Position numbers and translations under genes: made by a program. The notes below the pieces were generated by a model, which was given only the letters and a program-made list of their open reading frames with translations, did not search any database and was not told the origin of the DNA. From a virus, in IMG/VR virus record IMGVR_UViG_3300024999_000162, positions 1 to 46,691 of that record: DNA of 46,691 nt; one strand, 5' to 3'. Below are positions 1 to 46,691 of this stretch, piece by piece (position 1 is the first letter of the stretch; each line of letters begins with the position of its first letter).

Positions 1-168
1 ATAATCTGAGGCGAAAGGAAGTGAATACCTCCGTGTGGAATTAGCATTGTTATTGAATCTAGTAGTAGTGTATTCCGTTGAAAAAATTTAGCCTTTAGAC
101 GGACGCGAATAGCGTTCTTTTTTTTGCCTAAAAATCTACTGAGTACAGAATAAATTTACCGTATTAAG
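1..168. other. Left edge, no convincing gene
   Basis: No complete gene is supported here. An open frame enters from the left edge and stops at position 44 with residues reading ..RRKEVNTSVWN, so it could be the tail of a gene lying outside the window. A second short hydrophobic frame ends at 91. Both lie just before the terminator at 101-125, which would suit a rightward transcript ending here. Confidence 0.3.
101..125 (+). terminator. Rho-independent terminator
   Basis: Stem GGACGC / GCGTTC (one G-U pair) with loop GAATA, followed directly by an eight-T run. It would end rightward transcription entering from the left edge, and it insulates the promoter at 169. Confidence 0.7.
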
Positions 169-197
169 TTGAAATGTTCATGTAGTGGTGGTACAAT
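169..197 (+). promoter_or_regulatory. Sigma-70-type promoter
   Basis: TTGAAA (169-174), 17-nt spacer, TACAAT (192-197). The predicted transcript would start near 204. This argues that the downstream gene begins at the TTG at 245 and not at the earlier in-frame GTG at 185, which lies inside the promoter. Confidence 0.65.
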
Positions 198-244
198 TAT
201 CTACACAGGCAAAGGGCAGAGCAAAGAAAAGTGAGGTAGTAAAG

Positions 245-694
245 TTGAGCGAAGAAATTGTAAAGGGTACTATTGATGCTGAATGGTTAGCGTTAGAATT
301 AACCGGACTGATCTATAATTCCGGAAAAGCTAATATCTTTAACGTGCTTGAATGTATGTATGAAGATAGGCACGATCCTAGACTTGCCGCAAACAAGAGA
401 TTGGTTTCTAGTATACTGGACGGTATATGCAAGAAGTCTAGTAAATTAATTGCCGATGTTCTTGAAGATTGGGAGGTAGAGGTAGAAATGGGCGGCGAAG
501 TTTCTTCCGAAGATGCTGCCGAGGCAAAACGCGAGTATGAAGAAGCGAGAAAAGTCGCTGGATTGCCGCCGATTATGGATACCGACGAGGTTGCCGCTTA
601 CATTGTCAACGAAACAGGTATTGACGTTGATTTGGTCGGCAGTGTCCTTAACGCCGAAACTGCTTGGATGAAAGAAAATGGTTTTACCGAATAA
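245..694 (+). CDS. Hypothetical acidic phage protein, 149 aa
   Basis: I do not recognise this protein. The TTG at 245 is chosen because GAGG lies 8 nt upstream and the promoter at 169-197 overlaps the longer reading frame. The protein is helical-looking and acidic. Its C-terminal about 45 residues (EVAAYIVNETGIDVDLVGSVLNAE) resemble a small helical module of the form YI..TGI....V..VL.AE..Y that I remember from many Bacillota and phage small proteins. That resemblance is by eye only. It stands alone between a terminator and tRNA-Thr, on the strand opposite the lysis genes, so it is likely an independently expressed accessory (moron-like) gene. Confidence 0.6.
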   Translation: MSEEIVKGTIDAEWLALELTGLIYNSGKANIFNVLECMYEDRHDPRLAANKRLVSSILDGICKKSSKLIADVLEDWEVEVEMGGEVSSEDAAEAKREYEEARKVAGLPPIMDTDEVAAYIVNETGIDVDLVGSVLNAETAWMKENGFTE

Positions 695-734
695 TTTATC
701 TAATTAAACCGGCCTGCCCTTGCCGGATAAAAAC

Positions 735-810
735 GCCTCCTTAGCTCAATTGGTAGAGCAACTGTTTTGTAATCAGAAGGTTGTGGGTTCGAGTCCTATC
801 GGAGGCTCCA
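735..810 (+). tRNA. tRNA-Thr (anticodon TGT), CCA encoded
   Basis: This is a complete 76-nt cloverleaf: acceptor GCCTCCT, D arm GCTC..GAGC, anticodon loop TTTGTAA (anticodon TGT, reads ACA), T arm with TTCGAGT loop, discriminator T and an encoded CCA. Three positions do not pair: U7-C66, A27-A43 and U31-U39. The anticodon stem is therefore held by three central pairs. A D/T core this well preserved argues against a dead gene. It could be a phage-borne tRNA, or an attachment-site remnant of a host tRNA-Thr, but no integrase is visible. Confidence 0.9.
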
Positions 811-863
811 ACATTAAAAACAGGTTAATAGTGCGGTATGCAGCGTTATCGATCGGCAAAACT

Positions 864-898
864 CTCTCCTTGGATTACGTCAAGGGGAGTTCTTTTTT
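864..898 (+). terminator. Terminator after tRNA-Thr
   Basis: A 9-bp stem (864-872 with 881-889, one G-U) has an 8-nt loop and is followed by TTCTTTTTT. It ends the rightward unit containing the 149-aa gene and the tRNA. Confidence 0.75.
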
Positions 899-901
899 GC
901 C

Positions 902-953
902 CAAAAACAAAAACCCTGCAAACCTTCCGGAAATTCCGGATAGTTCACAGGGG
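902..953 (-). terminator. Terminator of the lysis operon
   Basis: Read on the minus strand, CCCTGTGAAC pairs along 10 bp with GTTTGCAGGG, with a nested TCCGGA...TCCGGA hairpin inside, followed by TTTTTGTTTTTG. It lies just past the last leftward lysis gene. Confidence 0.75.
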
Positions 954-991
954 TATTAAAAGTTAATTCGCGTATTGATATTATGTCCTGC

Positions 992-1222
992 CTACTTCTT
1001 ACTATTCACGCTCGGTACTGCCTTTTTAAATCCTAAAGACGTTGCAAGCATATACAACATACTCTCGATATTCCCCGGCACTTCTCGACCAGTCCACACC
1101 AAAGCGCATATCAAAACTAAAACTATGCCAAATGATGCAATTAAGGCATAGTCAATAATGTCGTGCTTTTGTTTTGGAGAAGTTGCTTCATTATAGACAT
1201 TTGTCTTGCTTTCTTCCTCCAC
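992..1222 (-). CDS. Small membrane protein, possible holin, 76 aa
   Basis: One strongly hydrophobic segment (about residues 25-45, YALIASFGIVLVLICALVW) follows a charged N-terminus. A second, weaker hydrophobic stretch lies at about 55-65. The gene starts with GTG, and its G is shared with the TAG stop of the endolysin (TAGTG), so the two are translationally coupled. Size, membrane character and position beside the endolysin suggest a holin or holin partner. No specific holin family is recognised, and the XhlA-like gene two genes upstream is a rival candidate. Confidence 0.65.
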   Translation of the reverse strand: MEEESKTNVYNEATSPKQKHDIIDYALIASFGIVLVLICALVWTGREVPGNIESMLYMLATSLGFKKAVPSVNSKK

Positions 1223-1911
1223 TAAATTACCCCCTTGTCCCGAAGTCGGGCAAGAATAACCGCCATTTGTTCGCGTGTCACGGATGTATCAGGTCTAAAT
1301 GTGCCATCATCATAACCTTTTAACCAGTCATTTTCCTTACACCACGCAATATGTCCTGCACTCCATCTATCTCCGGCAACATCGGGAAATGGACCTGGTA
1401 CTTGACTAACAGGTTTATTCTCTAAATCGTCAAACAACCTATCCCAAGGAAACGCCGGACCTGGACAATTGGGACGGTTAACGCTGTCAATGCGGTAATG
1501 CCCGATAATATGATCGCGGTCAATCTTAATTCCATGTTTGGCGATTAATTGACGGTGTAACCAGAGTGTCGCTTGATACTGATCCTCGGTTAATTGACCA
1601 TTGCCGCCCTGATCCTTATATCCCTCATGCTCAATGCCGATAGTGTATAGGTTGGGATCGTGACCATCATATAGTGGCCAATTTGGCTTATTTACTTCAC
1701 CGCCATGCCATGCCTTATTCTCGTCTGCCACTAACTGCACAATCTCACCGGCGCGACTAATAACGTAGTGTGCGCTTGCCCTCGATGCCGGATTACATAA
1801 CCACGATACGGAACCACTGAAAGCACCTGCCGTAATGTGATCGACAATAGCAATGATTTTTCTGCCCTGCCTGCTGCTAAAATTCTTACTCGGTTTTTGT
1901 TTAATTTCCAT
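1222..1911 (-). CDS. Endolysin: N-acetylmuramoyl-L-alanine amidase with SLH motif
   Basis: Residues about 18-155 match the Amidase_2 (T7-lysozyme/PGRP) fold. Zinc ligands are visible as H25 (VDHITAG), H138 (IIGHYR) and C149 (NCPGP), with IGIEHEG around E95. Residues 175-223 form one SLH motif (FPDV...W..GHI.W....W..GYDDGTFRPD..VTREQMAVIL.R). SLH motifs bind secondary cell-wall polymers in hosts with S-layer-type anchoring, so this one probably targets the enzyme to the wall of such a Bacillota host. Anchored proteins often carry three SLH motifs; here there is one. The ATG start has GGAGG upstream. No signal peptide is seen, so export would need the holin. Confidence 0.93.
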   Translation of the reverse strand: MEIKQKPSKNFSSRQGRKIIAIVDHITAGAFSGSVSWLCNPASRASAHYVISRAGEIVQLVADENKAWHGGEVNKPNWPLYDGHDPNLYTIGIEHEGYKDQGGNGQLTEDQYQATLWLHRQLIAKHGIKIDRDHIIGHYRIDSVNRPNCPGPAFPWDRLFDDLENKPVSQVPGPFPDVAGDRWSAGHIAWCKENDWLKGYDDGTFRPDTSVTREQMAVILARLRDKGVI

Positions 1912-1922
1912 GATTATTCCTC

Positions 1923-2198
1923 CTACTTAAATTTTTTCTTAATCAGGGCAATTCGTTTCTCTCCGATGCCCTTCACGCTGTCCAGTTCGCTTATAGTGAC
2001 GGGTTTATTCGCTGCACGATATATAACAACCCTCTCGGCAGTAACCGCCCCTATGCCCTTTATGTCCAGTAATTCTTGCCTAAGTTGATTGTCGGTTAGT
2101 TGGTTAATGTCTAACTTATCTCTAGTGGCGTATGCAGCACCAGAGCAGATAATTAAAACCAACAAAATAAGCGAGATAATTTTTACATATTTCCTCAT
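1923..2198 (-). CDS. Secreted ComEA-like helix-hairpin-helix protein, 91 aa
   Basis: The N-terminal signal peptide MRKYVKIISLILLVLIICSGAAYA has a plausible cleavage site after AYA (residue about 24). The remainder is a tandem helix-hairpin-helix module like the C-terminus of ComEA: LDIKGIGAVTAERVVIYR and LDSVKGIGEKRIALIKK. HhH motifs bind DNA backbone without sequence specificity, so an exported DNA-binding protein is predicted. It overlaps the upstream gene by ATGA and sits in the lysis cassette. Roles in DNA entry, superinfection exclusion or debris binding are all guesses. Confidence 0.85.
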   Translation of the reverse strand: MRKYVKIISLILLVLIICSGAAYATRDKLDINQLTDNQLRQELLDIKGIGAVTAERVVIYRAANKPVTISELDSVKGIGEKRIALIKKKFK

Positions 2199-2575
2199 AG
2201 CACATCACCTAACTTTGCCGCTACCTTAAAAATTATCTGTATCAAGGTAGTTGTCAGCGTCATTATGGCAATGAGGATGCCGTAAAATTTCCACCTGTTT
2301 TCCTTCTCAGTCTTTATATGTTCTGATAGTTTGGCGTTCGATTCTTCTCTAACTGCCTCTATTTTAACCTCTAATTCCTTCTGCACTATCTCCCTTTTTT
2401 GATGTAGGGAAACAACCCTGTCCTCCTGCAACTTCTGACACTTTGCAAAATCGTCCTTATGTGTATAGTTACCAGCAATTAAAACCCTTAACTCGGTAAG
2501 TTGATTGACCATATCTTTTAGCGTTCCCTTAACCTCGGTCATATCTTCCTTTAACCCCTGCACATTATCACTCAT
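2195..2575 (-). CDS. XhlA-like coiled-coil protein with C-terminal membrane anchor
   Basis: The ATG at 2575 has GAGGGGG upstream; a longer frame to 2599 exists without a better start. Residues 1-95 are predicted coiled coil. Residues about 100-120 (FYGILIAIMTLTTTLIQIIF) form a transmembrane segment. This layout matches haemolysin XhlA/Bdr-type phage lysis accessory proteins of Bacillota, which act at the membrane together with a holin and an amidase. Its end overlaps the HhH gene (ATGA). Confidence 0.75.
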   Translation of the reverse strand: MSDNVQGLKEDMTEVKGTLKDMVNQLTELRVLIAGNYTHKDDFAKCQKLQEDRVVSLHQKREIVQKELEVKIEAVREESNAKLSEHIKTEKENRWKFYGILIAIMTLTTTLIQIIFKVAAKLGDVL

Positions 2576-2727
2576 CCTTGCGCCCCCTCGGAATGACAAG
2601 AATATACCACTTGTATATCTCTACCTCGTAATGTTATGCTGTCCTTGCAGGCGCGGAGGTCGTATCTCCGTATTGCCGATTCCTCGGAGTCGGTGCCTGC
2701 TAAAGTTGTATCACCTACTTTCCGCAA
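2572..2727 (-). CDS. Possible 51-aa ORF, or non-coding structured leader
   Basis: An open frame from a TTG at 2727 ends in a TGA that overlaps the ATG of the XhlA-like gene (ATGA), the coupling style used throughout this genome. The product would be charged and rich in Arg, Asp and Ser, with no recognised domain. The start has no clear ribosome-binding site, and the same DNA forms a three-way-junction fold at 2647-2700. Either it is a coupled leader peptide or the region is RNA only. Confidence 0.3.
   Translation of the reverse strand: MRKVGDTTLAGTDSEESAIRRYDLRACKDSITLRGRDIQVVYSCHSEGAQG
2647..2700. other. Three-way-junction-like fold in the lysis leader
   Basis: Outer arms GCAGGC (2647-2652) and GCCTGC (2695-2700) enclose two hairpins: CGGAG/CTCCG (2654-2670) and CCGATTCC/GGAGTCGG (2676-2693). 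The segment is far more GC-rich than its surroundings. One pair is G-U on the plus strand but a C-A mismatch on the minus strand, which weakly favours a plus-strand RNA or a DNA-level role. All nearby transcription is leftward, so the acting strand is undecided. Confidence 0.5.
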
Positions 2728-2730
2728 AAT

Positions 2731-2758
2731 AAAAACACCCCGGAGGGTGCTTATTTTT
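2731..2758 (-). terminator. Terminator of the 122-aa gene
   Basis: CACCC (2736-2740) and GGGTG (2745-2749) form a tetraloop hairpin. It is flanked by an A-rich run on one side and a T-rich run on the other, so it can act in both directions. It overlaps the stop codon of the leftward gene. Confidence 0.7.
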
Positions 2759-3119
2759 TCTTATTAATATTATTCCAAAAAACATTTGCATCGAGAGCAA
2801 GGAAAGAATTAGGAATATACTTGCTATATTTAACCTTTAGACTTCCGCTAAATGTATGAGCAACCGTATCGTGCGGATCGCCCTGCATGTATAGCGTAAT
2901 GTCCTTTATAGAGCAGTTATTGTTATCTATAAAATCCTCTACCGCATCATCAAGTGCCGTTCTCTTGGTAACTCTATTTGCAATCTCAATTGCCTTATAG
3001 AGATCCTTTGGGTTGAACGCACCTTCCTTATTATCATTAGTGCAGGTACCGGCAGGTGTTTTACGCCCAAATTTAATGTCTTCAAGTTGTTTAAATATAT
3101 CATCCATTATATCTTCCAT
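2751..3119 (-). CDS. Hypothetical protein, 122 aa
   Basis: I do not recognise this protein. The ATG at 3119 has GGAGGTG at good spacing. The sequence is soluble and acidic in its first half, with no cysteine cluster, membrane segment or obvious motif. It has its own terminator and a 266-bp gene-free leader with several hairpins, so it is probably expressed separately from the Rha gene upstream. Confidence 0.7.
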   Translation of the reverse strand: MEDIMDDIFKQLEDIKFGRKTPAGTCTNDNKEGAFNPKDLYKAIEIANRVTKRTALDDAVEDFIDNNNCSIKDITLYMQGDPHDTVAHTFSGSLKVKYSKYIPNSFLALDANVFWNNINKKK

Positions 3120-3385
3120 GAATACACCTCCTATACTATGAAATCATCCCCCGAAGGAGTGTTTTATAATTTAAGGAATCCGTTTTTATGGATACCTTTT
3201 AAGGTGGTATGGTTTTTCATCCCCCTTATTTATTAAAAGGGTATGCCTACCCTGACACTACCTTGCAATGGGTGGAGATTTTACGCTACCCTTTAGCGGT
3301 GTTGCAAATTTACAATACCCATAATTAATGAGTAGGGTGATTGATTTTACAAGTACCATAAAGGTGGACGGAAAATCGTCCTCCC
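3120..3385. other. Gene-free 266-bp region with hairpins and degenerate repeats
   Basis: No gene is seen. On the minus strand it holds consecutive short hairpins: GGACG/CGTCC just past the Rha gene, TTGTAAATTTGCAA, CGCTA/TAGCG, GGGTA/TACCC with a GGCA loop followed by TTTT (the best terminator candidate), and CTCC/GGGG closed by TTCG. It also contains the three repeat units listed separately. Confidence 0.5.
3271..3357 (+). repeat. Three degenerate 20-22-bp repeats, possible operator array
   Basis: Three units share the form GGTG-N5/7-TTTAC-N3/4-TACC: 3271-3290, 3298-3319 and 3336-3357. Each has short inverted ends (GGT..ACC) and could bind a dimer. They lie between the Rha antirepressor gene and the gene it is followed by, so a regulatory role is plausible. 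Nothing shows which protein would bind. Confidence 0.45.
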
Positions 3386-4066
3386 TTATGTTCCGGTTAA
3401 TTCTGTATTGCGGGTATAAATTTTACCGTAATATTCTTGTAGTAGTTTTTGACGTTGCTTATAGTCAGTAATAACATTGGCTAAATGAGCGTCAAAACTC
3501 TGTAACCTTTTTATTTCATCAATCTGTTGCAGTGTTAAATAGTCTCTTATTGGGGTTTCTTTAGATAATCCATGTTGTAGTCGGAACTGCTTAGATGTCA
3601 TACCCAAAACTATACGATTAATCATATCAAATTCACTTGAATAATGATAATGTTTAGGCGGATCGTGCAATGCCTGTATTGCATCGGTAAGATCGCGAGA
3701 TTCCATACGGGCAATGTTACGACTCTCTATAAATGACTCCATTTTGTTGAATTCATTTATGTAGGCTATTTTAAACCTAAGAGCCTTTTTCCCACTAAAA
3801 CCCATTGTTAATAAAACAAATCCGTCATGAGTTAATAAAAATTCAGGCTGTTTTCTTTTATAAGAATCCTTGTAGGTAGATTCTATAAAATTATTTTCCC
3901 AGTCCTTCTCTCCAATTCTGGATAGATCTTTTATGATATCTTGAATATCTCTCATAACATGAGCGTGTTGTTTGTCGAAAACATCTGCCACCTTCCGACT
4001 ACTAACAACCGGCACGTCCTTCAAACAAGTAACCCCAAAATCACTCACAACAACCAAATCGTTCAT
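3386..4066 (-). CDS. Rha-family phage regulatory protein (antirepressor-like), 226 aa
   Basis: Residues about 15-115 match the pRha domain: VPVVSSRKVADVFDKQHAHVMRDI near the N-terminus, and FLLTHDGFVLLTMGFSGKKALRFK..YI.EFN.ME further on. Rha-type proteins are phage regulators with a DNA-binding, antirepressor-like module. The C-terminal half (about 135-226) is a separate helical domain that I do not recognise. The gene overlaps the small gene upstream by ATGA and shares its consensus promoter at 4395-4423. It faces the XRE gene across the control region, so the pair probably forms a lysis-lysogeny-type switch. Confidence 0.88.
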   Translation of the reverse strand: MNDLVVVSDFGVTCLKDVPVVSSRKVADVFDKQHAHVMRDIQDIIKDLSRIGEKDWENNFIESTYKDSYKRKQPEFLLTHDGFVLLTMGFSGKKALRFKIAYINEFNKMESFIESRNIARMESRDLTDAIQALHDPPKHYHYSSEFDMINRIVLGMTSKQFRLQHGLSKETPIRDYLTLQQIDEIKRLQSFDAHLANVITDYKQRQKLLQEYYGKIYTRNTELTGT

Positions 4067-4347
4067 ACTACCCCTCCCACTATCTTATTAAGGCGCAACC
4101 CGTCCCTCATGCCCTGCTCATATGCCAGACGAGTTTCGCATATCTGCCTGCAAGTGTAGGCATCAAGCAGTTGTGTAAATAAACCCTGATTCTCTACGCT
4201 CAACAATTGACTAACCTGATTACTTGCAATTTTCAACTTATCCATTGCCTCGATATACTCATCGTCCTTAAATCGTGCCTCCATAACTGCATCACTCGCC
4301 CGGTCAGCGCACAACTCCGCAAAACATTCCTTGAAACTTTTATCCAT
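4063..4347 (-). CDS. Hypothetical protein, 94 aa
   Basis: This is the first gene of the leftward unit behind the consensus promoter. The ATG at 4347 is chosen because GGGAGG precedes it at good spacing; an in-frame extension to 4365 lacks a site. The sequence is all-helical with no recognised domain, and it has three cysteines. It is translationally coupled to the Rha gene (ATGA). Confidence 0.7.
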   Translation of the reverse strand: MDKSFKECFAELCADRASDAVMEARFKDDEYIEAMDKLKIASNQVSQLLSVENQGLFTQLLDAYTCRQICETRLAYEQGMRDGLRLNKIVGGVV

Positions 4348-4394
4348 CTCTCTGCCTCCCCACAACTTATATCTATATGCTACTTCTAATTAAA

Positions 4395-4423
4395 ATTATA
4401 CTACCCTTATAGTAGTATGTCAA
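4395..4423 (-). promoter_or_regulatory. Consensus promoter with embedded palindrome (Rha unit)
   Basis: On the minus strand TTGACA and TATAAT, both perfect, are separated by 17 nt (-35 at 4418-4423, -10 at 4395-4400). The spacer is filled by an inverted repeat, TACTAC-N7-GTAGTA (4399-4417), ideally placed for a repressor to block RNA polymerase. The XRE protein encoded divergently is the obvious candidate. Confidence 0.85.
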
Positions 4424-4452
4424 TACGACAAAAGTAATATATTAAAAAATAG

Positions 4453-4482
4453 TTGCAATCCTATAACCATAAGTGTTATACT
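4453..4482 (+). promoter_or_regulatory. XRE gene promoter with second inverted repeat
   Basis: TTGCAA (4453-4458), 18-nt spacer, TATACT (4477-4482). An inverted repeat ATAAC-N7-GTTAT (4463-4479) overlaps the -10. Its arm spacing equals that of the palindrome in the opposing promoter, but the arm sequence differs. Confidence 0.65.
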
Positions 4483-4507
4483 GAATACGGTAGGAGGTGT
4501 AAAAGTT

Positions 4508-4723
4508 ATGGCTAAAGTAGTGATAAAGGTTTCAGAGTTAATGGGACGACATAGAATAAATCAAAGAGAGTTGACCGCATTAACGGGAATACGCCCCGGT
4601 ACTGTTTCGCAATTATGGCATGGTACAACTAAGAGAATAGAGATAGAGCAAATAGGCAAACTATGTCAAGTTCTTAAATGTCAACCGGGCGACTTATTTG
4701 AATACGTATCGGACGAAAAATAA
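4508..4723 (+). CDS. XRE/Cro-family helix-turn-helix regulator, 71 aa
   Basis: The whole protein is a Cro/CI-type HTH: KVSELMGRHRINQRELTALTGIRPGTVSQLWHGTTKRIEIEQIGKLCQVLKCQPGDLFEYV. Helix 2-turn-helix 3 lies at about 20-40, and the ending is the usual C-terminal LC..L.C.PGDLF. There is no oligomerisation or peptidase domain, so it is Cro-sized and not CI-sized. GGAGG precedes the ATG. It is divergent from the Rha unit, and palindromes lie in both promoters, which suggests control of both. Confidence 0.92.
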   Translation: MAKVVIKVSELMGRHRINQRELTALTGIRPGTVSQLWHGTTKRIEIEQIGKLCQVLKCQPGDLFEYVSDEK

Positions 4724-4754
4724 CCACCCTGTTGAGAGTGGTTATTTCTTTTTA
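4722..4754 (+). terminator. Bidirectional terminator between XRE gene and zinc-ribbon gene
   Basis: AACCAC (4722-4727) pairs with GTGGTT (4738-4743) and is followed by ATTTCTTTTT. The opposite strand also ends in a T-rich run. It overlaps the XRE stop codon and serves the convergent gene as well. Confidence 0.8.
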
Positions 4755-5132
4755 ATAAATATAATTATTACGCTCTTTATCATATTTCTTAAACAGATAA
4801 TAGAGTCTGCGATATTCCTTATTCTTTTCCGTTTGAGTATATTTTTTTCTATAATCCTTGTATCTATCTGTTTTTTGATAGTCACCCATGTATTTAAGTA
4901 ACCTATCTTTATTCTCCAAATAGTAGTTCCTGTTCTTTTCCGTAATACGATCCTTATTTTCCTTGCAATATTTCTTATTGTGGGCACTCCTGCATTTCTT
5001 ACACCAAGAGTCAAATCCATCCTTCGCAATTTTCCTTCTGGGAAAATATTCAGAAGTTAATGGGTATATTTCTCCGCATTTACTGCATGGTTTTTCTTTG
5101 GAATTTACTTCATTAATCTTATCTTGCTGCAT
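4752..5132 (-). CDS. Zinc-ribbon, Lys/Tyr-rich protein (HNH-associated type), 126 aa
   Basis: Residues about 15-50 hold CSKCGEIYPLTSEYFPRRK...GFDSWCKKCR, a CxxC...CxxC ribbon. It is followed by Lys/Tyr/Asn-rich helical repeats (KYCKENKDR.., YYLENKDRL..). This is the N-terminal architecture of many phage and host HNH endonucleases, but the HNH catalytic part is missing. It may therefore be a truncated endonuclease or a stand-alone nucleic-acid-binding protein. It has its own extended -10 promoter and a three-way-junction leader, unusual for so small a gene. Confidence 0.75.
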   Translation of the reverse strand: MQQDKINEVNSKEKPCSKCGEIYPLTSEYFPRRKIAKDGFDSWCKKCRSAHNKKYCKENKDRITEKNRNYYLENKDRLLKYMGDYQKTDRYKDYRKKYTQTEKNKEYRRLYYLFKKYDKERNNYIY

Positions 5133-5177
5133 AAAAACAACCCCCTCTCCAGGTTTCTTATCTCTCTGTTATAGTTA

Positions 5178-5238
5178 ATATGGGAGTGCGGCGAGAGTAC
5201 CGCACCATCATAGGTAGCTAATCCATGATGTCCCATAT
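5178..5238 (-). ncRNA. Zero-linker three-way-junction leader RNA
   Basis: Perfect 8-bp outer arms ATATGGGA/TCCCATAT enclose two hairpins with no unpaired nucleotides between helices: GTGCGG/CCGCAC (5186-5205, 8-nt loop) and CATCAT/ATGATG (5206-5230). The second is extended by GG/CC with a bulged U, and its 8-nt loop contains the palindrome TAGCTA. The minus-strand -10 at 5243-5248 would start RNA at about 5236, so the structure forms the very 5' end of the transcript. It lies 46 nt before the zinc-ribbon ATG. No known riboswitch consensus was recognised. Confidence 0.65.
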
Positions 5239-5242
5239 GTAT

Positions 5243-5251
5243 ATTATACCA
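5243..5251 (-). promoter_or_regulatory. Extended -10 promoter
   Basis: On the minus strand TGG-TATAAT is an extended -10 element with no good -35 at 16-18 nt. It lies between the terminator of the secreted-protein gene and the three-way-junction leader. Confidence 0.55.
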
Positions 5252-5262
5252 CAATTATTAAC

Positions 5263-5284
5263 AAGAAAACACCCTTTCGGGTGC
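5263..5284 (-). terminator. Terminator of the secreted-protein gene
   Basis: On the minus strand CACCC-GAAA-GGGTG is followed by TTTTCTTG. It lies immediately past the stop codon at 5292. Confidence 0.8.
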
Positions 5285-5291
5285 TTTTTAT

Positions 5292-5834
5292 TTACCTAAT
5301 TCTATTCAACTCTGCATCCCTTTGGACTTCCAAAGACTTGAAATATGGATCATATTCCTTCTGTAATTCCCTGTATGACCAAGAGTTTTTATCTGGAATT
5401 GTCTGAGAATTTTTAGTGTATTGCTTGCAATAATCCTTCCACTCCTGATCCATCTGCGCTTGCAGAACGATTCGCTGCGACTCATACATATCAATGACGT
5501 ACTGCCTTGCGTTCTCTAATTCTTCCTCATAAGCGGCGGCATATTCTTCTTCATAATCAGTATCATCGTATGTCTGCGGTTGTACCTGCTGACTTATAAC
5601 CTGTTTTGGTTGCCACACGATATTGACCGTTTGCCTTGCTTCGTCCCACGATACATTCGCGCCGAATATCTCGGCAATCAAACGAACCGGAACCATTACT
5701 CTGTCGCCGATGTTTTGCGCTGGCACATCAGAATACACATCTTGACCGTTGACGTTTATCCCTATGGCGGCAAATGCAGGTACGGACAGCGACAATAGAA
5801 ATGTGACTGTCAATAAAACTAATAACTTCTTCAT
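5292..5834 (-). CDS. Secreted protein with copper-amine-oxidase-N-type domain, 180 aa
   Basis: A signal peptide (MKKLLVLLTVTFLLSLSVPAFA, cleavage near residue 22) is followed by a CuAO_N1-type domain at about 24-75: INVNGQDV..., RVMVPVRLIAEIFGANVSWDE..QTVNIVW. The rest is Gln/Glu/Tyr-rich and helical. CuAO_N1 domains are common in extracellular proteins of Clostridia and relatives and are not themselves the oxidase. It has a terminator of its own and a minus-strand TATAAT about 25 nt upstream of the RBS. That isolation fits a lysogenic-conversion-type (moron) gene whose product is exported by the host. Confidence 0.85.
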   Translation of the reverse strand: MKKLLVLLTVTFLLSLSVPAFAAIGINVNGQDVYSDVPAQNIGDRVMVPVRLIAEIFGANVSWDEARQTVNIVWQPKQVISQQVQPQTYDDTDYEEEYAAAYEEELENARQYVIDMYESQRIVLQAQMDQEWKDYCKQYTKNSQTIPDKNSWSYRELQKEYDPYFKSLEVQRDAELNRIR

Positions 5835-5918
5835 TCAACAAACCTCCCTAAATTTGATTAGTTAATTATATGCAAATTAATCGTTCATAATCTAGGGAAA
5901 ATTTGTCGATAGAAAAAT

Positions 5919-6101
5919 TTATTTTCGCTTAAACGAATCTGCAACAGAAATAATAAACAAAACCCCAAACCAAATAATTAATGAATACTCCATAAATTCC
6001 ATAATACCGTACCATTTTGCTACAACGTTGCACACTCCAAAACAAATAACTACAGCAATTAAAAGTCTAACCGCTTCTGCCTGTATTAGTTTTTTAATCA
6101 C
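5919..6101 (-). CDS. Two-TM small membrane protein, 60 aa
   Basis: Two hydrophobic segments (about 12-30 and 36-55) flank a short WYGIMEF loop, and the protein ends FKRK. The ATG overlaps the stop of the giant ejection-type gene (ATGA), so it is the last cistron of the morphogenesis operon. That position also fits a holin, though the lysis cassette lies farther left. No family is recognised. Confidence 0.65.
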   Translation of the reverse strand: MIKKLIQAEAVRLLIAVVICFGVCNVVAKWYGIMEFMEYSLIIWFGVLFIISVADSFKRK

Positions 6102-9100
6102 TTCTTAACCCCCAATAATTTTAATCCATTGCCACTTTTCCTAAACTTAACCTTGCGCTGCCTAAGAATTTGTATCTTACCATATTCTCCTGCTTTGCCT
6201 AAAATGTCAACCATTTTTTTAACTTGAATTTCAGGTCTTAGTTTAGGTGAAATTTTAGAGAATCCTTGTTGTGTTTTTTCTCCAACAATTTTCTGCATTT
6301 GTGACCACTCATCAGGGGTTAAGTCAAATCTCTCTCCGCTTACAGTAAAGTATCTTCTTGTCTCTCTTGGAAACTGGTTTGTTTCTCCGGTTTCTTGGAA
6401 TGTACTTATTGCTAACATTGCTTCTTTTGATGGATTATACTTATTAATAAATGCAGGATTTATGAATACATTAAATGGATTATTGCTATTGCCTGGGTAT
6501 GTCTGTTTTTCTTCTCCCAATACATCGTATGACTTAGGCAATGTTTTGGATAGTCCAGGTAATTTTACAATAACCCTATTAACCATATCTTTAAGGAAAT
6601 TGGTATCATAGGTAATCCTCGAAGAATTATCGGTTAATTGTTTAACTTGGTTTATTGCTGTAGGAATAAAACTAGCGGCAGCACCCTTAATAACCGTTCC
6701 TAATCCCCTTGCTGCTTGCTCTCCTGCTGTTTCGCCAGGATATTTAGTTGCTAACTGCTGGATGCCTGAGAATAAGGGTTGCTCCGCAATACTATTTATT
6801 GCTCCTACCATACCCTCTAAGTAGTTTTCCGGTTGACCTTTTATTGCCTTGCCAAATCCATTGTTAGACATATTTACCCCAAAGGACAAGGCCATAGCAA
6901 GGGGTTGGAACCAGTCGTAACTAATTAGCGTATCTCCTTTTTGTGGTTCTGCTTCTTTTTTATCGAAACCGCTAGTAACAAATCTTTTCAGTGCAGAGAA
7001 ATTAACCTTATATGCTCCACCCATAACTTTTTTCTGCATTGATCTAACATCTTTATCGGGGTCCATTGAACCAGTTAATATGCCTATGTCAGCCAAAAAC
7101 CAACCCATGCCAGACATTCCGACAGTACCAATTATTGCCCTGGAAAGTGCTAATATTGCTTCTCTGCGGTTAGGTTCTCCTGTCTTACGCCAAGGAACAT
7201 ATAATTCTTTTACAGACTTTAATACCCCTAATGGAGAATATTCAATGCCGCGCATGATTAATGCTCCCGGGGTGCGTGCGTACCTAAGAACAAGATCACC
7301 TAATCCCCATTCTTCTGTTGCGCCAAGGGTTGATAGTTTATTAAGTTTTCTCTTTATCCCCAATAGTGCTAATGAAAGAACATTATCATCCTGATAAGTT
7401 GCATATTTGCCATAATCCCTTGATACATCATTTGCAACATCAGAGATATTTTTTTCAATCTCCTTCATTTCAACTTCCACTAATGCCTTGTCTGTTTTGC
7501 CGGTCTTATTCATTACTCTAAGAACGGCCATTTCGCGCAATGTTTCATTTCTTGCCCTATTAAAAGCGGCATAATCCTCTGCTGTCAATCCAGCACCATT
7601 TAAGTTTTCAAGGAAAGACATTGTACGCTCTGCAATGTTGCCCTTTTCATTAAATGCTTTAGGTCTTAAATCAAACTGAGAAACAAGATTTTCTGGTCTT
7701 GTACCCATCCATCCTGCCTTTGCACCTTTTTTAATGCCAGTACCAATATCTTTAAACTCATTAGCAAATCCTTCAAGATAGTTATTAATCATATTGCCAC
7801 CAGATGTGCGGAAAGTTACCGTCCTTGGTGTACCTGTTAATTTAGATATAGTATAGTCAATCAAGGATGCAGGATATTTCGCGAATCTCTCTGCTCGATA
7901 AAATCCTTCATTGCCAATTATGTTCCTGATATGCGTTTTCAAGTTTAACAACTGAGCAACAACCTGACCACTACTTATTTTCTGCCATATGGTAGGTTTT
8001 TGTAGTGCAGCAAGCGCAGCATGAAGTTCCCATACAGCAAGTTCTTTGGCGTTTCCGGTAGAAGTCTGTATTTTCTCGGCAATCGCGATTAACTGATCAG
8101 CAGTATCTTTGGTTAGAGAAGGCAACCCCATCTTCTCGGCAACCGACCGCCTGTATTGCTCCTTAGATAATGCCCCCAGGTTAGACAACTCAATAATCTT
8201 CTGGTCAATAGTCCTCTGCTCTTTAGTAAGCGACCTCTCGCGAAACATATTCTTCAATATCTGCGCTTTCTTCGTTTCCGCTATCTCGGCAAATCTGGCC
8301 TGAATGTCCTGCGCCAACAATGCCGCTTCGTCCTTCGGTAACATACCCCTTGTAGTCAACTTTTCGGCCAACGTCTGCCCTGTTTTATCAACTACGGTAA
8401 AGTGCTGCCGGACAATGTTATTCACATCAATACCGTACTGCTTAATGCCCTTAGCAACCTCCCTACTTAACTGTCCCTTAGTGTAGGGGTGATAAAGGAG
8501 TTCGGCAAACATTTGGTCAAGGTTAACTCCTTCAACCGATAATCCCTTCGCCTCTAATTGCTTAACAATATCCTTCTTCGCCTCTGACCATACCTGATTA
8601 AACATTTTACGGTTATTTAAGGCGTTATATATCGGCAACATTCCATCCTTGGTGGACTTAGCACCTTCCACCTTCGGCATAGATTCTTTTGCTTTCTGCA
8701 TCAGAATATTAAACATTTCCTTAACGGGGTTATTTTCAGCACCCTTTGGCGTTTCCGTTGCCATCTTGATAATTTTCTTAGCAAGATCAGAAGTCTTATC
8801 ATCACGCTTTTTCGTTAACGCTTCGTCAAGTTTGCTGCCCAATTCCAAGGACAATACTTCTGCGTTCTTTCCGGTCAATCCGCTATCTTTAACGATAGAC
8901 TGAATAAAAGCGTTATTCTCTGCCTTAGTCCCTCGGAAATTCGGTGACATTGGACCAAAAGCACTCTGCTCTAAATCGAAGTTCTTATCCTTCATTGCCT
9001 CGACCAATATCCTGCTCAATGAACGCTCAGAATACGGCACATTCAAGTAATGCTCGATATACGCCTCAACGTCCTTCATAACCTGCGGCAGTTCGCCGTT

Positions 9101-12100
9101 TTGCTCAATGATAGATTGTTTGGCATCTTCCCATGTTTTGCGGTAGTTGTCGCTTTGCTGTAGTGCGGCGGCAATCTCATCCAAGGCACTTGTCTTAACA
9201 GGTTTAACCTTCTCTTTAGGTAATACCTCCTGCGCCTTTTTGAATAACGTCCTGACTATTTCCATCTCAGGTGTTATTGCTTTAGGTATCATGGGTTTAG
9301 TCCATTGAACAATCTTCTGACCTAATACGGCGGCAGGGTCAAATTCATCAGTTTTAGGTTTACCCGGTTTTCCTGCTGTAGTAGGTTTTTTCTTAGGAGT
9401 ACCGCCCAACTCAGGAGTTTCGCTAACCACTTGGTCAATTGCTTCCTTGTCGATACCGTCAAATTCTTCTTGGAGTTTACCGCTTAAATTATCGTGCTTA
9501 TCCTTAGTCTGTTTCGGCAACTCGTTAAACGCCTTTTTTGTTTCACGCTGTGCCTTGATTAAAACACCTTCCGGCGATAGGTTCTGAAATATCTTAACCG
9601 CCTGGATTTTCTGACCGGCAGAAGTTAACTGCTCCGCTAAACTCTCAAGCATATTTAGTGCCTGCTCATGCTTGCCCTGCCTTTGTAGTGCATAGGTTAA
9701 CTGACCGGCAAGTGCTGTTTGTTCTGCTGATGTTTCTGTTTTATCCATGACACGGTTAATGGCAACTTCGATACCGTTATCCTCGATAAACTTCCTCGCT
9801 GCCGCCTCGGTTTCAATATTCGTTATCGGTTTATATGCGCCTGGGCCTTCGGCGTAAATATCAACCAACAGACCTGCTTTGGTCATATCGTCAGTGACCG
9901 GAGCATCAATGGCAGTTCTTTGGAATGACCGCACCTTCTCGTTAGTGCCTGGCAGAGTCGCTTGTTTTTCTGGTAAAGTTAACCTTGCCGCCCCGATTGT
10001 TCCCTCGTCATAAGTTTCCGCTTTCTCCGGTTTCAGTCCAATATCCTCGGACATGGTTTTGGAAGTATTGCCGCCCTCAATATCCTGCTGCAATTCCTCT
10101 AACTCTGCCCATTCCTCTTCCGTCATACCTTCCTTAGTTTCCTTAACCTTAATATCGGTCCCATACGCCTTATTTTTCGCGTCAACGTATTCCTTAGATG
10201 GAGGATACTTATTACCGTAAATGTCGGTATATCCATCGGTCAAATGCTCGTCAATTAGCAACTCAATACGTTTAGCAAGTGCAACATTCTCCTGCCCTGC
10301 ATCGTCAATAATGCGCTGTAAAGCGTTATCAATGTCGGCATAACTAACCTTCTGCTCGTCAAGAATCTTAGCAATAGTATCTGTAGTCATGCGCTTATTG
10401 CCCCATGAGATATTCTCACCGCCGGTATTTTCGCCATATACCGTAGTACCGCCACGCTCTGCCTTTAATGATGCGGCAAGATCGCCCATCATATTTTTAG
10501 CCTGCTCTTGAACATACGGTTTCAACTCAGGGTGATTGTACTGCATGGCATTAACTTTCCTATCCCCGACATTCTTAGAGGTTCTCTTATCTACCGGAAT
10601 ATCAAAGCGTTTCGCTTCGGCATCAAGTTTTGCCTTTACCGCTTCAAAAGTCTCTGCCGCATAAGTCCCGTCCTTCTCAATATCCTTCGCGCCATTAAAA
10701 ACACTTCTGCGGTAAGTGTCAGCAGTACCGATGGGATCTGGAAATTTATCTTTGAGTTTGTTATAGTTTTGTTCCGCTAATGTATCCAATTCATGCGAAT
10801 AAGTTTTATCGTTGTTAAGCATCTTCATTTGTTTATCCAACTCAAACAATAGGGCATGGTCGGCATCAGGCAGGGTTATATTTGCTACGCCCTTACTGCC
10901 ACGATTGACCTTAATTTGAGTAGGCGGCAATGTTTCCTGCATTACTTCCGGTTGAATGGGAGTGACTTCCTGCTTAATCGGTGCGGCAGGGATATTTTCA
11001 TCGGCAAAAGTCTCAGCACCGCTTCGGTTGTTTACTCTCGGCACATCGTTAATAATAGGTTGCTGTTTAATCTCAGGAGTAACGATCTCAGGTGTTGCGA
11101 CTTCCGGTATTGTCTCAGGTACAACCTCCGGCACTTCTACTTTAGTTTCTGGTACTCGTACAACCTTGCGCCCAACACTAGCAGTCTTACCGTCCACATC
11201 AACCTGAATAATCATCCTGTCGGCAACTTTAACGGTTGCTTCTTTGCCGTTAGGTAGGATAACCTTGTCGCCCTGCTGTAGTCTAAACTGTGGGTATTCT
11301 GCCGCTAACTCAGGGTAAGCATCAATTATCCTGTTTATCCTGCCTAGATTAGTTGTATTCTTGACTACATTTCTTGCTAAATTAATGTCAGCAGGAATGT
11401 CCTGCTTGACTTCGGGAGAGGTGACTTCCTTTTCGACTAGAGGTGTTTCTTTAGACTTCTTCCTACCCAAATAACTACCTGCACCATGCAATGCCATGCC
11501 TAAAGCGGCATTGACTAATACTGCCTCTGCCGCTTCTCCTGTACCAAACTCACGATCATTAAGTTTTGCCATAGTAGTTTCATATGGTATCGTTGCGCCA
11601 CCGACTTTTAGACCTGTCTTAACGGCACCGGGTAGTTTCTCTAACCCCTTAACTACCCCAGGTAAGTTGCCTAAACCTAATCCGCGCTCAATCGCTTCTT
11701 CACTTACCTTAAATAACTGCGATCCTGCACTTATAGTGCCAAAAGGATTTTTCTTCGTCTTATCTATAAACCCCATGCCTGCGCCCCATAAGTCAGCAGA
11801 AATGTCACCAAAACCGCTACCTGTAGATGTTTTGTTGGGGTTACTTACGGTTGTTTCTATTTCAACGCCTGTCTGACTTGCTCTTTCTGCCCAAGGGTTA
11901 TCTAGTGCCGCTTTCAAGGGACTAACGACTGTCGCTAATCCCCTGCTGATTACCGGATTGTTTTTTGCAAACTTATCACTTATGCCATACTCGGAAGGTT
12001 TAAATTCGCTACCGCCCGGAAGTATGCCGCCAATCTTACTGTCTAAACTTTTATATAAAGAAGGTTTCTCAGCAGGTTTATCCTTAGTATCCATATAGTC

Positions 12101-12187
12101 ACTCAGCGCACGTATGCCATCGTCATTGAGTTCACTTACCTTTATTCTGCCTGTTCTTACTGCTTCGTAAAGTTTTTCTTGCGACAC
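6098..12187 (-). CDS. Giant internal virion/ejection-type protein, 2029 aa
   Basis: The GTG at 12187 has GGGGTGG upstream. The protein is mostly helical. It contains Gly/Ala-rich, amphipathic or hydrophobic stretches (about 165-240 and 1650-1800), a Val/Pro/Glu-rich linker at about 350-430, and a long coiled-coil-rich middle. Two stretches, about 1005-1135 and 1187-1325, look like an internal duplication (W.DAK..I..Q / W.EAK.DIV.Q; then Y....LSR.../Y....LSREV..). In podoviruses such giant proteins at the end of the structural operon are carried in the virion and ejected with DNA (compare T7 gp16). No catalytic motif was identified with confidence. Confidence 0.7.
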   Translation of the reverse strand: MSQEKLYEAVRTGRIKVSELNDDGIRALSDYMDTKDKPAEKPSLYKSLDSKIGGILPGGSEFKPSEYGISDKFAKNNPVISRGLATVVSPLKAALDNPWAERASQTGVEIETTVSNPNKTSTGSGFGDISADLWGAGMGFIDKTKKNPFGTISAGSQLFKVSEEAIERGLGLGNLPGVVKGLEKLPGAVKTGLKVGGATIPYETTMAKLNDREFGTGEAAEAVLVNAALGMALHGAGSYLGRKKSKETPLVEKEVTSPEVKQDIPADINLARNVVKNTTNLGRINRIIDAYPELAAEYPQFRLQQGDKVILPNGKEATVKVADRMIIQVDVDGKTASVGRKVVRVPETKVEVPEVVPETIPEVATPEIVTPEIKQQPIINDVPRVNNRSGAETFADENIPAAPIKQEVTPIQPEVMQETLPPTQIKVNRGSKGVANITLPDADHALLFELDKQMKMLNNDKTYSHELDTLAEQNYNKLKDKFPDPIGTADTYRRSVFNGAKDIEKDGTYAAETFEAVKAKLDAEAKRFDIPVDKRTSKNVGDRKVNAMQYNHPELKPYVQEQAKNMMGDLAASLKAERGGTTVYGENTGGENISWGNKRMTTDTIAKILDEQKVSYADIDNALQRIIDDAGQENVALAKRIELLIDEHLTDGYTDIYGNKYPPSKEYVDAKNKAYGTDIKVKETKEGMTEEEWAELEELQQDIEGGNTSKTMSEDIGLKPEKAETYDEGTIGAARLTLPEKQATLPGTNEKVRSFQRTAIDAPVTDDMTKAGLLVDIYAEGPGAYKPITNIETEAAARKFIEDNGIEVAINRVMDKTETSAEQTALAGQLTYALQRQGKHEQALNMLESLAEQLTSAGQKIQAVKIFQNLSPEGVLIKAQRETKKAFNELPKQTKDKHDNLSGKLQEEFDGIDKEAIDQVVSETPELGGTPKKKPTTAGKPGKPKTDEFDPAAVLGQKIVQWTKPMIPKAITPEMEIVRTLFKKAQEVLPKEKVKPVKTSALDEIAAALQQSDNYRKTWEDAKQSIIEQNGELPQVMKDVEAYIEHYLNVPYSERSLSRILVEAMKDKNFDLEQSAFGPMSPNFRGTKAENNAFIQSIVKDSGLTGKNAEVLSLELGSKLDEALTKKRDDKTSDLAKKIIKMATETPKGAENNPVKEMFNILMQKAKESMPKVEGAKSTKDGMLPIYNALNNRKMFNQVWSEAKKDIVKQLEAKGLSVEGVNLDQMFAELLYHPYTKGQLSREVAKGIKQYGIDVNNIVRQHFTVVDKTGQTLAEKLTTRGMLPKDEAALLAQDIQARFAEIAETKKAQILKNMFRERSLTKEQRTIDQKIIELSNLGALSKEQYRRSVAEKMGLPSLTKDTADQLIAIAEKIQTSTGNAKELAVWELHAALAALQKPTIWQKISSGQVVAQLLNLKTHIRNIIGNEGFYRAERFAKYPASLIDYTISKLTGTPRTVTFRTSGGNMINNYLEGFANEFKDIGTGIKKGAKAGWMGTRPENLVSQFDLRPKAFNEKGNIAERTMSFLENLNGAGLTAEDYAAFNRARNETLREMAVLRVMNKTGKTDKALVEVEMKEIEKNISDVANDVSRDYGKYATYQDDNVLSLALLGIKRKLNKLSTLGATEEWGLGDLVLRYARTPGALIMRGIEYSPLGVLKSVKELYVPWRKTGEPNRREAILALSRAIIGTVGMSGMGWFLADIGILTGSMDPDKDVRSMQKKVMGGAYKVNFSALKRFVTSGFDKKEAEPQKGDTLISYDWFQPLAMALSFGVNMSNNGFGKAIKGQPENYLEGMVGAINSIAEQPLFSGIQQLATKYPGETAGEQAARGLGTVIKGAAASFIPTAINQVKQLTDNSSRITYDTNFLKDMVNRVIVKLPGLSKTLPKSYDVLGEEKQTYPGNSNNPFNVFINPAFINKYNPSKEAMLAISTFQETGETNQFPRETRRYFTVSGERFDLTPDEWSQMQKIVGEKTQQGFSKISPKLRPEIQVKKMVDILGKAGEYGKIQILRQRKVKFRKSGNGLKLLGVKK

Positions 12188-12199
12188 ATTACCACCCCT

Positions 12200-13645
12200 T
12201 TATTTGAGGTAAGGATTAAGTTCTTTCCTGATTTCATCGTCTGACTTAGGAGTGCTATTAGTTGTATTTGTGGAAGTATTAGCACTCCTATTCCCACCAC
12301 TTAAAATATTGTAGTAGTAATTTATAGTACCGTCAGGATCATTTTCAAAGTTATCGTCCCTTTGTGCTGCCGCTAACGCTTTGCTCATTAATGCGCTATC
12401 ACCGCCGCCCAATTGATTGTATAACGGTAGAAGTTTTGCGGTTTCCCCGGTGAAGAATTCAGAAGGAGTTGTCCCAATCGAAGTCAGCAGCATATCAATA
12501 GCATCCTTGCTATTTGCTCCGGACTTCTTCGCCTCAATCATCCATTCGGGATCGCTCAGCAATGAACTGACTGTATAGTAGCCTGGATATTTCAAACCTT
12601 GTTGCTGATTCTGCTGATAACGACCAACCGCCTTATTGAGCAGGTCAGCAGTAGCAGCGTTTTGTCTCTCGCTTACCGTATCCCTGCCGCTTGCATCGAG
12701 ATTATACTTATTGATCTGCGCTTCTTTCGTCGCCTTATCTAAAGCAAACTGCCTCTCATCCTTCATTGCAGAATATGACTGTTGACCTGTTTCCGGATCA
12801 ATCCCGGTCATATCAATAATATCTCCCCTGCCACCAAGGGTATATTCTCCTGTATTACGATCCTTTTTAAATGTTGTAGCATAATCAATATCCCTGTCAA
12901 ACTCCGCTTTATCTGCTTCGGCAATGTCTTTGCCATAGTTACTCGTAGCATCGGCAAGTCCTAAAGCGTTTTTCTGGTTTCTATCGTATAAGTCGAGTGC
13001 CATTTTATCTACATCAGAAGATTGCTTACCCAATAAGTCACCGTATTGCCCTGCAAATTCTGCCATACCAAGATTATAGTTTTCGCCAAGATTAGTAAGT
13101 CCTTCGTTTTTCTGTGCTTCTAAGTCGGCATAAATCGGTTGATATGATTCGACTAACTTACTGCGCATGTAGTCAGCACCACCGCTGCCACCGTATTTAG
13201 CAAGATTAAACCCTTGACTTTCTCTATCGTTTTTAAACTTAAATCCGGTATTAGTCATACCACGATTATATTTACTCTCAATACTACGCATCATTTGATT
13301 TGCTTTAGTCTCATACTCATTCTGCCTTCTGTCGAGTTCGTCAAATTTTGACTGATATTGATTTCCTACCATACCTCTTGCCATTGACCGATATTGGTTC
13401 ATGGTGTTGCCATCTATAGGTTTGTACGCTACGGCAGAATTTAGCATAGTTGCTTTACTCGGATTAACGTATGCCCTATTATTCGCAGGGTTAATGCTAA
13501 AATCACCCGTATCCTCACGGTAGGTGGTACCTCCCATGTCAATAGTGCGCTTACCAACGTCACCACCTAACCAATTAACTTCCTGTCCTGCTGCCTCTGC
13601 GAATGGTCGAAGTGCTACCATTTTATCATAATTAATTGTTGCCAT
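12200..13645 (-). CDS. Probable internal virion protein, 481 aa, with CuAO-N-like N-terminus
   Basis: Residues about 8-42 (MVALRPFAEAAGQEVNWLGG....IDMGG..Y) resemble the CuAO_N1-type fold, here without a signal peptide. From about 70 to 340 it is charged and helical with many Gln and Tyr residues and regular N.L...Y spacing. The C-terminus is Asn/Ser/Thr-rich. It lies directly upstream of the giant ejection protein, the place where podoviruses keep smaller ejection proteins, so a shared role is inferred. GGAGG precedes the ATG. Confidence 0.65.
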   Translation of the reverse strand: MATINYDKMVALRPFAEAAGQEVNWLGGDVGKRTIDMGGTTYREDTGDFSINPANNRAYVNPSKATMLNSAVAYKPIDGNTMNQYRSMARGMVGNQYQSKFDELDRRQNEYETKANQMMRSIESKYNRGMTNTGFKFKNDRESQGFNLAKYGGSGGADYMRSKLVESYQPIYADLEAQKNEGLTNLGENYNLGMAEFAGQYGDLLGKQSSDVDKMALDLYDRNQKNALGLADATSNYGKDIAEADKAEFDRDIDYATTFKKDRNTGEYTLGGRGDIIDMTGIDPETGQQSYSAMKDERQFALDKATKEAQINKYNLDASGRDTVSERQNAATADLLNKAVGRYQQNQQQGLKYPGYYTVSSLLSDPEWMIEAKKSGANSKDAIDMLLTSIGTTPSEFFTGETAKLLPLYNQLGGGDSALMSKALAAAQRDDNFENDPDGTINYYYNILSGGNRSANTSTNTTNSTPKSDDEIRKELNPYLK

Positions 13646-14755
13646 CTAAACACCTCCTATTAGTGGTATAATAGTCTTTCCTGTGCTTGCATCTATGAGT
13701 ATATCTGTTATCTGACATTGTACGGTTATCGGGGTTATTGGACCGTTGCCCGGGTATGTCCATAAATGGAGCGATCCTAAGTTGCCACCGGCATATAACT
13801 GCTCTTGACTCCAAGCGTATTTATAGTATTCTCCGCTCACATCAACCCTTACATCATCGACGAAGTTTCCAACTTCGTAAGATTCTTCGGAAAAACTAGA
13901 TAATCCTAAATCGCACGTACCAACAACAATAAATATTACTCCATAATCATCCTGTGACACTTCAATAACATATAATTCGCCATTCTCTTTGAACATATCA
14001 AAGTACACAAAACCTATTGACGTAGTTTCAATAAAGGAAAAATCTGTAGTAGTAGAAGTTACTGAACTAACCTTACATATGCCAAAGGTATATTGAGTAA
14101 AAAACGTCGTATAGGCATAGGAACCATCTACAGCAGCAAAACTCAAACTCTGTATGCCTTTGGAAGTAGACCTTTGAACAAAATTAGTACAATCTAAATC
14201 TGACTGAGCAACATAGAGAGTTGTGTTGACTTTAAAAAAATATAATAATTTACTACCTGCTCTCGCCACTTCAAAATAACTGCCAAATGTTCGTGCCGTT
14301 ACTTGGTTTTCAGTGTAACCATTCCCATAAAAATCACTAAATCCTACCTTCATATAACCGCCAACAATAAACCTCACATAACGAATTTCATTGTTGTCGT
14401 AGTCTATATAAATGCGAGATGTAGAATAATTTATAATAATGCTATACGACGCATTTTCACCGTTCAAATCACACCTAACAATAACTACTTTATAATTGCT
14501 TTCATCGTCAATAACGCTTAAATATACCAATATCTCACTGTCGTAAATATGGCAAGTTGCCGGATATGGTTCAATACTATATGGTAGTGTAATGACTATT
14601 TTTGGCACCCAATTAGTACCGTCTAAATCTGTTTTACCTAAATATAATGTTCTGTCAATTTTCCAAATAACATACCGCTTATCGCCTGATTCTTTGTTTA
14701 ATAAAACACTGTTTACATCTTTGCCCCATGTCCTCTGACTTGCATTGTTAGGCAC
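13646..14755 (-). CDS. Beta-repeat virion protein, possible fibre or receptor-binding protein, 369 aa
   Basis: The sequence is almost entirely beta-rich, with recurring blades such as LYLGKTDLDGTNW and LYVAQSDLDCTNF spaced about 160 residues apart, typical of beta-propeller exo-domain proteins. No catalytic motif is seen. The GTG at 14755 has GGGGGG upstream, inside the previous gene. It lies between tail-associated and ejection genes, so a surface fibre or receptor-binding function is plausible but unproven. Confidence 0.55.
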   Translation of the reverse strand: MPNNASQRTWGKDVNSVLLNKESGDKRYVIWKIDRTLYLGKTDLDGTNWVPKIVITLPYSIEPYPATCHIYDSEILVYLSVIDDESNYKVVIVRCDLNGENASYSIIINYSTSRIYIDYDNNEIRYVRFIVGGYMKVGFSDFYGNGYTENQVTARTFGSYFEVARAGSKLLYFFKVNTTLYVAQSDLDCTNFVQRSTSKGIQSLSFAAVDGSYAYTTFFTQYTFGICKVSSVTSTTTDFSFIETTSIGFVYFDMFKENGELYVIEVSQDDYGVIFIVVGTCDLGLSSFSEESYEVGNFVDDVRVDVSGEYYKYAWSQEQLYAGGNLGSLHLWTYPGNGPITPITVQCQITDILIDASTGKTIIPLIGGV

Positions 14756-15200
14756 GTTTTACCGCCCCCCGACACTCAGCATGGATATAGACTTTCGCCG
14801 TTGCGGTTGCAGGCAGATTATCGCTTTTAAGTTTAACCACAATCTGACTATAACAATCGGCAGTAGTTCCAACTGTTTCCTGTATTATGTCGATAATCAT
14901 AGGCATAACGGGACTCGGAAAGTCTGTTTCTAATCCCCTAAATCCTGCGGTAACAATAGGTTCCTCTGTATATCCGTTGACCAAGGTAAATGTAATTGCA
15001 TCGGTATAGGGATAATCTGCAGAACCGCTTTCAAAGTAAACTCTCTCGTTGATAGGAGTATTTATTCCTGTCAACTCTGATATAGTTTTCATTGTGACTT
15101 TTAGTTTTTGCATATTAGTATCGTGAGTATCGACGATTTTCTTGTTGTTTTTGATATTAGACTGACCAATAGGCAATAGGTTAGGTGTTGTATTTGCCAT
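14748..15200 (-). CDS. Hypothetical virion protein, 150 aa
   Basis: The N-terminal third is helical (LLPIGQSNIKNNKKIVDTHDTNMQKLKVTMKTISELTG). The C-terminal two thirds are beta-rich (ITFTLVNGY.., IVVKLKSDNLPATATAKVYIHAECRG). That layout suits a small trimeric fibre or adaptor whose helical part attaches to the tail. It overlaps the propeller-like gene by 8 nt. I do not recognise the family. Confidence 0.6.
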   Translation of the reverse strand: MANTTPNLLPIGQSNIKNNKKIVDTHDTNMQKLKVTMKTISELTGINTPINERVYFESGSADYPYTDAITFTLVNGYTEEPIVTAGFRGLETDFPSPVMPMIIDIIQETVGTTADCYSQIVVKLKSDNLPATATAKVYIHAECRGAVKRA

Positions 15201-15391
15201 TAATGGTTCACCTCAACCATAACGTAATCTTGATTAATGCCAGCATTTTTCTTCAACTGACTAAGATGTTTCTCTGCCTTTTCCCTATCAACCCAAACAC
15301 GAATAGGTCTTTTGCCAGTCCACCACTCACCATTTTCTTTTAACTCACGATAAAATATTTGCCATGACTTAGGAATGGTTCTACCTTCCAT
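15200..15391 (-). CDS. Hypothetical protein, 63 aa
   Basis: This is a short basic protein (IFYRELKENGEWWTGKRPIRVWVDREKAEKHL). It is packed by start/stop contact with both neighbours in the virion operon, so it is very likely translated. I know no family. Confidence 0.6.
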   Translation of the reverse strand: MEGRTIPKSWQIFYRELKENGEWWTGKRPIRVWVDREKAEKHLSQLKKNAGINQDYVMVEVNH

Positions 15392-16840
15392 CTATTTCAC
15401 CTTCCCAGGTATCATCGCCAACGATGCAGATTTAAGTCCCTGTATTCTGTCACTAGAATTCACCCTGAACTGTACGTTCTGCCCCTTAACACCGCCCAAC
15501 GAGACATAGAAACTCTGTTGTGCGCCATCCAAGACAGACACTATTTTTACTTCTTCTTCGTTATTTCCGTCACTTTTAGCATACACCTCTAAGTTATAAC
15601 CACTAGAAGTTTCCGCAACAAAATATATCCTCTTGAATTTGTTTTTGCGGTTACTAGAATTAATTGGACCTATAATGAACTCAGTTTCAATAGAGGTATC
15701 ATAATCAAACTCATAACCGTCAAAATCCAATATTACCCCGTTATGTGTACCGAAATGTAACGTCTGCTCGCCCATCGGTTCACCAAAGACGGTTGCACAG
15801 GTAAACGCTAAAGCATACTCAAACTTAAACCATGCCTTTTCCTGAGTGTCGAATATGAAGCAGGTTGTTATTTCTTCCGTACTATCGGGAAATACCAACC
15901 AAAACTGATTACCGAACCCAACCGTAAACACATCGGTAAAGTCCATATCTGTAAGTAAATCGTCAATTCCATCGGAGATCACTTCTGCAGTATTTCCTTC
16001 ATATGCGACAACCTGCTTTTCATCGGTTAACCAAAAAGCATAGTTGCCTAACTTGACCGCACATTTTACGCCGTATGCCCCAACATCACCCGACCGGAGA
16101 ATATTAAGAAAGGGGTGCTGATTATCCAACATGCGGTAATATCCTCTTGTAGTTATAACCAACAAGTGATCTGAGAATGGTATACAGGTTAATACAGGTT
16201 CGCTGGCATCGGTTGGCATGAGGAAGTTATAGTTGTCCGGCCAATAATCTTTACTGACTAAACCAGTTTCCGCGTCTACACCGCAGTAATAAACTCTGTG
16301 CGGATATGCACTGTTCGGTCCCCAAACAAAGATATGCCCCATATAGACACAGCAAAATTCCATGAACGGAACATCTCCACCGTCTAAGTTTTGTAGTTCT
16401 GCTACACCTGTACCTAAATCAATATTGTATGACTGACTTGTCAAACCGCCTGCTAATATCAAATGACTTGTCCCATCATCGGGGTCAGTCCATGTGCATG
16501 AACCAAAACCATAATTATCAGCAGTAGTGCTTACTATCTCCACCCAAGGATCGTCAGAATCTTTCCGGTACCATAAACTAGTCCCAACCTCTGCAAGCAA
16601 ACGAGACTCTAAACCTACCTTTGCACCTGTATGTAAACTTAGAATAGGCGTAGAAAACGGCGCATCGACCAAGGAATAACCTCCCCTTGTACTGATAACG
16701 CCGTTGTTGACGACAAAGTTCTTGCCATCGGATAACTCATTTATTTTACGTGTGTGTTGTGCGTTTATGCCACGAAAACCCTTTATGTCAAGTGACTGCT
16801 TGTTTGTTGCTCCGGTACGTTTAGGAATAACAGGAGGCAT
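15392..16840 (-). CDS. Podovirus nozzle/tail-hub-like beta-propeller protein, 482 aa
   Basis: The opening motif (FRGINAQHTRKINELSDGKNFVVNNGVISTRGGY) matches the start of many podoviral tail nozzle or stabilisation proteins of the P22 gp10-like kind: G.N.......ELSDG.NV....G....R.G. The body is a series of beta blades (SLWYRK.., HLILAGGL.., HLLVITTRGYYRM..). The ATG at 16840 is preferred over an in-frame GTG two codons upstream because of AAGGCGG spacing; it forms TAATG with the upstream stop. It follows the adaptor-like gene, as expected for the next ring of a short tail. Confidence 0.7.
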   Translation of the reverse strand: MPPVIPKRTGATNKQSLDIKGFRGINAQHTRKINELSDGKNFVVNNGVISTRGGYSLVDAPFSTPILSLHTGAKVGLESRLLAEVGTSLWYRKDSDDPWVEIVSTTADNYGFGSCTWTDPDDGTSHLILAGGLTSQSYNIDLGTGVAELQNLDGGDVPFMEFCCVYMGHIFVWGPNSAYPHRVYYCGVDAETGLVSKDYWPDNYNFLMPTDASEPVLTCIPFSDHLLVITTRGYYRMLDNQHPFLNILRSGDVGAYGVKCAVKLGNYAFWLTDEKQVVAYEGNTAEVISDGIDDLLTDMDFTDVFTVGFGNQFWLVFPDSTEEITTCFIFDTQEKAWFKFEYALAFTCATVFGEPMGEQTLHFGTHNGVILDFDGYEFDYDTSIETEFIIGPINSSNRKNKFKRIYFVAETSSGYNLEVYAKSDGNNEEEVKIVSVLDGAQQSFYVSLGGVKGQNVQFRVNSSDRIQGLKSASLAMIPGKVK

Positions 16841-17679
16841 TACCACACCGCCTTTACTTGAAATGAATCATTGCTATCAAGTTCGTTTTCGTTAATTAGG
16901 TTAGCAATGGAATTATAGAACTCCTGCATCCATCTTGAAGCGTCGGCATCGTCCGGATCCTCTGCGCCGCGATAACGTGAGGCAATATATTTAGCGACTG
17001 CATACTCGCAGGCATCAACCAAAGGTACGGCATCGGTTATGCTTGCAACCGTCGGACGTGCGATATAGGACATGGCGTATGTATCGGCATCGTAGAAGGA
17101 TATTTTGCGGTTACGAATAGTGAAATTGGTGTATTTAATGCCTGTGGTATCCTCTATAGGTACGCTCTCGCCGTCGCCTGCAAGTCCTGTATCGCTGAAG
17201 GTAGTTGTAGTTGCTGTACCAATTAACCCTTGTGTAGCACCGCCTGTCGTGCGATATACGGCATAGGAGGATGCACCTGTTACCGCTGTCCATGATAGGG
17301 CGTTGTAGTTTGTTTCGGATAATGTAGCGTTTCCGGTAGTTGCCCTAACCTCAGTACAGGCAATTGTTTCGTTATCGTCGCTTATTGCGGTTACTCGGTA
17401 TCCATAGGTTGTTGTCCCTGCTGTACCTGTTGGGGTTACGGTAAGTCCGGCAGGATAACCTATACTTGTGAATAGACTTACCATGCTCACAAAGTCGGTC
17501 GGCAGACTGTAGAATTTCTTTGCCGATGCTCTGAATAGTTTTGTGTTTTCTAACCACAGTCTCGATGGGATATTATCTCGCAAACACTCTCTGCCCCATA
17601 GGAGAAGATCGGCATTGCTGACCGCTTCTTGTGTCCATGAGTCAACGAGTGATTTGCAGTTAGTTAGGGTGAATGACAT
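16840..17679 (-). CDS. Head-tail adaptor-like protein with inserted Ig/FN3-like domain, 279 aa
   Basis: Residues 1-72 (..LVDSWTQEAVSNADLLLWGRECLRDNIPSRLW.....F..S..KFYSLPTDF) and about 180-279 (DAVPLVDACEYAVAKYIASRYRGAEDPDDA..W..EF) read as one helical adaptor of the gp4/gp6-like kind. Between them, at about 75-178, lies a Thr/Ala/Gly-rich beta domain (GTTTYGYRVTAISDDNET, LSWTAVTGASSYAVYRTTGG) typical of FN3/Ig-like phage surface domains. Decoration of tail or capsid proteins by Ig-like domains is known; an insertion in the middle of an adaptor is less usual. Confidence 0.7.
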   Translation of the reverse strand: MSFTLTNCKSLVDSWTQEAVSNADLLLWGRECLRDNIPSRLWLENTKLFRASAKKFYSLPTDFVSMVSLFTSIGYPAGLTVTPTGTAGTTTYGYRVTAISDDNETIACTEVRATTGNATLSETNYNALSWTAVTGASSYAVYRTTGGATQGLIGTATTTTFSDTGLAGDGESVPIEDTTGIKYTNFTIRNRKISFYDADTYAMSYIARPTVASITDAVPLVDACEYAVAKYIASRYRGAEDPDDADASRWMQEFYNSIANLINENELDSNDSFQVKAVW

Positions 17680-17689
17680 ATTATCACCT

Positions 17690-17721
17690 TCTTATGTAAA
17701 ATGGGAGGCAAACCGCCTCCC
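17690..17721 (-). terminator. Terminator between M14-like and adaptor genes
   Basis: On the minus strand GGGAGGC-GGTTT-GCCTCCC is followed by ATTTTACAT. The stem is perfect and the T run weak, so partial termination is likely, with the adaptor gene reached by read-through. Confidence 0.6.
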
Positions 17722-17764
17722 TGATTGAAATTAACGCATCTTCGTTGGTTTGGTTAAAAATAAA

Positions 17765-19543
17765 TTAAACGGTTTTAACGATAAAATTATCGAAAGTAGA
17801 TAATATTTCATTAGCCACTTTCAAACCAACTTTTGTAGAACTTTGATTCACTGTATTTGTAATACTTATTCTTTCTACATCATCAAGATATACTTTTACA
17901 GATGAACCATTCGCCACGACTCTAATATTATAAGTATTCCCTTGAACTGGAGTAAAAGAATATGTTCCATAAGTATTACCTGAAGCATCAGATACAGCAA
18001 GTCCAGTTGAACTAATTCTTGCTTGCATTAAACTAGTTACACCGATATACCTAAATACAATACCTGCCCAAGTATTCCACACTATGTCGGCACTAACATC
18101 TACATCTGATATACCGGAATCAATAGTTGCAATTGCGGTAGTTGTTGTCAGTGATGTAGGTTTAGCTTTATTGCTTGCAATTCCAAATACTCCATTACTA
18201 TTAGTCCAGTTAAGATCGCCAGTTTCCGTAATACCCAAACTTGAAGAATTATCTCCCTTAGTGAAGGTATCGGACGCTATTGTAATAATTGGTCGCTTAT
18301 AGAAAACAATTCTTTTATATACAGATAACCCTTCATTATTTGTAACTTTTAATATCATCGTGTGATAATCTTCCGACAACAGCGATATATCTTGACCATG
18401 ACTATACGTTATATGATTTCTCGTTGGAGTTATCACACTATAATCATTGTCGTCAATTTTTAATTCATGAGTGCAATTCATATCGGCATCATAAGTAACG
18501 GTTAAAATTAAACTTGTTGTACTAACTGCTACGTTTTTTATCTTTGGATTATATGCAGTTAATGATGATTTTTTTTCATGCTCTTGCAATGTACCAAGCA
18601 GGTAATTAGACAGATGCATCAGATAATAAAATAAATCTGTGCTACCGTTATTTTCTCCACCATAGCGAGTAGGATGGTATTCTATGGTTCCACAAGATAT
18701 ACCAATTATACTCCAGGCGTAATGTAATTTATGAGAAGTTTCAGCATCCATAAAACGGTCTACTGGTTCCCTGCTTAATTCTGTTCTTACCCTATCATCA
18801 AGCCATTCTACCGCATTAGACATGCCATCTTGTGTTGCATAGTCGCCATTAACATAATATAAAAATTGGTCGTAATCCCAACCAGTACCATTTCCAACAT
18901 GTAAATCGAACCAAAATTCTGCATCGTCCTTATACTCTAAAAGCATATCACGAATAAGCACAGCCTCATTTTCTGAAAATGGGGCAGTACCTTTCATATT
19001 CCATGCATCTTCAACTAGAGTATCCCAATTTGCTTGTGTAGTGAAATTGCTATTAATATTAACACTATTTACATTGCCGAAAACCTTTGGAGATTGATTA
19101 AACCCCCAGGGATTCCATAATGGAACGCAAATAATACGAACATTATCCCTCAGATAACGATAAAATGGATTTATGTCTGGATTATTCACAATATAGCCGA
19201 TTAATAAAGCCAATCCAAACATACTAGGGTGTTCTGTTGCATGCATACCTGCCGAAATAATAATAGTTCTCTCATAGTTTAGAGGTTCAAAAACGTATTT
19301 ATATACGTCATAAACATTTGATTCATCTTTGCCTAATGATGTTTTTGCTACAATGTATCCATCACTTTTAGTGCCGATATGCAAATCATAGAAAGTTGCT
19401 AAAAAAGTATCTGCATTCATTGTAGGATTTGCATATTCATTAGATTGTGCTGGAGGTTCAAAGAAAGATAAGTCTAAACTTATTAAAACCTGTTTTCTTA
19501 AAGTATTTAGTTGTGGCATTAGAGAAGTTCTATATCCAGACAT
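17765..19543 (-). CDS. M14-type zinc peptidase-like virion protein with C-terminal LamG-like domain, 592 aa
   Basis: The ATG at 19543 is chosen because GGGAGG lies 7 nt upstream and TAATG links it to the previous gene. Residues about 85-320 carry M14 carboxypeptidase-fold signatures: HATE (H101, E104, the HxxE zinc pair), FDLHVGNG (H215, third zinc ligand) and GTIEYHP (E288, catalytic Glu). The NPDG-like turn is NPWG. The stretch normally reading DLNRNF reads NINSNF, so the arginine that grips a substrate carboxylate is Ser here. Residues about 400-592 form a beta-sandwich of LamG/DUF1080 type (SADIVWNTWAGIVFRY, NIRVVANGSSVKVYLDDV). It may cut a surface polymer such as cell-wall peptide or poly-gamma-glutamate. 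Confidence 0.78.
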   Translation of the reverse strand: MSGYRTSLMPQLNTLRKQVLISLDLSFFEPPAQSNEYANPTMNADTFLATFYDLHIGTKSDGYIVAKTSLGKDESNVYDVYKYVFEPLNYERTIIISAGMHATEHPSMFGLALLIGYIVNNPDINPFYRYLRDNVRIICVPLWNPWGFNQSPKVFGNVNSVNINSNFTTQANWDTLVEDAWNMKGTAPFSENEAVLIRDMLLEYKDDAEFWFDLHVGNGTGWDYDQFLYYVNGDYATQDGMSNAVEWLDDRVRTELSREPVDRFMDAETSHKLHYAWSIIGISCGTIEYHPTRYGGENNGSTDLFYYLMHLSNYLLGTLQEHEKKSSLTAYNPKIKNVAVSTTSLILTVTYDADMNCTHELKIDDNDYSVITPTRNHITYSHGQDISLLSEDYHTMILKVTNNEGLSVYKRIVFYKRPIITIASDTFTKGDNSSSLGITETGDLNWTNSNGVFGIASNKAKPTSLTTTTAIATIDSGISDVDVSADIVWNTWAGIVFRYIGVTSLMQARISSTGLAVSDASGNTYGTYSFTPVQGNTYNIRVVANGSSVKVYLDDVERISITNTVNQSSTKVGLKVANEILSTFDNFIVKTV

Positions 19544-20025
19544 TATACTAACCTCCCAACGATACAAGAGATTCCGGCAGGTACAGTTACATCCACTGAA
19601 GGAGTGCCACCTAACTGCCTATCCCATCCACCAGGAGGTACGGTTATTGTTATTCCATTAACTATAAACTCTTGCCAAGTTAATTCATTATGAAATATTT
19701 CAATTGCTGATATGTTTGCGGAGAATGTAATTACATTAGCAACCGCATCAGAATCAGTTTTTTGTTCCGCAAGAATACTACCAGTTAGTTGCACACTCGC
19801 CGGATTAGCAGCGGTAAACTTCTCGTCACCGTCTGCGTCTACAGGAATAAACTTACCAGTTATCGCTGTACCTGCCGCTAACTTTGCGGTTATTGAACCG
19901 TCGGCATTTAGGACTAGACCGACTATTTTATTGTCACCGTCAACACCGCCTATGGTGATGGGGTTAGTATTTGCCGCAGTTGTGCCGACTGGATTTTTAC
20001 CTTCTGCGATAGAAATATAAAACAC
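19543..20025 (-). CDS. Hypothetical beta-rich virion protein, about 160 aa
   Basis: Short beta strands predominate (KIVGLVLNADGSITAKLAAGTAITGKFIPV, ITITVPPGGWDRQLGG), consistent with a small head or tail decoration protein. The start is unclear. The GTG at 20025 overlaps the GGAGG itself and is too close, while an ATT at 20014-20016 sits 8 nt after GGAGG and would give MSIAEGKNPVG. It follows the capsid gene after a terminator and is coupled by TAATG to the M14-like gene. Confidence 0.65.
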   Translation of the reverse strand: MFYISIAEGKNPVGTTAANTNPITIGGVDGDNKIVGLVLNADGSITAKLAAGTAITGKFIPVDADGDEKFTAANPASVQLTGSILAEQKTDSDAVANVITFSANISAIEIFHNELTWQEFIVNGITITVPPGGWDRQLGGTPSVDVTVPAGISCIVGRLV

Positions 20026-20028
20026 CTC

Positions 20029-20065
20029 CTATATAAAATAGGCAGAGCAATTAAACCCTGCCTAT
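20029..20065 (-). terminator. Terminator after the major capsid gene
   Basis: On the minus strand ATAGGCAG and CTGCCTAT form an 8-bp stem with a 12-nt loop, followed by TTTTATAT. It is placed 13 nt after the capsid stop codon. Confidence 0.75.
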
Positions 20066-20077
20066 CTCAATACTTAC

Positions 20078-20249
20078 TTACGCAGGTTTACAACCGTAAA
20101 TAAAGCTGAAATCGTCCCAACCATAGGAGAAACGGGCAATAGTGGCATACTTAGCGATCTCAGTATCGAAGTCCTCAGTTGCCTTAAATCCAGGTTTCCT
20201 TCTCCAATACCAATTTAAGAACATCTTCATTCTCTCGCTATCACACATA
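20078..20249 (-). CDS. Major capsid protein, exon 2
   Basis: This 172-nt exon encodes the conserved gpT-like capsid C-terminus: CDSERMKMFLNWYWRRKPGF, then FDTEIAKYATIARFSYGW, ending FIYGCKPA and TAA. It has no start codon or ribosome-binding site of its own, and an in-frame stop lies only a few codons upstream inside the intron. Joined to exon 1 it restores 903 nt, a complete 300-aa capsid protein. The exact first base (20249) is inferred from frame, from the intron-terminal G and from P10 pairing. Confidence 0.85.
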
Positions 20250-21434
20250 CCTTATGTTAACTACATGTTTCCATGCAGAGCAGACTATATCATCCCTTTC
20301 GGGGACGGCGCTAATGGACATTATTGTTTCCTCAGTCCTAGTCGTTGAACCTTCACCCACCCTCGTCATTACTGACTACATTGGGTGCTTGGCTGCTGAT
20401 TTCCCATTGTTTCATCCACTAACTTTTCTAGCCTTCACATTCACCGTTACCAGTCGTGTTGTGGCATAGTGGTTTTAGGGGGTTCCAGCAATTCACCGTC
20501 TTTGCAATTATATCTGTGAACAGTTTTTCATAATCCTTTTCATGTCCGTTGACCTTATTTCTATGACAATCATCACAAAGCGAAATTAAGTTATCTTTAT
20601 CAAATATCTTAGATGAATCTTCCTTCACTGTTATTATATGATGAACGATTATATTGGATTTACTTCCGCACAACTGACATGTCCAATTATCCCTGTTTCT
20701 AATCTCGTCTCTTATTTTTTGATATTGAGACGTTTGTCTTTTGTCTGCGTTTTCTGTCCAATGTCCACCTTTCCAGTTAAAGGCTTTTTCTCCTGTAAAA
20801 TTTTCATGCCAGTGAGAACTCTTACATTCTTTAGAGCAATAAAGGAATTTTGTATCTCTAAGTCTATACGGCCATACAAGTATTTCCTTGTTACACCAAG
20901 CGCAATTTGCCATAACCTTGTTTTTAACATACACTCTCTTAGACTTCTTACTAGCCAAATATCTGCTGCTTGATGTGTCTCTTTTATTGATATTGTGTTT
21001 GTTTAGCCAGTATTGAATGGATGATTTTTTCGATCCGTATTTATCGGCAATTTCGCTAGTAGATAAATTCTCCATCCAATAATCTCTATACAAAACATCA
21101 TAATTCTTGTATGGTTGTTCTATTACTTCTTTTTTGACCTTATCTTTCCTTTTCCTTTTCTTGCCCATCCATAAGACTGCCGCATCTGATTTATTTCTCA
21201 TTGGCACTTTAAGAGTTTTAATCCATCTTTTAATCGTCTGAACATGCACACCATATTTAAGTGCCATCTCAGAACTACTTAATTTCTCATTCCAATGGTC
21301 GTTATATAAGGAATCGTAGGTAGGAATACTCAATAACTACACCTCCCTATATAATTGTAAACTTTTCTTAATTGATTGTCAACGAATAAATTAGATTATT
21401 GACTGGTAACATATATAATGGGTCCTAGTGTTTG
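20250..21434 (-). mobile_element. Group I self-splicing intron in the capsid gene, with HNH ORF
   Basis: Read on the minus strand, the 3' part shows the group I core. The P4-side element AATCAGCAGCCAAGC lies at 20387-20401, the R element GTTCAACGACTAGGAC at 20335-20350, and the S element GATGATATAGTCTG at 20281-20294. GACTA and TAGTC in the last two form P7. At the 5' end, exon ..GGTT pairs with intron GACC, leaving the expected U-G wobble at the cut (P1). Intron ACAC..TA can pair with exon-2 TA..GTGT (P10, one bulge). The intron starts CAAACACTAGG and ends AAGG. The 1185-nt length includes the endonuclease gene. Boundaries could shift by a base or two. Confidence 0.92.
20428..21333 (-). CDS. 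Intron-encoded HNH homing endonuclease, 301 aa
   Basis: The TTG start at 21333 has GGGAGGT 7 nt upstream. Two HTH repeats at the N-terminus (about 8-45 and 80-118: LYNDHWNEKLSSSEMALKYG.. and LYRDYWMENLSTSEIADKYG..) probably give target specificity. A CxxC ribbon follows (C144, C147, C166, C170). The HNH nuclease is at about 206-262: RDNWTCQLCG (C219, C222), VHHI (H231, H232), N248, CDDCH (C253, C256, H257). The gene lies wholly inside the intron and ends 27 nt before the P4-side core element. It should cut intron-less capsid alleles to spread the intron. Confidence 0.93.
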   Translation of the reverse strand: MSIPTYDSLYNDHWNEKLSSSEMALKYGVHVQTIKRWIKTLKVPMRNKSDAAVLWMGKKRKRKDKVKKEVIEQPYKNYDVLYRDYWMENLSTSEIADKYGSKKSSIQYWLNKHNINKRDTSSSRYLASKKSKRVYVKNKVMANCAWCNKEILVWPYRLRDTKFLYCSKECKSSHWHENFTGEKAFNWKGGHWTENADKRQTSQYQKIRDEIRNRDNWTCQLCGSKSNIIVHHIITVKEDSSKIFDKDNLISLCDDCHRNKVNGHEKDYEKLFTDIIAKTVNCWNPLKPLCHNTTGNGECEG

Positions 21435-22165
21435 AACCAAACGTCAGGGTCGGTCAACCAGGGCCATTCAATAACGTTGAACTTTCCTTTCCACACGTTA
21501 ATGCCATGGTCAGTTGTCCCCGGTTTTTCGTCAGTACCGGCAATGACTAAAGCAGGTTCAAGTCCCTCAGTCGGAACTACAATGGTGTCAGGCATAACCA
21601 AGAACTGATTTGCCTTGTCGTCCTCCCACCGGCGCATATTGTTTCTGACGGTAGTCACGTTATCGGCAGTCAGCGCATACGCACCAAAGTTAGAAGTTAC
21701 TGCTGTACTGCCAGGTGCTTTCGGGTGTGAAGCAGAACAAAGTGCAACATTATCAGGACCCTTAAAAGATGCGTTAAAAGCATTGTTAAACGGCAGCGCA
21801 GCGTGGTACTGAATAGTTCTGTATTCAACCATACGGAGATTCTTAACACGCTTCTTAATCTCGCCGTATTGTTCATCGTCCACAAGTTCACGCTCGATTT
21901 GCGTGCCCTTGGAGTATTTGCGGTGAATGTAGTTGGAGGTGTAACCCTTCTTGATGTCCTCATAGGCAACCTTATTCCCGGTTGCGCTCCATTCTTCCAT
22001 TAGTCCTAAGTCACCGATACCCTGGTTAGTCTCTTGTGCCTTAGTGGAATTCTCCACGTTATACATCAGACCAAGGTAATCCTTTTCCTTCTTACCAGCA
22101 AGGTCGAATATTTTTCTTAAACCCGGTTCGAGTTGCTCCGCCCAATTTTCAGAAATCATTGGCAT
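21435..22165 (-). CDS. Major capsid protein, exon 1 (gpT-like)
   Basis: Start ATG at 22165 with GAGGAAAA upstream. The protein opens ENWAEQLEPGLRKIFDLAG and contains G.VAYEDIKKGYTSNYIHRKYSKGTQIERELVDDE, CSASHPKAPGS and PWLTDPDVWF, all familiar from HK97-fold Mu-gpT-like major heads. Read without splicing it would end in KH-stop after 246 residues, lacking the last conserved about 57 residues. Those are found intact in exon 2. The predicted spliced protein has 300 aa, normal for the family. Confidence 0.93.
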
Positions 22166-22179
22166 GTGTTTTCCTCCTC

Positions 22180-22214
22180 AAAACAAAAAGACCCAGGCAA
22201 ACCGCCCAAGTCTT
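22180..22214 (-). terminator. Terminator upstream of the capsid gene
   Basis: On the minus strand an 11-bp stem with three G-U pairs (22188-22198 with 22204-22214, loop GGTTT) is followed by TTTTGTTTT, just before the capsid RBS. It would cut read-through from the scaffold/decoration genes, or act as an RNA processing site. No strong promoter is visible between it and the capsid start. Confidence 0.65.
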
Positions 22215-22248
22215 TTGTTGTTTAATTTTTAATTTAATTGGTTAATGC

Positions 22249-22941
22249 TTACTTATAGAGATGCTTGCGAATCATAACGTCCATAGTTAACTTAGCAGGA
22301 TCAACGGACAAAACAACCAACGGACCTGCTTCACTAGCAATAGTGGCGTTAGCATCAATGGTGTTTTCGTCCTTCAAGTCAACGCCAATACTGCCCTTAT
22401 TGATTACATCGCCGGATCCGCCTGCACCAAGCAGAATATACTTACTTGCAGTAGTCGGAGCGGTCGGGAACGGTTCTTCAACGGTCAGAGTATCACTTGA
22501 ACCTGTGTAGTCTTTGACGGTTCTAATACTGCCTGCCGCAGGACCTTCGTAAATATAGAGCAGCGCACCATTCCAGTAATCATCAGTGGAAGTGCTGAGT
22601 GCAGTATCTACCAGAGTAGTAGTTGTACCGCCGGTTGCTGTACTGTCAACATGGTCAGCAAAAGAGCAACGAAATACAGTATATGGGTTGTCATGCACCC
22701 GACCATAAGTTGTTGCGGCAGCAGGGTTATCAGCAGCGGCGATAGTCTCTGCCATAACACCGAGTACATTAGTAGCGTTTGCTGCCGCTTTAGCAACCTT
22801 CCCTGTGGTCAACACAACCATGTCGCCCTCAGAAAAGGCAACCCCCGGAGTTAATTCGTATTTAACGGCGTTATCGACAATTCCGTTAAGTTTATTCTGC
22901 TTATACTCAAACCCATTAGTAGTTCTTGCGGTTAATGCCAT
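22249..22941 (-). CDS. Head decoration/capsid-associated protein, 230 aa
   Basis: The opening (VKYELTPGVAFSEGDMVVLTTGKVAKAAANATNVLGVMAETIAA) resembles DUF2190-type phage capsid decoration proteins. The middle is a Thr-rich beta segment with AGSIRTVKDYTGSSDTLTVEEPFP. It sits between scaffold and major capsid genes, as decoration proteins usually do. The ATG at 22941 is 3 nt from the scaffold stop. The family call rests on remembered motifs. Confidence 0.72.
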   Translation of the reverse strand: MALTARTTNGFEYKQNKLNGIVDNAVKYELTPGVAFSEGDMVVLTTGKVAKAAANATNVLGVMAETIAAADNPAAATTYGRVHDNPYTVFRCSFADHVDSTATGGTTTTLVDTALSTSTDDYWNGALLYIYEGPAAGSIRTVKDYTGSSDTLTVEEPFPTAPTTASKYILLGAGGSGDVINKGSIGVDLKDENTIDANATIASEAGPLVVLSVDPAKLTMDVMIRKHLYK

Positions 22942-22943
22942 CG

Positions 22944-23933
22944 TTACCTACCCCTTTTCTTTGTTTTTTGTACTACACCGGAGGCATAATCTTTTTCAGA
23001 CAAACCAAGACCGGCGGCAAGTTTCTTTTGGAGCGGAGTCAAAACAACCTGCTCAGCGACTTTACCGCCTGGCAGGTTGGCACCTTCAATATTTAGTTTT
23101 TTGCGACCATTGACGTTGGCAAGTGTCTTTTGCTCGGCAGTAGTCTTGACCTTTTTGAGCAGTTCGCCGGAAGCAAACTTTTGGCCGATAATAAAATTCA
23201 TGGCAGTCTCAAAATCAACTACAGCACCGTTTTGACTAAAAGCATCAATCTCGGCGGCATACATATTTGCGTATGGAACAAGTTGAGGATTGCCGCTTAA
23301 TACTGCCTGCTTCTGCCTGTCGTAACCAGTTGACTTGCCAGTAACTTCTACCTGCTGCGCTAATTGTGCGTTCTGCTGTTCAAGTCTGGCAATTCGCTGT
23401 TCGCGCTTAACTTCTTTAACAGCAAGTTTCTTTGCCTCTGCTTCATCAAAACCAAGATTGACGAAATACTTTTCCTGATCTGCCTGCATTTCCGACCAAT
23501 AGGTTTTCGCCTCTGCCTCTGCCTGCGCTTGACGTTTTTCTGCCTGCTTATCTGCATCAAGTTTCGCTCTCTCACGGGCAAGTCTATCTACTAAAACTCG
23601 GTCAATTTCTGCCTGCAATTCTGCTTTGGTATACATTTTCTCAGCAGGTTTTTCGGGGTCAGGTTTAACGTCAGGTTTCTTTTTCTTGTCGGCATCAGAC
23701 TTTACATCTTCTTCGCCTGCTTCGTCCTCGGCATCATCCTCTACCAAATCATCGTCAGTCAGCAGTTCGGAGAAGTTAACATCGTCGTCATTATCTACTA
23801 CATTAGGATCGTCTGCCTCAGTATCATCGACAAAACCGCCGCCACCGTTAACGCCATCTTCGCCCACTAAAATATTGAATCTGCCTAAGAATTTATCTTC
23901 TGCCGCTTTAATTCCCAATAAGTCTCTAAACAT
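22944..23933 (-). CDS. Capsid scaffolding protein, 329 aa
   Basis: The N-terminal third is extremely acidic (DDTEADDPNVVDNDDD.., LTDDDLVEDDAEDEAGEED). It is followed by Lys/Pro-rich repeats and a long coiled coil at about 105-205 (AELQAEIDRVL.., REQRIARLEQQNAQLAQQVE). The C-terminus is basic (KTKKRGR), as is usual for the capsid-binding end of a scaffold. Position between portal and capsid genes fits. No protease motif is seen, so maturation may not involve a dedicated protease. Confidence 0.85.
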   Translation of the reverse strand: MFRDLLGIKAAEDKFLGRFNILVGEDGVNGGGGFVDDTEADDPNVVDNDDDVNFSELLTDDDLVEDDAEDEAGEEDVKSDADKKKKPDVKPDPEKPAEKMYTKAELQAEIDRVLVDRLARERAKLDADKQAEKRQAQAEAEAKTYWSEMQADQEKYFVNLGFDEAEAKKLAVKEVKREQRIARLEQQNAQLAQQVEVTGKSTGYDRQKQAVLSGNPQLVPYANMYAAEIDAFSQNGAVVDFETAMNFIIGQKFASGELLKKVKTTAEQKTLANVNGRKKLNIEGANLPGGKVAEQVVLTPLQKKLAAGLGLSEKDYASGVVQKTKKRGR

Positions 23934-24054
23934 GATATACCTCCCGTTTTAAGACCGTCGTCTATAATATCCTTGCACAGTTTAAAGTCTTGTGCATGTT
24001 ATGGACTTTGCCATGCGGTTTTTATAGCGTCTACAGCACGTTTCAGACAGTTTA

Positions 24055-26064
24055 TTACTGCGGTGCTTGTTGTTCTTCCATCATGCGCATAATTTCTTCT
24101 TCCTGCATTTGAGGAGGCAGGTGCGATAAATAGTCCTGTATCTCAGGAGGAAGTGAGTTAACAAACTCTATTACAGGATTAACTTCCGGTTCTTCCTGCT
24201 GTTGATCAGGAGTAGTATTGTTTTTGTTTTTCATTGCCTCCTGCTCCATTGCCGCTTGTTGTTGCTCTGCCTTCATTTGGTTCATTCTCTCCATAATTTC
24301 AGGGATGGGAGGGAATTTACCGTATTCCATGACATAGAAGAAAGTTTCCGGATCAATGACACTGGCAACCAACAACTCTTTTGCAATTTCCATATGATAC
24401 ATGCGGTCACTCGGTATTACCGATGAAACCTTGCAGTAGCAGTCGAAGTCGGGGAAGTATTCTTCGATGTTATTTTCAATGTATTCCTGCGGCAATGTCC
24501 TTCCGTCAGGCATCATCATTTCCCCTGATTCAAGTTTAGCGACCTGATTAAAAGGAATAGTAGTACCGCTTTCATTGTCATAAACCTTCTTCATATCTCC
24601 GGCATCGAAGGTATCGTATTTGTAACCATCTTTGCCCTCATCGCTCTTACCCATAATTCTGTAGGTTCTTTGCTCGGTGTAAAACTGACCAATTAAGCGG
24701 TTAGTAAATTGCCCTGCATCCTCATATGAGGAATTTATTGCCTGCTCTGCTGTTCTAAGTCTTATTTTTGCCTGAGAAACCAACTCGGCAATTGCCTTAA
24801 ATGCGGTTACGCTGCCGGGGGTACGTCCTTGACTTACATCAAAGCGACCGATCATACCCTCCATGGATTGCTGTAACCGTCCCATTTCAGCGATTAGACT
24901 GCCGGGTATGGGTTGTCCATGCTCCCTTTTCACGCCGCCAACATCGGCAACAGGGAACCACATTCCGGGGGCAGTACCTCTTTCCTCAATTAACTTTCTT
25001 TGTTTAGGTGTTAATGCTCTCTCGTCATACCAAGTCTGACCAATTGCACCATGGATATGACCTTCTAAGATAATCTCAGCAGTTTTATTCCTAACAATCT
25101 GCGGATTTTTAAGATAGAAAGCATCGCCAAATCCCCATATGCTATTCTCTCTTGGGTATCTCTGCCGCACAAAGAACGGAAATATTGGAGTCTCGCCGGG
25201 TTCAAAGTATATGTAGTTGTTGTGTTTAAGGTAAACTCCTTGATGTTCACCTGCCCACAAAATAACGTGTAACCCTATGCCCCTGTCCTTTTCTCCGGCA
25301 TACATAACCATAGGTCTACCGATATACCATGTTTCAACCACAGGAACCTGTTCTTGATTGTAGGAGCGACTAAATCCCTCGGTATCGAGTTGCTCGGTAT
25401 CTAGTAAATCATCATCGTGTAACCCCTGTTCTTGCACTAATGCAGCACGATCAGGAAAGGTTTCTTCGATATACTCCATTGTTTTCCAGACTGGTTTATG
25501 GCAACGATTACCCTCGTTAATATCCTCCCTACATCTTGCATCAGGCACTAAGCATAACGGGTGTAATGCTTTCCAGCGTACATCACCCTCCCAACGGTTC
25601 GGACCTTTACCGCCTCGCCAATTAGAGTCCCAATACACATGCCAAATACCTGTACCATAAAGAAAAAACCACCGAAGAAACTTTATTCTCTCGGAGGTCA
25701 ACTTGTTTTTATAGAAGATATACTTTTTAAGGTTAGTCATGGTATTAGACTTTTCTTCGTCCCCAGGTTCAACGCCGTAGTCAATTAACTCAATCTCGTT
25801 GGCAAACTCGGCAACAGTACCTTCTACAAGAGAAAAGGTAATATTCTCAACACTGTTAGGTCTATTTTGTTGCTGCGCTTCGGTTCTTAGTGGATTACCA
25901 TTCGGACCAAGCAGATCCCAATGCTTAGATGTATAGAGTTTATACATTTCTCGCATTTCATCGACATAAAACTGCCTTGCTGCCTTATCATCGTCATACC
26001 ATAACATGCAGGTTCTTACCGCTTTTTCTTCTTCCGGTGAGTTACCTCTTATTGATGTTTCCAT
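24055..26064 (-). CDS. Portal protein, 669 aa
   Basis: Start ATG at 26064 with AAAGGTGG upstream. The early region matches large podoviral portals: YKLYTSKHWDLLGP, NRPNSVENITFSLVEGTVAEFANE, then WFFLYGTGIWHVYWDSNW and RWKALHPLCLVPDARC. The middle contains NPQIVRNKTAEIILEGH and SQGRTPGSVTAFKAIAELVSQA, typical of the wing and stem. The C-terminus is Gln/Glu/Met-rich (NQMKAEQQQAAMEQEAMKN, PPQMQEEEIMRMMEEQQ), a probable barrel or coiled coil. It lies between terminase and scaffold genes, as expected. Confidence 0.92.
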   Translation of the reverse strand: METSIRGNSPEEEKAVRTCMLWYDDDKAARQFYVDEMREMYKLYTSKHWDLLGPNGNPLRTEAQQQNRPNSVENITFSLVEGTVAEFANEIELIDYGVEPGDEEKSNTMTNLKKYIFYKNKLTSERIKFLRWFFLYGTGIWHVYWDSNWRGGKGPNRWEGDVRWKALHPLCLVPDARCREDINEGNRCHKPVWKTMEYIEETFPDRAALVQEQGLHDDDLLDTEQLDTEGFSRSYNQEQVPVVETWYIGRPMVMYAGEKDRGIGLHVILWAGEHQGVYLKHNNYIYFEPGETPIFPFFVRQRYPRENSIWGFGDAFYLKNPQIVRNKTAEIILEGHIHGAIGQTWYDERALTPKQRKLIEERGTAPGMWFPVADVGGVKREHGQPIPGSLIAEMGRLQQSMEGMIGRFDVSQGRTPGSVTAFKAIAELVSQAKIRLRTAEQAINSSYEDAGQFTNRLIGQFYTEQRTYRIMGKSDEGKDGYKYDTFDAGDMKKVYDNESGTTIPFNQVAKLESGEMMMPDGRTLPQEYIENNIEEYFPDFDCYCKVSSVIPSDRMYHMEIAKELLVASVIDPETFFYVMEYGKFPPIPEIMERMNQMKAEQQQAAMEQEAMKNKNNTTPDQQQEEPEVNPVIEFVNSLPPEIQDYLSHLPPQMQEEEIMRMMEEQQAPQ

Positions 26065-26085
26065 GTTTCACCACCTTTTAGGCAT

Positions 26086-26149
26086 AAAAAATAGGGATAG
26101 AGCATATCACAACACCAATAATGGCACTCTGATACACCCTATCCCTATC
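26086..26149 (-). terminator. Long hairpin with U-tract upstream of portal gene
   Basis: On the minus strand the perfect 10-bp arms ATAGGGATAG/CTATCCCTAT close a 39-nt interior that can itself pair (GTATCA/TGATAT, then TGCCA/TGGTG around TTAT). It is followed by TTTTTTA. It is unusually long for a simple terminator and lies about 20 nt before the portal RBS. Confidence 0.7.
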
Positions 26150-26171
26150 GTTCTCGATTCGAGATAATTAT

Positions 26172-26369
26172 TTAGTTGTCATACGGATTATCTTCTTCGT
26201 CGGTATCAGTAAGATAATAAAATTCTCCGTACTGCTTTGTTTTTTCTTCAATCATTTTAGTTGACTTGCAGTTTTTGCGCCACAAAATCGCTTCTTCCCT
26301 GAGTCTATTAAGTTCATCCTTATTATGGGAAGTTGGGGTATATTCATAATCTTCACGTCTGCGCGCCAT
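26172..26369 (-). CDS. Hypothetical protein, 65 aa
   Basis: The protein is small and charged, basic at the start (MARRRED) and acidic at the end (TDTDEEDNPYDN). The ATG is preceded by a GAGGACGGTGT boundary sequence that recurs at 30511. It lies between the DUF2292-like gene and the long hairpin. I know no family. Confidence 0.6.
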   Translation of the reverse strand: MARRREDYEYTPTSHNKDELNRLREEAILWRKNCKSTKMIEEKTKQYGEFYYLTDTDEEDNPYDN

Positions 26370-26386
26370 TTAAACACCGTCCTCGG

Positions 26387-26515
26387 TTAGTCTAACTTAA
26401 TGTCCTCCGTAGCACTCAGCATGACAGGTTTACCGCCCTTCATCTTAATAACGATAGTGCCCCACGGAGTAGACTTCATTTTGTCGATTACTTTCTTTTC
26501 TTTGTCAGTTAACAT
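26387..26515 (-). CDS. DUF2292 (YezD-like) small protein, 42 aa
   Basis: The protein reads MLTDKEKKVIDKMKSTPWGT then IVIKMKGGKPVMLSATEDIKLD. This matches the compact DUF2292 pattern LT..EK.VI......YG.I.I....GKPV.I......I.L. GGAGG lies 6 nt upstream of the ATG, and the start forms TAATG with the stop of the preceding gene. Its function is unknown. Confidence 0.8.
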   Translation of the reverse strand: MLTDKEKKVIDKMKSTPWGTIVIKMKGGKPVMLSATEDIKLD

Positions 26516-26775
26516 TACTTACCTCCGTTATCGACTATTTCCGTAAAAATAACCGTGCTATGTTTTTCCTTGATATTAACTCCGATAAGTTGCTGAAAAG
26601 TGCGATATAACGCCTTTACTACGGATTGAAATGTTTTAATTTTACCAAATGTAACGATGCAATTATCAAACTCAATCGCCTTATTATACTTACAGATATA
26701 TTCGTCGTCACTGAAAAACTGTAGACTAACGATAACTCTGTTTGCTCTTTTCACATCTTCGATATGCTTTTCCAT
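26515..26775 (-). CDS. Hypothetical protein, 86 aa
   Basis: A mixed alpha/beta small protein (VIVSLQFFSDDEYICKYNKAIEFDNCIVTFGKI.., STVIFTEIVDNGGK). GGAGGACTGT precedes the ATG. It sits in the run of small genes between terminase and portal, overlapping the DUF2292-like gene. No family is recognised. Confidence 0.6.
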   Translation of the reverse strand: MEKHIEDVKRANRVIVSLQFFSDDEYICKYNKAIEFDNCIVTFGKIKTFQSVVKALYRTFQQLIGVNIKEKHSTVIFTEIVDNGGK

Positions 26776-26786
26776 ACAGTCCTCCG

Positions 26787-27122
26787 TTATCTATACTTGG
26801 TCCCTTCAACTACAAACCTGTCACCCTGTTTCCTGCCGATAACAACAATCTTAATCAATTGATTATCCGCTAAATATCCAATTTCATTCGGGCAGATAGA
26901 TAGCGGTAATGACGGTATTTCCTGTGCCTCTTCCGGTTCGGTATCGTCAACGGTAGCAGGTTCGGTATCAAATTCACCTACGTTACCATCTAATGCCGCT
27001 TGAATAACGTCGCTTATGTTATCAATATCAGTCGTTTCCTTACATGACCTGCAATGAGCAAGAAAACTACCCATACTATCAAACTGATCTTCTGTTTTGC
27101 CGCATTTCTTACACGTTCTCAC
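26787..27122 (-). CDS. Zinc-finger protein, 111 aa
   Basis: Residues 4-7 CKKCG and 24-27 CRSCK, with H23, form a C2H/C2-type zinc knuckle (CxxC..HCRSC). An acidic linker and a beta-rich C-terminus follow (NQLIKIVVIGRKQGDRFVVEGTKYR). The start is a GTG sharing bases with the upstream stop (GTGA). It is probably a small nucleic-acid- or protein-binding protein. Confidence 0.65.
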   Translation of the reverse strand: MRTCKKCGKTEDQFDSMGSFLAHCRSCKETTDIDNISDVIQAALDGNVGEFDTEPATVDDTEPEEAQEIPSLPLSICPNEIGYLADNQLIKIVVIGRKQGDRFVVEGTKYR

Positions 27123-27433
27123 GAATAAAACCCCTTTTCTTCCTCGCGCCCTTTTCGTTCCTCGGCGGTTTCTACCTGTCTAACATCGTCCTCGTAAGTA
27201 CCTTCGGGGTATTCAAGAGGAATGTCAACGCCCTCTAAGGATAGGACTGCTCGCATGAGTTTAAGTTGTGTTTCGACTAGAGTTTTGATTGGATCGGCAT
27301 CTACTTCGTCCGAATGTATACTTCCACCATTAGGTATAATAGCAGATAGGCAAAATACGGTGTCACCTAAACTCTTAATCTGCTTATTGAGCAATTCTTG
27401 ATATTCAAGAACAATCGGTTTTTTCTTATCCAT
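27119..27433 (-). CDS. Hypothetical protein, 104 aa
   Basis: A mostly helical acidic protein with a Glu/Arg-rich end (VRQVETAEERKGREEEKGFYS). It is directly downstream of the large terminase gene by 15 nt and coupled to the zinc-finger gene. I know no family. Confidence 0.6.
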   Translation of the reverse strand: MDKKKPIVLEYQELLNKQIKSLGDTVFCLSAIIPNGGSIHSDEVDADPIKTLVETQLKLMRAVLSLEGVDIPLEYPEGTYEDDVRQVETAEERKGREEEKGFYS

Positions 27434-27448
27434 ATAGGTTCTCCTCTC

Positions 27449-29500
27449 TCACATACCGTAAAACCCCGGTAATCCTTCTTCTTCCTCGTCGTCATTGTCA
27501 TCTGCCCATTGCTCCATAGACATAGGATCGATCCTTACACCCTTGTCCTGTCCCGGTAGAAACGGTATACTGCCGGTGTCTTTAAGTGGCGTTGTCATAT
27601 GGACATATACACCGATAGCAGACATTAAAATAACATCGTCGTGCTGACCGCCTCTTGCCGCCTCTTTGCCGTTTGGGTGTCTAACAAAGTTCATTGCTTC
27701 ATCGACAAAGCGTTTCCAATAGCACTCAAAAACACCTTCACGCACAACCTTTTTAATAGCATCAACAACCAAAGGACGGGTTTTCGTCCCAGTTAAAAAG
27801 CCAAGTTTTTGAGTTGTGGTATCAGTTCTTTTGTCGTGAATACGAGTTCTATATATATCATAGTAGACACGTTTTAAATGACTGATCGTTGTGCCGCCAT
27901 GATTATTTAACTCAGGTATGAGCATCGGCATACCATAATATATCGCCAATCTGTGCATATAGTCGGCAAGTATATCAGGTTCGATATGTCCATGATACAC
28001 AGCATCTAACCTTAATCTATGCCGGTTAATAACGCCTACAGCATCGAAGTCGCCATGCTCTAATCCCTCTGCAACGTCAGCAGGTATTAAATACTCTGCC
28101 ACCGGTTCGGGATGGAACCATACTTCATATTCTCCCTTTTCATCAGGAACCCAATATACTTGTGTCTTAGCAGGACTTGTCCAAACAAGATTACCTCTTT
28201 CACCGTCATAACACTTATCCTGCATTTCCGCAATTCTGCCGATATTAAAAGAACATTTCCCTGGCATGATAAAACGCCCATATTTCCGCGCTTCTAACTC
28301 CGCTTCATCTAAGGACGTTTCAAGACGTTTCTTTTCTTTTGTAGATAAGTGTGGGTTATCGTCCCATTGCATCATCATACAGAATATTTCATCGTCTCGC
28401 TTCTCAATTGGTTTTGAGTCGTTAAGATATATAGTATCATAAACATACGTCATGCCGGATAGAGGTGTCATTGTACCAAACATATCACCTTCGGTATCCA
28501 TTAGACGCATTTGACACTCAGTGTAAATATCCTTCGGTCCTTCTTCGTCCATCCAAACATAGTGCTGACTAGAACCTTGAAACTTCTCTCTGCCTTGGTC
28601 ATAGGACTTGAAACCGATAAGACTGCCGTTATTTAATCGAATAGTATCAATAATCCCGGTACTGCGGTAGGTTATCTTCTTAATTTCTCTTAGTGGCAAT
28701 AATCCAGGTATTCCAGTTTCAACGTCACCCAATATCTTCTTTTGTGTAACGTCCCTTTGTACCTCGAAGGATACAGAGCATACCCAACCGCGAGTAGGTT
28801 TACCGCCAAAACGGGTTATTAAAGGTTCGTATTGTTCCCTTAAATCCTCCGACCAATCTTTGAGGTAAGGTCTAATACTCTCACCTAAAGCATAGAATAC
28901 TGCTTTAATTGCACCACTTTCAGTTTTTCCTGTGTTATGCACCACAATACCATTAGCAATAAAGGCATGGTCGGGGTGGTCAATGGTTATGTCGTAGACT
29001 GGTTTAATGCCTGTCTGTCTAATAGACACTACCTTCTTGTGATAGTAAGGTACGGTTACAGCAAAACTGTATTCATTTAACTGCTCCGATAATAACCACT
29101 TATTACCTTCCGTTAATATCGGATGATCGTCGGAACACTCCAACTTATTGCCACCATAAAAAGTTATCTCACGACAAGACTTATCCCCGGTATATCCTGC
29201 GCCAATAACATTAGATGGTACTGTTTTTCTTGTCGCTATGTCATAGGCAAGAACGGTATCACCAACTACAACGTCCTCTACTGCCTTAGTAGTACCATCT
29301 GCCATATAGACCATTTGACCGGCGACTAAGCACCTATTACCACCCAACGCCCAAGCATTTCTCTTGCCGCATAAATGAAATTGTTGTTGCTTTGCGAACG
29401 GACGAATAAAGCGAATATGTTCTTCCTTCTTCATCCGTTCAATTTCGCTGAGTATCTTTTGGAGTTCTTTCTTTTCTGCCTTGGTTAGTTCTTTTGCCAT
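27449..29500 (-). CDS. terL: Terminase large subunit containing a mini-intein, 683 aa precursor
   Basis: The ATG at 29500 begins a DNA-packaging ATPase/nuclease. The Walker A loop GGNR-TGKTE is split: GGNR ends at residue 56, TGKTE starts at 190, and a 133-aa intein lies between. After splicing the loop reads GGNRTGKTE and the protein is about 550 aa, normal for TerL. Walker B is YVWMDEE (about 314-320). The C-terminal nuclease shows IPADVAEGLEHGDFDAVGV, an LIPELNNHG stretch and QHDDVILMSA. Until the intein is excised the ATPase site cannot form. It follows the small terminase and accessory genes in the late operon and precedes the portal. Confidence 0.95.
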   Translation of the reverse strand: MAKELTKAEKKELQKILSEIERMKKEEHIRFIRPFAKQQQFHLCGKRNAWALGGNRCLVAGQMVYMADGTTKAVEDVVVGDTVLAYDIATRKTVPSNVIGAGYTGDKSCREITFYGGNKLECSDDHPILTEGNKWLLSEQLNEYSFAVTVPYYHKKVVSIRQTGIKPVYDITIDHPDHAFIANGIVVHNTGKTESGAIKAVFYALGESIRPYLKDWSEDLREQYEPLITRFGGKPTRGWVCSVSFEVQRDVTQKKILGDVETGIPGLLPLREIKKITYRSTGIIDTIRLNNGSLIGFKSYDQGREKFQGSSQHYVWMDEEGPKDIYTECQMRLMDTEGDMFGTMTPLSGMTYVYDTIYLNDSKPIEKRDDEIFCMMMQWDDNPHLSTKEKKRLETSLDEAELEARKYGRFIMPGKCSFNIGRIAEMQDKCYDGERGNLVWTSPAKTQVYWVPDEKGEYEVWFHPEPVAEYLIPADVAEGLEHGDFDAVGVINRHRLRLDAVYHGHIEPDILADYMHRLAIYYGMPMLIPELNNHGGTTISHLKRVYYDIYRTRIHDKRTDTTTQKLGFLTGTKTRPLVVDAIKKVVREGVFECYWKRFVDEAMNFVRHPNGKEAARGGQHDDVILMSAIGVYVHMTTPLKDTGSIPFLPGQDKGVRIDPMSMEQWADDNDDEEEEGLPGFYGM
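28934..29332 (-). mobile_element. Mini-intein in the TerL Walker A loop, 133 aa
   Basis: Precursor residues 57-189. Block A begins with Cys57 (CLVAGQMVYMADGTTKAVEDV). Block B reads LECSDDHPIL with His126; the usual TxxH Thr is Ser123. Block F reads VYDITIDHPDHAFIANG (Asp170, His178). Block G ends GIVVHN with His188-Asn189. The first downstream extein residue is Thr190. About 30 residues separate block B from block F, leaving no room for a homing endonuclease. All residues for standard class 1 splicing are present, so it is expected to be active but no longer self-mobile. Confidence 0.95.
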
Positions 29501-29540
29501 GCTATCACCTAATTAATAACCGATTAAATAACCAATCAAC

Positions 29541-30179
29541 TTACGTCCCAATCGCAATCCATGCCACATTTCCGAATGGACTTGTCGCAGCAATTGGAGT
29601 CACATCTCCTGCTGCGGTAGGTTTCCATGACTTTATCCTAACACTACCTGCTGCCGGTGCGCCTGCCTGATCACCTACTGTACCGCTAGAGTGCATATGG
29701 GTTAGCGAAGGATCGCCAACCATAGATACCACGACAGCAACAACGGTAGTTAGTCCTGTTGCTACGTCTTTACTAGCAGCGTCAATAGTTGAAACACCTC
29801 TTGCTACCTTATAACTTGCCCCAACACCTTGCGTGAGAAGGTTTATCTGTGCTGACGTCATGGTTACGCCGTCTAAAATATTAAGTTCTGCGGCAGTAGA
29901 AGTAACCGAAGTGCCTGCCCCTGCACCCAATTTCAAATCTGCTACTGCCAACACATCTACGTTCTTATTTGCACCTAGGACGAGTGCCTTTGATGCTACT
30001 GCTGTGCCTGCTACCGAGGTGTCAATTAAATTAAGTTCTGCCGCCGATGCTGTTACCGCCGTACCAGATTGATATAGACCACCTGTAGAAGATGCAACCT
30101 GTACCTCAGAACCGGATACACCTACAAATAAACCTTCTTCACCGGACGGTTTGCCGATGTGTGAGTATGTTTTTGCCAT
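29541..30179 (-). CDS. Virion fibre-like repeat protein, 212 aa
   Basis: It contains phage-fibre repeats of the ELN.LD type: VTASAAELNLIDTSVAGTAV and VTSTAAELNILDGVTMTSAQ, with ALVLGANKNVDVLAVADLKLG between. The C-terminal half is beta-rich and ends AATSPFGNVAWIAIG. Such repeats are common in tail or head fibres. Its location among terminase genes, away from the tail genes, suggests a head fibre or a displaced module. Confidence 0.65.
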   Translation of the reverse strand: MAKTYSHIGKPSGEEGLFVGVSGSEVQVASSTGGLYQSGTAVTASAAELNLIDTSVAGTAVASKALVLGANKNVDVLAVADLKLGAGAGTSVTSTAAELNILDGVTMTSAQINLLTQGVGASYKVARGVSTIDAASKDVATGLTTVVAVVVSMVGDPSLTHMHSSGTVGDQAGAPAAGSVRIKSWKPTAAGDVTPIAATSPFGNVAWIAIGT

Positions 30180-30182
30180 TGT

Positions 30183-30506
30183 TTATTCCTCCTTAATTAT
30201 GTTTTGTCCAGGCAATAGACCATTGCTTTTACATAGCAAATATAGTCCTGTTGCCAATTCATCGACGAAGGTTTCCTCGTCTGCTTTACCGTAATTTACG
30301 TTACGATAATTAATAATTCCGTGAACAATTTCATGCCAGAGAGTTTGCTCCTTTGACTGCTCAGAGTAACAATCATCATCGGCAATGGTAATTTCATGTG
30401 TATGGTAATCAATTTTACCGTGACACTTAGCACTATTGACAATGATTGGTTCTTTAGTCAGTAATACATCGTAATCATAACAACCTATCTTTACTTTGCT
30501 TAACAT
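30183..30506 (-). CDS. HExxH metallopeptidase-like protein, 107 aa
   Basis: TLWHEIVHGI (H58, E59, H62) followed by EETFVDELATGLYLL (E83 as probable third zinc ligand) matches ImmA/IrrE- or SprT-like minimal zinc peptidases. There is no HTH or membrane segment. In phages ImmA-type proteins cleave XRE repressors, but here it sits in the late region. Virion processing or host-target cleavage is equally possible. The ATG is preceded by the GAGGACGGTGT boundary sequence. Confidence 0.75.
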   Translation of the reverse strand: MLSKVKIGCYDYDVLLTKEPIIVNSAKCHGKIDYHTHEITIADDDCYSEQSKEQTLWHEIVHGIINYRNVNYGKADEETFVDELATGLYLLCKSNGLLPGQNIIKEE

Positions 30507-30529
30507 ATTTACACCGTCCTCGGTTAAAT

Positions 30530-30619
30530 TTATTTACACTTAATTCCATAACTCTCGGCATATACGGTAGAATTTTTTAAAATTTTGAGTGCCGATAATT
30601 TGAGTTTTTCAATCTGCAT
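30530..30619 (-). CDS. Possible 29-aa peptide
   Basis: A short frame (MQIEKLKLSALKILKNSTVY..) fills the gap between the 83-aa gene and the metallopeptidase gene. No ribosome-binding site is visible, so coding is doubtful. Confidence 0.2.
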   Translation of the reverse strand: MQIEKLKLSALKILKNSTVYAESYGIKCK

Positions 30620-30636
30620 ATGGGATGGGGGGGTAG

Positions 30637-30888
30637 TTATAATTCCGCTAACATTAGTTCAATGTCATTCTCAACAATGTCCATTACCTCACCAAGTCTA
30701 CCGTCAACAATAACTTCTCTGTCGATAGATATATTGATGTTATATTTATCAGCAAGATTATCCTTAGATACAACTACCTTGATGTGTTCTGATATGTCTG
30801 ACTTATCAATAGAAGATATGCCGTTGATATGATCGTCCCATGCCTGCTTAATGGCAGGAGATAGTTGCTTTGTCCAATTCTCCGACAA
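30637..30888 (-). CDS. Hypothetical protein, 83 aa
   Basis: TTG start at 30888 with GGAGG 8 nt upstream. The opening SENWTKQLSPAIKQAWDDHI echoes the start of the capsid protein (SENWAEQLEPGLRKIFD), possibly by chance. The rest is alpha/beta with no known motif. It is probably a minor virion or packaging-associated protein, judged only by position. Confidence 0.55.
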   Translation of the reverse strand: MSENWTKQLSPAIKQAWDDHINGISSIDKSDISEHIKVVVSKDNLADKYNINISIDREVIVDGRLGEVMDIVENDIELMLAEL

Positions 30889-30913
30889 TGATAGCGCCTC
30901 CGTTCTCGGTTAG

Positions 30914-31027
30914 TTATTTAAGAGAATCAGTAAACTTTTTTCTATTGTAGTTGGCAAGAGCGCGAACCCTCTCTGCAATATCCTTTTGCTCAGCAGTTTT
31001 CTCTATGGTAACTACAAAGGTATCCAT
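30914..31027 (-). CDS. Small protein, 37 aa
   Basis: The frame starts MDTFVVTIEKTAEQKDIAER and ends KKFTDSLK. It fills the space upstream of the 83-aa gene, with only weak ribosome-binding sequence (TTAAG). Codon usage and amphipathic character look protein-like. No family. Confidence 0.4.
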   Translation of the reverse strand: MDTFVVTIEKTAEQKDIAERVRALANYNRKKFTDSLK

Positions 31028-31039
31028 CAACTTAACAGT

Positions 31040-31090
31040 TTAATAATCGGTAGTGTCAGACTTAATAGTTTGATAATGTATTTCGCACAT
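31040..31090 (-). CDS. Possible 16-aa leader peptide
   Basis: MCEIHYQTIKSDTTDY is preceded by a strong AAGGAG 10 nt from its ATG, and its stop lies 12 nt before the next start. Too short to be certain; it could be a translational leader for the 37-aa gene. Confidence 0.3.
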   Translation of the reverse strand: MCEIHYQTIKSDTTDY

Positions 31091-31135
31091 CTTAGAACAA
31101 CTCCTTAGTTTTCTTATTAGAGTTAATTAATGATG

Positions 31136-31249
31136 ATATACTGAGTTATTTTTTAAAACAAGGATGGATATAATAGATAGATAAAGTATATTAGTTGATG
31201 TATTTTAAAAATTTGGTCTATCTATGCGATGATAGTATACACTACCCAC
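31136..31249. other. AT-rich flank with inverted repeat
   Basis: No gene is seen. ATAGATAGA near 31173 and TCTATCTAT near 31217 are inverted copies about 36 nt apart, followed by CTATC...GATAG. A TATAAT on the plus strand near 31169 has only a weak -35 (TTATTT, 17 nt). It could drive plus-strand RNA into the GC-rich island. Confidence 0.35.
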
Positions 31250-31513
31250 AACCCCCCCCCGGGGGTCAATTGTCCTTACCGGGGGGGTCTGCATCCATCT
31301 AAGCACCTGGCACCGGCCGCGCACCTACCAGCGCACCCACAAGAACCGGCACACATACAATATAGTGTCGCAACCCTGCGGTTGAGAAGCAGGTCCAGAA
31401 CACCAAAATGTCCATGAGTGAAGGACAATTGGCGTTTTTGGTACCAGTAATAGTACCGGCAAATAGAGAAACCCAGCAACGACGCACGTTGCAAGGTTTC
31501 GGCTAGTTGACAT
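31250..31513. other. GC-rich, hairpin-dense island beside the small terminase
   Basis: The composition differs sharply from the flanks. It has a C10-G5 tract at its left end and a second G7 tract about 20 nt on. An exact 11-bp inverted repeat, CAATTGTCCTT (near 31267) and AAGGACAATTG (near 31421), encloses about 150 bp. Hairpins include GAAACC-GCAACG...CGTTGC-GGTTTC near 31455-31495, GGTAC...GTACC near 31440-31457, and CAACC-GCAG-GGTTG near 31373-31386. On the minus strand GGTGC occurs four times within 40 nt. No frame in it has an RBS. Candidate roles are a packaging (cos/pac) site or a structured RNA. Confidence 0.55.
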
Positions 31514-31537
31514 AATATTTATTATCGGATCATTCGA

Positions 31538-31975
31538 CTATTCTCCGATTAGTTCCCTTGCTCTCCGGGCTAACTCCGCGCTGCTGACTTCTACCTCTAC
31601 AGGTCCACCGTCCGCGCCCGTGAGTTCCATCGATACGTTTTCCCTATACTTCTGCGGCAATGCTCCTTTGGTTGCGAATATCAATAGAGTATCTGAGTAT
31701 TTCCGCACTGTTCCACACTCCTGGCCCTGGTAAAAAACCGGCTCCAGAACTCCTTCTACGGCTCTGCGCCTGACTTCTTGTTCTAGTCGATCACAGGCTT
31801 GTTTTTCAGCTTCGCGGAACTTTTCCGTATACTCTGGATCATCCTGCATCCACATATAATGTGCATTTCGCGAAACCCCAGCTAATTCTGCCGCATGGGT
31901 GACGGTTCCTACCTCTGCATAAGCTGCAAGAAAAGCGTCCCTTTTAGGATGTTTACTTTTGCTAAGATCACCCAT
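31538..31975 (-). CDS. terS: Terminase small subunit, 145 aa
   Basis: An N-terminal HTH (FLAAYAEVGTVTHAAELAGVSRNAHYMWMQDDPEYTEKF) is followed by a helical oligomerisation part (REAEKQACDRLEQEVRRRAVEGV) and YSDTLLIFATKGALPQKYREN. This is a common small-terminase architecture in Bacillota phages. Its GC content is higher than that of neighbours, like the island just downstream. It is the second gene of the late operon, well upstream of terL. Confidence 0.9.
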   Translation of the reverse strand: MGDLSKSKHPKRDAFLAAYAEVGTVTHAAELAGVSRNAHYMWMQDDPEYTEKFREAEKQACDRLEQEVRRRAVEGVLEPVFYQGQECGTVRKYSDTLLIFATKGALPQKYRENVSMELTGADGGPVEVEVSSAELARRARELIGE

Positions 31976-32039
31976 AAATCAAATCACCTCGATATTTTAA
32001 GTTAATCCAAGTTATTCTTCGTTAAACGGTAATAATTCG

Positions 32040-32243
32040 TCATTCTGGCATTTCTACTTCCATTTCAATAAGCGTATTTTTCGTAAAGGCAATTTCGCGG
32101 CCATCCTCACGCAAACAAGCGTTACACGTAAAATAGCATTGCAGGTTTTTAAAATCAGCATAATTGCCAGCGTTTAAATTAACCTGCATGTCCTCGTTAC
32201 ATTTACAGCATTTCACATCTACACGATGCAGTTCTTTTGTCAC
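32040..32243 (-). CDS. Zinc-ribbon protein, 67 aa
   Basis: CCKCNEDM (C12-C15 region) and CYFTCNACL (C36, C40, C43 region) form a four-cysteine zinc ribbon with beta strands between. GTG start at 32243 with GGAGG 9 nt upstream. It is the first gene after the presumed late promoter, ahead of the small terminase. Confidence 0.65.
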   Translation of the reverse strand: MTKELHRVDVKCCKCNEDMQVNLNAGNYADFKNLQCYFTCNACLREDGREIAFTKNTLIEMEVEMPE

Positions 32244-32520
32244 CTTTCAGCACCTCCAACACCTTAAACACCTTAAACAAAGCTACCAAAATCATTCTTA
32301 GAGTAATAAGAGGGGTCTAGTTAACCAAAATGACCCTCTAACCATTGTCGTTATTGGTCTAAGAGGCATTTATCATAGGTATACTGTACTATACCTAGTT
32401 TGGCGATTTAGGTATACTGTACTATACCTTTGTTAATGTTTTGTCGCGCCTTATGGTTATTGACCTGGAGGGCATTTTTTGAGCATTAAAACCCTCTATT
32501 AACTCTAAGACAACGCAAAA
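32244..32520. other. Late control region, no gene
   Basis: This 277-bp region holds the two palindromes and the presumed late promoter, listed separately. It also has a leader hairpin at 32309-32339 (AGAGGGGTC with GACCCTCT, 14-nt loop), which would be the first structure in the leftward transcript, and a GAGGG...CCCTC hairpin near 32470-32502 just past the RepL-like gene. Confidence 0.5.
32372..32429 (-). promoter_or_regulatory. Presumed late promoter with two 8/7-bp-arm palindromes
   Basis: Two copies of AGGTATA-CTGTAC-TATACCT lie at 32376-32397 and 32410-32429, identical over 20 bp, with centres 33 bp (about three helical turns) apart. On the minus strand TATGAT (32372-32377) directly follows the first palindrome, and no TTGACA-like -35 exists. 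This is the geometry of an activator-dependent promoter, and it reads into the whole structural operon. The ArpU-like protein at 38800 is a candidate activator; alternatively these are repressor sites. Confidence 0.6.
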
Positions 32521-33027
32521 CTAACTATTATTGTAGGTTTTGAACATATCCACTAGAGTAGCGTTTATAAATCTGCCTCTAAAAAAGATGTACGGATTTG
32601 CAAAGTATTGATACCTGTTACCGACTTTGTTCCTGGCGAATACCTTTTTCTTAACCAGTTTATCCATTGACTTGATGATTGTTAATTTAGTAAATCCCGT
32701 CATTTTTTCAATGTCGTTATGATTAATCGGATTACCGCCACCTTTGGTCAACATTCCACTGTTATAACTGATGCTACCCATGAGCAACACAATAATTCCT
32801 AACTCTGCTCCACTCAACTTTTTTCCCTCGTCAAGAGTGGTAATAACATTCGCCAGTTCATCCGGGAACACTTTCACAAACTTTTTCTCCGGCTGCCATA
32901 ATACGCGATCCTGCTCCGACATATCTTCCCTAAAGCCATAAAAGGTGTTTGTTATGTCCACACCTTTACTTTTCAGTCGATTGGTCGTTTTGGCGAACTC
33001 CTGCAAAATAATATCCTTGTCAGACAC
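32521..33027 (-). CDS. RepL-like winged-helix replication/regulatory protein, 168 aa
   Basis: The C-terminal half is a winged helix: HNDIEKMTGFTKLTIIKSMDKLVKKKVFARNKVGNRYQYFANPYIFFRGRFIN. The NPYIFF.G ending is typical of Bacillota plasmid RepL-type initiators and related phage proteins. The N-terminal half is alpha/beta (WQPEKKFVKVFPDELANVITTLD..). GTG start at 33027. A perfect attenuator-like hairpin lies in its leader, a known control style for rep genes. It may start replication or act as an early regulator. Confidence 0.7.
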   Translation of the reverse strand: MSDKDIILQEFAKTTNRLKSKGVDITNTFYGFREDMSEQDRVLWQPEKKFVKVFPDELANVITTLDEGKKLSGAELGIIVLLMGSISYNSGMLTKGGGNPINHNDIEKMTGFTKLTIIKSMDKLVKKKVFARNKVGNRYQYFANPYIFFRGRFINATLVDMFKTYNNS

Positions 33028-33239
33028 AAATTCACCGCCCTTTTATACAAAACAAAAAGCACCCTCTCGGATGCTCCATAAACAGTATTCGTCTCCCGTT
33101 TTCAGTAGGCCCACACAAATAAAAAAACAATGGTCTAAAATCCCCACACTACCATAATATCACGTCCAAACCCCGAAAACAAGCAAAACTTTCCGTTTTA
33201 ACCGTTTTTCTACCCTCCAAAATAAATATAATAAATGCC
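33028..33239. other. Divergent control region without a gene
   Basis: Between the leftward RepL-like gene and the rightward early genes. It contains the leader hairpin at 33047-33075 and an A/T-rich stretch with several TTTT/AAAA runs. No gene is seen. Confidence 0.5.
33047..33075 (-). terminator. Attenuator-like hairpin before the RepL-like gene
   Basis: On the minus strand AGCATCC-GAGA-GGGTGCT (one G-U) is followed by TTTTTGTTTTG. It lies about 20 nt before the RBS of the gene at 33027, so leftward transcripts from the control region should terminate unless it is bypassed. Confidence 0.75.
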
Positions 33240-33267
33240 TTGCAATTATCTTTAAACCTGCTATACT
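33240..33267 (+). promoter_or_regulatory. Early rightward promoter
   Basis: TTGCAA (33240-33245), 16-nt spacer, TGC-TATACT extended -10 (33262-33267). It is placed 36 nt before the first rightward early gene. Confidence 0.7.
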
Positions 33268-33303
33268 AATAGTTGTAAGACAAAAACAAAGGAGGCCGAT
33301 ACT

Positions 33304-33708
33304 ATGCCGGAACTATACAAAGTAAATAGCGCACCTACAATAGAAAAAATAAGGATGTACGACGAGGACAGGGATACATATTACCGCTTCCAAGAAAATT
33401 ACTTGGAAATGGGAACAAAAAGCTGGGGAATGATCTACAGCACCCCGGAAGAGGCAATAGAGGATGGAAGTACAGTTTTAAACGGTAAAAGTTGTTGTAG
33501 TACAGCAAGGTCGCTGCATGGTTTTAGATTAGAGTTCATGGCAGATGTTAGGGTTTTAGTCCTAACCGGCCAATTCGTAGAAGTCGGTCACGACGACGAG
33601 GACGTGGTGGATGTTGCGGAAATACTGGAAATTTGGGACTATACCGAATTCTGCAACATGGTTTCCGATATCAAGGCAGGGATGTACGAGGAGGAGGACG
33701 AAGAATAA
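33304..33708 (+). CDS. Hypothetical acidic early protein, 134 aa
   Basis: The first early gene, with GGAGG before its ATG and a good promoter upstream. The protein is alpha/beta, with a very acidic end (HDDEDVVDVAEILE.., MYEEEDEE) of the kind seen in DNA mimics and some anti-defence proteins. That is only a resemblance in charge. It is coupled to the RHH gene by TAATG. Confidence 0.65.
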   Translation: MPELYKVNSAPTIEKIRMYDEDRDTYYRFQENYLEMGTKSWGMIYSTPEEAIEDGSTVLNGKSCCSTARSLHGFRLEFMADVRVLVLTGQFVEVGHDDEDVVDVAEILEIWDYTEFCNMVSDIKAGMYEEEDEE

Positions 33709-33863
33709 TGACTAAGCGCACACCAGGCAGACCGGCAGTAGCAGACAAACTAATCTCCAAAACATTCCGCCTCCCACAATCCGACATAGATAAACTGGAG
33801 CGACTAGCCGGACAGCAGGGAATAACAGTAAGCAAACTAATACGCCAACTCATAAACCGCTAA
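33708..33863 (+). CDS. Ribbon-helix-helix regulator, 51 aa
   Basis: ISKTFRLPQSDIDKLERLAGQQGITVSKLIRQLINR is a CopG/MetJ-type ribbon-helix-helix fold: a basic strand, then two helices with the SKLIRQLI ending. Starts at the ATG overlapping the previous stop. It is probably an autoregulator of the early promoter at 33240, though no clear palindrome was found there. Confidence 0.82.
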   Translation: MTKRTPGRPAVADKLISKTFRLPQSDIDKLERLAGQQGITVSKLIRQLINR

Positions 33864-33883
33864 CCAGGCGGTTTTTCTCTTTT
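33855..33883 (+). terminator. Terminator after first RHH gene
   Basis: AACCGC (33855-33860) and GCGGTT (33868-33873) form a 6-bp stem followed by TTTCTCTTTT. It overlaps the end of the RHH gene. Confidence 0.8.
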
Positions 33884-33945
33884 CCGTCATAAAAAAAATT
33901 ATCGCGAATATAGTTATAAAAATCAAGATACAGGGAGGTCTAACC

Positions 33946-34173
33946 ATGAATCAATATTCTTTCTACTATAGAATAGAATCCCACATATTAGGTTATGCGG
34001 CATACTTGAAAATAATAATAGAATCTCCATTAACACCACAGCGAGAACTACAAAGCATGCGAACAATACTATCTCAGCAAACCGGCATTGATGCAGAAGA
34101 ATTTATACCTGTTAGAAAAAGGGAATTTAGGAAAAACAAAAATAATGCTGTTTATGTCTCCGACAACGATTAA
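33946..34173 (+). CDS. Hypothetical protein, 75 aa
   Basis: The helical N-terminal part (ESHILGYAAYLKIIIESPLTPQRELQSMRTILSQQTGID) is followed by a basic tail. GGAGG precedes the ATG and a strong terminator follows, so it forms a one-gene unit. No family. Confidence 0.65.
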   Translation: MNQYSFYYRIESHILGYAAYLKIIIESPLTPQRELQSMRTILSQQTGIDAEEFIPVRKREFRKNKNNAVYVSDND

Positions 34174-34198
34174 ACCTATAAAGGGTTTATTTTTTTTT
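34172..34198 (+). terminator. Terminator of the 75-aa gene
   Basis: AAACC-TATAAAG-GGTTT followed by ATTTTTTTT, starting at the stop codon. Confidence 0.75.
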
Positions 34199-34381
34199 GC
34201 CTATCTTCCTCCCACAATAAAAACAGCTTCGCCACAGTGCCCATACAGCAACGCAAAATACATTGCAGGTGTATTTGTACCTACAATTTGTGTATGGACA
34301 CTACAAGCACGTTTACAGGGGTTTTCGTGTTGTTTCTATAGTAGCGTTTGCGGCAGAGTAGTTCCGGCAGGTATTCGCGCT
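34199..34381. other. Gene-free stretch before second RHH promoter
   Basis: No supported gene. Frames running through it lack ribosome-binding sites. It contains short direct CTACAA/TACAAT motifs but nothing I can assign. Confidence 0.4.
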
Positions 34382-34411
34382 TTGACAACTACCATGATGA
34401 CATGGTATACT
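34382..34411 (+). promoter_or_regulatory. Promoter with RHH-type operator
   Basis: TTGACA (34382-34387), 18-nt spacer, TGG-TATACT (34406-34411). The spacer contains the palindrome ACCATG-ATGA-CATGGT (34391-34406), which directly overlaps the -10. Similar CCATGG palindromes lie in the next promoter (34741-34746, 34757-34762). The RHH protein made from this promoter is the likely binder. Confidence 0.75.
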
Positions 34412-34433
34412 ATTATTGAAAGGGGTGAATACT

Positions 34434-34592
34434 ATGAGCAAAGACAAACGAGTGCGGATTATATTCGATGCTGACATAGATTTTCGTACGGAAATCAAAA
34501 TTCTAGCCGCTAGAAAAGGAAAATCTGTTTCCGAAATTATCCGCGAAGCATTGGAAAAAGTATACCCAAACGAACTAAAAACCCAGCAATAA
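34434..34592 (+). CDS. Ribbon-helix-helix regulator, 52 aa
   Basis: KRVRIIFDADIDFRTEIKILAARKGKSVSEIIREALEKV is a CopG/Arc-like RHH: strand RVRIIF, helix, then SVSEIIREALEKV. AAGGGG precedes the ATG. It probably represses its own promoter and the next one through the shared CCATG/CATGG half-sites. Confidence 0.82.
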   Translation: MSKDKRVRIIFDADIDFRTEIKILAARKGKSVSEIIREALEKVYPNELKTQQ

Positions 34593-34652
34593 TGCGGCTT
34601 GTAGGTTAATTTCAAAAACTTCTCGAAAAACCTTCAAAATACGAAAAAGGCT

Positions 34653-34719
34653 GATACAGCCAGCTAGACTAAGTATTAGCTATACAATTTAGCTTAATCA
34701 CCTTAAATCGTGCTGTATC
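34653..34719 (+). repeat. 8-bp inverted repeat around an A/T-rich loop
   Basis: GATACAGC (34653-34660) and GCTGTATC (34712-34719) are perfect inverted copies. Each is followed by a direct copy of CTAGAC. The 51-nt interior holds CTAA/TTAG and TAGCT repeats. It could be a large RNA hairpin, a cruciform or a protein site ahead of the promoter at 34724. Confidence 0.4.
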
Positions 34720-34723
34720 GGGC

Positions 34724-34752
34724 TAGACGGATATTCTGTACCATGGTAAGAT
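34724..34752 (+). promoter_or_regulatory. Probable promoter with CCATGG operators
   Basis: TAGACG, 17-nt spacer, TAAGAT. CCATGG palindromes lie at 34741-34746 (touching the -10) and 34757-34762 (start site), with 16-bp spacing. The weak -35 means this rests partly on the operator similarity. Confidence 0.5.
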
Positions 34753-34795
34753 GTATCCATGGAACACAACAACTTAATAACGAGGGGGAGCGAAT

Positions 34796-34972
34796 ATGAG
34801 AAGAATGGGTGGCACAAAAGAGGACTATATCGCTGTATTAGCGGAGCAAGAGGAATACCTAAAAGAACTCAGAAGTCGCAAAGAGCAGGACGGATGGGTT
34901 AAAGCAATGATAGCAAGTACAGCGCAGGCGATAGTAGACTTCAAAAAGGCAATGCAAAATTTACCCGCTTGA
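34796..34972 (+). CDS. Small helical protein, 58 aa
   Basis: The frame reads MRRMGGTKEDYIAVLAEQEE and ends AIVDFKKAMQNLPA, one long amphipathic helix pair. GAGGGGGAG precedes the ATG. No family. It is expressed from the CCATGG-controlled promoter. Confidence 0.6.
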   Translation: MRRMGGTKEDYIAVLAEQEEYLKELRSRKEQDGWVKAMIASTAQAIVDFKKAMQNLPA

Positions 34973-35049
34973 ATAAGTACCGGATGGTAACCGGTCGAAA
35001 CTACCCAACCGGGTAGTCGCAGGATAAACTAAATAAGGGGGATACACAC

Positions 35050-35268
35050 ATGAAAATTTACAACGGCGAGAACATCGACATTACGCTGGTAACAGACTTA
35101 GGTGACACTGTAATACCTGCCAAGACCACAGTTGAAGTAGAAATTCCAGAGGATGCAATCTTAAACCTGCACGACCACACCATGTATGTGCAGGAAGAAG
35201 GGAACTGGTACAGCAAGACGGAACAATGCTTCACCGGCGCAGACATGGAAATCTACCTGGAAACATAG
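35050..35268 (+). CDS. Hypothetical protein, 72 aa
   Basis: A beta-rich small protein (IDITLVTDLGDTVIPAKTTVEVEIPEDAI...YVQEEGNWYSKTEQCF). AAGGGGG precedes the ATG. The 77-nt gap upstream carries two hairpins, ACCGG/CCGGT and CTACCC-AACC-GGGTAG. Confidence 0.6.
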   Translation: MKIYNGENIDITLVTDLGDTVIPAKTTVEVEIPEDAILNLHDHTMYVQEEGNWYSKTEQCFTGADMEIYLET

Positions 35269-35458
35269 TCGAAACGCCTTCGGGCGTCAGCAGGAACTTG
35301 TCTACCTGCTCTGAGGATGACAGACAAAGCGCAACGCACATGCAGAAAAGAATAACAAAAACCCCACAGCGCGAACCGGTCTAGTCTGCATGATGCGGAT
35401 CAAAGGGAGCGAACACTGGATACGAGGCGGGATCGACCAACTATGCAGAAAAGGGGAA
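35269..35458. other. Hairpin-rich gap with tiny frames
   Basis: ACGCC-TTCG-GGCGT (35274-35287) is followed directly by AGCAGG...CCTGCT, two stable hairpins without T runs. Frames of 12-23 codons occur (for example MRIKGSEHWIRGGIDQLCRK) but lack convincing ribosome-binding sites, so I call no gene. Confidence 0.4.
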
Positions 35459-35511
35459 GTTTAGGTTTTATCCAAACACCTTCGACGAGGGGATTTTGAT
35501 AAAACTTAAAC
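35459..35511 (+). promoter_or_regulatory. 14-bp leader hairpin before the RBS
   Basis: GTTTAGGTTTTATC (35459-35472) pairs completely with GATAAAACTTAAAC (35498-35511), with one G-U. The loop contains a nested CCTTC/GAGGG hairpin. It ends one base before GGGAGG of the 34-aa gene, so it could control access to that ribosome-binding site. Confidence 0.6.
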
Positions 35512-35524
35512 GGGAGGTAATACA

Positions 35525-35629
35525 ATGGAACGCACAACCGAACAAGACAACTTAGTTGTTTTTGAAATGTTCTACAAAAGGCAAATGCAAGCTGTCGAAA
35601 TGCTGGCAAATGCGACTGGACACATATAA
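35525..35629 (+). CDS. Small protein, 34 aa
   Basis: It reads MERTTEQDNLVVFEMFYKRQ then MQAVEMLANATGHI. A strong GGGAGG precedes the ATG at good spacing, and the regulatory hairpin sits just upstream. No family. Confidence 0.55.
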   Translation: MERTTEQDNLVVFEMFYKRQMQAVEMLANATGHI

Positions 35630-35631
35630 AC

Positions 35632-35715
35632 ATGCTACTAGCAAACATAGGAGTAGCGGCACTGGTTCGCGGGGTAAGCGCTGAACTGCACGACGAAATT
35701 TGTTACATGTACTAA
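35632..35715 (+). CDS. Small protein, 27 aa
   Basis: It reads MLLANIGVAALVRGVSAELH then DEICYMY and starts 2 nt after the previous stop. There is no separate RBS, so it would depend on translational re-initiation. Confidence 0.4.
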   Translation: MLLANIGVAALVRGVSAELHDEICYMY

Positions 35716-35733
35716 CTGGAAGGAGGGGTGTCA

Positions 35734-35904
35734 ATGAAAATTCAAGAAGGCGTTTACGAACATAACGGACACAGAATTCACCGCGAGGATAACGGAAGTA
35801 AGTCAAATTGGTCAACTTCCGTTAATGGAAAAAGGAGGAACCACAAGACACTCAAAGCGGCCAAAAAGTTTATTGACGATAGCACCAGGTCCGCGACTAC
35901 CTAA
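35734..35904 (+). CDS. Small basic protein, 56 aa
   Basis: It begins MKIQEGVYEHNGHRIHREDN and ends NHKTLKAAKKFIDDSTRSATT. The strand-then-helix layout (HRIHRED..WSTSVNGKR..KTLKAAKKFID) is like small AP2/integrase-N-type DNA-binding folds, a weak likeness only. GGAGGGG precedes the ATG. The end overlaps a GCGACT/AGTCGC hairpin. Confidence 0.6.
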   Translation: MKIQEGVYEHNGHRIHREDNGSKSNWSTSVNGKRRNHKTLKAAKKFIDDSTRSATT

Positions 35905-36003
35905 AGTCGCAGTTTTACCAAAGTCTCCTGCCGGGGGTTTTGGTGTTTCCGAGATAGTGGTTAAAAAAATTATGCCGGACGGACCGGCGAGGGAGGAATA
36001 ATA

Positions 36004-36282
36004 ATGAAATACAACGATTTAAGACTAACCAGCATTGACCTGATTGACGGAGAATTCGAGTTAGACGGAACCGGGATTGACTACCTGTTCAAACGCGAAT
36101 CAGCGAAGCAGGTAAATGTTATTCATCAGATGTCAGGGAAGAGCGACACTCCCGAATTAATGTCTCTATCAAAAGCGTTCGCGCTGTACGAGGAATTAAT
36201 CGAGGGTGGGAGCGAAGGAATGTATCCGTACAGGGTCAGGTCTGGCGACCCTGAAAAATTCTTTGCCGGGATGGGGGAATAA
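36004..36282 (+). CDS. Hypothetical protein, 92 aa
   Basis: MKYNDLRLTSIDLIDGEFEL opens an alpha/beta protein with ALYEELIEGGSEGMYPYRVRSGDPEKFF near the end. GGGAGG precedes the ATG. No family. A GCAGGG/CCCTGC hairpin follows in the gap before the next gene. Confidence 0.6.
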   Translation: MKYNDLRLTSIDLIDGEFELDGTGIDYLFKRESAKQVNVIHQMSGKSDTPELMSLSKAFALYEELIEGGSEGMYPYRVRSGDPEKFFAGMGE

Positions 36283-36354
36283 TGCAGGGTTCAGTCCCCT
36301 GCCGAGCGTCTAATGGGCGTTGGGTAGAGGATTGAAAAATAAGGAGGGACTAAA

Positions 36355-36621
36355 ATGCAATATAAACTTACCTGGGAGCGCGAGGAATGCTGCGGTAACT
36401 GTCTGCCGCACCCGAAACCTACATTCAAACCATTGCCGCAGAAGTTTTTAGCGGCAATTAGGGAGTCGGAAGACTTCCAAAGAACTGTGGCCGCAATCCT
36501 CAGTGCCGAAAAGCACACCTGTCCACTGTGCGGATCCGAGTTGCACGACGAGGGAGGAGTTCGGAACTCCTTCTGTGGGAAATGTCAGAATTTTGTGGAG
36601 GTTGGCGAGAGTGACACGTAA
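36355..36621 (+). CDS. Zinc-ribbon protein, 88 aa
   Basis: The C-terminal part has HTCPLCGSELHDEGGVRNSFCGKC, a CxxC...CxxC zinc ribbon (about C56, C59, C73, C76). There is an additional CC..C near the N-terminus. GGAGGG precedes the ATG. It is likely a nucleic-acid-binding or scaffold-type early protein. Confidence 0.65.
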   Translation: MQYKLTWEREECCGNCLPHPKPTFKPLPQKFLAAIRESEDFQRTVAAILSAEKHTCPLCGSELHDEGGVRNSFCGKCQNFVEVGESDT

Positions 36622-36895
36622 AAAACAGCGCACAGTACGTGCAAAAGTTTTGCGCCACACGGTAAAGGGACTTACCCTCCCTCAGTCCATTCAGTTGGTC
36701 AAGGCAATGTTCGATACATGGTCATTCCTTGACCTGCTGAAAGGTTACGGGTTTCAGTACGAGGACACCGTAACCGGACACTGTCCGTCAGATGGCGCAC
36801 CGGAAGGGTATTACACTATAGTCAAAAATAATACACCCGTAGGCAGAATCCCGTTTAACTGCTGTGGGATCTATATAGAGGAGGTGAAAAAATAA
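36611..36895 (+). CDS. Hypothetical protein, 94 aa
   Basis: The GTG at 36611 (MTRKKQRTVRAKVLRHTVKG) has GGAGG 9 nt upstream, inside the previous gene. The longer frame from 36503 merely overlaps the zinc-ribbon gene. The protein has a basic N-terminus, then SIQLVKAMFDTWSFLDLLKGYGFQYEDT and two C-terminal cysteines. No family. Confidence 0.6.
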   Translation: MTRKKQRTVRAKVLRHTVKGLTLPQSIQLVKAMFDTWSFLDLLKGYGFQYEDTVTGHCPSDGAPEGYYTIVKNNTPVGRIPFNCCGIYIEEVKK

Positions 36896-37179
36896 TGGAA
36901 AAATGTAAAAACTGTGCGGATTTAAATATCCGCTACCAAGAACTCGAAACCAAGCACAATGACTTATACAAAACTTTCGAGGACAACAGAAAATCCCGCG
37001 AGGAACACTGCGACATTATTACCCGTGTCGCAAGAGGGGATTCTGTGGCACAAACGGAATTAATTAAGTCACTCCGCGCATTAACGGGACTGACTTTTAG
37101 GGACGCAAAAACCCTTGCCGATAAACTACTCGCATTGCAGATCGGCATGTTGCACACCCTGCCGAACTGCGGTGTTTAG
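36895..37179 (+). CDS. Hypothetical coiled-coil protein, 94 aa
   Basis: CKNCADLN near the N-terminus is followed by a coiled coil (YQELETKHNDLYKTFEDNRKSREEH). The C-terminal half contains GLTFRDAKTLADKLL, reminiscent of the ribosomal protein L7/L12 C-terminal module (GL..AK.LV) in short form. TAATG links it to the previous gene. Confidence 0.6.
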   Translation: MEKCKNCADLNIRYQELETKHNDLYKTFEDNRKSREEHCDIITRVARGDSVAQTELIKSLRALTGLTFRDAKTLADKLLALQIGMLHTLPNCGV

Positions 37180-37296
37180 TTTCTTGTAACTGCTCACGCC
37201 ACATGTGGGCAGGACGGGAGAAATTATGTAGTCCGCTATCCCTGCTCTCTGTTGAGGGCAGCGGTGGAAGGATTATATTAAAAGGGGGATTTTAAA
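37180..37296. other. Structured leader of the DHH-like gene
   Basis: Two hairpins lie in this 117-nt gap: GCCACATGTGGGC, and a CCGCT...AGCGG hairpin with an inner CTGC/GCAG stem. AAGGGGG follows. No gene and no clear promoter. Confidence 0.4.
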
Positions 37297-38331
37297 ATGA
37301 AAAATACTCAAATTGAAACATCCGAAAGACAATGGAATGTATTTCTTGCACCAACTTGGGAAATTGCTAATAACCTGCCATTTACCGCACATTGTACAGT
37401 TGAAACTGAATATGGTAAAAATGTATTGAAAGGCTCTTTACTTACTCTTGCTCATCATGTAGAAGAATTTAAAAATTGCAATTCACCTGCTAATACCTTT
37501 TTACCTGATTTTGTACCAATTAGGAATATGAATATTGTTGCTAGTCATATTGACTTAGACACTATTCTTGGTATTATGGAGATTTTAGGTTATAGGTATT
37601 TTATTCCAAAAGAATTTCTTGTCGCTGCTGAATTTGTTGATTTAAACGGCCCACATCATATATATAAATTCTCTCAAATTATTCAAGATCATTTTAATGC
37701 TTATTGGTCATTTACTGCTGAGAATAGAGCGCAGAGAGTAGAAAAACTTACCAATATCTCTGATGATGTTATAACACATATAAAAACTCTAGAAGAAATC
37801 TTTAGTCTCTATGGAGATAACAAAGATTGGATTGAAAAAGGAAAACTATGGGCAGAAAATGTCCAAAAAGTAACAGAATCAAAGTTACTCATGGAAACCG
37901 AGAATTACCGTGTTTTTAGTACCGACGGCGTTTTCTGTGGAGCAAGTTATTACTCTCCGACCCACCGCACGATCGCCAAAGCGGTAATCAGTTTCAACGA
38001 AAAATTCAAGGCGATCACGGTTAGTTGCTCAGACGGTTCGCTAGACTGCCGCGCACTGGTGCAGAAATTATGGGGACCGGAGGCAGGAGGACATAAGGGG
38101 ATCGCCGGAAGTCCGAGGGGGCAGGTGATGGGCAAAACGGAGTTGAAACGTGCTGTTTATGCCGTCAAGAGAACTTTCTTTAAATCTACCTTCCCCTGTG
38201 AATTGGCGTATGTCGGTTTTTGCGTGGACGATTATCAATGCTACCCCGATTGTGCCGCACTCAAAAAGTGCGTTGAAGGTGTATTTAATTGGGGAAATAC
38301 TGTTACTTTCGATCAAATTAAAGAGGGTTAG
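37297..38331 (+). CDS. DHH/DHHA1-like phosphoesterase-type protein, 344 aa
   Basis: The C-terminal half has SCSDGSLDCRALVQKL..PEAGGHKGIAGSPRG (about 243-275), the GGHxxAAG-type signature of DHHA1 domains. The N-terminal part has VASHIDLDTILGIMEILGY (H84, D86, D88) and NGPHH (about 117-121), where DHH enzymes have HxDxD and DHH motifs. The lone departure is GPHH in place of DHH. The family includes nanoRNases, pAp and c-di-AMP phosphodiesterases. Residues about 1-195 are coded by clearly AT-richer DNA than the rest, so the gene looks chimeric. Activity is uncertain. Confidence 0.6.
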   Translation: MKNTQIETSERQWNVFLAPTWEIANNLPFTAHCTVETEYGKNVLKGSLLTLAHHVEEFKNCNSPANTFLPDFVPIRNMNIVASHIDLDTILGIMEILGYRYFIPKEFLVAAEFVDLNGPHHIYKFSQIIQDHFNAYWSFTAENRAQRVEKLTNISDDVITHIKTLEEIFSLYGDNKDWIEKGKLWAENVQKVTESKLLMETENYRVFSTDGVFCGASYYSPTHRTIAKAVISFNEKFKAITVSCSDGSLDCRALVQKLWGPEAGGHKGIAGSPRGQVMGKTELKRAVYAVKRTFFKSTFPCELAYVGFCVDDYQCYPDCAALKKCVEGVFNWGNTVTFDQIKEG

Positions 38332-38376
38332 TAAAACTTCACGGTTCGGGGTGACCCTTAAACCCAGGGAGGACAC

Positions 38377-38490
38377 ATGAAACAGAAAATAACAGATCTG
38401 TGGTACAAACTGTACTGCAGATATATAGACCAGGAACAGTACGCCAAAGCCGGAACGGTGTTAAAGTTTTCGCTCAGATGCCAAAAATAG
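38377..38490 (+). CDS. Small protein, 37 aa
   Basis: It reads MKQKITDLWYKLYCRYIDQE then QYAKAGTVLKFSLRCQK, amphipathic and basic. GGGAGG precedes the ATG at ideal spacing. No family. Confidence 0.55.
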   Translation: MKQKITDLWYKLYCRYIDQEQYAKAGTVLKFSLRCQK

Positions 38491-38547
38491 CCGCCTACCA
38501 AAATCCGGTTTGTGGTCAACCATAAAACCACAGAAGGAGGAATCTTG

Positions 38548-38763
38548 ATGAATAGGCATGAAAGCCTGCATGAAAGCCTGATGGAAAAATACAAACTCTT
38601 GGTTATCAGTCCGACTTACAAAAGCGGCGATAACTGCAATTTAACGCAAACCATAGAGAATTATCTTGAAAGTAAGCATCCAGGTCATCCTGAGATAGGT
38701 CAAGTGGCCGACATGGTCACCAAAAGAACTTGCACCAAGGACTGTAGGATTTGCATGCTTTAA
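38548..38763 (+). CDS. Hypothetical protein, 71 aa
   Basis: The ATG at 38548 has AAGGAGG upstream; a longer frame to 38512 has none. The start of the gene contains a 12-bp tandem duplication (CATGAAAGCCTG twice, giving HESLHESL). The end has TKRTCTKDCRICML, a cysteine trio. No family. Last gene of the rightward early block. Confidence 0.6.
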   Translation: MNRHESLHESLMEKYKLLVISPTYKSGDNCNLTQTIENYLESKHPGHPEIGQVADMVTKRTCTKDCRICML

Positions 38764-38778
38764 CCACATGCACAGCAA

Positions 38779-38800
38779 AGCAGGGGCGAAAACCCCTGCT
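38779..38800. terminator. Convergent-gene hairpin
   Basis: AGCAGGGG-CGAAAA-CCCCTGCT is a perfect 8-bp stem between the rightward early block and the leftward ArpU-like gene. No strong T run on either side, so it may be a weak bidirectional terminator. Confidence 0.5.
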
Positions 38801-39234
38801 CACCGCAACAATCCCCTTCTAACCGCCAACTCCCGTCCCTGCTCCAATATCCCCTGCCAACGATTATAAACCGTTCTCATACTTACCCCAAGTTCCATGA
38901 CAATTAGTTTTTTTACCGAATTTCCGCGCACATACTCCCTATGCGTCTGTTTTAACTCCAACAGCAACTTATCATCATCACTCAAACCTGCTACCAATAC
39001 CTTTATTACCTGTAACCATTTCTCCGTTACCGCCAAACCAGCCAAAGCGATCCCTGCCGATGCTGTCCTATTACCAGTCGTGCTACCTCTTGGCATACCG
39101 TCGGCAGGTGGGGGAGAGTTTTCGAGTATCCTCTCCCGGTCATGCTCGTACTGCTGTTTAATGTCGTGGTAGTTGATTAGATAGTTAGCTACTATTTGCT
39201 TTTCTTGCTTGAACGGATCAGCTATTTTAGCCAT
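38800..39234 (-). CDS. ArpU-like phage transcriptional regulator, 144 aa
   Basis: The ATG at 39234 (MAKIADPFKQEKQIVANYLI) has AGGCAGG-like sequence upstream. The middle carries DGMPRGSTTGNRTASAGIALAGLA, the conserved D.MPRG...S..E segment of ArpU/RinA/DUF1492-type late regulators. The C-terminus is an HTH (VKKLIVMELGVSMRTVYNRWQGIL). Such proteins activate late promoters in Bacillota phages; the palindromic promoter at 32372 is the obvious target. An in-frame hydrophobic extension to 39342 is unlikely. Confidence 0.8.
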   Translation of the reverse strand: MAKIADPFKQEKQIVANYLINYHDIKQQYEHDRERILENSPPPADGMPRGSTTGNRTASAGIALAGLAVTEKWLQVIKVLVAGLSDDDKLLLELKQTHREYVRGNSVKKLIVMELGVSMRTVYNRWQGILEQGRELAVRRGLLR

Positions 39235-39449
39235 CGGCAACCTGCCTTTTTCTCTGCCCCGACCACAGATTAGCGCGAGGCCTGCGGAAATGACTCCGGC
39301 AAAAGTTACTGCTATTGTTGCGGAAATTATCCTTCTCGGCAAAACTTTTAACCTGCCAAAGCGGTAATACGTTAACTTTAAATATGCTCGTCCTTCGGCA
39401 AAATTCGGCGTAAGTCATACAGAATAGCGTATAAATAACTCAAACCCCC

Positions 39450-39626
39450 TTAGTATAGCAATATTCTATATATCCCATAAATAACTAAACAAATACAAAG
39501 TAAATATATTATTTCGCGTGATCCTATATTAAAAAACTGATTAACTGTAGCTAAAAAAGCAAGCACGTTAACTATGAGGTAAAATATAAATACCGATACA
39601 ATAATCTTACTTAATACAATCCACAT
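39450..39626 (-). CDS. Two-TM membrane protein, 58 aa
   Basis: Hydrophobic segments at about 6-27 (SKIIVSVFIFYLIVNVLAFL) and 38-56 (EIIYLLCICLVIYGIYRIL) are separated by a short polar loop. The GGGGGTTTGAG seam precedes the ATG. No family. A small phage membrane protein in an early region could act in exclusion or host takeover, but nothing shows that. Confidence 0.65.
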   Translation of the reverse strand: MWIVLSKIIVSVFIFYLIVNVLAFLATVNQFFNIGSREIIYLLCICLVIYGIYRILLY

Positions 39627-39627
39627 C

Positions 39628-40035
39628 TCAAACCCCCTTACTCACGGCAATAGATGAAAATACACCCATATAAACCATTCTTATGAATTTATTTTCTTGA
39701 AGCACTTTCTTATAGGCGTTTAGGTGCTTTTTAATATTTTCATGTATTCTGTTGCCTGACTTAAGTTTTGCTATTGCTTTATCAAAATACGGCAAATCGG
39801 TTTCGTCAAAGACAGAATCATCGTTAAAAAATAACCGCAAAATAAGAACATCTTCTGGTGAACCATTATCATATGCAGGATTTAACTGCTCGTTTATGTC
39901 TTTCAAGGAATGTATGTTAAAATTTGGATTATACTGTTCAACTATATCACTAGCATAAAAACAGCAGGTAAGTCCATGAGTTGCCTGACCTAATATATTT
40001 CCGTCTTTATCAAGCACATTTATACAATTACCCAT
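39628..40035 (-). CDS. Hypothetical protein, 135 aa
   Basis: It begins MGNCINVLDKDGNILGQATH with cysteines in CINV and LTCCFYASD. The body is alpha/beta and the last residues KGV are encoded by the boundary repeat. No family. Confidence 0.6.
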   Translation of the reverse strand: MGNCINVLDKDGNILGQATHGLTCCFYASDIVEQYNPNFNIHSLKDINEQLNPAYDNGSPEDVLILRLFFNDDSVFDETDLPYFDKAIAKLKSGNRIHENIKKHLNAYKKVLQENKFIRMVYMGVFSSIAVSKGV

Positions 40036-40036
40036 C

Positions 40037-40228
40037 TCAAACCCCCTTAACTAAATAAGGTCTAACCGCCCGCAAAACTAAATATTGCGGCACATGCGGT
40101 AACTTCTCCCATATATAATTCATTCTCGCGGAGTTATCCTTCATCCCGGCCAACTTGTCCCGGTTGAGTTCACAAAATGCTACAAACTCGTCGGTTAGTT
40201 GGCGTTCAATCTCTGCGGTTAGTTTCAT
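40037..40228 (-). CDS. Hypothetical protein, 63 aa
   Basis: A helical protein (LTAEIERQLTDEFVAFCELNRDKLAGM..., WEKLPHVPQYLVLRAVRPYLVKGV). The ATG overlaps the stop of the DUF1064-like gene (ATGA). It ends in KGV from the boundary repeat. No family. Confidence 0.6.
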   Translation of the reverse strand: MKLTAEIERQLTDEFVAFCELNRDKLAGMKDNSARMNYIWEKLPHVPQYLVLRAVRPYLVKGV

Positions 40229-40566
40229 TCTTCGGTAAAATCTATCTCAGGGTATTTAAACAGGAGTATCTTTTTTTTCAACTTATACTCAGGTGTCCTA
40301 TACCCCTTGGTGTCGATTACCTGCACCCTACCACCCTTCCAATAAACCCTAAAGTCAGCACGATATATGATAGGTCTAATCGACTTACCAAACCTCTTGT
40401 ATGCCTCCTGTAGAATAAAAGGCGGTTGTAATTCTATTTCGTATATTTCACCTGCTTTTTGCAGTAACAGGAGTTCTTTATATCTCCTTGCCTCTTTTGC
40501 GCTGTCAAACTTTATCCCATCGACTTCGACTTTGCGCGAACCGTATTTACTCCTTACATTGCCCAT
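40225..40566 (-). CDS. DUF1064 protein (PD-(D/E)XK nuclease-like), 113 aa
   Basis: The ATG at 40566 has GGAGGG upstream. SKYGSRKVEVDGIKFDSAKEARRYKELLLLQKAGEIYEIELQPPFIL...YRADFRVYWKGGRVQVIDTKG is the DUF1064 signature. The DSAKEARRY Glu, the YRADF Asp and VIDTKG supply the expected E, D and xDxK positions of a restriction-endonuclease-like fold. Family members are thought to be Holliday-junction resolvase-type or packaging nucleases. Located in the replication/nucleotide block. Confidence 0.85.
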   Translation of the reverse strand: MGNVRSKYGSRKVEVDGIKFDSAKEARRYKELLLLQKAGEIYEIELQPPFILQEAYKRFGKSIRPIIYRADFRVYWKGGRVQVIDTKGYRTPEYKLKKKILLFKYPEIDFTEE

Positions 40567-40775
40567 TAACACCCTCCAAAATCCTTAAATCCTTCATATT
40601 TCCACTTAGGATGATCTAAGTTTGGCCTAAAATGCCTGCACGACTTAAACCTGCCATTCTTATGCAGACAATTCTTACTTAGCACCCTCATCCACCCCAT
40701 TTTGCCGGGGTGAAGTTTTGAGAGACACCACCCACAATGAGGAGTTTTCTTTACTTTGCGTTTACGTTTTTTCAT
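40566..40775 (-). CDS. Small Cys/His-rich basic protein, 69 aa
   Basis: It begins MKKRKRKVKKTPHCGWCLSK and has further cysteines and histidines in KNCLHKNGRFKSCRHFRPN. The CxxC and C..C/H pattern suggests a zinc-binding knuckle. Overlaps its neighbour by ATGA. No family. Confidence 0.6.
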   Translation of the reverse strand: MKKRKRKVKKTPHCGWCLSKLHPGKMGWMRVLSKNCLHKNGRFKSCRHFRPNLDHPKWKYEGFKDFGGC

Positions 40776-41020
40776 CCGAACATTAACCAGTCGCGAAGTC
40801 CCGCCGGAAACCTTTTGCGCTCCTTCGGTTTTACCTCAATTTTAGGAGCATCAATTAAGTCAGACTTTTTTAAACTACTCATGCCTTGGACGTTTCTCCA
40901 CCTGCGGATACACTCTTTACTTCTAGTAAATCCGGCATTAGTGTAAATTTCGCATATAGCGTTAATCGTCAAGTTAAGACTTGCTATGCGTTTTTCCTCG
41001 TCGCTCCATAACCTGCCCAT
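40772..41020 (-). CDS. SANT/Myb-like DNA-binding protein, 82 aa
   Basis: The first 47 residues, LWSDEEKRIASLNLTINAICEIY, continuing TNAGFTRSKECIRRWRNVQGM, match the small phage/Myb-like pattern W..EE..........I......FTRS...I..RW. The rest is a basic tail (KPKERKRFPAGLRDWL). A GGAGTTG precedes the ATG. Probably binds DNA. Confidence 0.65.
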   Translation of the reverse strand: MGRLWSDEEKRIASLNLTINAICEIYTNAGFTRSKECIRRWRNVQGMSSLKKSDLIDAPKIEVKPKERKRFPAGLRDWLMFG

Positions 41021-41031
41021 GCTATCAACTC

Positions 41032-41289
41032 CTAATCAAATATTGTAAGTTGAATTTTATCGGCAGGGATTATTTCCTTAATGTAATAAGAACCAACATG
41101 ATGCAATAAACTTTCTATACTGTCATAACCCTCCGTGGTAGGGCAGAAAACTTCTACGGAAAGTAAGTAGTAAAGTTTATTACATCTGCAAATAATGCGA
41201 TATTCGTTATCCTCTTCCAACACAACCATGTCGCCAACTCTAGCTACAAATACGCGATTCTCAGTTCTTTCGTCCACAACTTTAGCCAT
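41032..41289 (-). CDS. Hypothetical protein, 85 aa
   Basis: The ATG at 41289 (MAKVVDERTENRVFVARVGD) has GGAGG 7 nt upstream; the longer frame is not needed. Beta-rich, with a C-terminal hydrophobic end. No family. Confidence 0.6.
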   Translation of the reverse strand: MAKVVDERTENRVFVARVGDMVVLEEDNEYRIICRCNKLYYLLSVEVFCPTTEGYDSIESLLHHVGSYYIKEIIPADKIQLTIFD

Positions 41290-41300
41290 TAAAAAACCTC

Positions 41301-41489
41301 CTACCATTTATCAACCCACACACATTCAAAATTAACAGCAGTCCTCCCAAAATCCAACTTAGTTACGGTAGTTTTTATCTCCATGATGTGATCATCATAG
41401 CACCGGGAGCATTTTACTGTCGTTGCTCCCGGCGAGAATAAGTTGGCCTGATTTTCCTTTCCGCACTCGCATGTCCATTTTGCGATCAT
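41301..41489 (-). CDS. Zinc-ribbon protein, 62 aa
   Basis: WTCECGKENQANLFSPGATTVKCSRC has two CxC/CxxC pairs, a compact zinc ribbon. Overlaps the MazG-like gene by ATGA. Possibly a nucleic-acid-binding protein. Confidence 0.6.
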   Translation of the reverse strand: MIAKWTCECGKENQANLFSPGATTVKCSRCYDDHIMEIKTTVTKLDFGRTAVNFECVWVDKW

Positions 41490-41734
41490 TTGTAGTAGTC
41501 CCTGACTGTGTTTTTCTCCACAACCTCGGCAAATATCTCGTCAACATCGGCACCGTCGCGCTCTCGGATACGGAAATATGTTTCGCATGAGTGCAAGAGA
41601 TCCGCCATTTCCATGTCCAATTCGGCTGTGTTTCTGGTTTTAACAACTTCGTCTGCCTCAGAAACGGCGTGCATTGCCTGCTGGAAGTTGTTGTTGGTGT
41701 CGGCGTAACATATTTTAGGGAAGTTATAGTTCAT
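41486..41734 (-). CDS. MazG-like NTP pyrophosphohydrolase-type protein, 82 aa
   Basis: The ATG at 41734 has GGGAGGG upstream. AMHAVSEADEVVKTRNTAELDMEMADLLHSCETYFRIRERDGADVDEIFAEVVEKNTVRDYY follows the MazG/dUTPase-all-alpha layout, with an ExxE pair (about E25, E28) and an EMAD (E..D) pair for magnesium. Such enzymes hydrolyse non-standard or alarmone-related nucleotides. It sits beside the DUF1599-like and thymidylate-synthase-like genes, suggesting a nucleotide-pool role. Confidence 0.7.
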   Translation of the reverse strand: MNYNFPKICYADTNNNFQQAMHAVSEADEVVKTRNTAELDMEMADLLHSCETYFRIRERDGADVDEIFAEVVEKNTVRDYYK

Positions 41735-41735
41735 G

Positions 41736-42122
41736 TTAACCCTCCCAATAACAGAAGTTATTTGCACGACACTCTATAATTTTCTGTGAATCAAGAATAC
41801 AATTATCATCTACGGATTTAAGACAAACATCACATTTTCTTAAAATGTCGCGACTTCCCAACTCTACAGCCAACAAAGCATAACCCATCTTGTCACCCCA
41901 AGGATTTTCTCCTAAAGCATCCTTGTCGGTTGCTATACGCATAGACTTATCAAAGTCCCTAACAAGAAGTAGCATATCTTGATACTGTTCTGGTTGTATT
42001 CCATTAGGATAAAGAAGTTTTAAGTAGTCAATAGACTTACCTGCTGCATCACCATAAGCAAGGTTTTTCTCTTTGACCAATTCAGCAATTTTAACCGCAA
42101 TCGGCATAAATTTGTTATCCAT
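41736..42122 (-). CDS. DUF1599-like protein, 128 aa
   Basis: IAELVKEKNLAYGDAAGKSIDYLKLLYPNGIQPEQYQDMLLLVRDFDKSMRIATDKDALGENPWGDKMGYALLAVE fits the DUF1599/nucleotide-modification-associated pattern K...YG......YL..L.P.GI.......L...R..DK..R......ENPW.D..GY. A C-terminal cysteine-bearing tail follows (KCDVCLKSVDDNC). It overlaps the thymidylate-synthase-like gene by TAATG. Confidence 0.65.
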   Translation of the reverse strand: MDNKFMPIAVKIAELVKEKNLAYGDAAGKSIDYLKLLYPNGIQPEQYQDMLLLVRDFDKSMRIATDKDALGENPWGDKMGYALLAVELGSRDILRKCDVCLKSVDDNCILDSQKIIECRANNFCYWEG

Positions 42123-42847
42123 TAATCAATCGCTCCTTCGTCGGGGTTGTTTATGCTGATGGGATCTGTCTTATCCCTAAACCTAACCAACTGTTTAACC
42201 TGCTCCCAGGCATAGTCGTAAACGTGTGCGCCCTTAGAGGAAATTATCATGCCGCCATCCCTTACCCCAATTTCTGCCGCCATGTACTCTTTTAAGAGTT
42301 GCAACCCTCCAAGATTCTCAGGCAATGCGGCAAATATGTCCCACGACCTAAAGTAGATTATGAAATATAGCATACCGTCTTTAATTCGGCAATCTATCAT
42401 TCTCAGGCAGGGAGGGTCCGGCAGGTTAATGTCGTCAGGTTGCCCTACTTGAATAATTGCTTGGTTGGTGTTTGGAGTTTCTTTCAGTATATCAACAACT
42501 TTCTGCAAACTAACATTAATTCTGCTACCATAGGTGTATTGCTCATTTTCGGCAATCTCAACACCCATGATATAGTTAACGAAATATTTAACAATACTTT
42601 CCGCATCAGTTGGCGGTGCAATACTTAAACCTTCTGGAATAACTGGCACATATGGTCTATGTCCTGGATTAGTAATAACCGCCATAAGATAGTCAAGTTC
42701 CCTGCGTTTATGCTGATTCTCAAAACTTCCATGCTGCACAAGATATTCCCTGTTTTCGCCGCCACTATGAGCATGGTATAGTTCCGAAAGCGACCTATAC
42801 CAAACTTCCGGTATATCGAAACAAGTTAAAATTGTCGGTTTTAACAA
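42122..42847 (-). CDS. Thymidylate-synthase-family protein, 241 aa
   Basis: The TTG at 42847 is chosen because GGGGGAG lies just upstream and the longer frame overlaps a small gene. In this numbering Cys147 (PPCLRMI) is the nucleophile, RSWD (R167-D170) binds phosphate, N178 (PENLGGL) sits where the dUMP-selecting Asn lies in E. coli ThyA (N177), and HVY (H208, Y210) matches the HxY motif. NQAIIQVGQPDD resembles the arginine-free phage branch. N178 favours dUMP over dCMP as substrate. With the MazG-like and DUF1599-like genes it forms a nucleotide cluster. Confidence 0.82.
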   Translation of the reverse strand: MLKPTILTCFDIPEVWYRSLSELYHAHSGGENREYLVQHGSFENQHKRRELDYLMAVITNPGHRPYVPVIPEGLSIAPPTDAESIVKYFVNYIMGVEIAENEQYTYGSRINVSLQKVVDILKETPNTNQAIIQVGQPDDINLPDPPCLRMIDCRIKDGMLYFIIYFRSWDIFAALPENLGGLQLLKEYMAAEIGVRDGGMIISSKGAHVYDYAWEQVKQLVRFRDKTDPISINNPDEGAID

Positions 42848-42848
42848 T

Positions 42849-42950
42849 TTACTTCTCCCCCTTCTCCGGTAAATTTTTCTCAGCAGCACTCTTAAACTCG
42901 TCATAAAGTGTCTGCCTGTCCTGTTTTGGTCTACTTACTTTTCTGCCCAT
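42849..42950 (-). CDS. Small basic protein, 33 aa
   Basis: MGRKVSRPKQDRQTLYDEFK then SAAEKNLPEKGEK. GGAGGG lies 3-5 nt before the ATG. Its end carries the RBS of the thymidylate-synthase-like gene. No family. Confidence 0.55.
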   Translation of the reverse strand: MGRKVSRPKQDRQTLYDEFKSAAEKNLPEKGEK

Positions 42951-42973
42951 ATACCCTCCTATATCCAGCAACA

Positions 42974-43291
42974 TCATACCGTAAACAGTAGACGTATCCA
43001 TCGGCAAAACCTTCGCCATGCGGTGCTTTGCAGTCTGTCGATAATTGCCTGCGCCTCGTCCAAGTCCTTGCTCAGCAACTTAATATGGCAGTCAAAGTTA
43101 CTTTGCTTTAGTGCCTCAACATCAACAAATAGAACGTCCTGCAATTCCTCAGCAATGGTCAGTCTTGCAAGTATGTCGTCAAAAACCTTCTTACTACCTA
43201 AATTTATGTCGTTCTGTTTATCAAGCATCCTGCCCGTAATTTCAGTAAGCGTTTCCAACCTCCTAATTCTTGCCCCTGTTCTCCCCACCAC
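42974..43291 (-). CDS. Hypothetical coiled-coil protein, 105 aa
   Basis: The start is set at the GTG 6 nt after GGAGG; TTG at 43294 and GTG at 43288 are alternatives. The body is helical (RLETLTEITGRMLDKQNDI.., DDILARLTIAEELQDVLF.., LDEAQAIIDRLQS) and ends in a basic, hydrophobic tail (WRRFCRWIRLLFTV) that may touch the membrane. Overlaps the upstream gene by about 29 nt. Confidence 0.55.
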   Translation of the reverse strand: MVGRTGARIRRLETLTEITGRMLDKQNDINLGSKKVFDDILARLTIAEELQDVLFVDVEALKQSNFDCHIKLLSKDLDEAQAIIDRLQSTAWRRFCRWIRLLFTV

Positions 43292-43469
43292 CAACCACCT
43301 CCAAATTTCTCACGCTGATAGATGCGCTCATGCCAACATCAAACCACACGTAAGCACGTTTGCCGTACATATTTCTAACCTCGCCAATATCTCCAACGGT
43401 AAATTTATGCTTAGTCTTACGAGTTCCTTTCGGCATCCTGACAACTTTTACCGTGTCACCTGTAGTCAT
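43263..43469 (-). CDS. Small SH3/KOW-like protein, 68 aa
   Basis: GDTVKVVRMPKGTRKTKHKFTVGDIGEVRNMYGKRAYVWFDVGMSASISVRNLEVV is a beta-barrel-like sequence with the GD.V.V...... .VGD.G.V pattern of KOW/SH3 folds. ATGA overlap with the gene before. Likely RNA-, DNA- or protein-binding; not a known family member. Confidence 0.6.
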   Translation of the reverse strand: MTTGDTVKVVRMPKGTRKTKHKFTVGDIGEVRNMYGKRAYVWFDVGMSASISVRNLEVVGGGENRGKN

Positions 43470-43915
43470 AGACAGTCCCTTTCGTACAGGACTTGTCCGG
43501 TTTCAATACTCACCTTCACTATCGGATTTACAAAACATTCTTCTATTGACCTTTCAAACATTTTCTGACTAACTCGCTGCTTGACCTGCTCCGGTTTTTT
43601 CTTGACATTCCCCTTCGAAACATGGGAACTTTTTCCGGTAAACTTCGGCACTACGTATTTAGGAGCGCCCTTATTGGGACGTTTCTTTATTTCAACTACA
43701 TCTTTACAGAGCATCTTTAGATCCTCCGACCAAATATGCAGTTCCTTGCTAATATCCTGCAACGGTATTTTGCCGGTATTTTCTCGGACATAGTTTATTT
43801 CATCATCCGTCAATACCCTTGTGGTTGTTTTTCTGCTGTCTGCCCTACTCGCTGCGCTCAGGGTTGGCGTTTTAGTATCCATGCCGAATTTATTATCACC
43901 TTTAGAAAAATTCAT
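43466..43915 (-). CDS. Hypothetical DNA-binding-like protein, 149 aa
   Basis: The ATG at 43915 has GGAGGGGG upstream. The segment LTDDEINYVRENTGKIPLQDISKELHIWSEDLKMLCKDV looks like a helix-turn-helix. A Lys/Pro-rich linker and a helical C-terminus follow. No family recognised. Confidence 0.6.
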   Translation of the reverse strand: MNFSKGDNKFGMDTKTPTLSAASRADSRKTTTRVLTDDEINYVRENTGKIPLQDISKELHIWSEDLKMLCKDVVEIKKRPNKGAPKYVVPKFTGKSSHVSKGNVKKKPEQVKQRVSQKMFERSIEECFVNPIVKVSIETGQVLYERDCL

Positions 43916-44004
43916 CTTAAACCCCCTCCTACTCCCCATTCACGACAACAGGTATAAAAGCATGTCCTGTAGTTTTACGTCGCTGTATAGGGTCGCTACT
44001 GCTG

Positions 44005-44955
44005 TTATTTTGGATTATAGTACAAGCATTTAACTATCTGACCTGCTAGTTTCCCAGCAAGCAAACACGGCACTCCATTTCCGACTATGCGGTACTGCGC
44101 TGATAAACTAATGCTATCGTCAAAAACATACCAATCGGGAATAGATTGTATTCTCATGCACTCGCGAACAGTGAAACGTCTGTATTGACCTTCGCATAAC
44201 TCAGGATGCACAAATGCCTTACCCTCGTTAAATATCCTTCCTTGAATGGTTGGCGAAGGTTTATTCCATTCATTCACTCTGAAACTAAATGCGCCCATTT
44301 TACTACTACCATAACGTCTTTCGTAACCCTCTATTGCCTTTTCGTTTATCACTTTAACTTCATTGTTAGGCAGGGCAGGCAATTCACCTATAGCATCCCT
44401 TAGTACCTTGCGCTCGCTCTCGGGTATCATTTCTGGCCACTCAAAGGAAATATTCAAATCCTTCCGTATGCCGACAATGAACACTCTTTCGCGGTTCTGC
44501 GCTACCCCATAATGCCAGGCGTTAAGCACTTTCCAACTTACCGCATAACCTAAATTATCAAACTCTTGCAGCAAGTTGTTAAAAGTGTCTATATGTTTCT
44601 TACTCACAAGTCCCTTGACATTTTCAAATAAAAACCATTTTGGCTTTAACTCGTCAATCTTATTGAGATAGTCATAAACAAACTTACCTCTATCTCCGGT
44701 TTCTCCTGCGCCCCTGCCCGCCCGTGAATAATCTTGACATGGTGGACCGCCTATTAAACCGTCAATCTCACCGGATATACTCTTAAAACTTGTCTTAGTA
44801 ACATCAATGCACCAAGCATGATGACCGATATTATCAGTGTATGCTTTAACTGCTTTCGGGTCCGTATCATAAGCAAGAAGAATATTGAAGTACTGCATAA
44901 ATCCTATATCTAAAAATCCACCACCTGAGAATATGCTTACCACTTTCGGTTTCAA
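44005..44955 (-). CDS. C5-cytosine DNA methyltransferase, 316 aa
   Basis: The TTG at 44955 has GGAGG 7 nt upstream, and its T overlaps the previous stop (TTGA). Motifs run in order: I VSIFSGGGFLDIGF, IV GGPPCQDYS (catalytic C73), VI FENVKG (about 110-115), VIII QNRERVFIVG (about 153-162), a target-recognition region at about 180-260, and X YRIVGNGVP. No restriction endonuclease gene is adjacent, so it is an orphan enzyme that probably shields phage DNA from host restriction. Confidence 0.93.
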   Translation of the reverse strand: MKPKVVSIFSGGGFLDIGFMQYFNILLAYDTDPKAVKAYTDNIGHHAWCIDVTKTSFKSISGEIDGLIGGPPCQDYSRAGRGAGETGDRGKFVYDYLNKIDELKPKWFLFENVKGLVSKKHIDTFNNLLQEFDNLGYAVSWKVLNAWHYGVAQNRERVFIVGIRKDLNISFEWPEMIPESERKVLRDAIGELPALPNNEVKVINEKAIEGYERRYGSSKMGAFSFRVNEWNKPSPTIQGRIFNEGKAFVHPELCEGQYRRFTVRECMRIQSIPDWYVFDDSISLSAQYRIVGNGVPCLLAGKLAGQIVKCLYYNPK

Positions 44956-45143
44956 CTCACTACCTCCACCGCTGCCACGCAATACCCAGGCGACATACCA
45001 TCCCGGTAATCGTGCAGCAAAACTCCCCTGCGATCTTTGAACATATTGCGGTACTTCTCGTCGTACCATTTCCGGTTGCCATCGTTAGGTAGGTCAACGA
45101 TAATTTTCAGTTTAGGTTGTTTGTGGCGTTTTTGTTTCGGCAT
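44952..45143 (-). CDS. Small basic protein, 63 aa
   Basis: MPKQKRHKQPKLKIIVDLPN opens a Lys/Arg-rich protein ending SPGYCVAAVEVVS. AAGGAGG precedes the ATG, inside the upstream gene. Its end supplies the methyltransferase RBS. No family. Confidence 0.55.
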   Translation of the reverse strand: MPKQKRHKQPKLKIIVDLPNDGNRKWYDEKYRNMFKDRRGVLLHDYRDGMSPGYCVAAVEVVS

Positions 45144-45438
45144 TTGCGGTATCCTCCTTCTTCTTATCAGTCAAATACTGCTCTGAAATATGTTTCTCAG
45201 GTATCCGCAGTACAGCGAAAACTCCGAAATCAGTAAGGGCATTTGCACTCTTTAAAGCATCCTCCGGTATCACTATTTCAACGGTTATTCTGTGATACTT
45301 TTTCTTCTTAGTCGGTGAATAGGTACTGATAGGATTGATAATCGGCAATACCAAAAGACTGTCGGGATTAGCACCCTTGATAGTTTCCGCTATCTGTTTA
45401 ATCTGGTCAGGCGATGCGTTGATATGGCATGTTCTCAT
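45112..45438 (-). CDS. Hypothetical protein, 108 aa
   Basis: An alpha/beta N-terminal two thirds (DQIKQIAETIKGANPDSLLVLPI, HRITVEIVIPEDALKSANALTDFGVFAVLRIPE) and a disordered Lys/Thr-rich tail. GAGGAAAAC precedes the ATG. No family. Confidence 0.6.
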   Translation of the reverse strand: MRTCHINASPDQIKQIAETIKGANPDSLLVLPIINPISTYSPTKKKKYHRITVEIVIPEDALKSANALTDFGVFAVLRIPEKHISEQYLTDKKKEDTANAETKTPQTT

Positions 45439-45830
45439 TTGTTTTCCTCCTCATACATCTTCTTAACCATTTCCAAAAACTTCTCGGCATTTTTCAACCT
45501 GCGGCGTAAGTCGCTAACTAACTTTTTAGCATCTTCGAGAGGGTATTTTTTAGCGGAACATAAACCGGAACCGATGTAACTTCCTCTTTCAAACTGCGAC
45601 CTAGATATTCTATTTTCAGCCTTTAAAAACTCCGGTATCCTTTGCGCCGAAATACTCCTTGCAGTTTCACTAAGTACCGACATAACCATCAATGGTGCGC
45701 CATAATCAAAAGAGAATATATCTCCCTGCTTAAATCTTAAATGTAACGGCACAAAACACTTTTCCGCTTCTTCCGGTGTGTCGTATTCTTTATCACACAC
45801 CGGACAATGGTATTTAACTATTGGTTCCAT
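45435..45830 (-). CDS. Zinc-finger protein, 131 aa
   Basis: YHCPVCDKEYDTPEEAEKCFVPLH near the start is a C2..C/H zinc finger of the kind found at the front of many phage proteins (CPVC......EA..C...H). The C-terminal 40 residues form a coiled coil (KLVSDLRRRLKNAEKFLEMVKKMYEEE). Function unknown. Confidence 0.65.
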   Translation of the reverse strand: MEPIVKYHCPVCDKEYDTPEEAEKCFVPLHLRFKQGDIFSFDYGAPLMVMSVLSETARSISAQRIPEFLKAENRISRSQFERGSYIGSGLCSAKKYPLEDAKKLVSDLRRRLKNAEKFLEMVKKMYEEENK

Positions 45831-45885
45831 AACAATCCTCCTATATTCAGATAACTTCTACTGTTTGCGGTTGGTCGGGACGTGG

Positions 45886-46596
45886 TTAAGTAGCATCATT
45901 CCACTTAGCAAGTCTTTTCTGCATCCTAATGTCGTCGTCTGCCTCAATCTTTATCGGTTGACAGAGTTGAATAATCCTACTAGCTGCACGTTCACCAATT
46001 GTCTTGTCCATATCCTTTAAGTCAAGGTTAGTCGTTATGACCGTCGGCAGGTTAAAGTTAATTCTGTGATTTAAAATAGTGAATAATTTACCCTGCGCCC
46101 ATTCTGTGTATTGATGCGCCCCCAGGTCGTCAAGTATTAACACCTGTACTTCTCTCGCAGTATCGAGCAGATCCTTTTCGTTGTACTCCGGTTTACCTTC
46201 GCCCTTGTTGTATGTACTTTTTATCTGGTCTAACAGGTCCGGTACTACGGTGAAAAGGGTTGCTATGTTTTTACGGATAAGTACGTTTGCTATACAGCAG
46301 GCCAAGTAAGTTTTCCCATGGCCTGCTCGTCCGGTAAGCATTAGTCCATCGGTTGCTTGTCCATTAACTACCGAGTTAGCGAAGTCCTGCGCTAATTGAA
46401 CCGCCTTTTTGATATAAACTATGTTCTTTTTATAGTAGTCATAGTTAAAGTTAGCGAAGGAACTTGATAGCATTTGCTTAGATAGTTTGCTGTCCTTGAA
46501 TTTGTTTAGGATTTTGCGTTTTATCATACAATCACAGATTTTAAAGGTTGTACCTTCTACCTGCACTATTCCGCGATCTCCGCATATATCACACAT
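45886..46596 (-). CDS. DnaC/IstB-like helicase loader ATPase, 236 aa
   Basis: An N-terminal zinc knuckle (C2, C5, C21, C23) is followed by an AAA+ core: Walker A GRAGHGKT (89-96), Walker B VLILDDLG (152-159), sensor VITTNLD (about 185-191), and RAASRI...C.PI. This is the DnaC-like layout of phage helicase loaders in Bacillota, which place a replicative helicase onto DNA. The gene just upstream, cut by the window edge, would be the expected initiator partner. Confidence 0.92.
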   Translation of the reverse strand: MCDICGDRGIVQVEGTTFKICDCMIKRKILNKFKDSKLSKQMLSSSFANFNYDYYKKNIVYIKKAVQLAQDFANSVVNGQATDGLMLTGRAGHGKTYLACCIANVLIRKNIATLFTVVPDLLDQIKSTYNKGEGKPEYNEKDLLDTAREVQVLILDDLGAHQYTEWAQGKLFTILNHRINFNLPTVITTNLDLKDMDKTIGERAASRIIQLCQPIKIEADDDIRMQKRLAKWNDAT

Positions 46597-46607
46597 ATGT
46601 TAATCAC

Positions 46608-46691
46608 CTAATTACCATATAATCTATCATATCTCTCGCGCCTTGCTTTTTCTTCGGGGGTTTCCTGTGGTGGTTCTATATCCGGAGATCG
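46608..46691 (-). CDS. 3' end of a gene continuing past the window
   Basis: The frame is open to the right edge and ends RSPDIEPPQETPEEKARRER then YDRLYGN and TAG. The Pro/Glu-rich tail ending in E.A..ERY....G is like the C-terminus of DnaD-type phage replication initiators, which usually precede the DnaC-like loader. The call is from position and composition only. Confidence 0.6.
   Translation of the reverse strand, partial: RSPDIEPPQETPEEKARRERYDRLYGN

Follow-up and report, generated by a model that had tools for sequence, protein, structure and literature searches.

Layout of the interrupted capsid gene

The window, i.e., the whole 46,691-nt stretch of viral DNA that was analysed, carries three open reading frames in succession on the minus strand of the capsid locus: a 246-residue frame, an HNH endonuclease frame (21333-20428) and a 56-residue frame that ends at position 20078. 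The first of these (246 codons, 21425-22165, minus strand) has the C-terminal end ...LTDPDVWFKH* and runs into intervening DNA at 20250-21434 (minus strand, 1,185 nt), which is described below as a group I intron. When this DNA is removed, capsid exon 1 (21435-22165, minus strand, 731 nt) and capsid exon 2 (20078-20249, minus strand, 172 nt) are joined into 903 nt, or 301 codons (300 residues and a stop). Exon 1 encodes residues 1-243 and two bases of the Phe-244 codon, and exon 2 supplies the last base of that codon and continues through residue 300 to the stop. The exon 1 product belongs to PHROG 371, major head protein. The first-pass annotation had proposed both the interruption at 20250-21434 and the exact sum of 301 codons from 731 and 172 nt; the coordinates proved correct to the base, with the junction matched by intronless relatives, and the recomputed codon count agrees.

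Exon 1 ends in U and the intron ends in G (...AAGG|U). Several other in-frame joins also obey this U-before, G-end rule, so the rule alone is insufficient to fix the junction, which is established by the relatives. A junction one base further on (TTC|A...T|ATG) would give the same protein and was set aside because it violates the rule.

The joined protein was used as a query and matched 17 viral contigs. Eight of them (L002-L009) carry a complete, uninterrupted capsid gene of 300 codons with nucleotide identity of 80-92%, and two partial genes (L010, L014) are continuous over the junction. In all ten intronless contigs, TGGTT is directly followed by the codon of the next residue, which is the predicted spliced layout. 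The uninterrupted alleles found in distant relatives and cultured phages span 25-60% identity; they comprise those of more remote viruses (59%, 36% and 34%), of a contig of a bacterial metagenome-assembled genome (41%) and of the cultured phages QDWS535, MinM2 and DSL-LC04 (25-28%), and all of them keep the exon 2 segment. The alignment of the joined protein to its uninterrupted relatives, a check suggested with the first-pass annotation, thus indicates that the C-terminus missing from the 246-residue frame is real and conserved. Beyond the putative converted tract described below, exon 2 has dN/dS of 0.03-0.11 against seven relatives, i.e., it is under purifying selection, which would be expected of a sequence still translated as part of the capsid. 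A short contig (L016:4037-4398) is 99.7% identical to the start of the window's capsid gene and ends before the intron site. A capsid search of bacterial and archaeal genomes returned two distant relatives (39-40%) and no host.

The capsid had been called gpT-like. The likeness is only partial, as the homology to Mu gpT ends at about residue 237. The Pfam Mu gpT model (PF10124) matches residues 164-237 only (46.8 bits, above cut-off), and Phage_capsid_4 matches residues 69-271, a segment that spans the junction. The C-terminus of Mu gpT itself aligns with about residue 237-238, leaving residues 240-300 with no Mu C-terminal counterpart. In Mu gpT the matched segment forms the extreme C-terminus, and therefore a comparison with Mu only would make the short form look complete. 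A swap of segment order relative to Mu gpT, hinted at by JBD30 (13 bits), was rejected after losing to shuffled Mu (2.6 vs. 5.9 bits). In JBD30 and Mu, a WF-D-R-P motif like that in exon 2 precedes the segment matching the gpT C-terminal part (capsid residues 162-238). AlphaFold2 models of the intronless L004 capsid reached a pLDDT of 33 with 8 sequences and 47 with 12 sequences; the latter gave a weak phage capsid match (SU10, E 6e-4) and was dropped as proof that exon 2 is structurally needed.

Ribozyme core and endonuclease gene

The Rfam group I intron model, whose use had been suggested with the first-pass annotation, was matched at 20552-20261 on the minus strand (RF00028, 63.3 bits, above the gathering score of 50 bits; E 7.8e-14). 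The match covers the complete model (1-253), defines the catalytic core (20261-20552) and is the sole group I match within the whole window. The elements named in the first-pass annotation (the P4 side, P7 as GACTA/TAGTC and P1 with a U-G at the cut) are all present in the RNA. In P1 (21421-21438, minus strand), exon GGUU and the first intron C pair with GGACC (21421-21425), which places a U.G pair at the 5' splice site. The 5' strand of P3 lies at 20495-20500 and its 3' strand (CGCCGUC) at 20304-20310, the 3' strand of P4 reads CAGCAG, and P6 (20354-20387) is formed by CACCCA/UGGGUG, all on the minus strand. P7, with GACUA at 20339-20343 and UAGUC at 20283-20287 (minus strand), closes a pseudoknot; its motif occurs in at least 120 stretches in viral contigs. 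An unconstrained fold of the last 256 nt of the intron recovered P3, P4, P5, P6, P7.1, P8 and P9. P7.1 suggests an intron that we take to be subgroup IA-like. The P10 that had been thought plausible is weak: the putative pairing between exon 2 and the guide sequence is poor (about 3-5 imperfect pairs, judged by eye). The closing pair of P6 is A-U in the window and G-C in a second intron-bearing lineage (L011), and covariation is limited to this one clear compensatory pair given the two distinct intron alleles known. As the core is intact, we infer that the intron RNA splices itself with guanosine.

The intron encodes an HNH endonuclease of 301 amino acids with a TTG start (20428-21333, minus strand). 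The protein has two N-terminal helix-turn-helix-like repeats, a zinc-finger-like segment and an HNH domain (residues 219-261), with matches to PF01844 (2.9e-8) and PHROG 8446 (2.2e-34), and the conserved HNH Cys and His residues are readable in its sequence (CxxC...VHH...N...CDDCH). A search for further copies of the gene found decayed copies and distant HNH proteins only. Its frame occupies intron positions 102-1007, 5' of the core and between P1 and P3, and the last ~24 codons overlap P3/P4/P5, a stretch that is read here as doing double duty in protein and ribozyme.

The gene is preceded by candidate signals of its own expression. A ribosome-binding site, GGGAGGTG, lies a few bases ahead of the TTG start (21340-21347, minus strand), and upstream of the gene, still within the intron, is a predicted sigma-70-like promoter (21354-21382, minus strand; TTGACA-17-TACAAT) that agrees with the consensus at 11 of 12 bases, by consensus match only. 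A stricter promoter pattern occurs twice in the window where 0.16 would be expected, and a looser scan of the window as a whole shows no excess over shuffles; because of the latter the intronic promoter is graded as a lead only. The sole other strict match in the window is at 4395-4423 (minus strand). The computed cost of opening the HNH start region is 10.6-12.7 kcal/mol in the long transcript vs. 6.0-8.0 kcal/mol in the promoter-started transcript, and 4.3-9.1 kcal/mol for the other genes of the window. In the full-length transcript, masking of the start site is thus predicted.

Other features of the window and of related contigs were observed. The terminase large subunit gene (27449-29500, minus strand) contains a mini-intein of ~132 residues (residues 57-188, CLVAGQ...VVHN|T) that interrupts the Walker A motif (GGNR|TGKT) and is absent from the L011-type contigs and the L006, L005 and L009 records. 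The L005 and L009 terminases carry a ~350-residue insert near residue 316 that is weakly similar to an intein, and in the L002 record the reading frame of the terminase (G001:C1:11390-12875) is broken around residue 317, where these two relatives carry their large insert; the break may be either a sequencing error or a scar. Among the genes for virion structure is one (17765-19567, minus strand) for a 600-residue protein with a zinc carboxypeptidase (M14) domain. A tRNA gene (735-807) lies close to the end of the window, on the plus strand, whereas most genes are on the minus strand.

Allele states and signs of intron mobility

The same intron is found at the same base in L011, L012, L013 and L015, where it is 460 nt long. 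These four contigs come from four metagenomes, are mutually identical over 10.7 kb and were counted as one allele. Their intron core scores 61.8 bits against RF00028, and their HNH gene has been cut down to the last ~70-79 codons, with the first half of the HNH motif gone. An empty contig (L002) and an occupied contig (L013) come from one and the same metagenome (3300025010). The remaining relatives at hand, most of which are fragments, hold neither the intron nor the HNH gene. One site is therefore patchily occupied, and the alleles show it empty, with intron and endonuclease, and with intron and decayed endonuclease; as judged from these sequences, the empty, active and decayed states of a homing cycle coexist in one virus group.

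The patchy occupancy is accompanied by a flanking exon tract of donor type. The window's capsid gene is mostly of the type of its intronless siblings (L002-L004), and so are the diagnostic sites closest to the junction on the upstream side (721 back to 534). Past the junction, nine diagnostic sites in succession (737-753) are L011-type, and bases 733-756 are identical to L011. These 24 nt (20225-20248, minus strand), which differ from the nearest intronless siblings, form a probable co-converted exon tract. When the labels were rotated, 1 of 144 positions gave such a run at the junction; part of the short tract is also shared by the intronless L007 and L009. The tract fits exon co-conversion and, like the dS values that follow, a transfer of the intron later than the divergence of the host genes.

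Between the two intron-bearing lineages, dS is 1.14 (95% 0.78-1.70) in capsid exon 1 and 0.22 (0.10-0.45) in the HNH remnant common to both, and therefore the intron was probably exchanged after the host genes had diverged. The low value of the remnant is partly due to its overlap with the ribozyme core, and the portion upstream of the overlap alone gives 0.44 on 45 codons, i.e., few sites. Conservatively speaking, the dS comparison is for this reason moderate rather than strong.

These observations can be placed in the following scheme. The capsid RNA would fold and self-splice with guanosine, joining exons 1 and 2 into the message for a 300-residue capsid protein, and the HNH protein would be made from its own intronic promoter. 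The protein would then cut or nick intronless alleles near the junction, and recombination repair would copy in the intron together with a short stretch of flanking exon. The endonuclease gene thereby probably spreads the intron. We assign a probability of about 0.93 to the reading that a mobile group I intron splits the major capsid gene of an uncultured phage.

Three other explanations bear on the same data. The 246-residue frame could be a functional capsid in itself, followed by a free-standing HNH insertion and a dead fragment. The end of the Pfam gpT match at residue 237, together with the end of Mu gpT at the equivalent of residue 238, would agree with this, as would the ATG of the downstream fragment with AAGG just ahead of it, although the AAGG is not kept in L011. 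We consider this reading very improbable: the last 56 residues, with their conserved positions, occur in all full-length relatives from 97% down to 25% identity, exon 2 bears the mark of purifying selection, and the intervening DNA contains a match to the complete group I model. Even less weight, close to none, is given to an assembly chimera that placed an HNH/intron fragment in the capsid gene. The window is indeed a metagenomic contig, but four further assemblies, from another lineage, have this intron at the identical base, and the junction is exactly as expected of a group I intron.

It is also conceivable, and in our judgment unlikely, that the HNH protein no longer cuts and that the element is inherited vertically, as the decayed HNH gene of the sister lineage might suggest. 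Against this, the window's HNH frame is intact over 301 codons, with the HNH domain, a ribosome-binding site and a promoter candidate; the intron has diverged much less than the surrounding exons and is flanked by exon sequence of donor type; and the nearest siblings are intronless.

Comparison with known introns

Introns in capsid genes have been described before, and the location is less unusual than the first-pass annotation claimed when it called it uncommon. In mycobacteriophage LittleE, a capsid-gene intron was confirmed by RT-PCR and N-terminal sequencing, and a capsid intron of lactococcal phage Tuc2009 is cited in the same paper (PMC3706429). As in the window, the major capsid gene of LittleE is interrupted by a probable group I intron that carries an endonuclease gene; a U precedes the intron, a G ends it and intronless relatives are known. 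The LittleE endonuclease, called both HNH and LAGLIDADG-like in its paper, is on the opposite strand, whereas the HNH gene of the window is co-directional; splicing was demonstrated by RT-PCR in LittleE and is deduced from sequence in the window (PMC3706429). In Delta crAss-like phages, group I introns in the capsid gene and a terminase intein are typical, and the Delta and Zeta groups resemble the window in combining capsid group I introns with an intein in the terminase large subunit (PMC7886860). They are a different phage group, with one capsid gene in five fragments as opposed to the single insertion in the window (PMC7886860). Among annotated phages, the best-covered DNA match to the core is in Alicyclobacillus phage KKP_3916 (61906-62061; 72% over about 166 nt), where only part of the core is alike and the locus is unannotated.

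The predicted expression control of the HNH gene has a counterpart in the td intron of T4, where long transcripts mask the start site of I-TevI and a late promoter frees it (PMC2988022). Both introns contain a promoter, a candidate one in the window, directly upstream of the endonuclease gene, a masked start (predicted in the window) and exon co-conversion on homing, to which the window's exon tract may correspond. They differ in that I-TevI is a GIY-YIG enzyme and the window's endonuclease HNH, that the T4 promoter is a phage late promoter and the window's sigma-70-like, and that the control in T4 is experimental and in the window predicted (PMC2988022). In the Bastillevirinae, most group I introns are IA-like and many carry HNH genes (PMC11878797).

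In PhiPA3, too, an essential gene contains a group I intron that encodes an HNH endonuclease, and relatives lacking the intron are the likely targets of the enzyme (PMC11620839; PMC11878797), although the intron sits in an RNA polymerase gene and not in the capsid gene (PMC11878797). Interference with a co-infecting phage has been demonstrated for PhiPA3 and is a possibility by analogy for the window (PMC11620839). We tentatively suggest, as an idea more doubtful than not, that the window's endonuclease acts as a weapon that cuts the capsid gene of intronless siblings and suppresses their virion production in mixed infections, with its timing set by the intronic promoter and the masking of the start site.

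The intron of the window is a well-supported, clear case of a known type of element, and what it contributes is a set of natural alleles that runs from empty through active to decayed. Gene callers would report a truncated capsid of 246 residues and an unrelated endonuclease at this locus, and therefore capsid-based trees and counts would be misread. The three stages of the homing cycle, together with the putative footprint of co-conversion, would let this virus group serve as a compact natural illustration of how an intron invades an essential structural gene and decays there.
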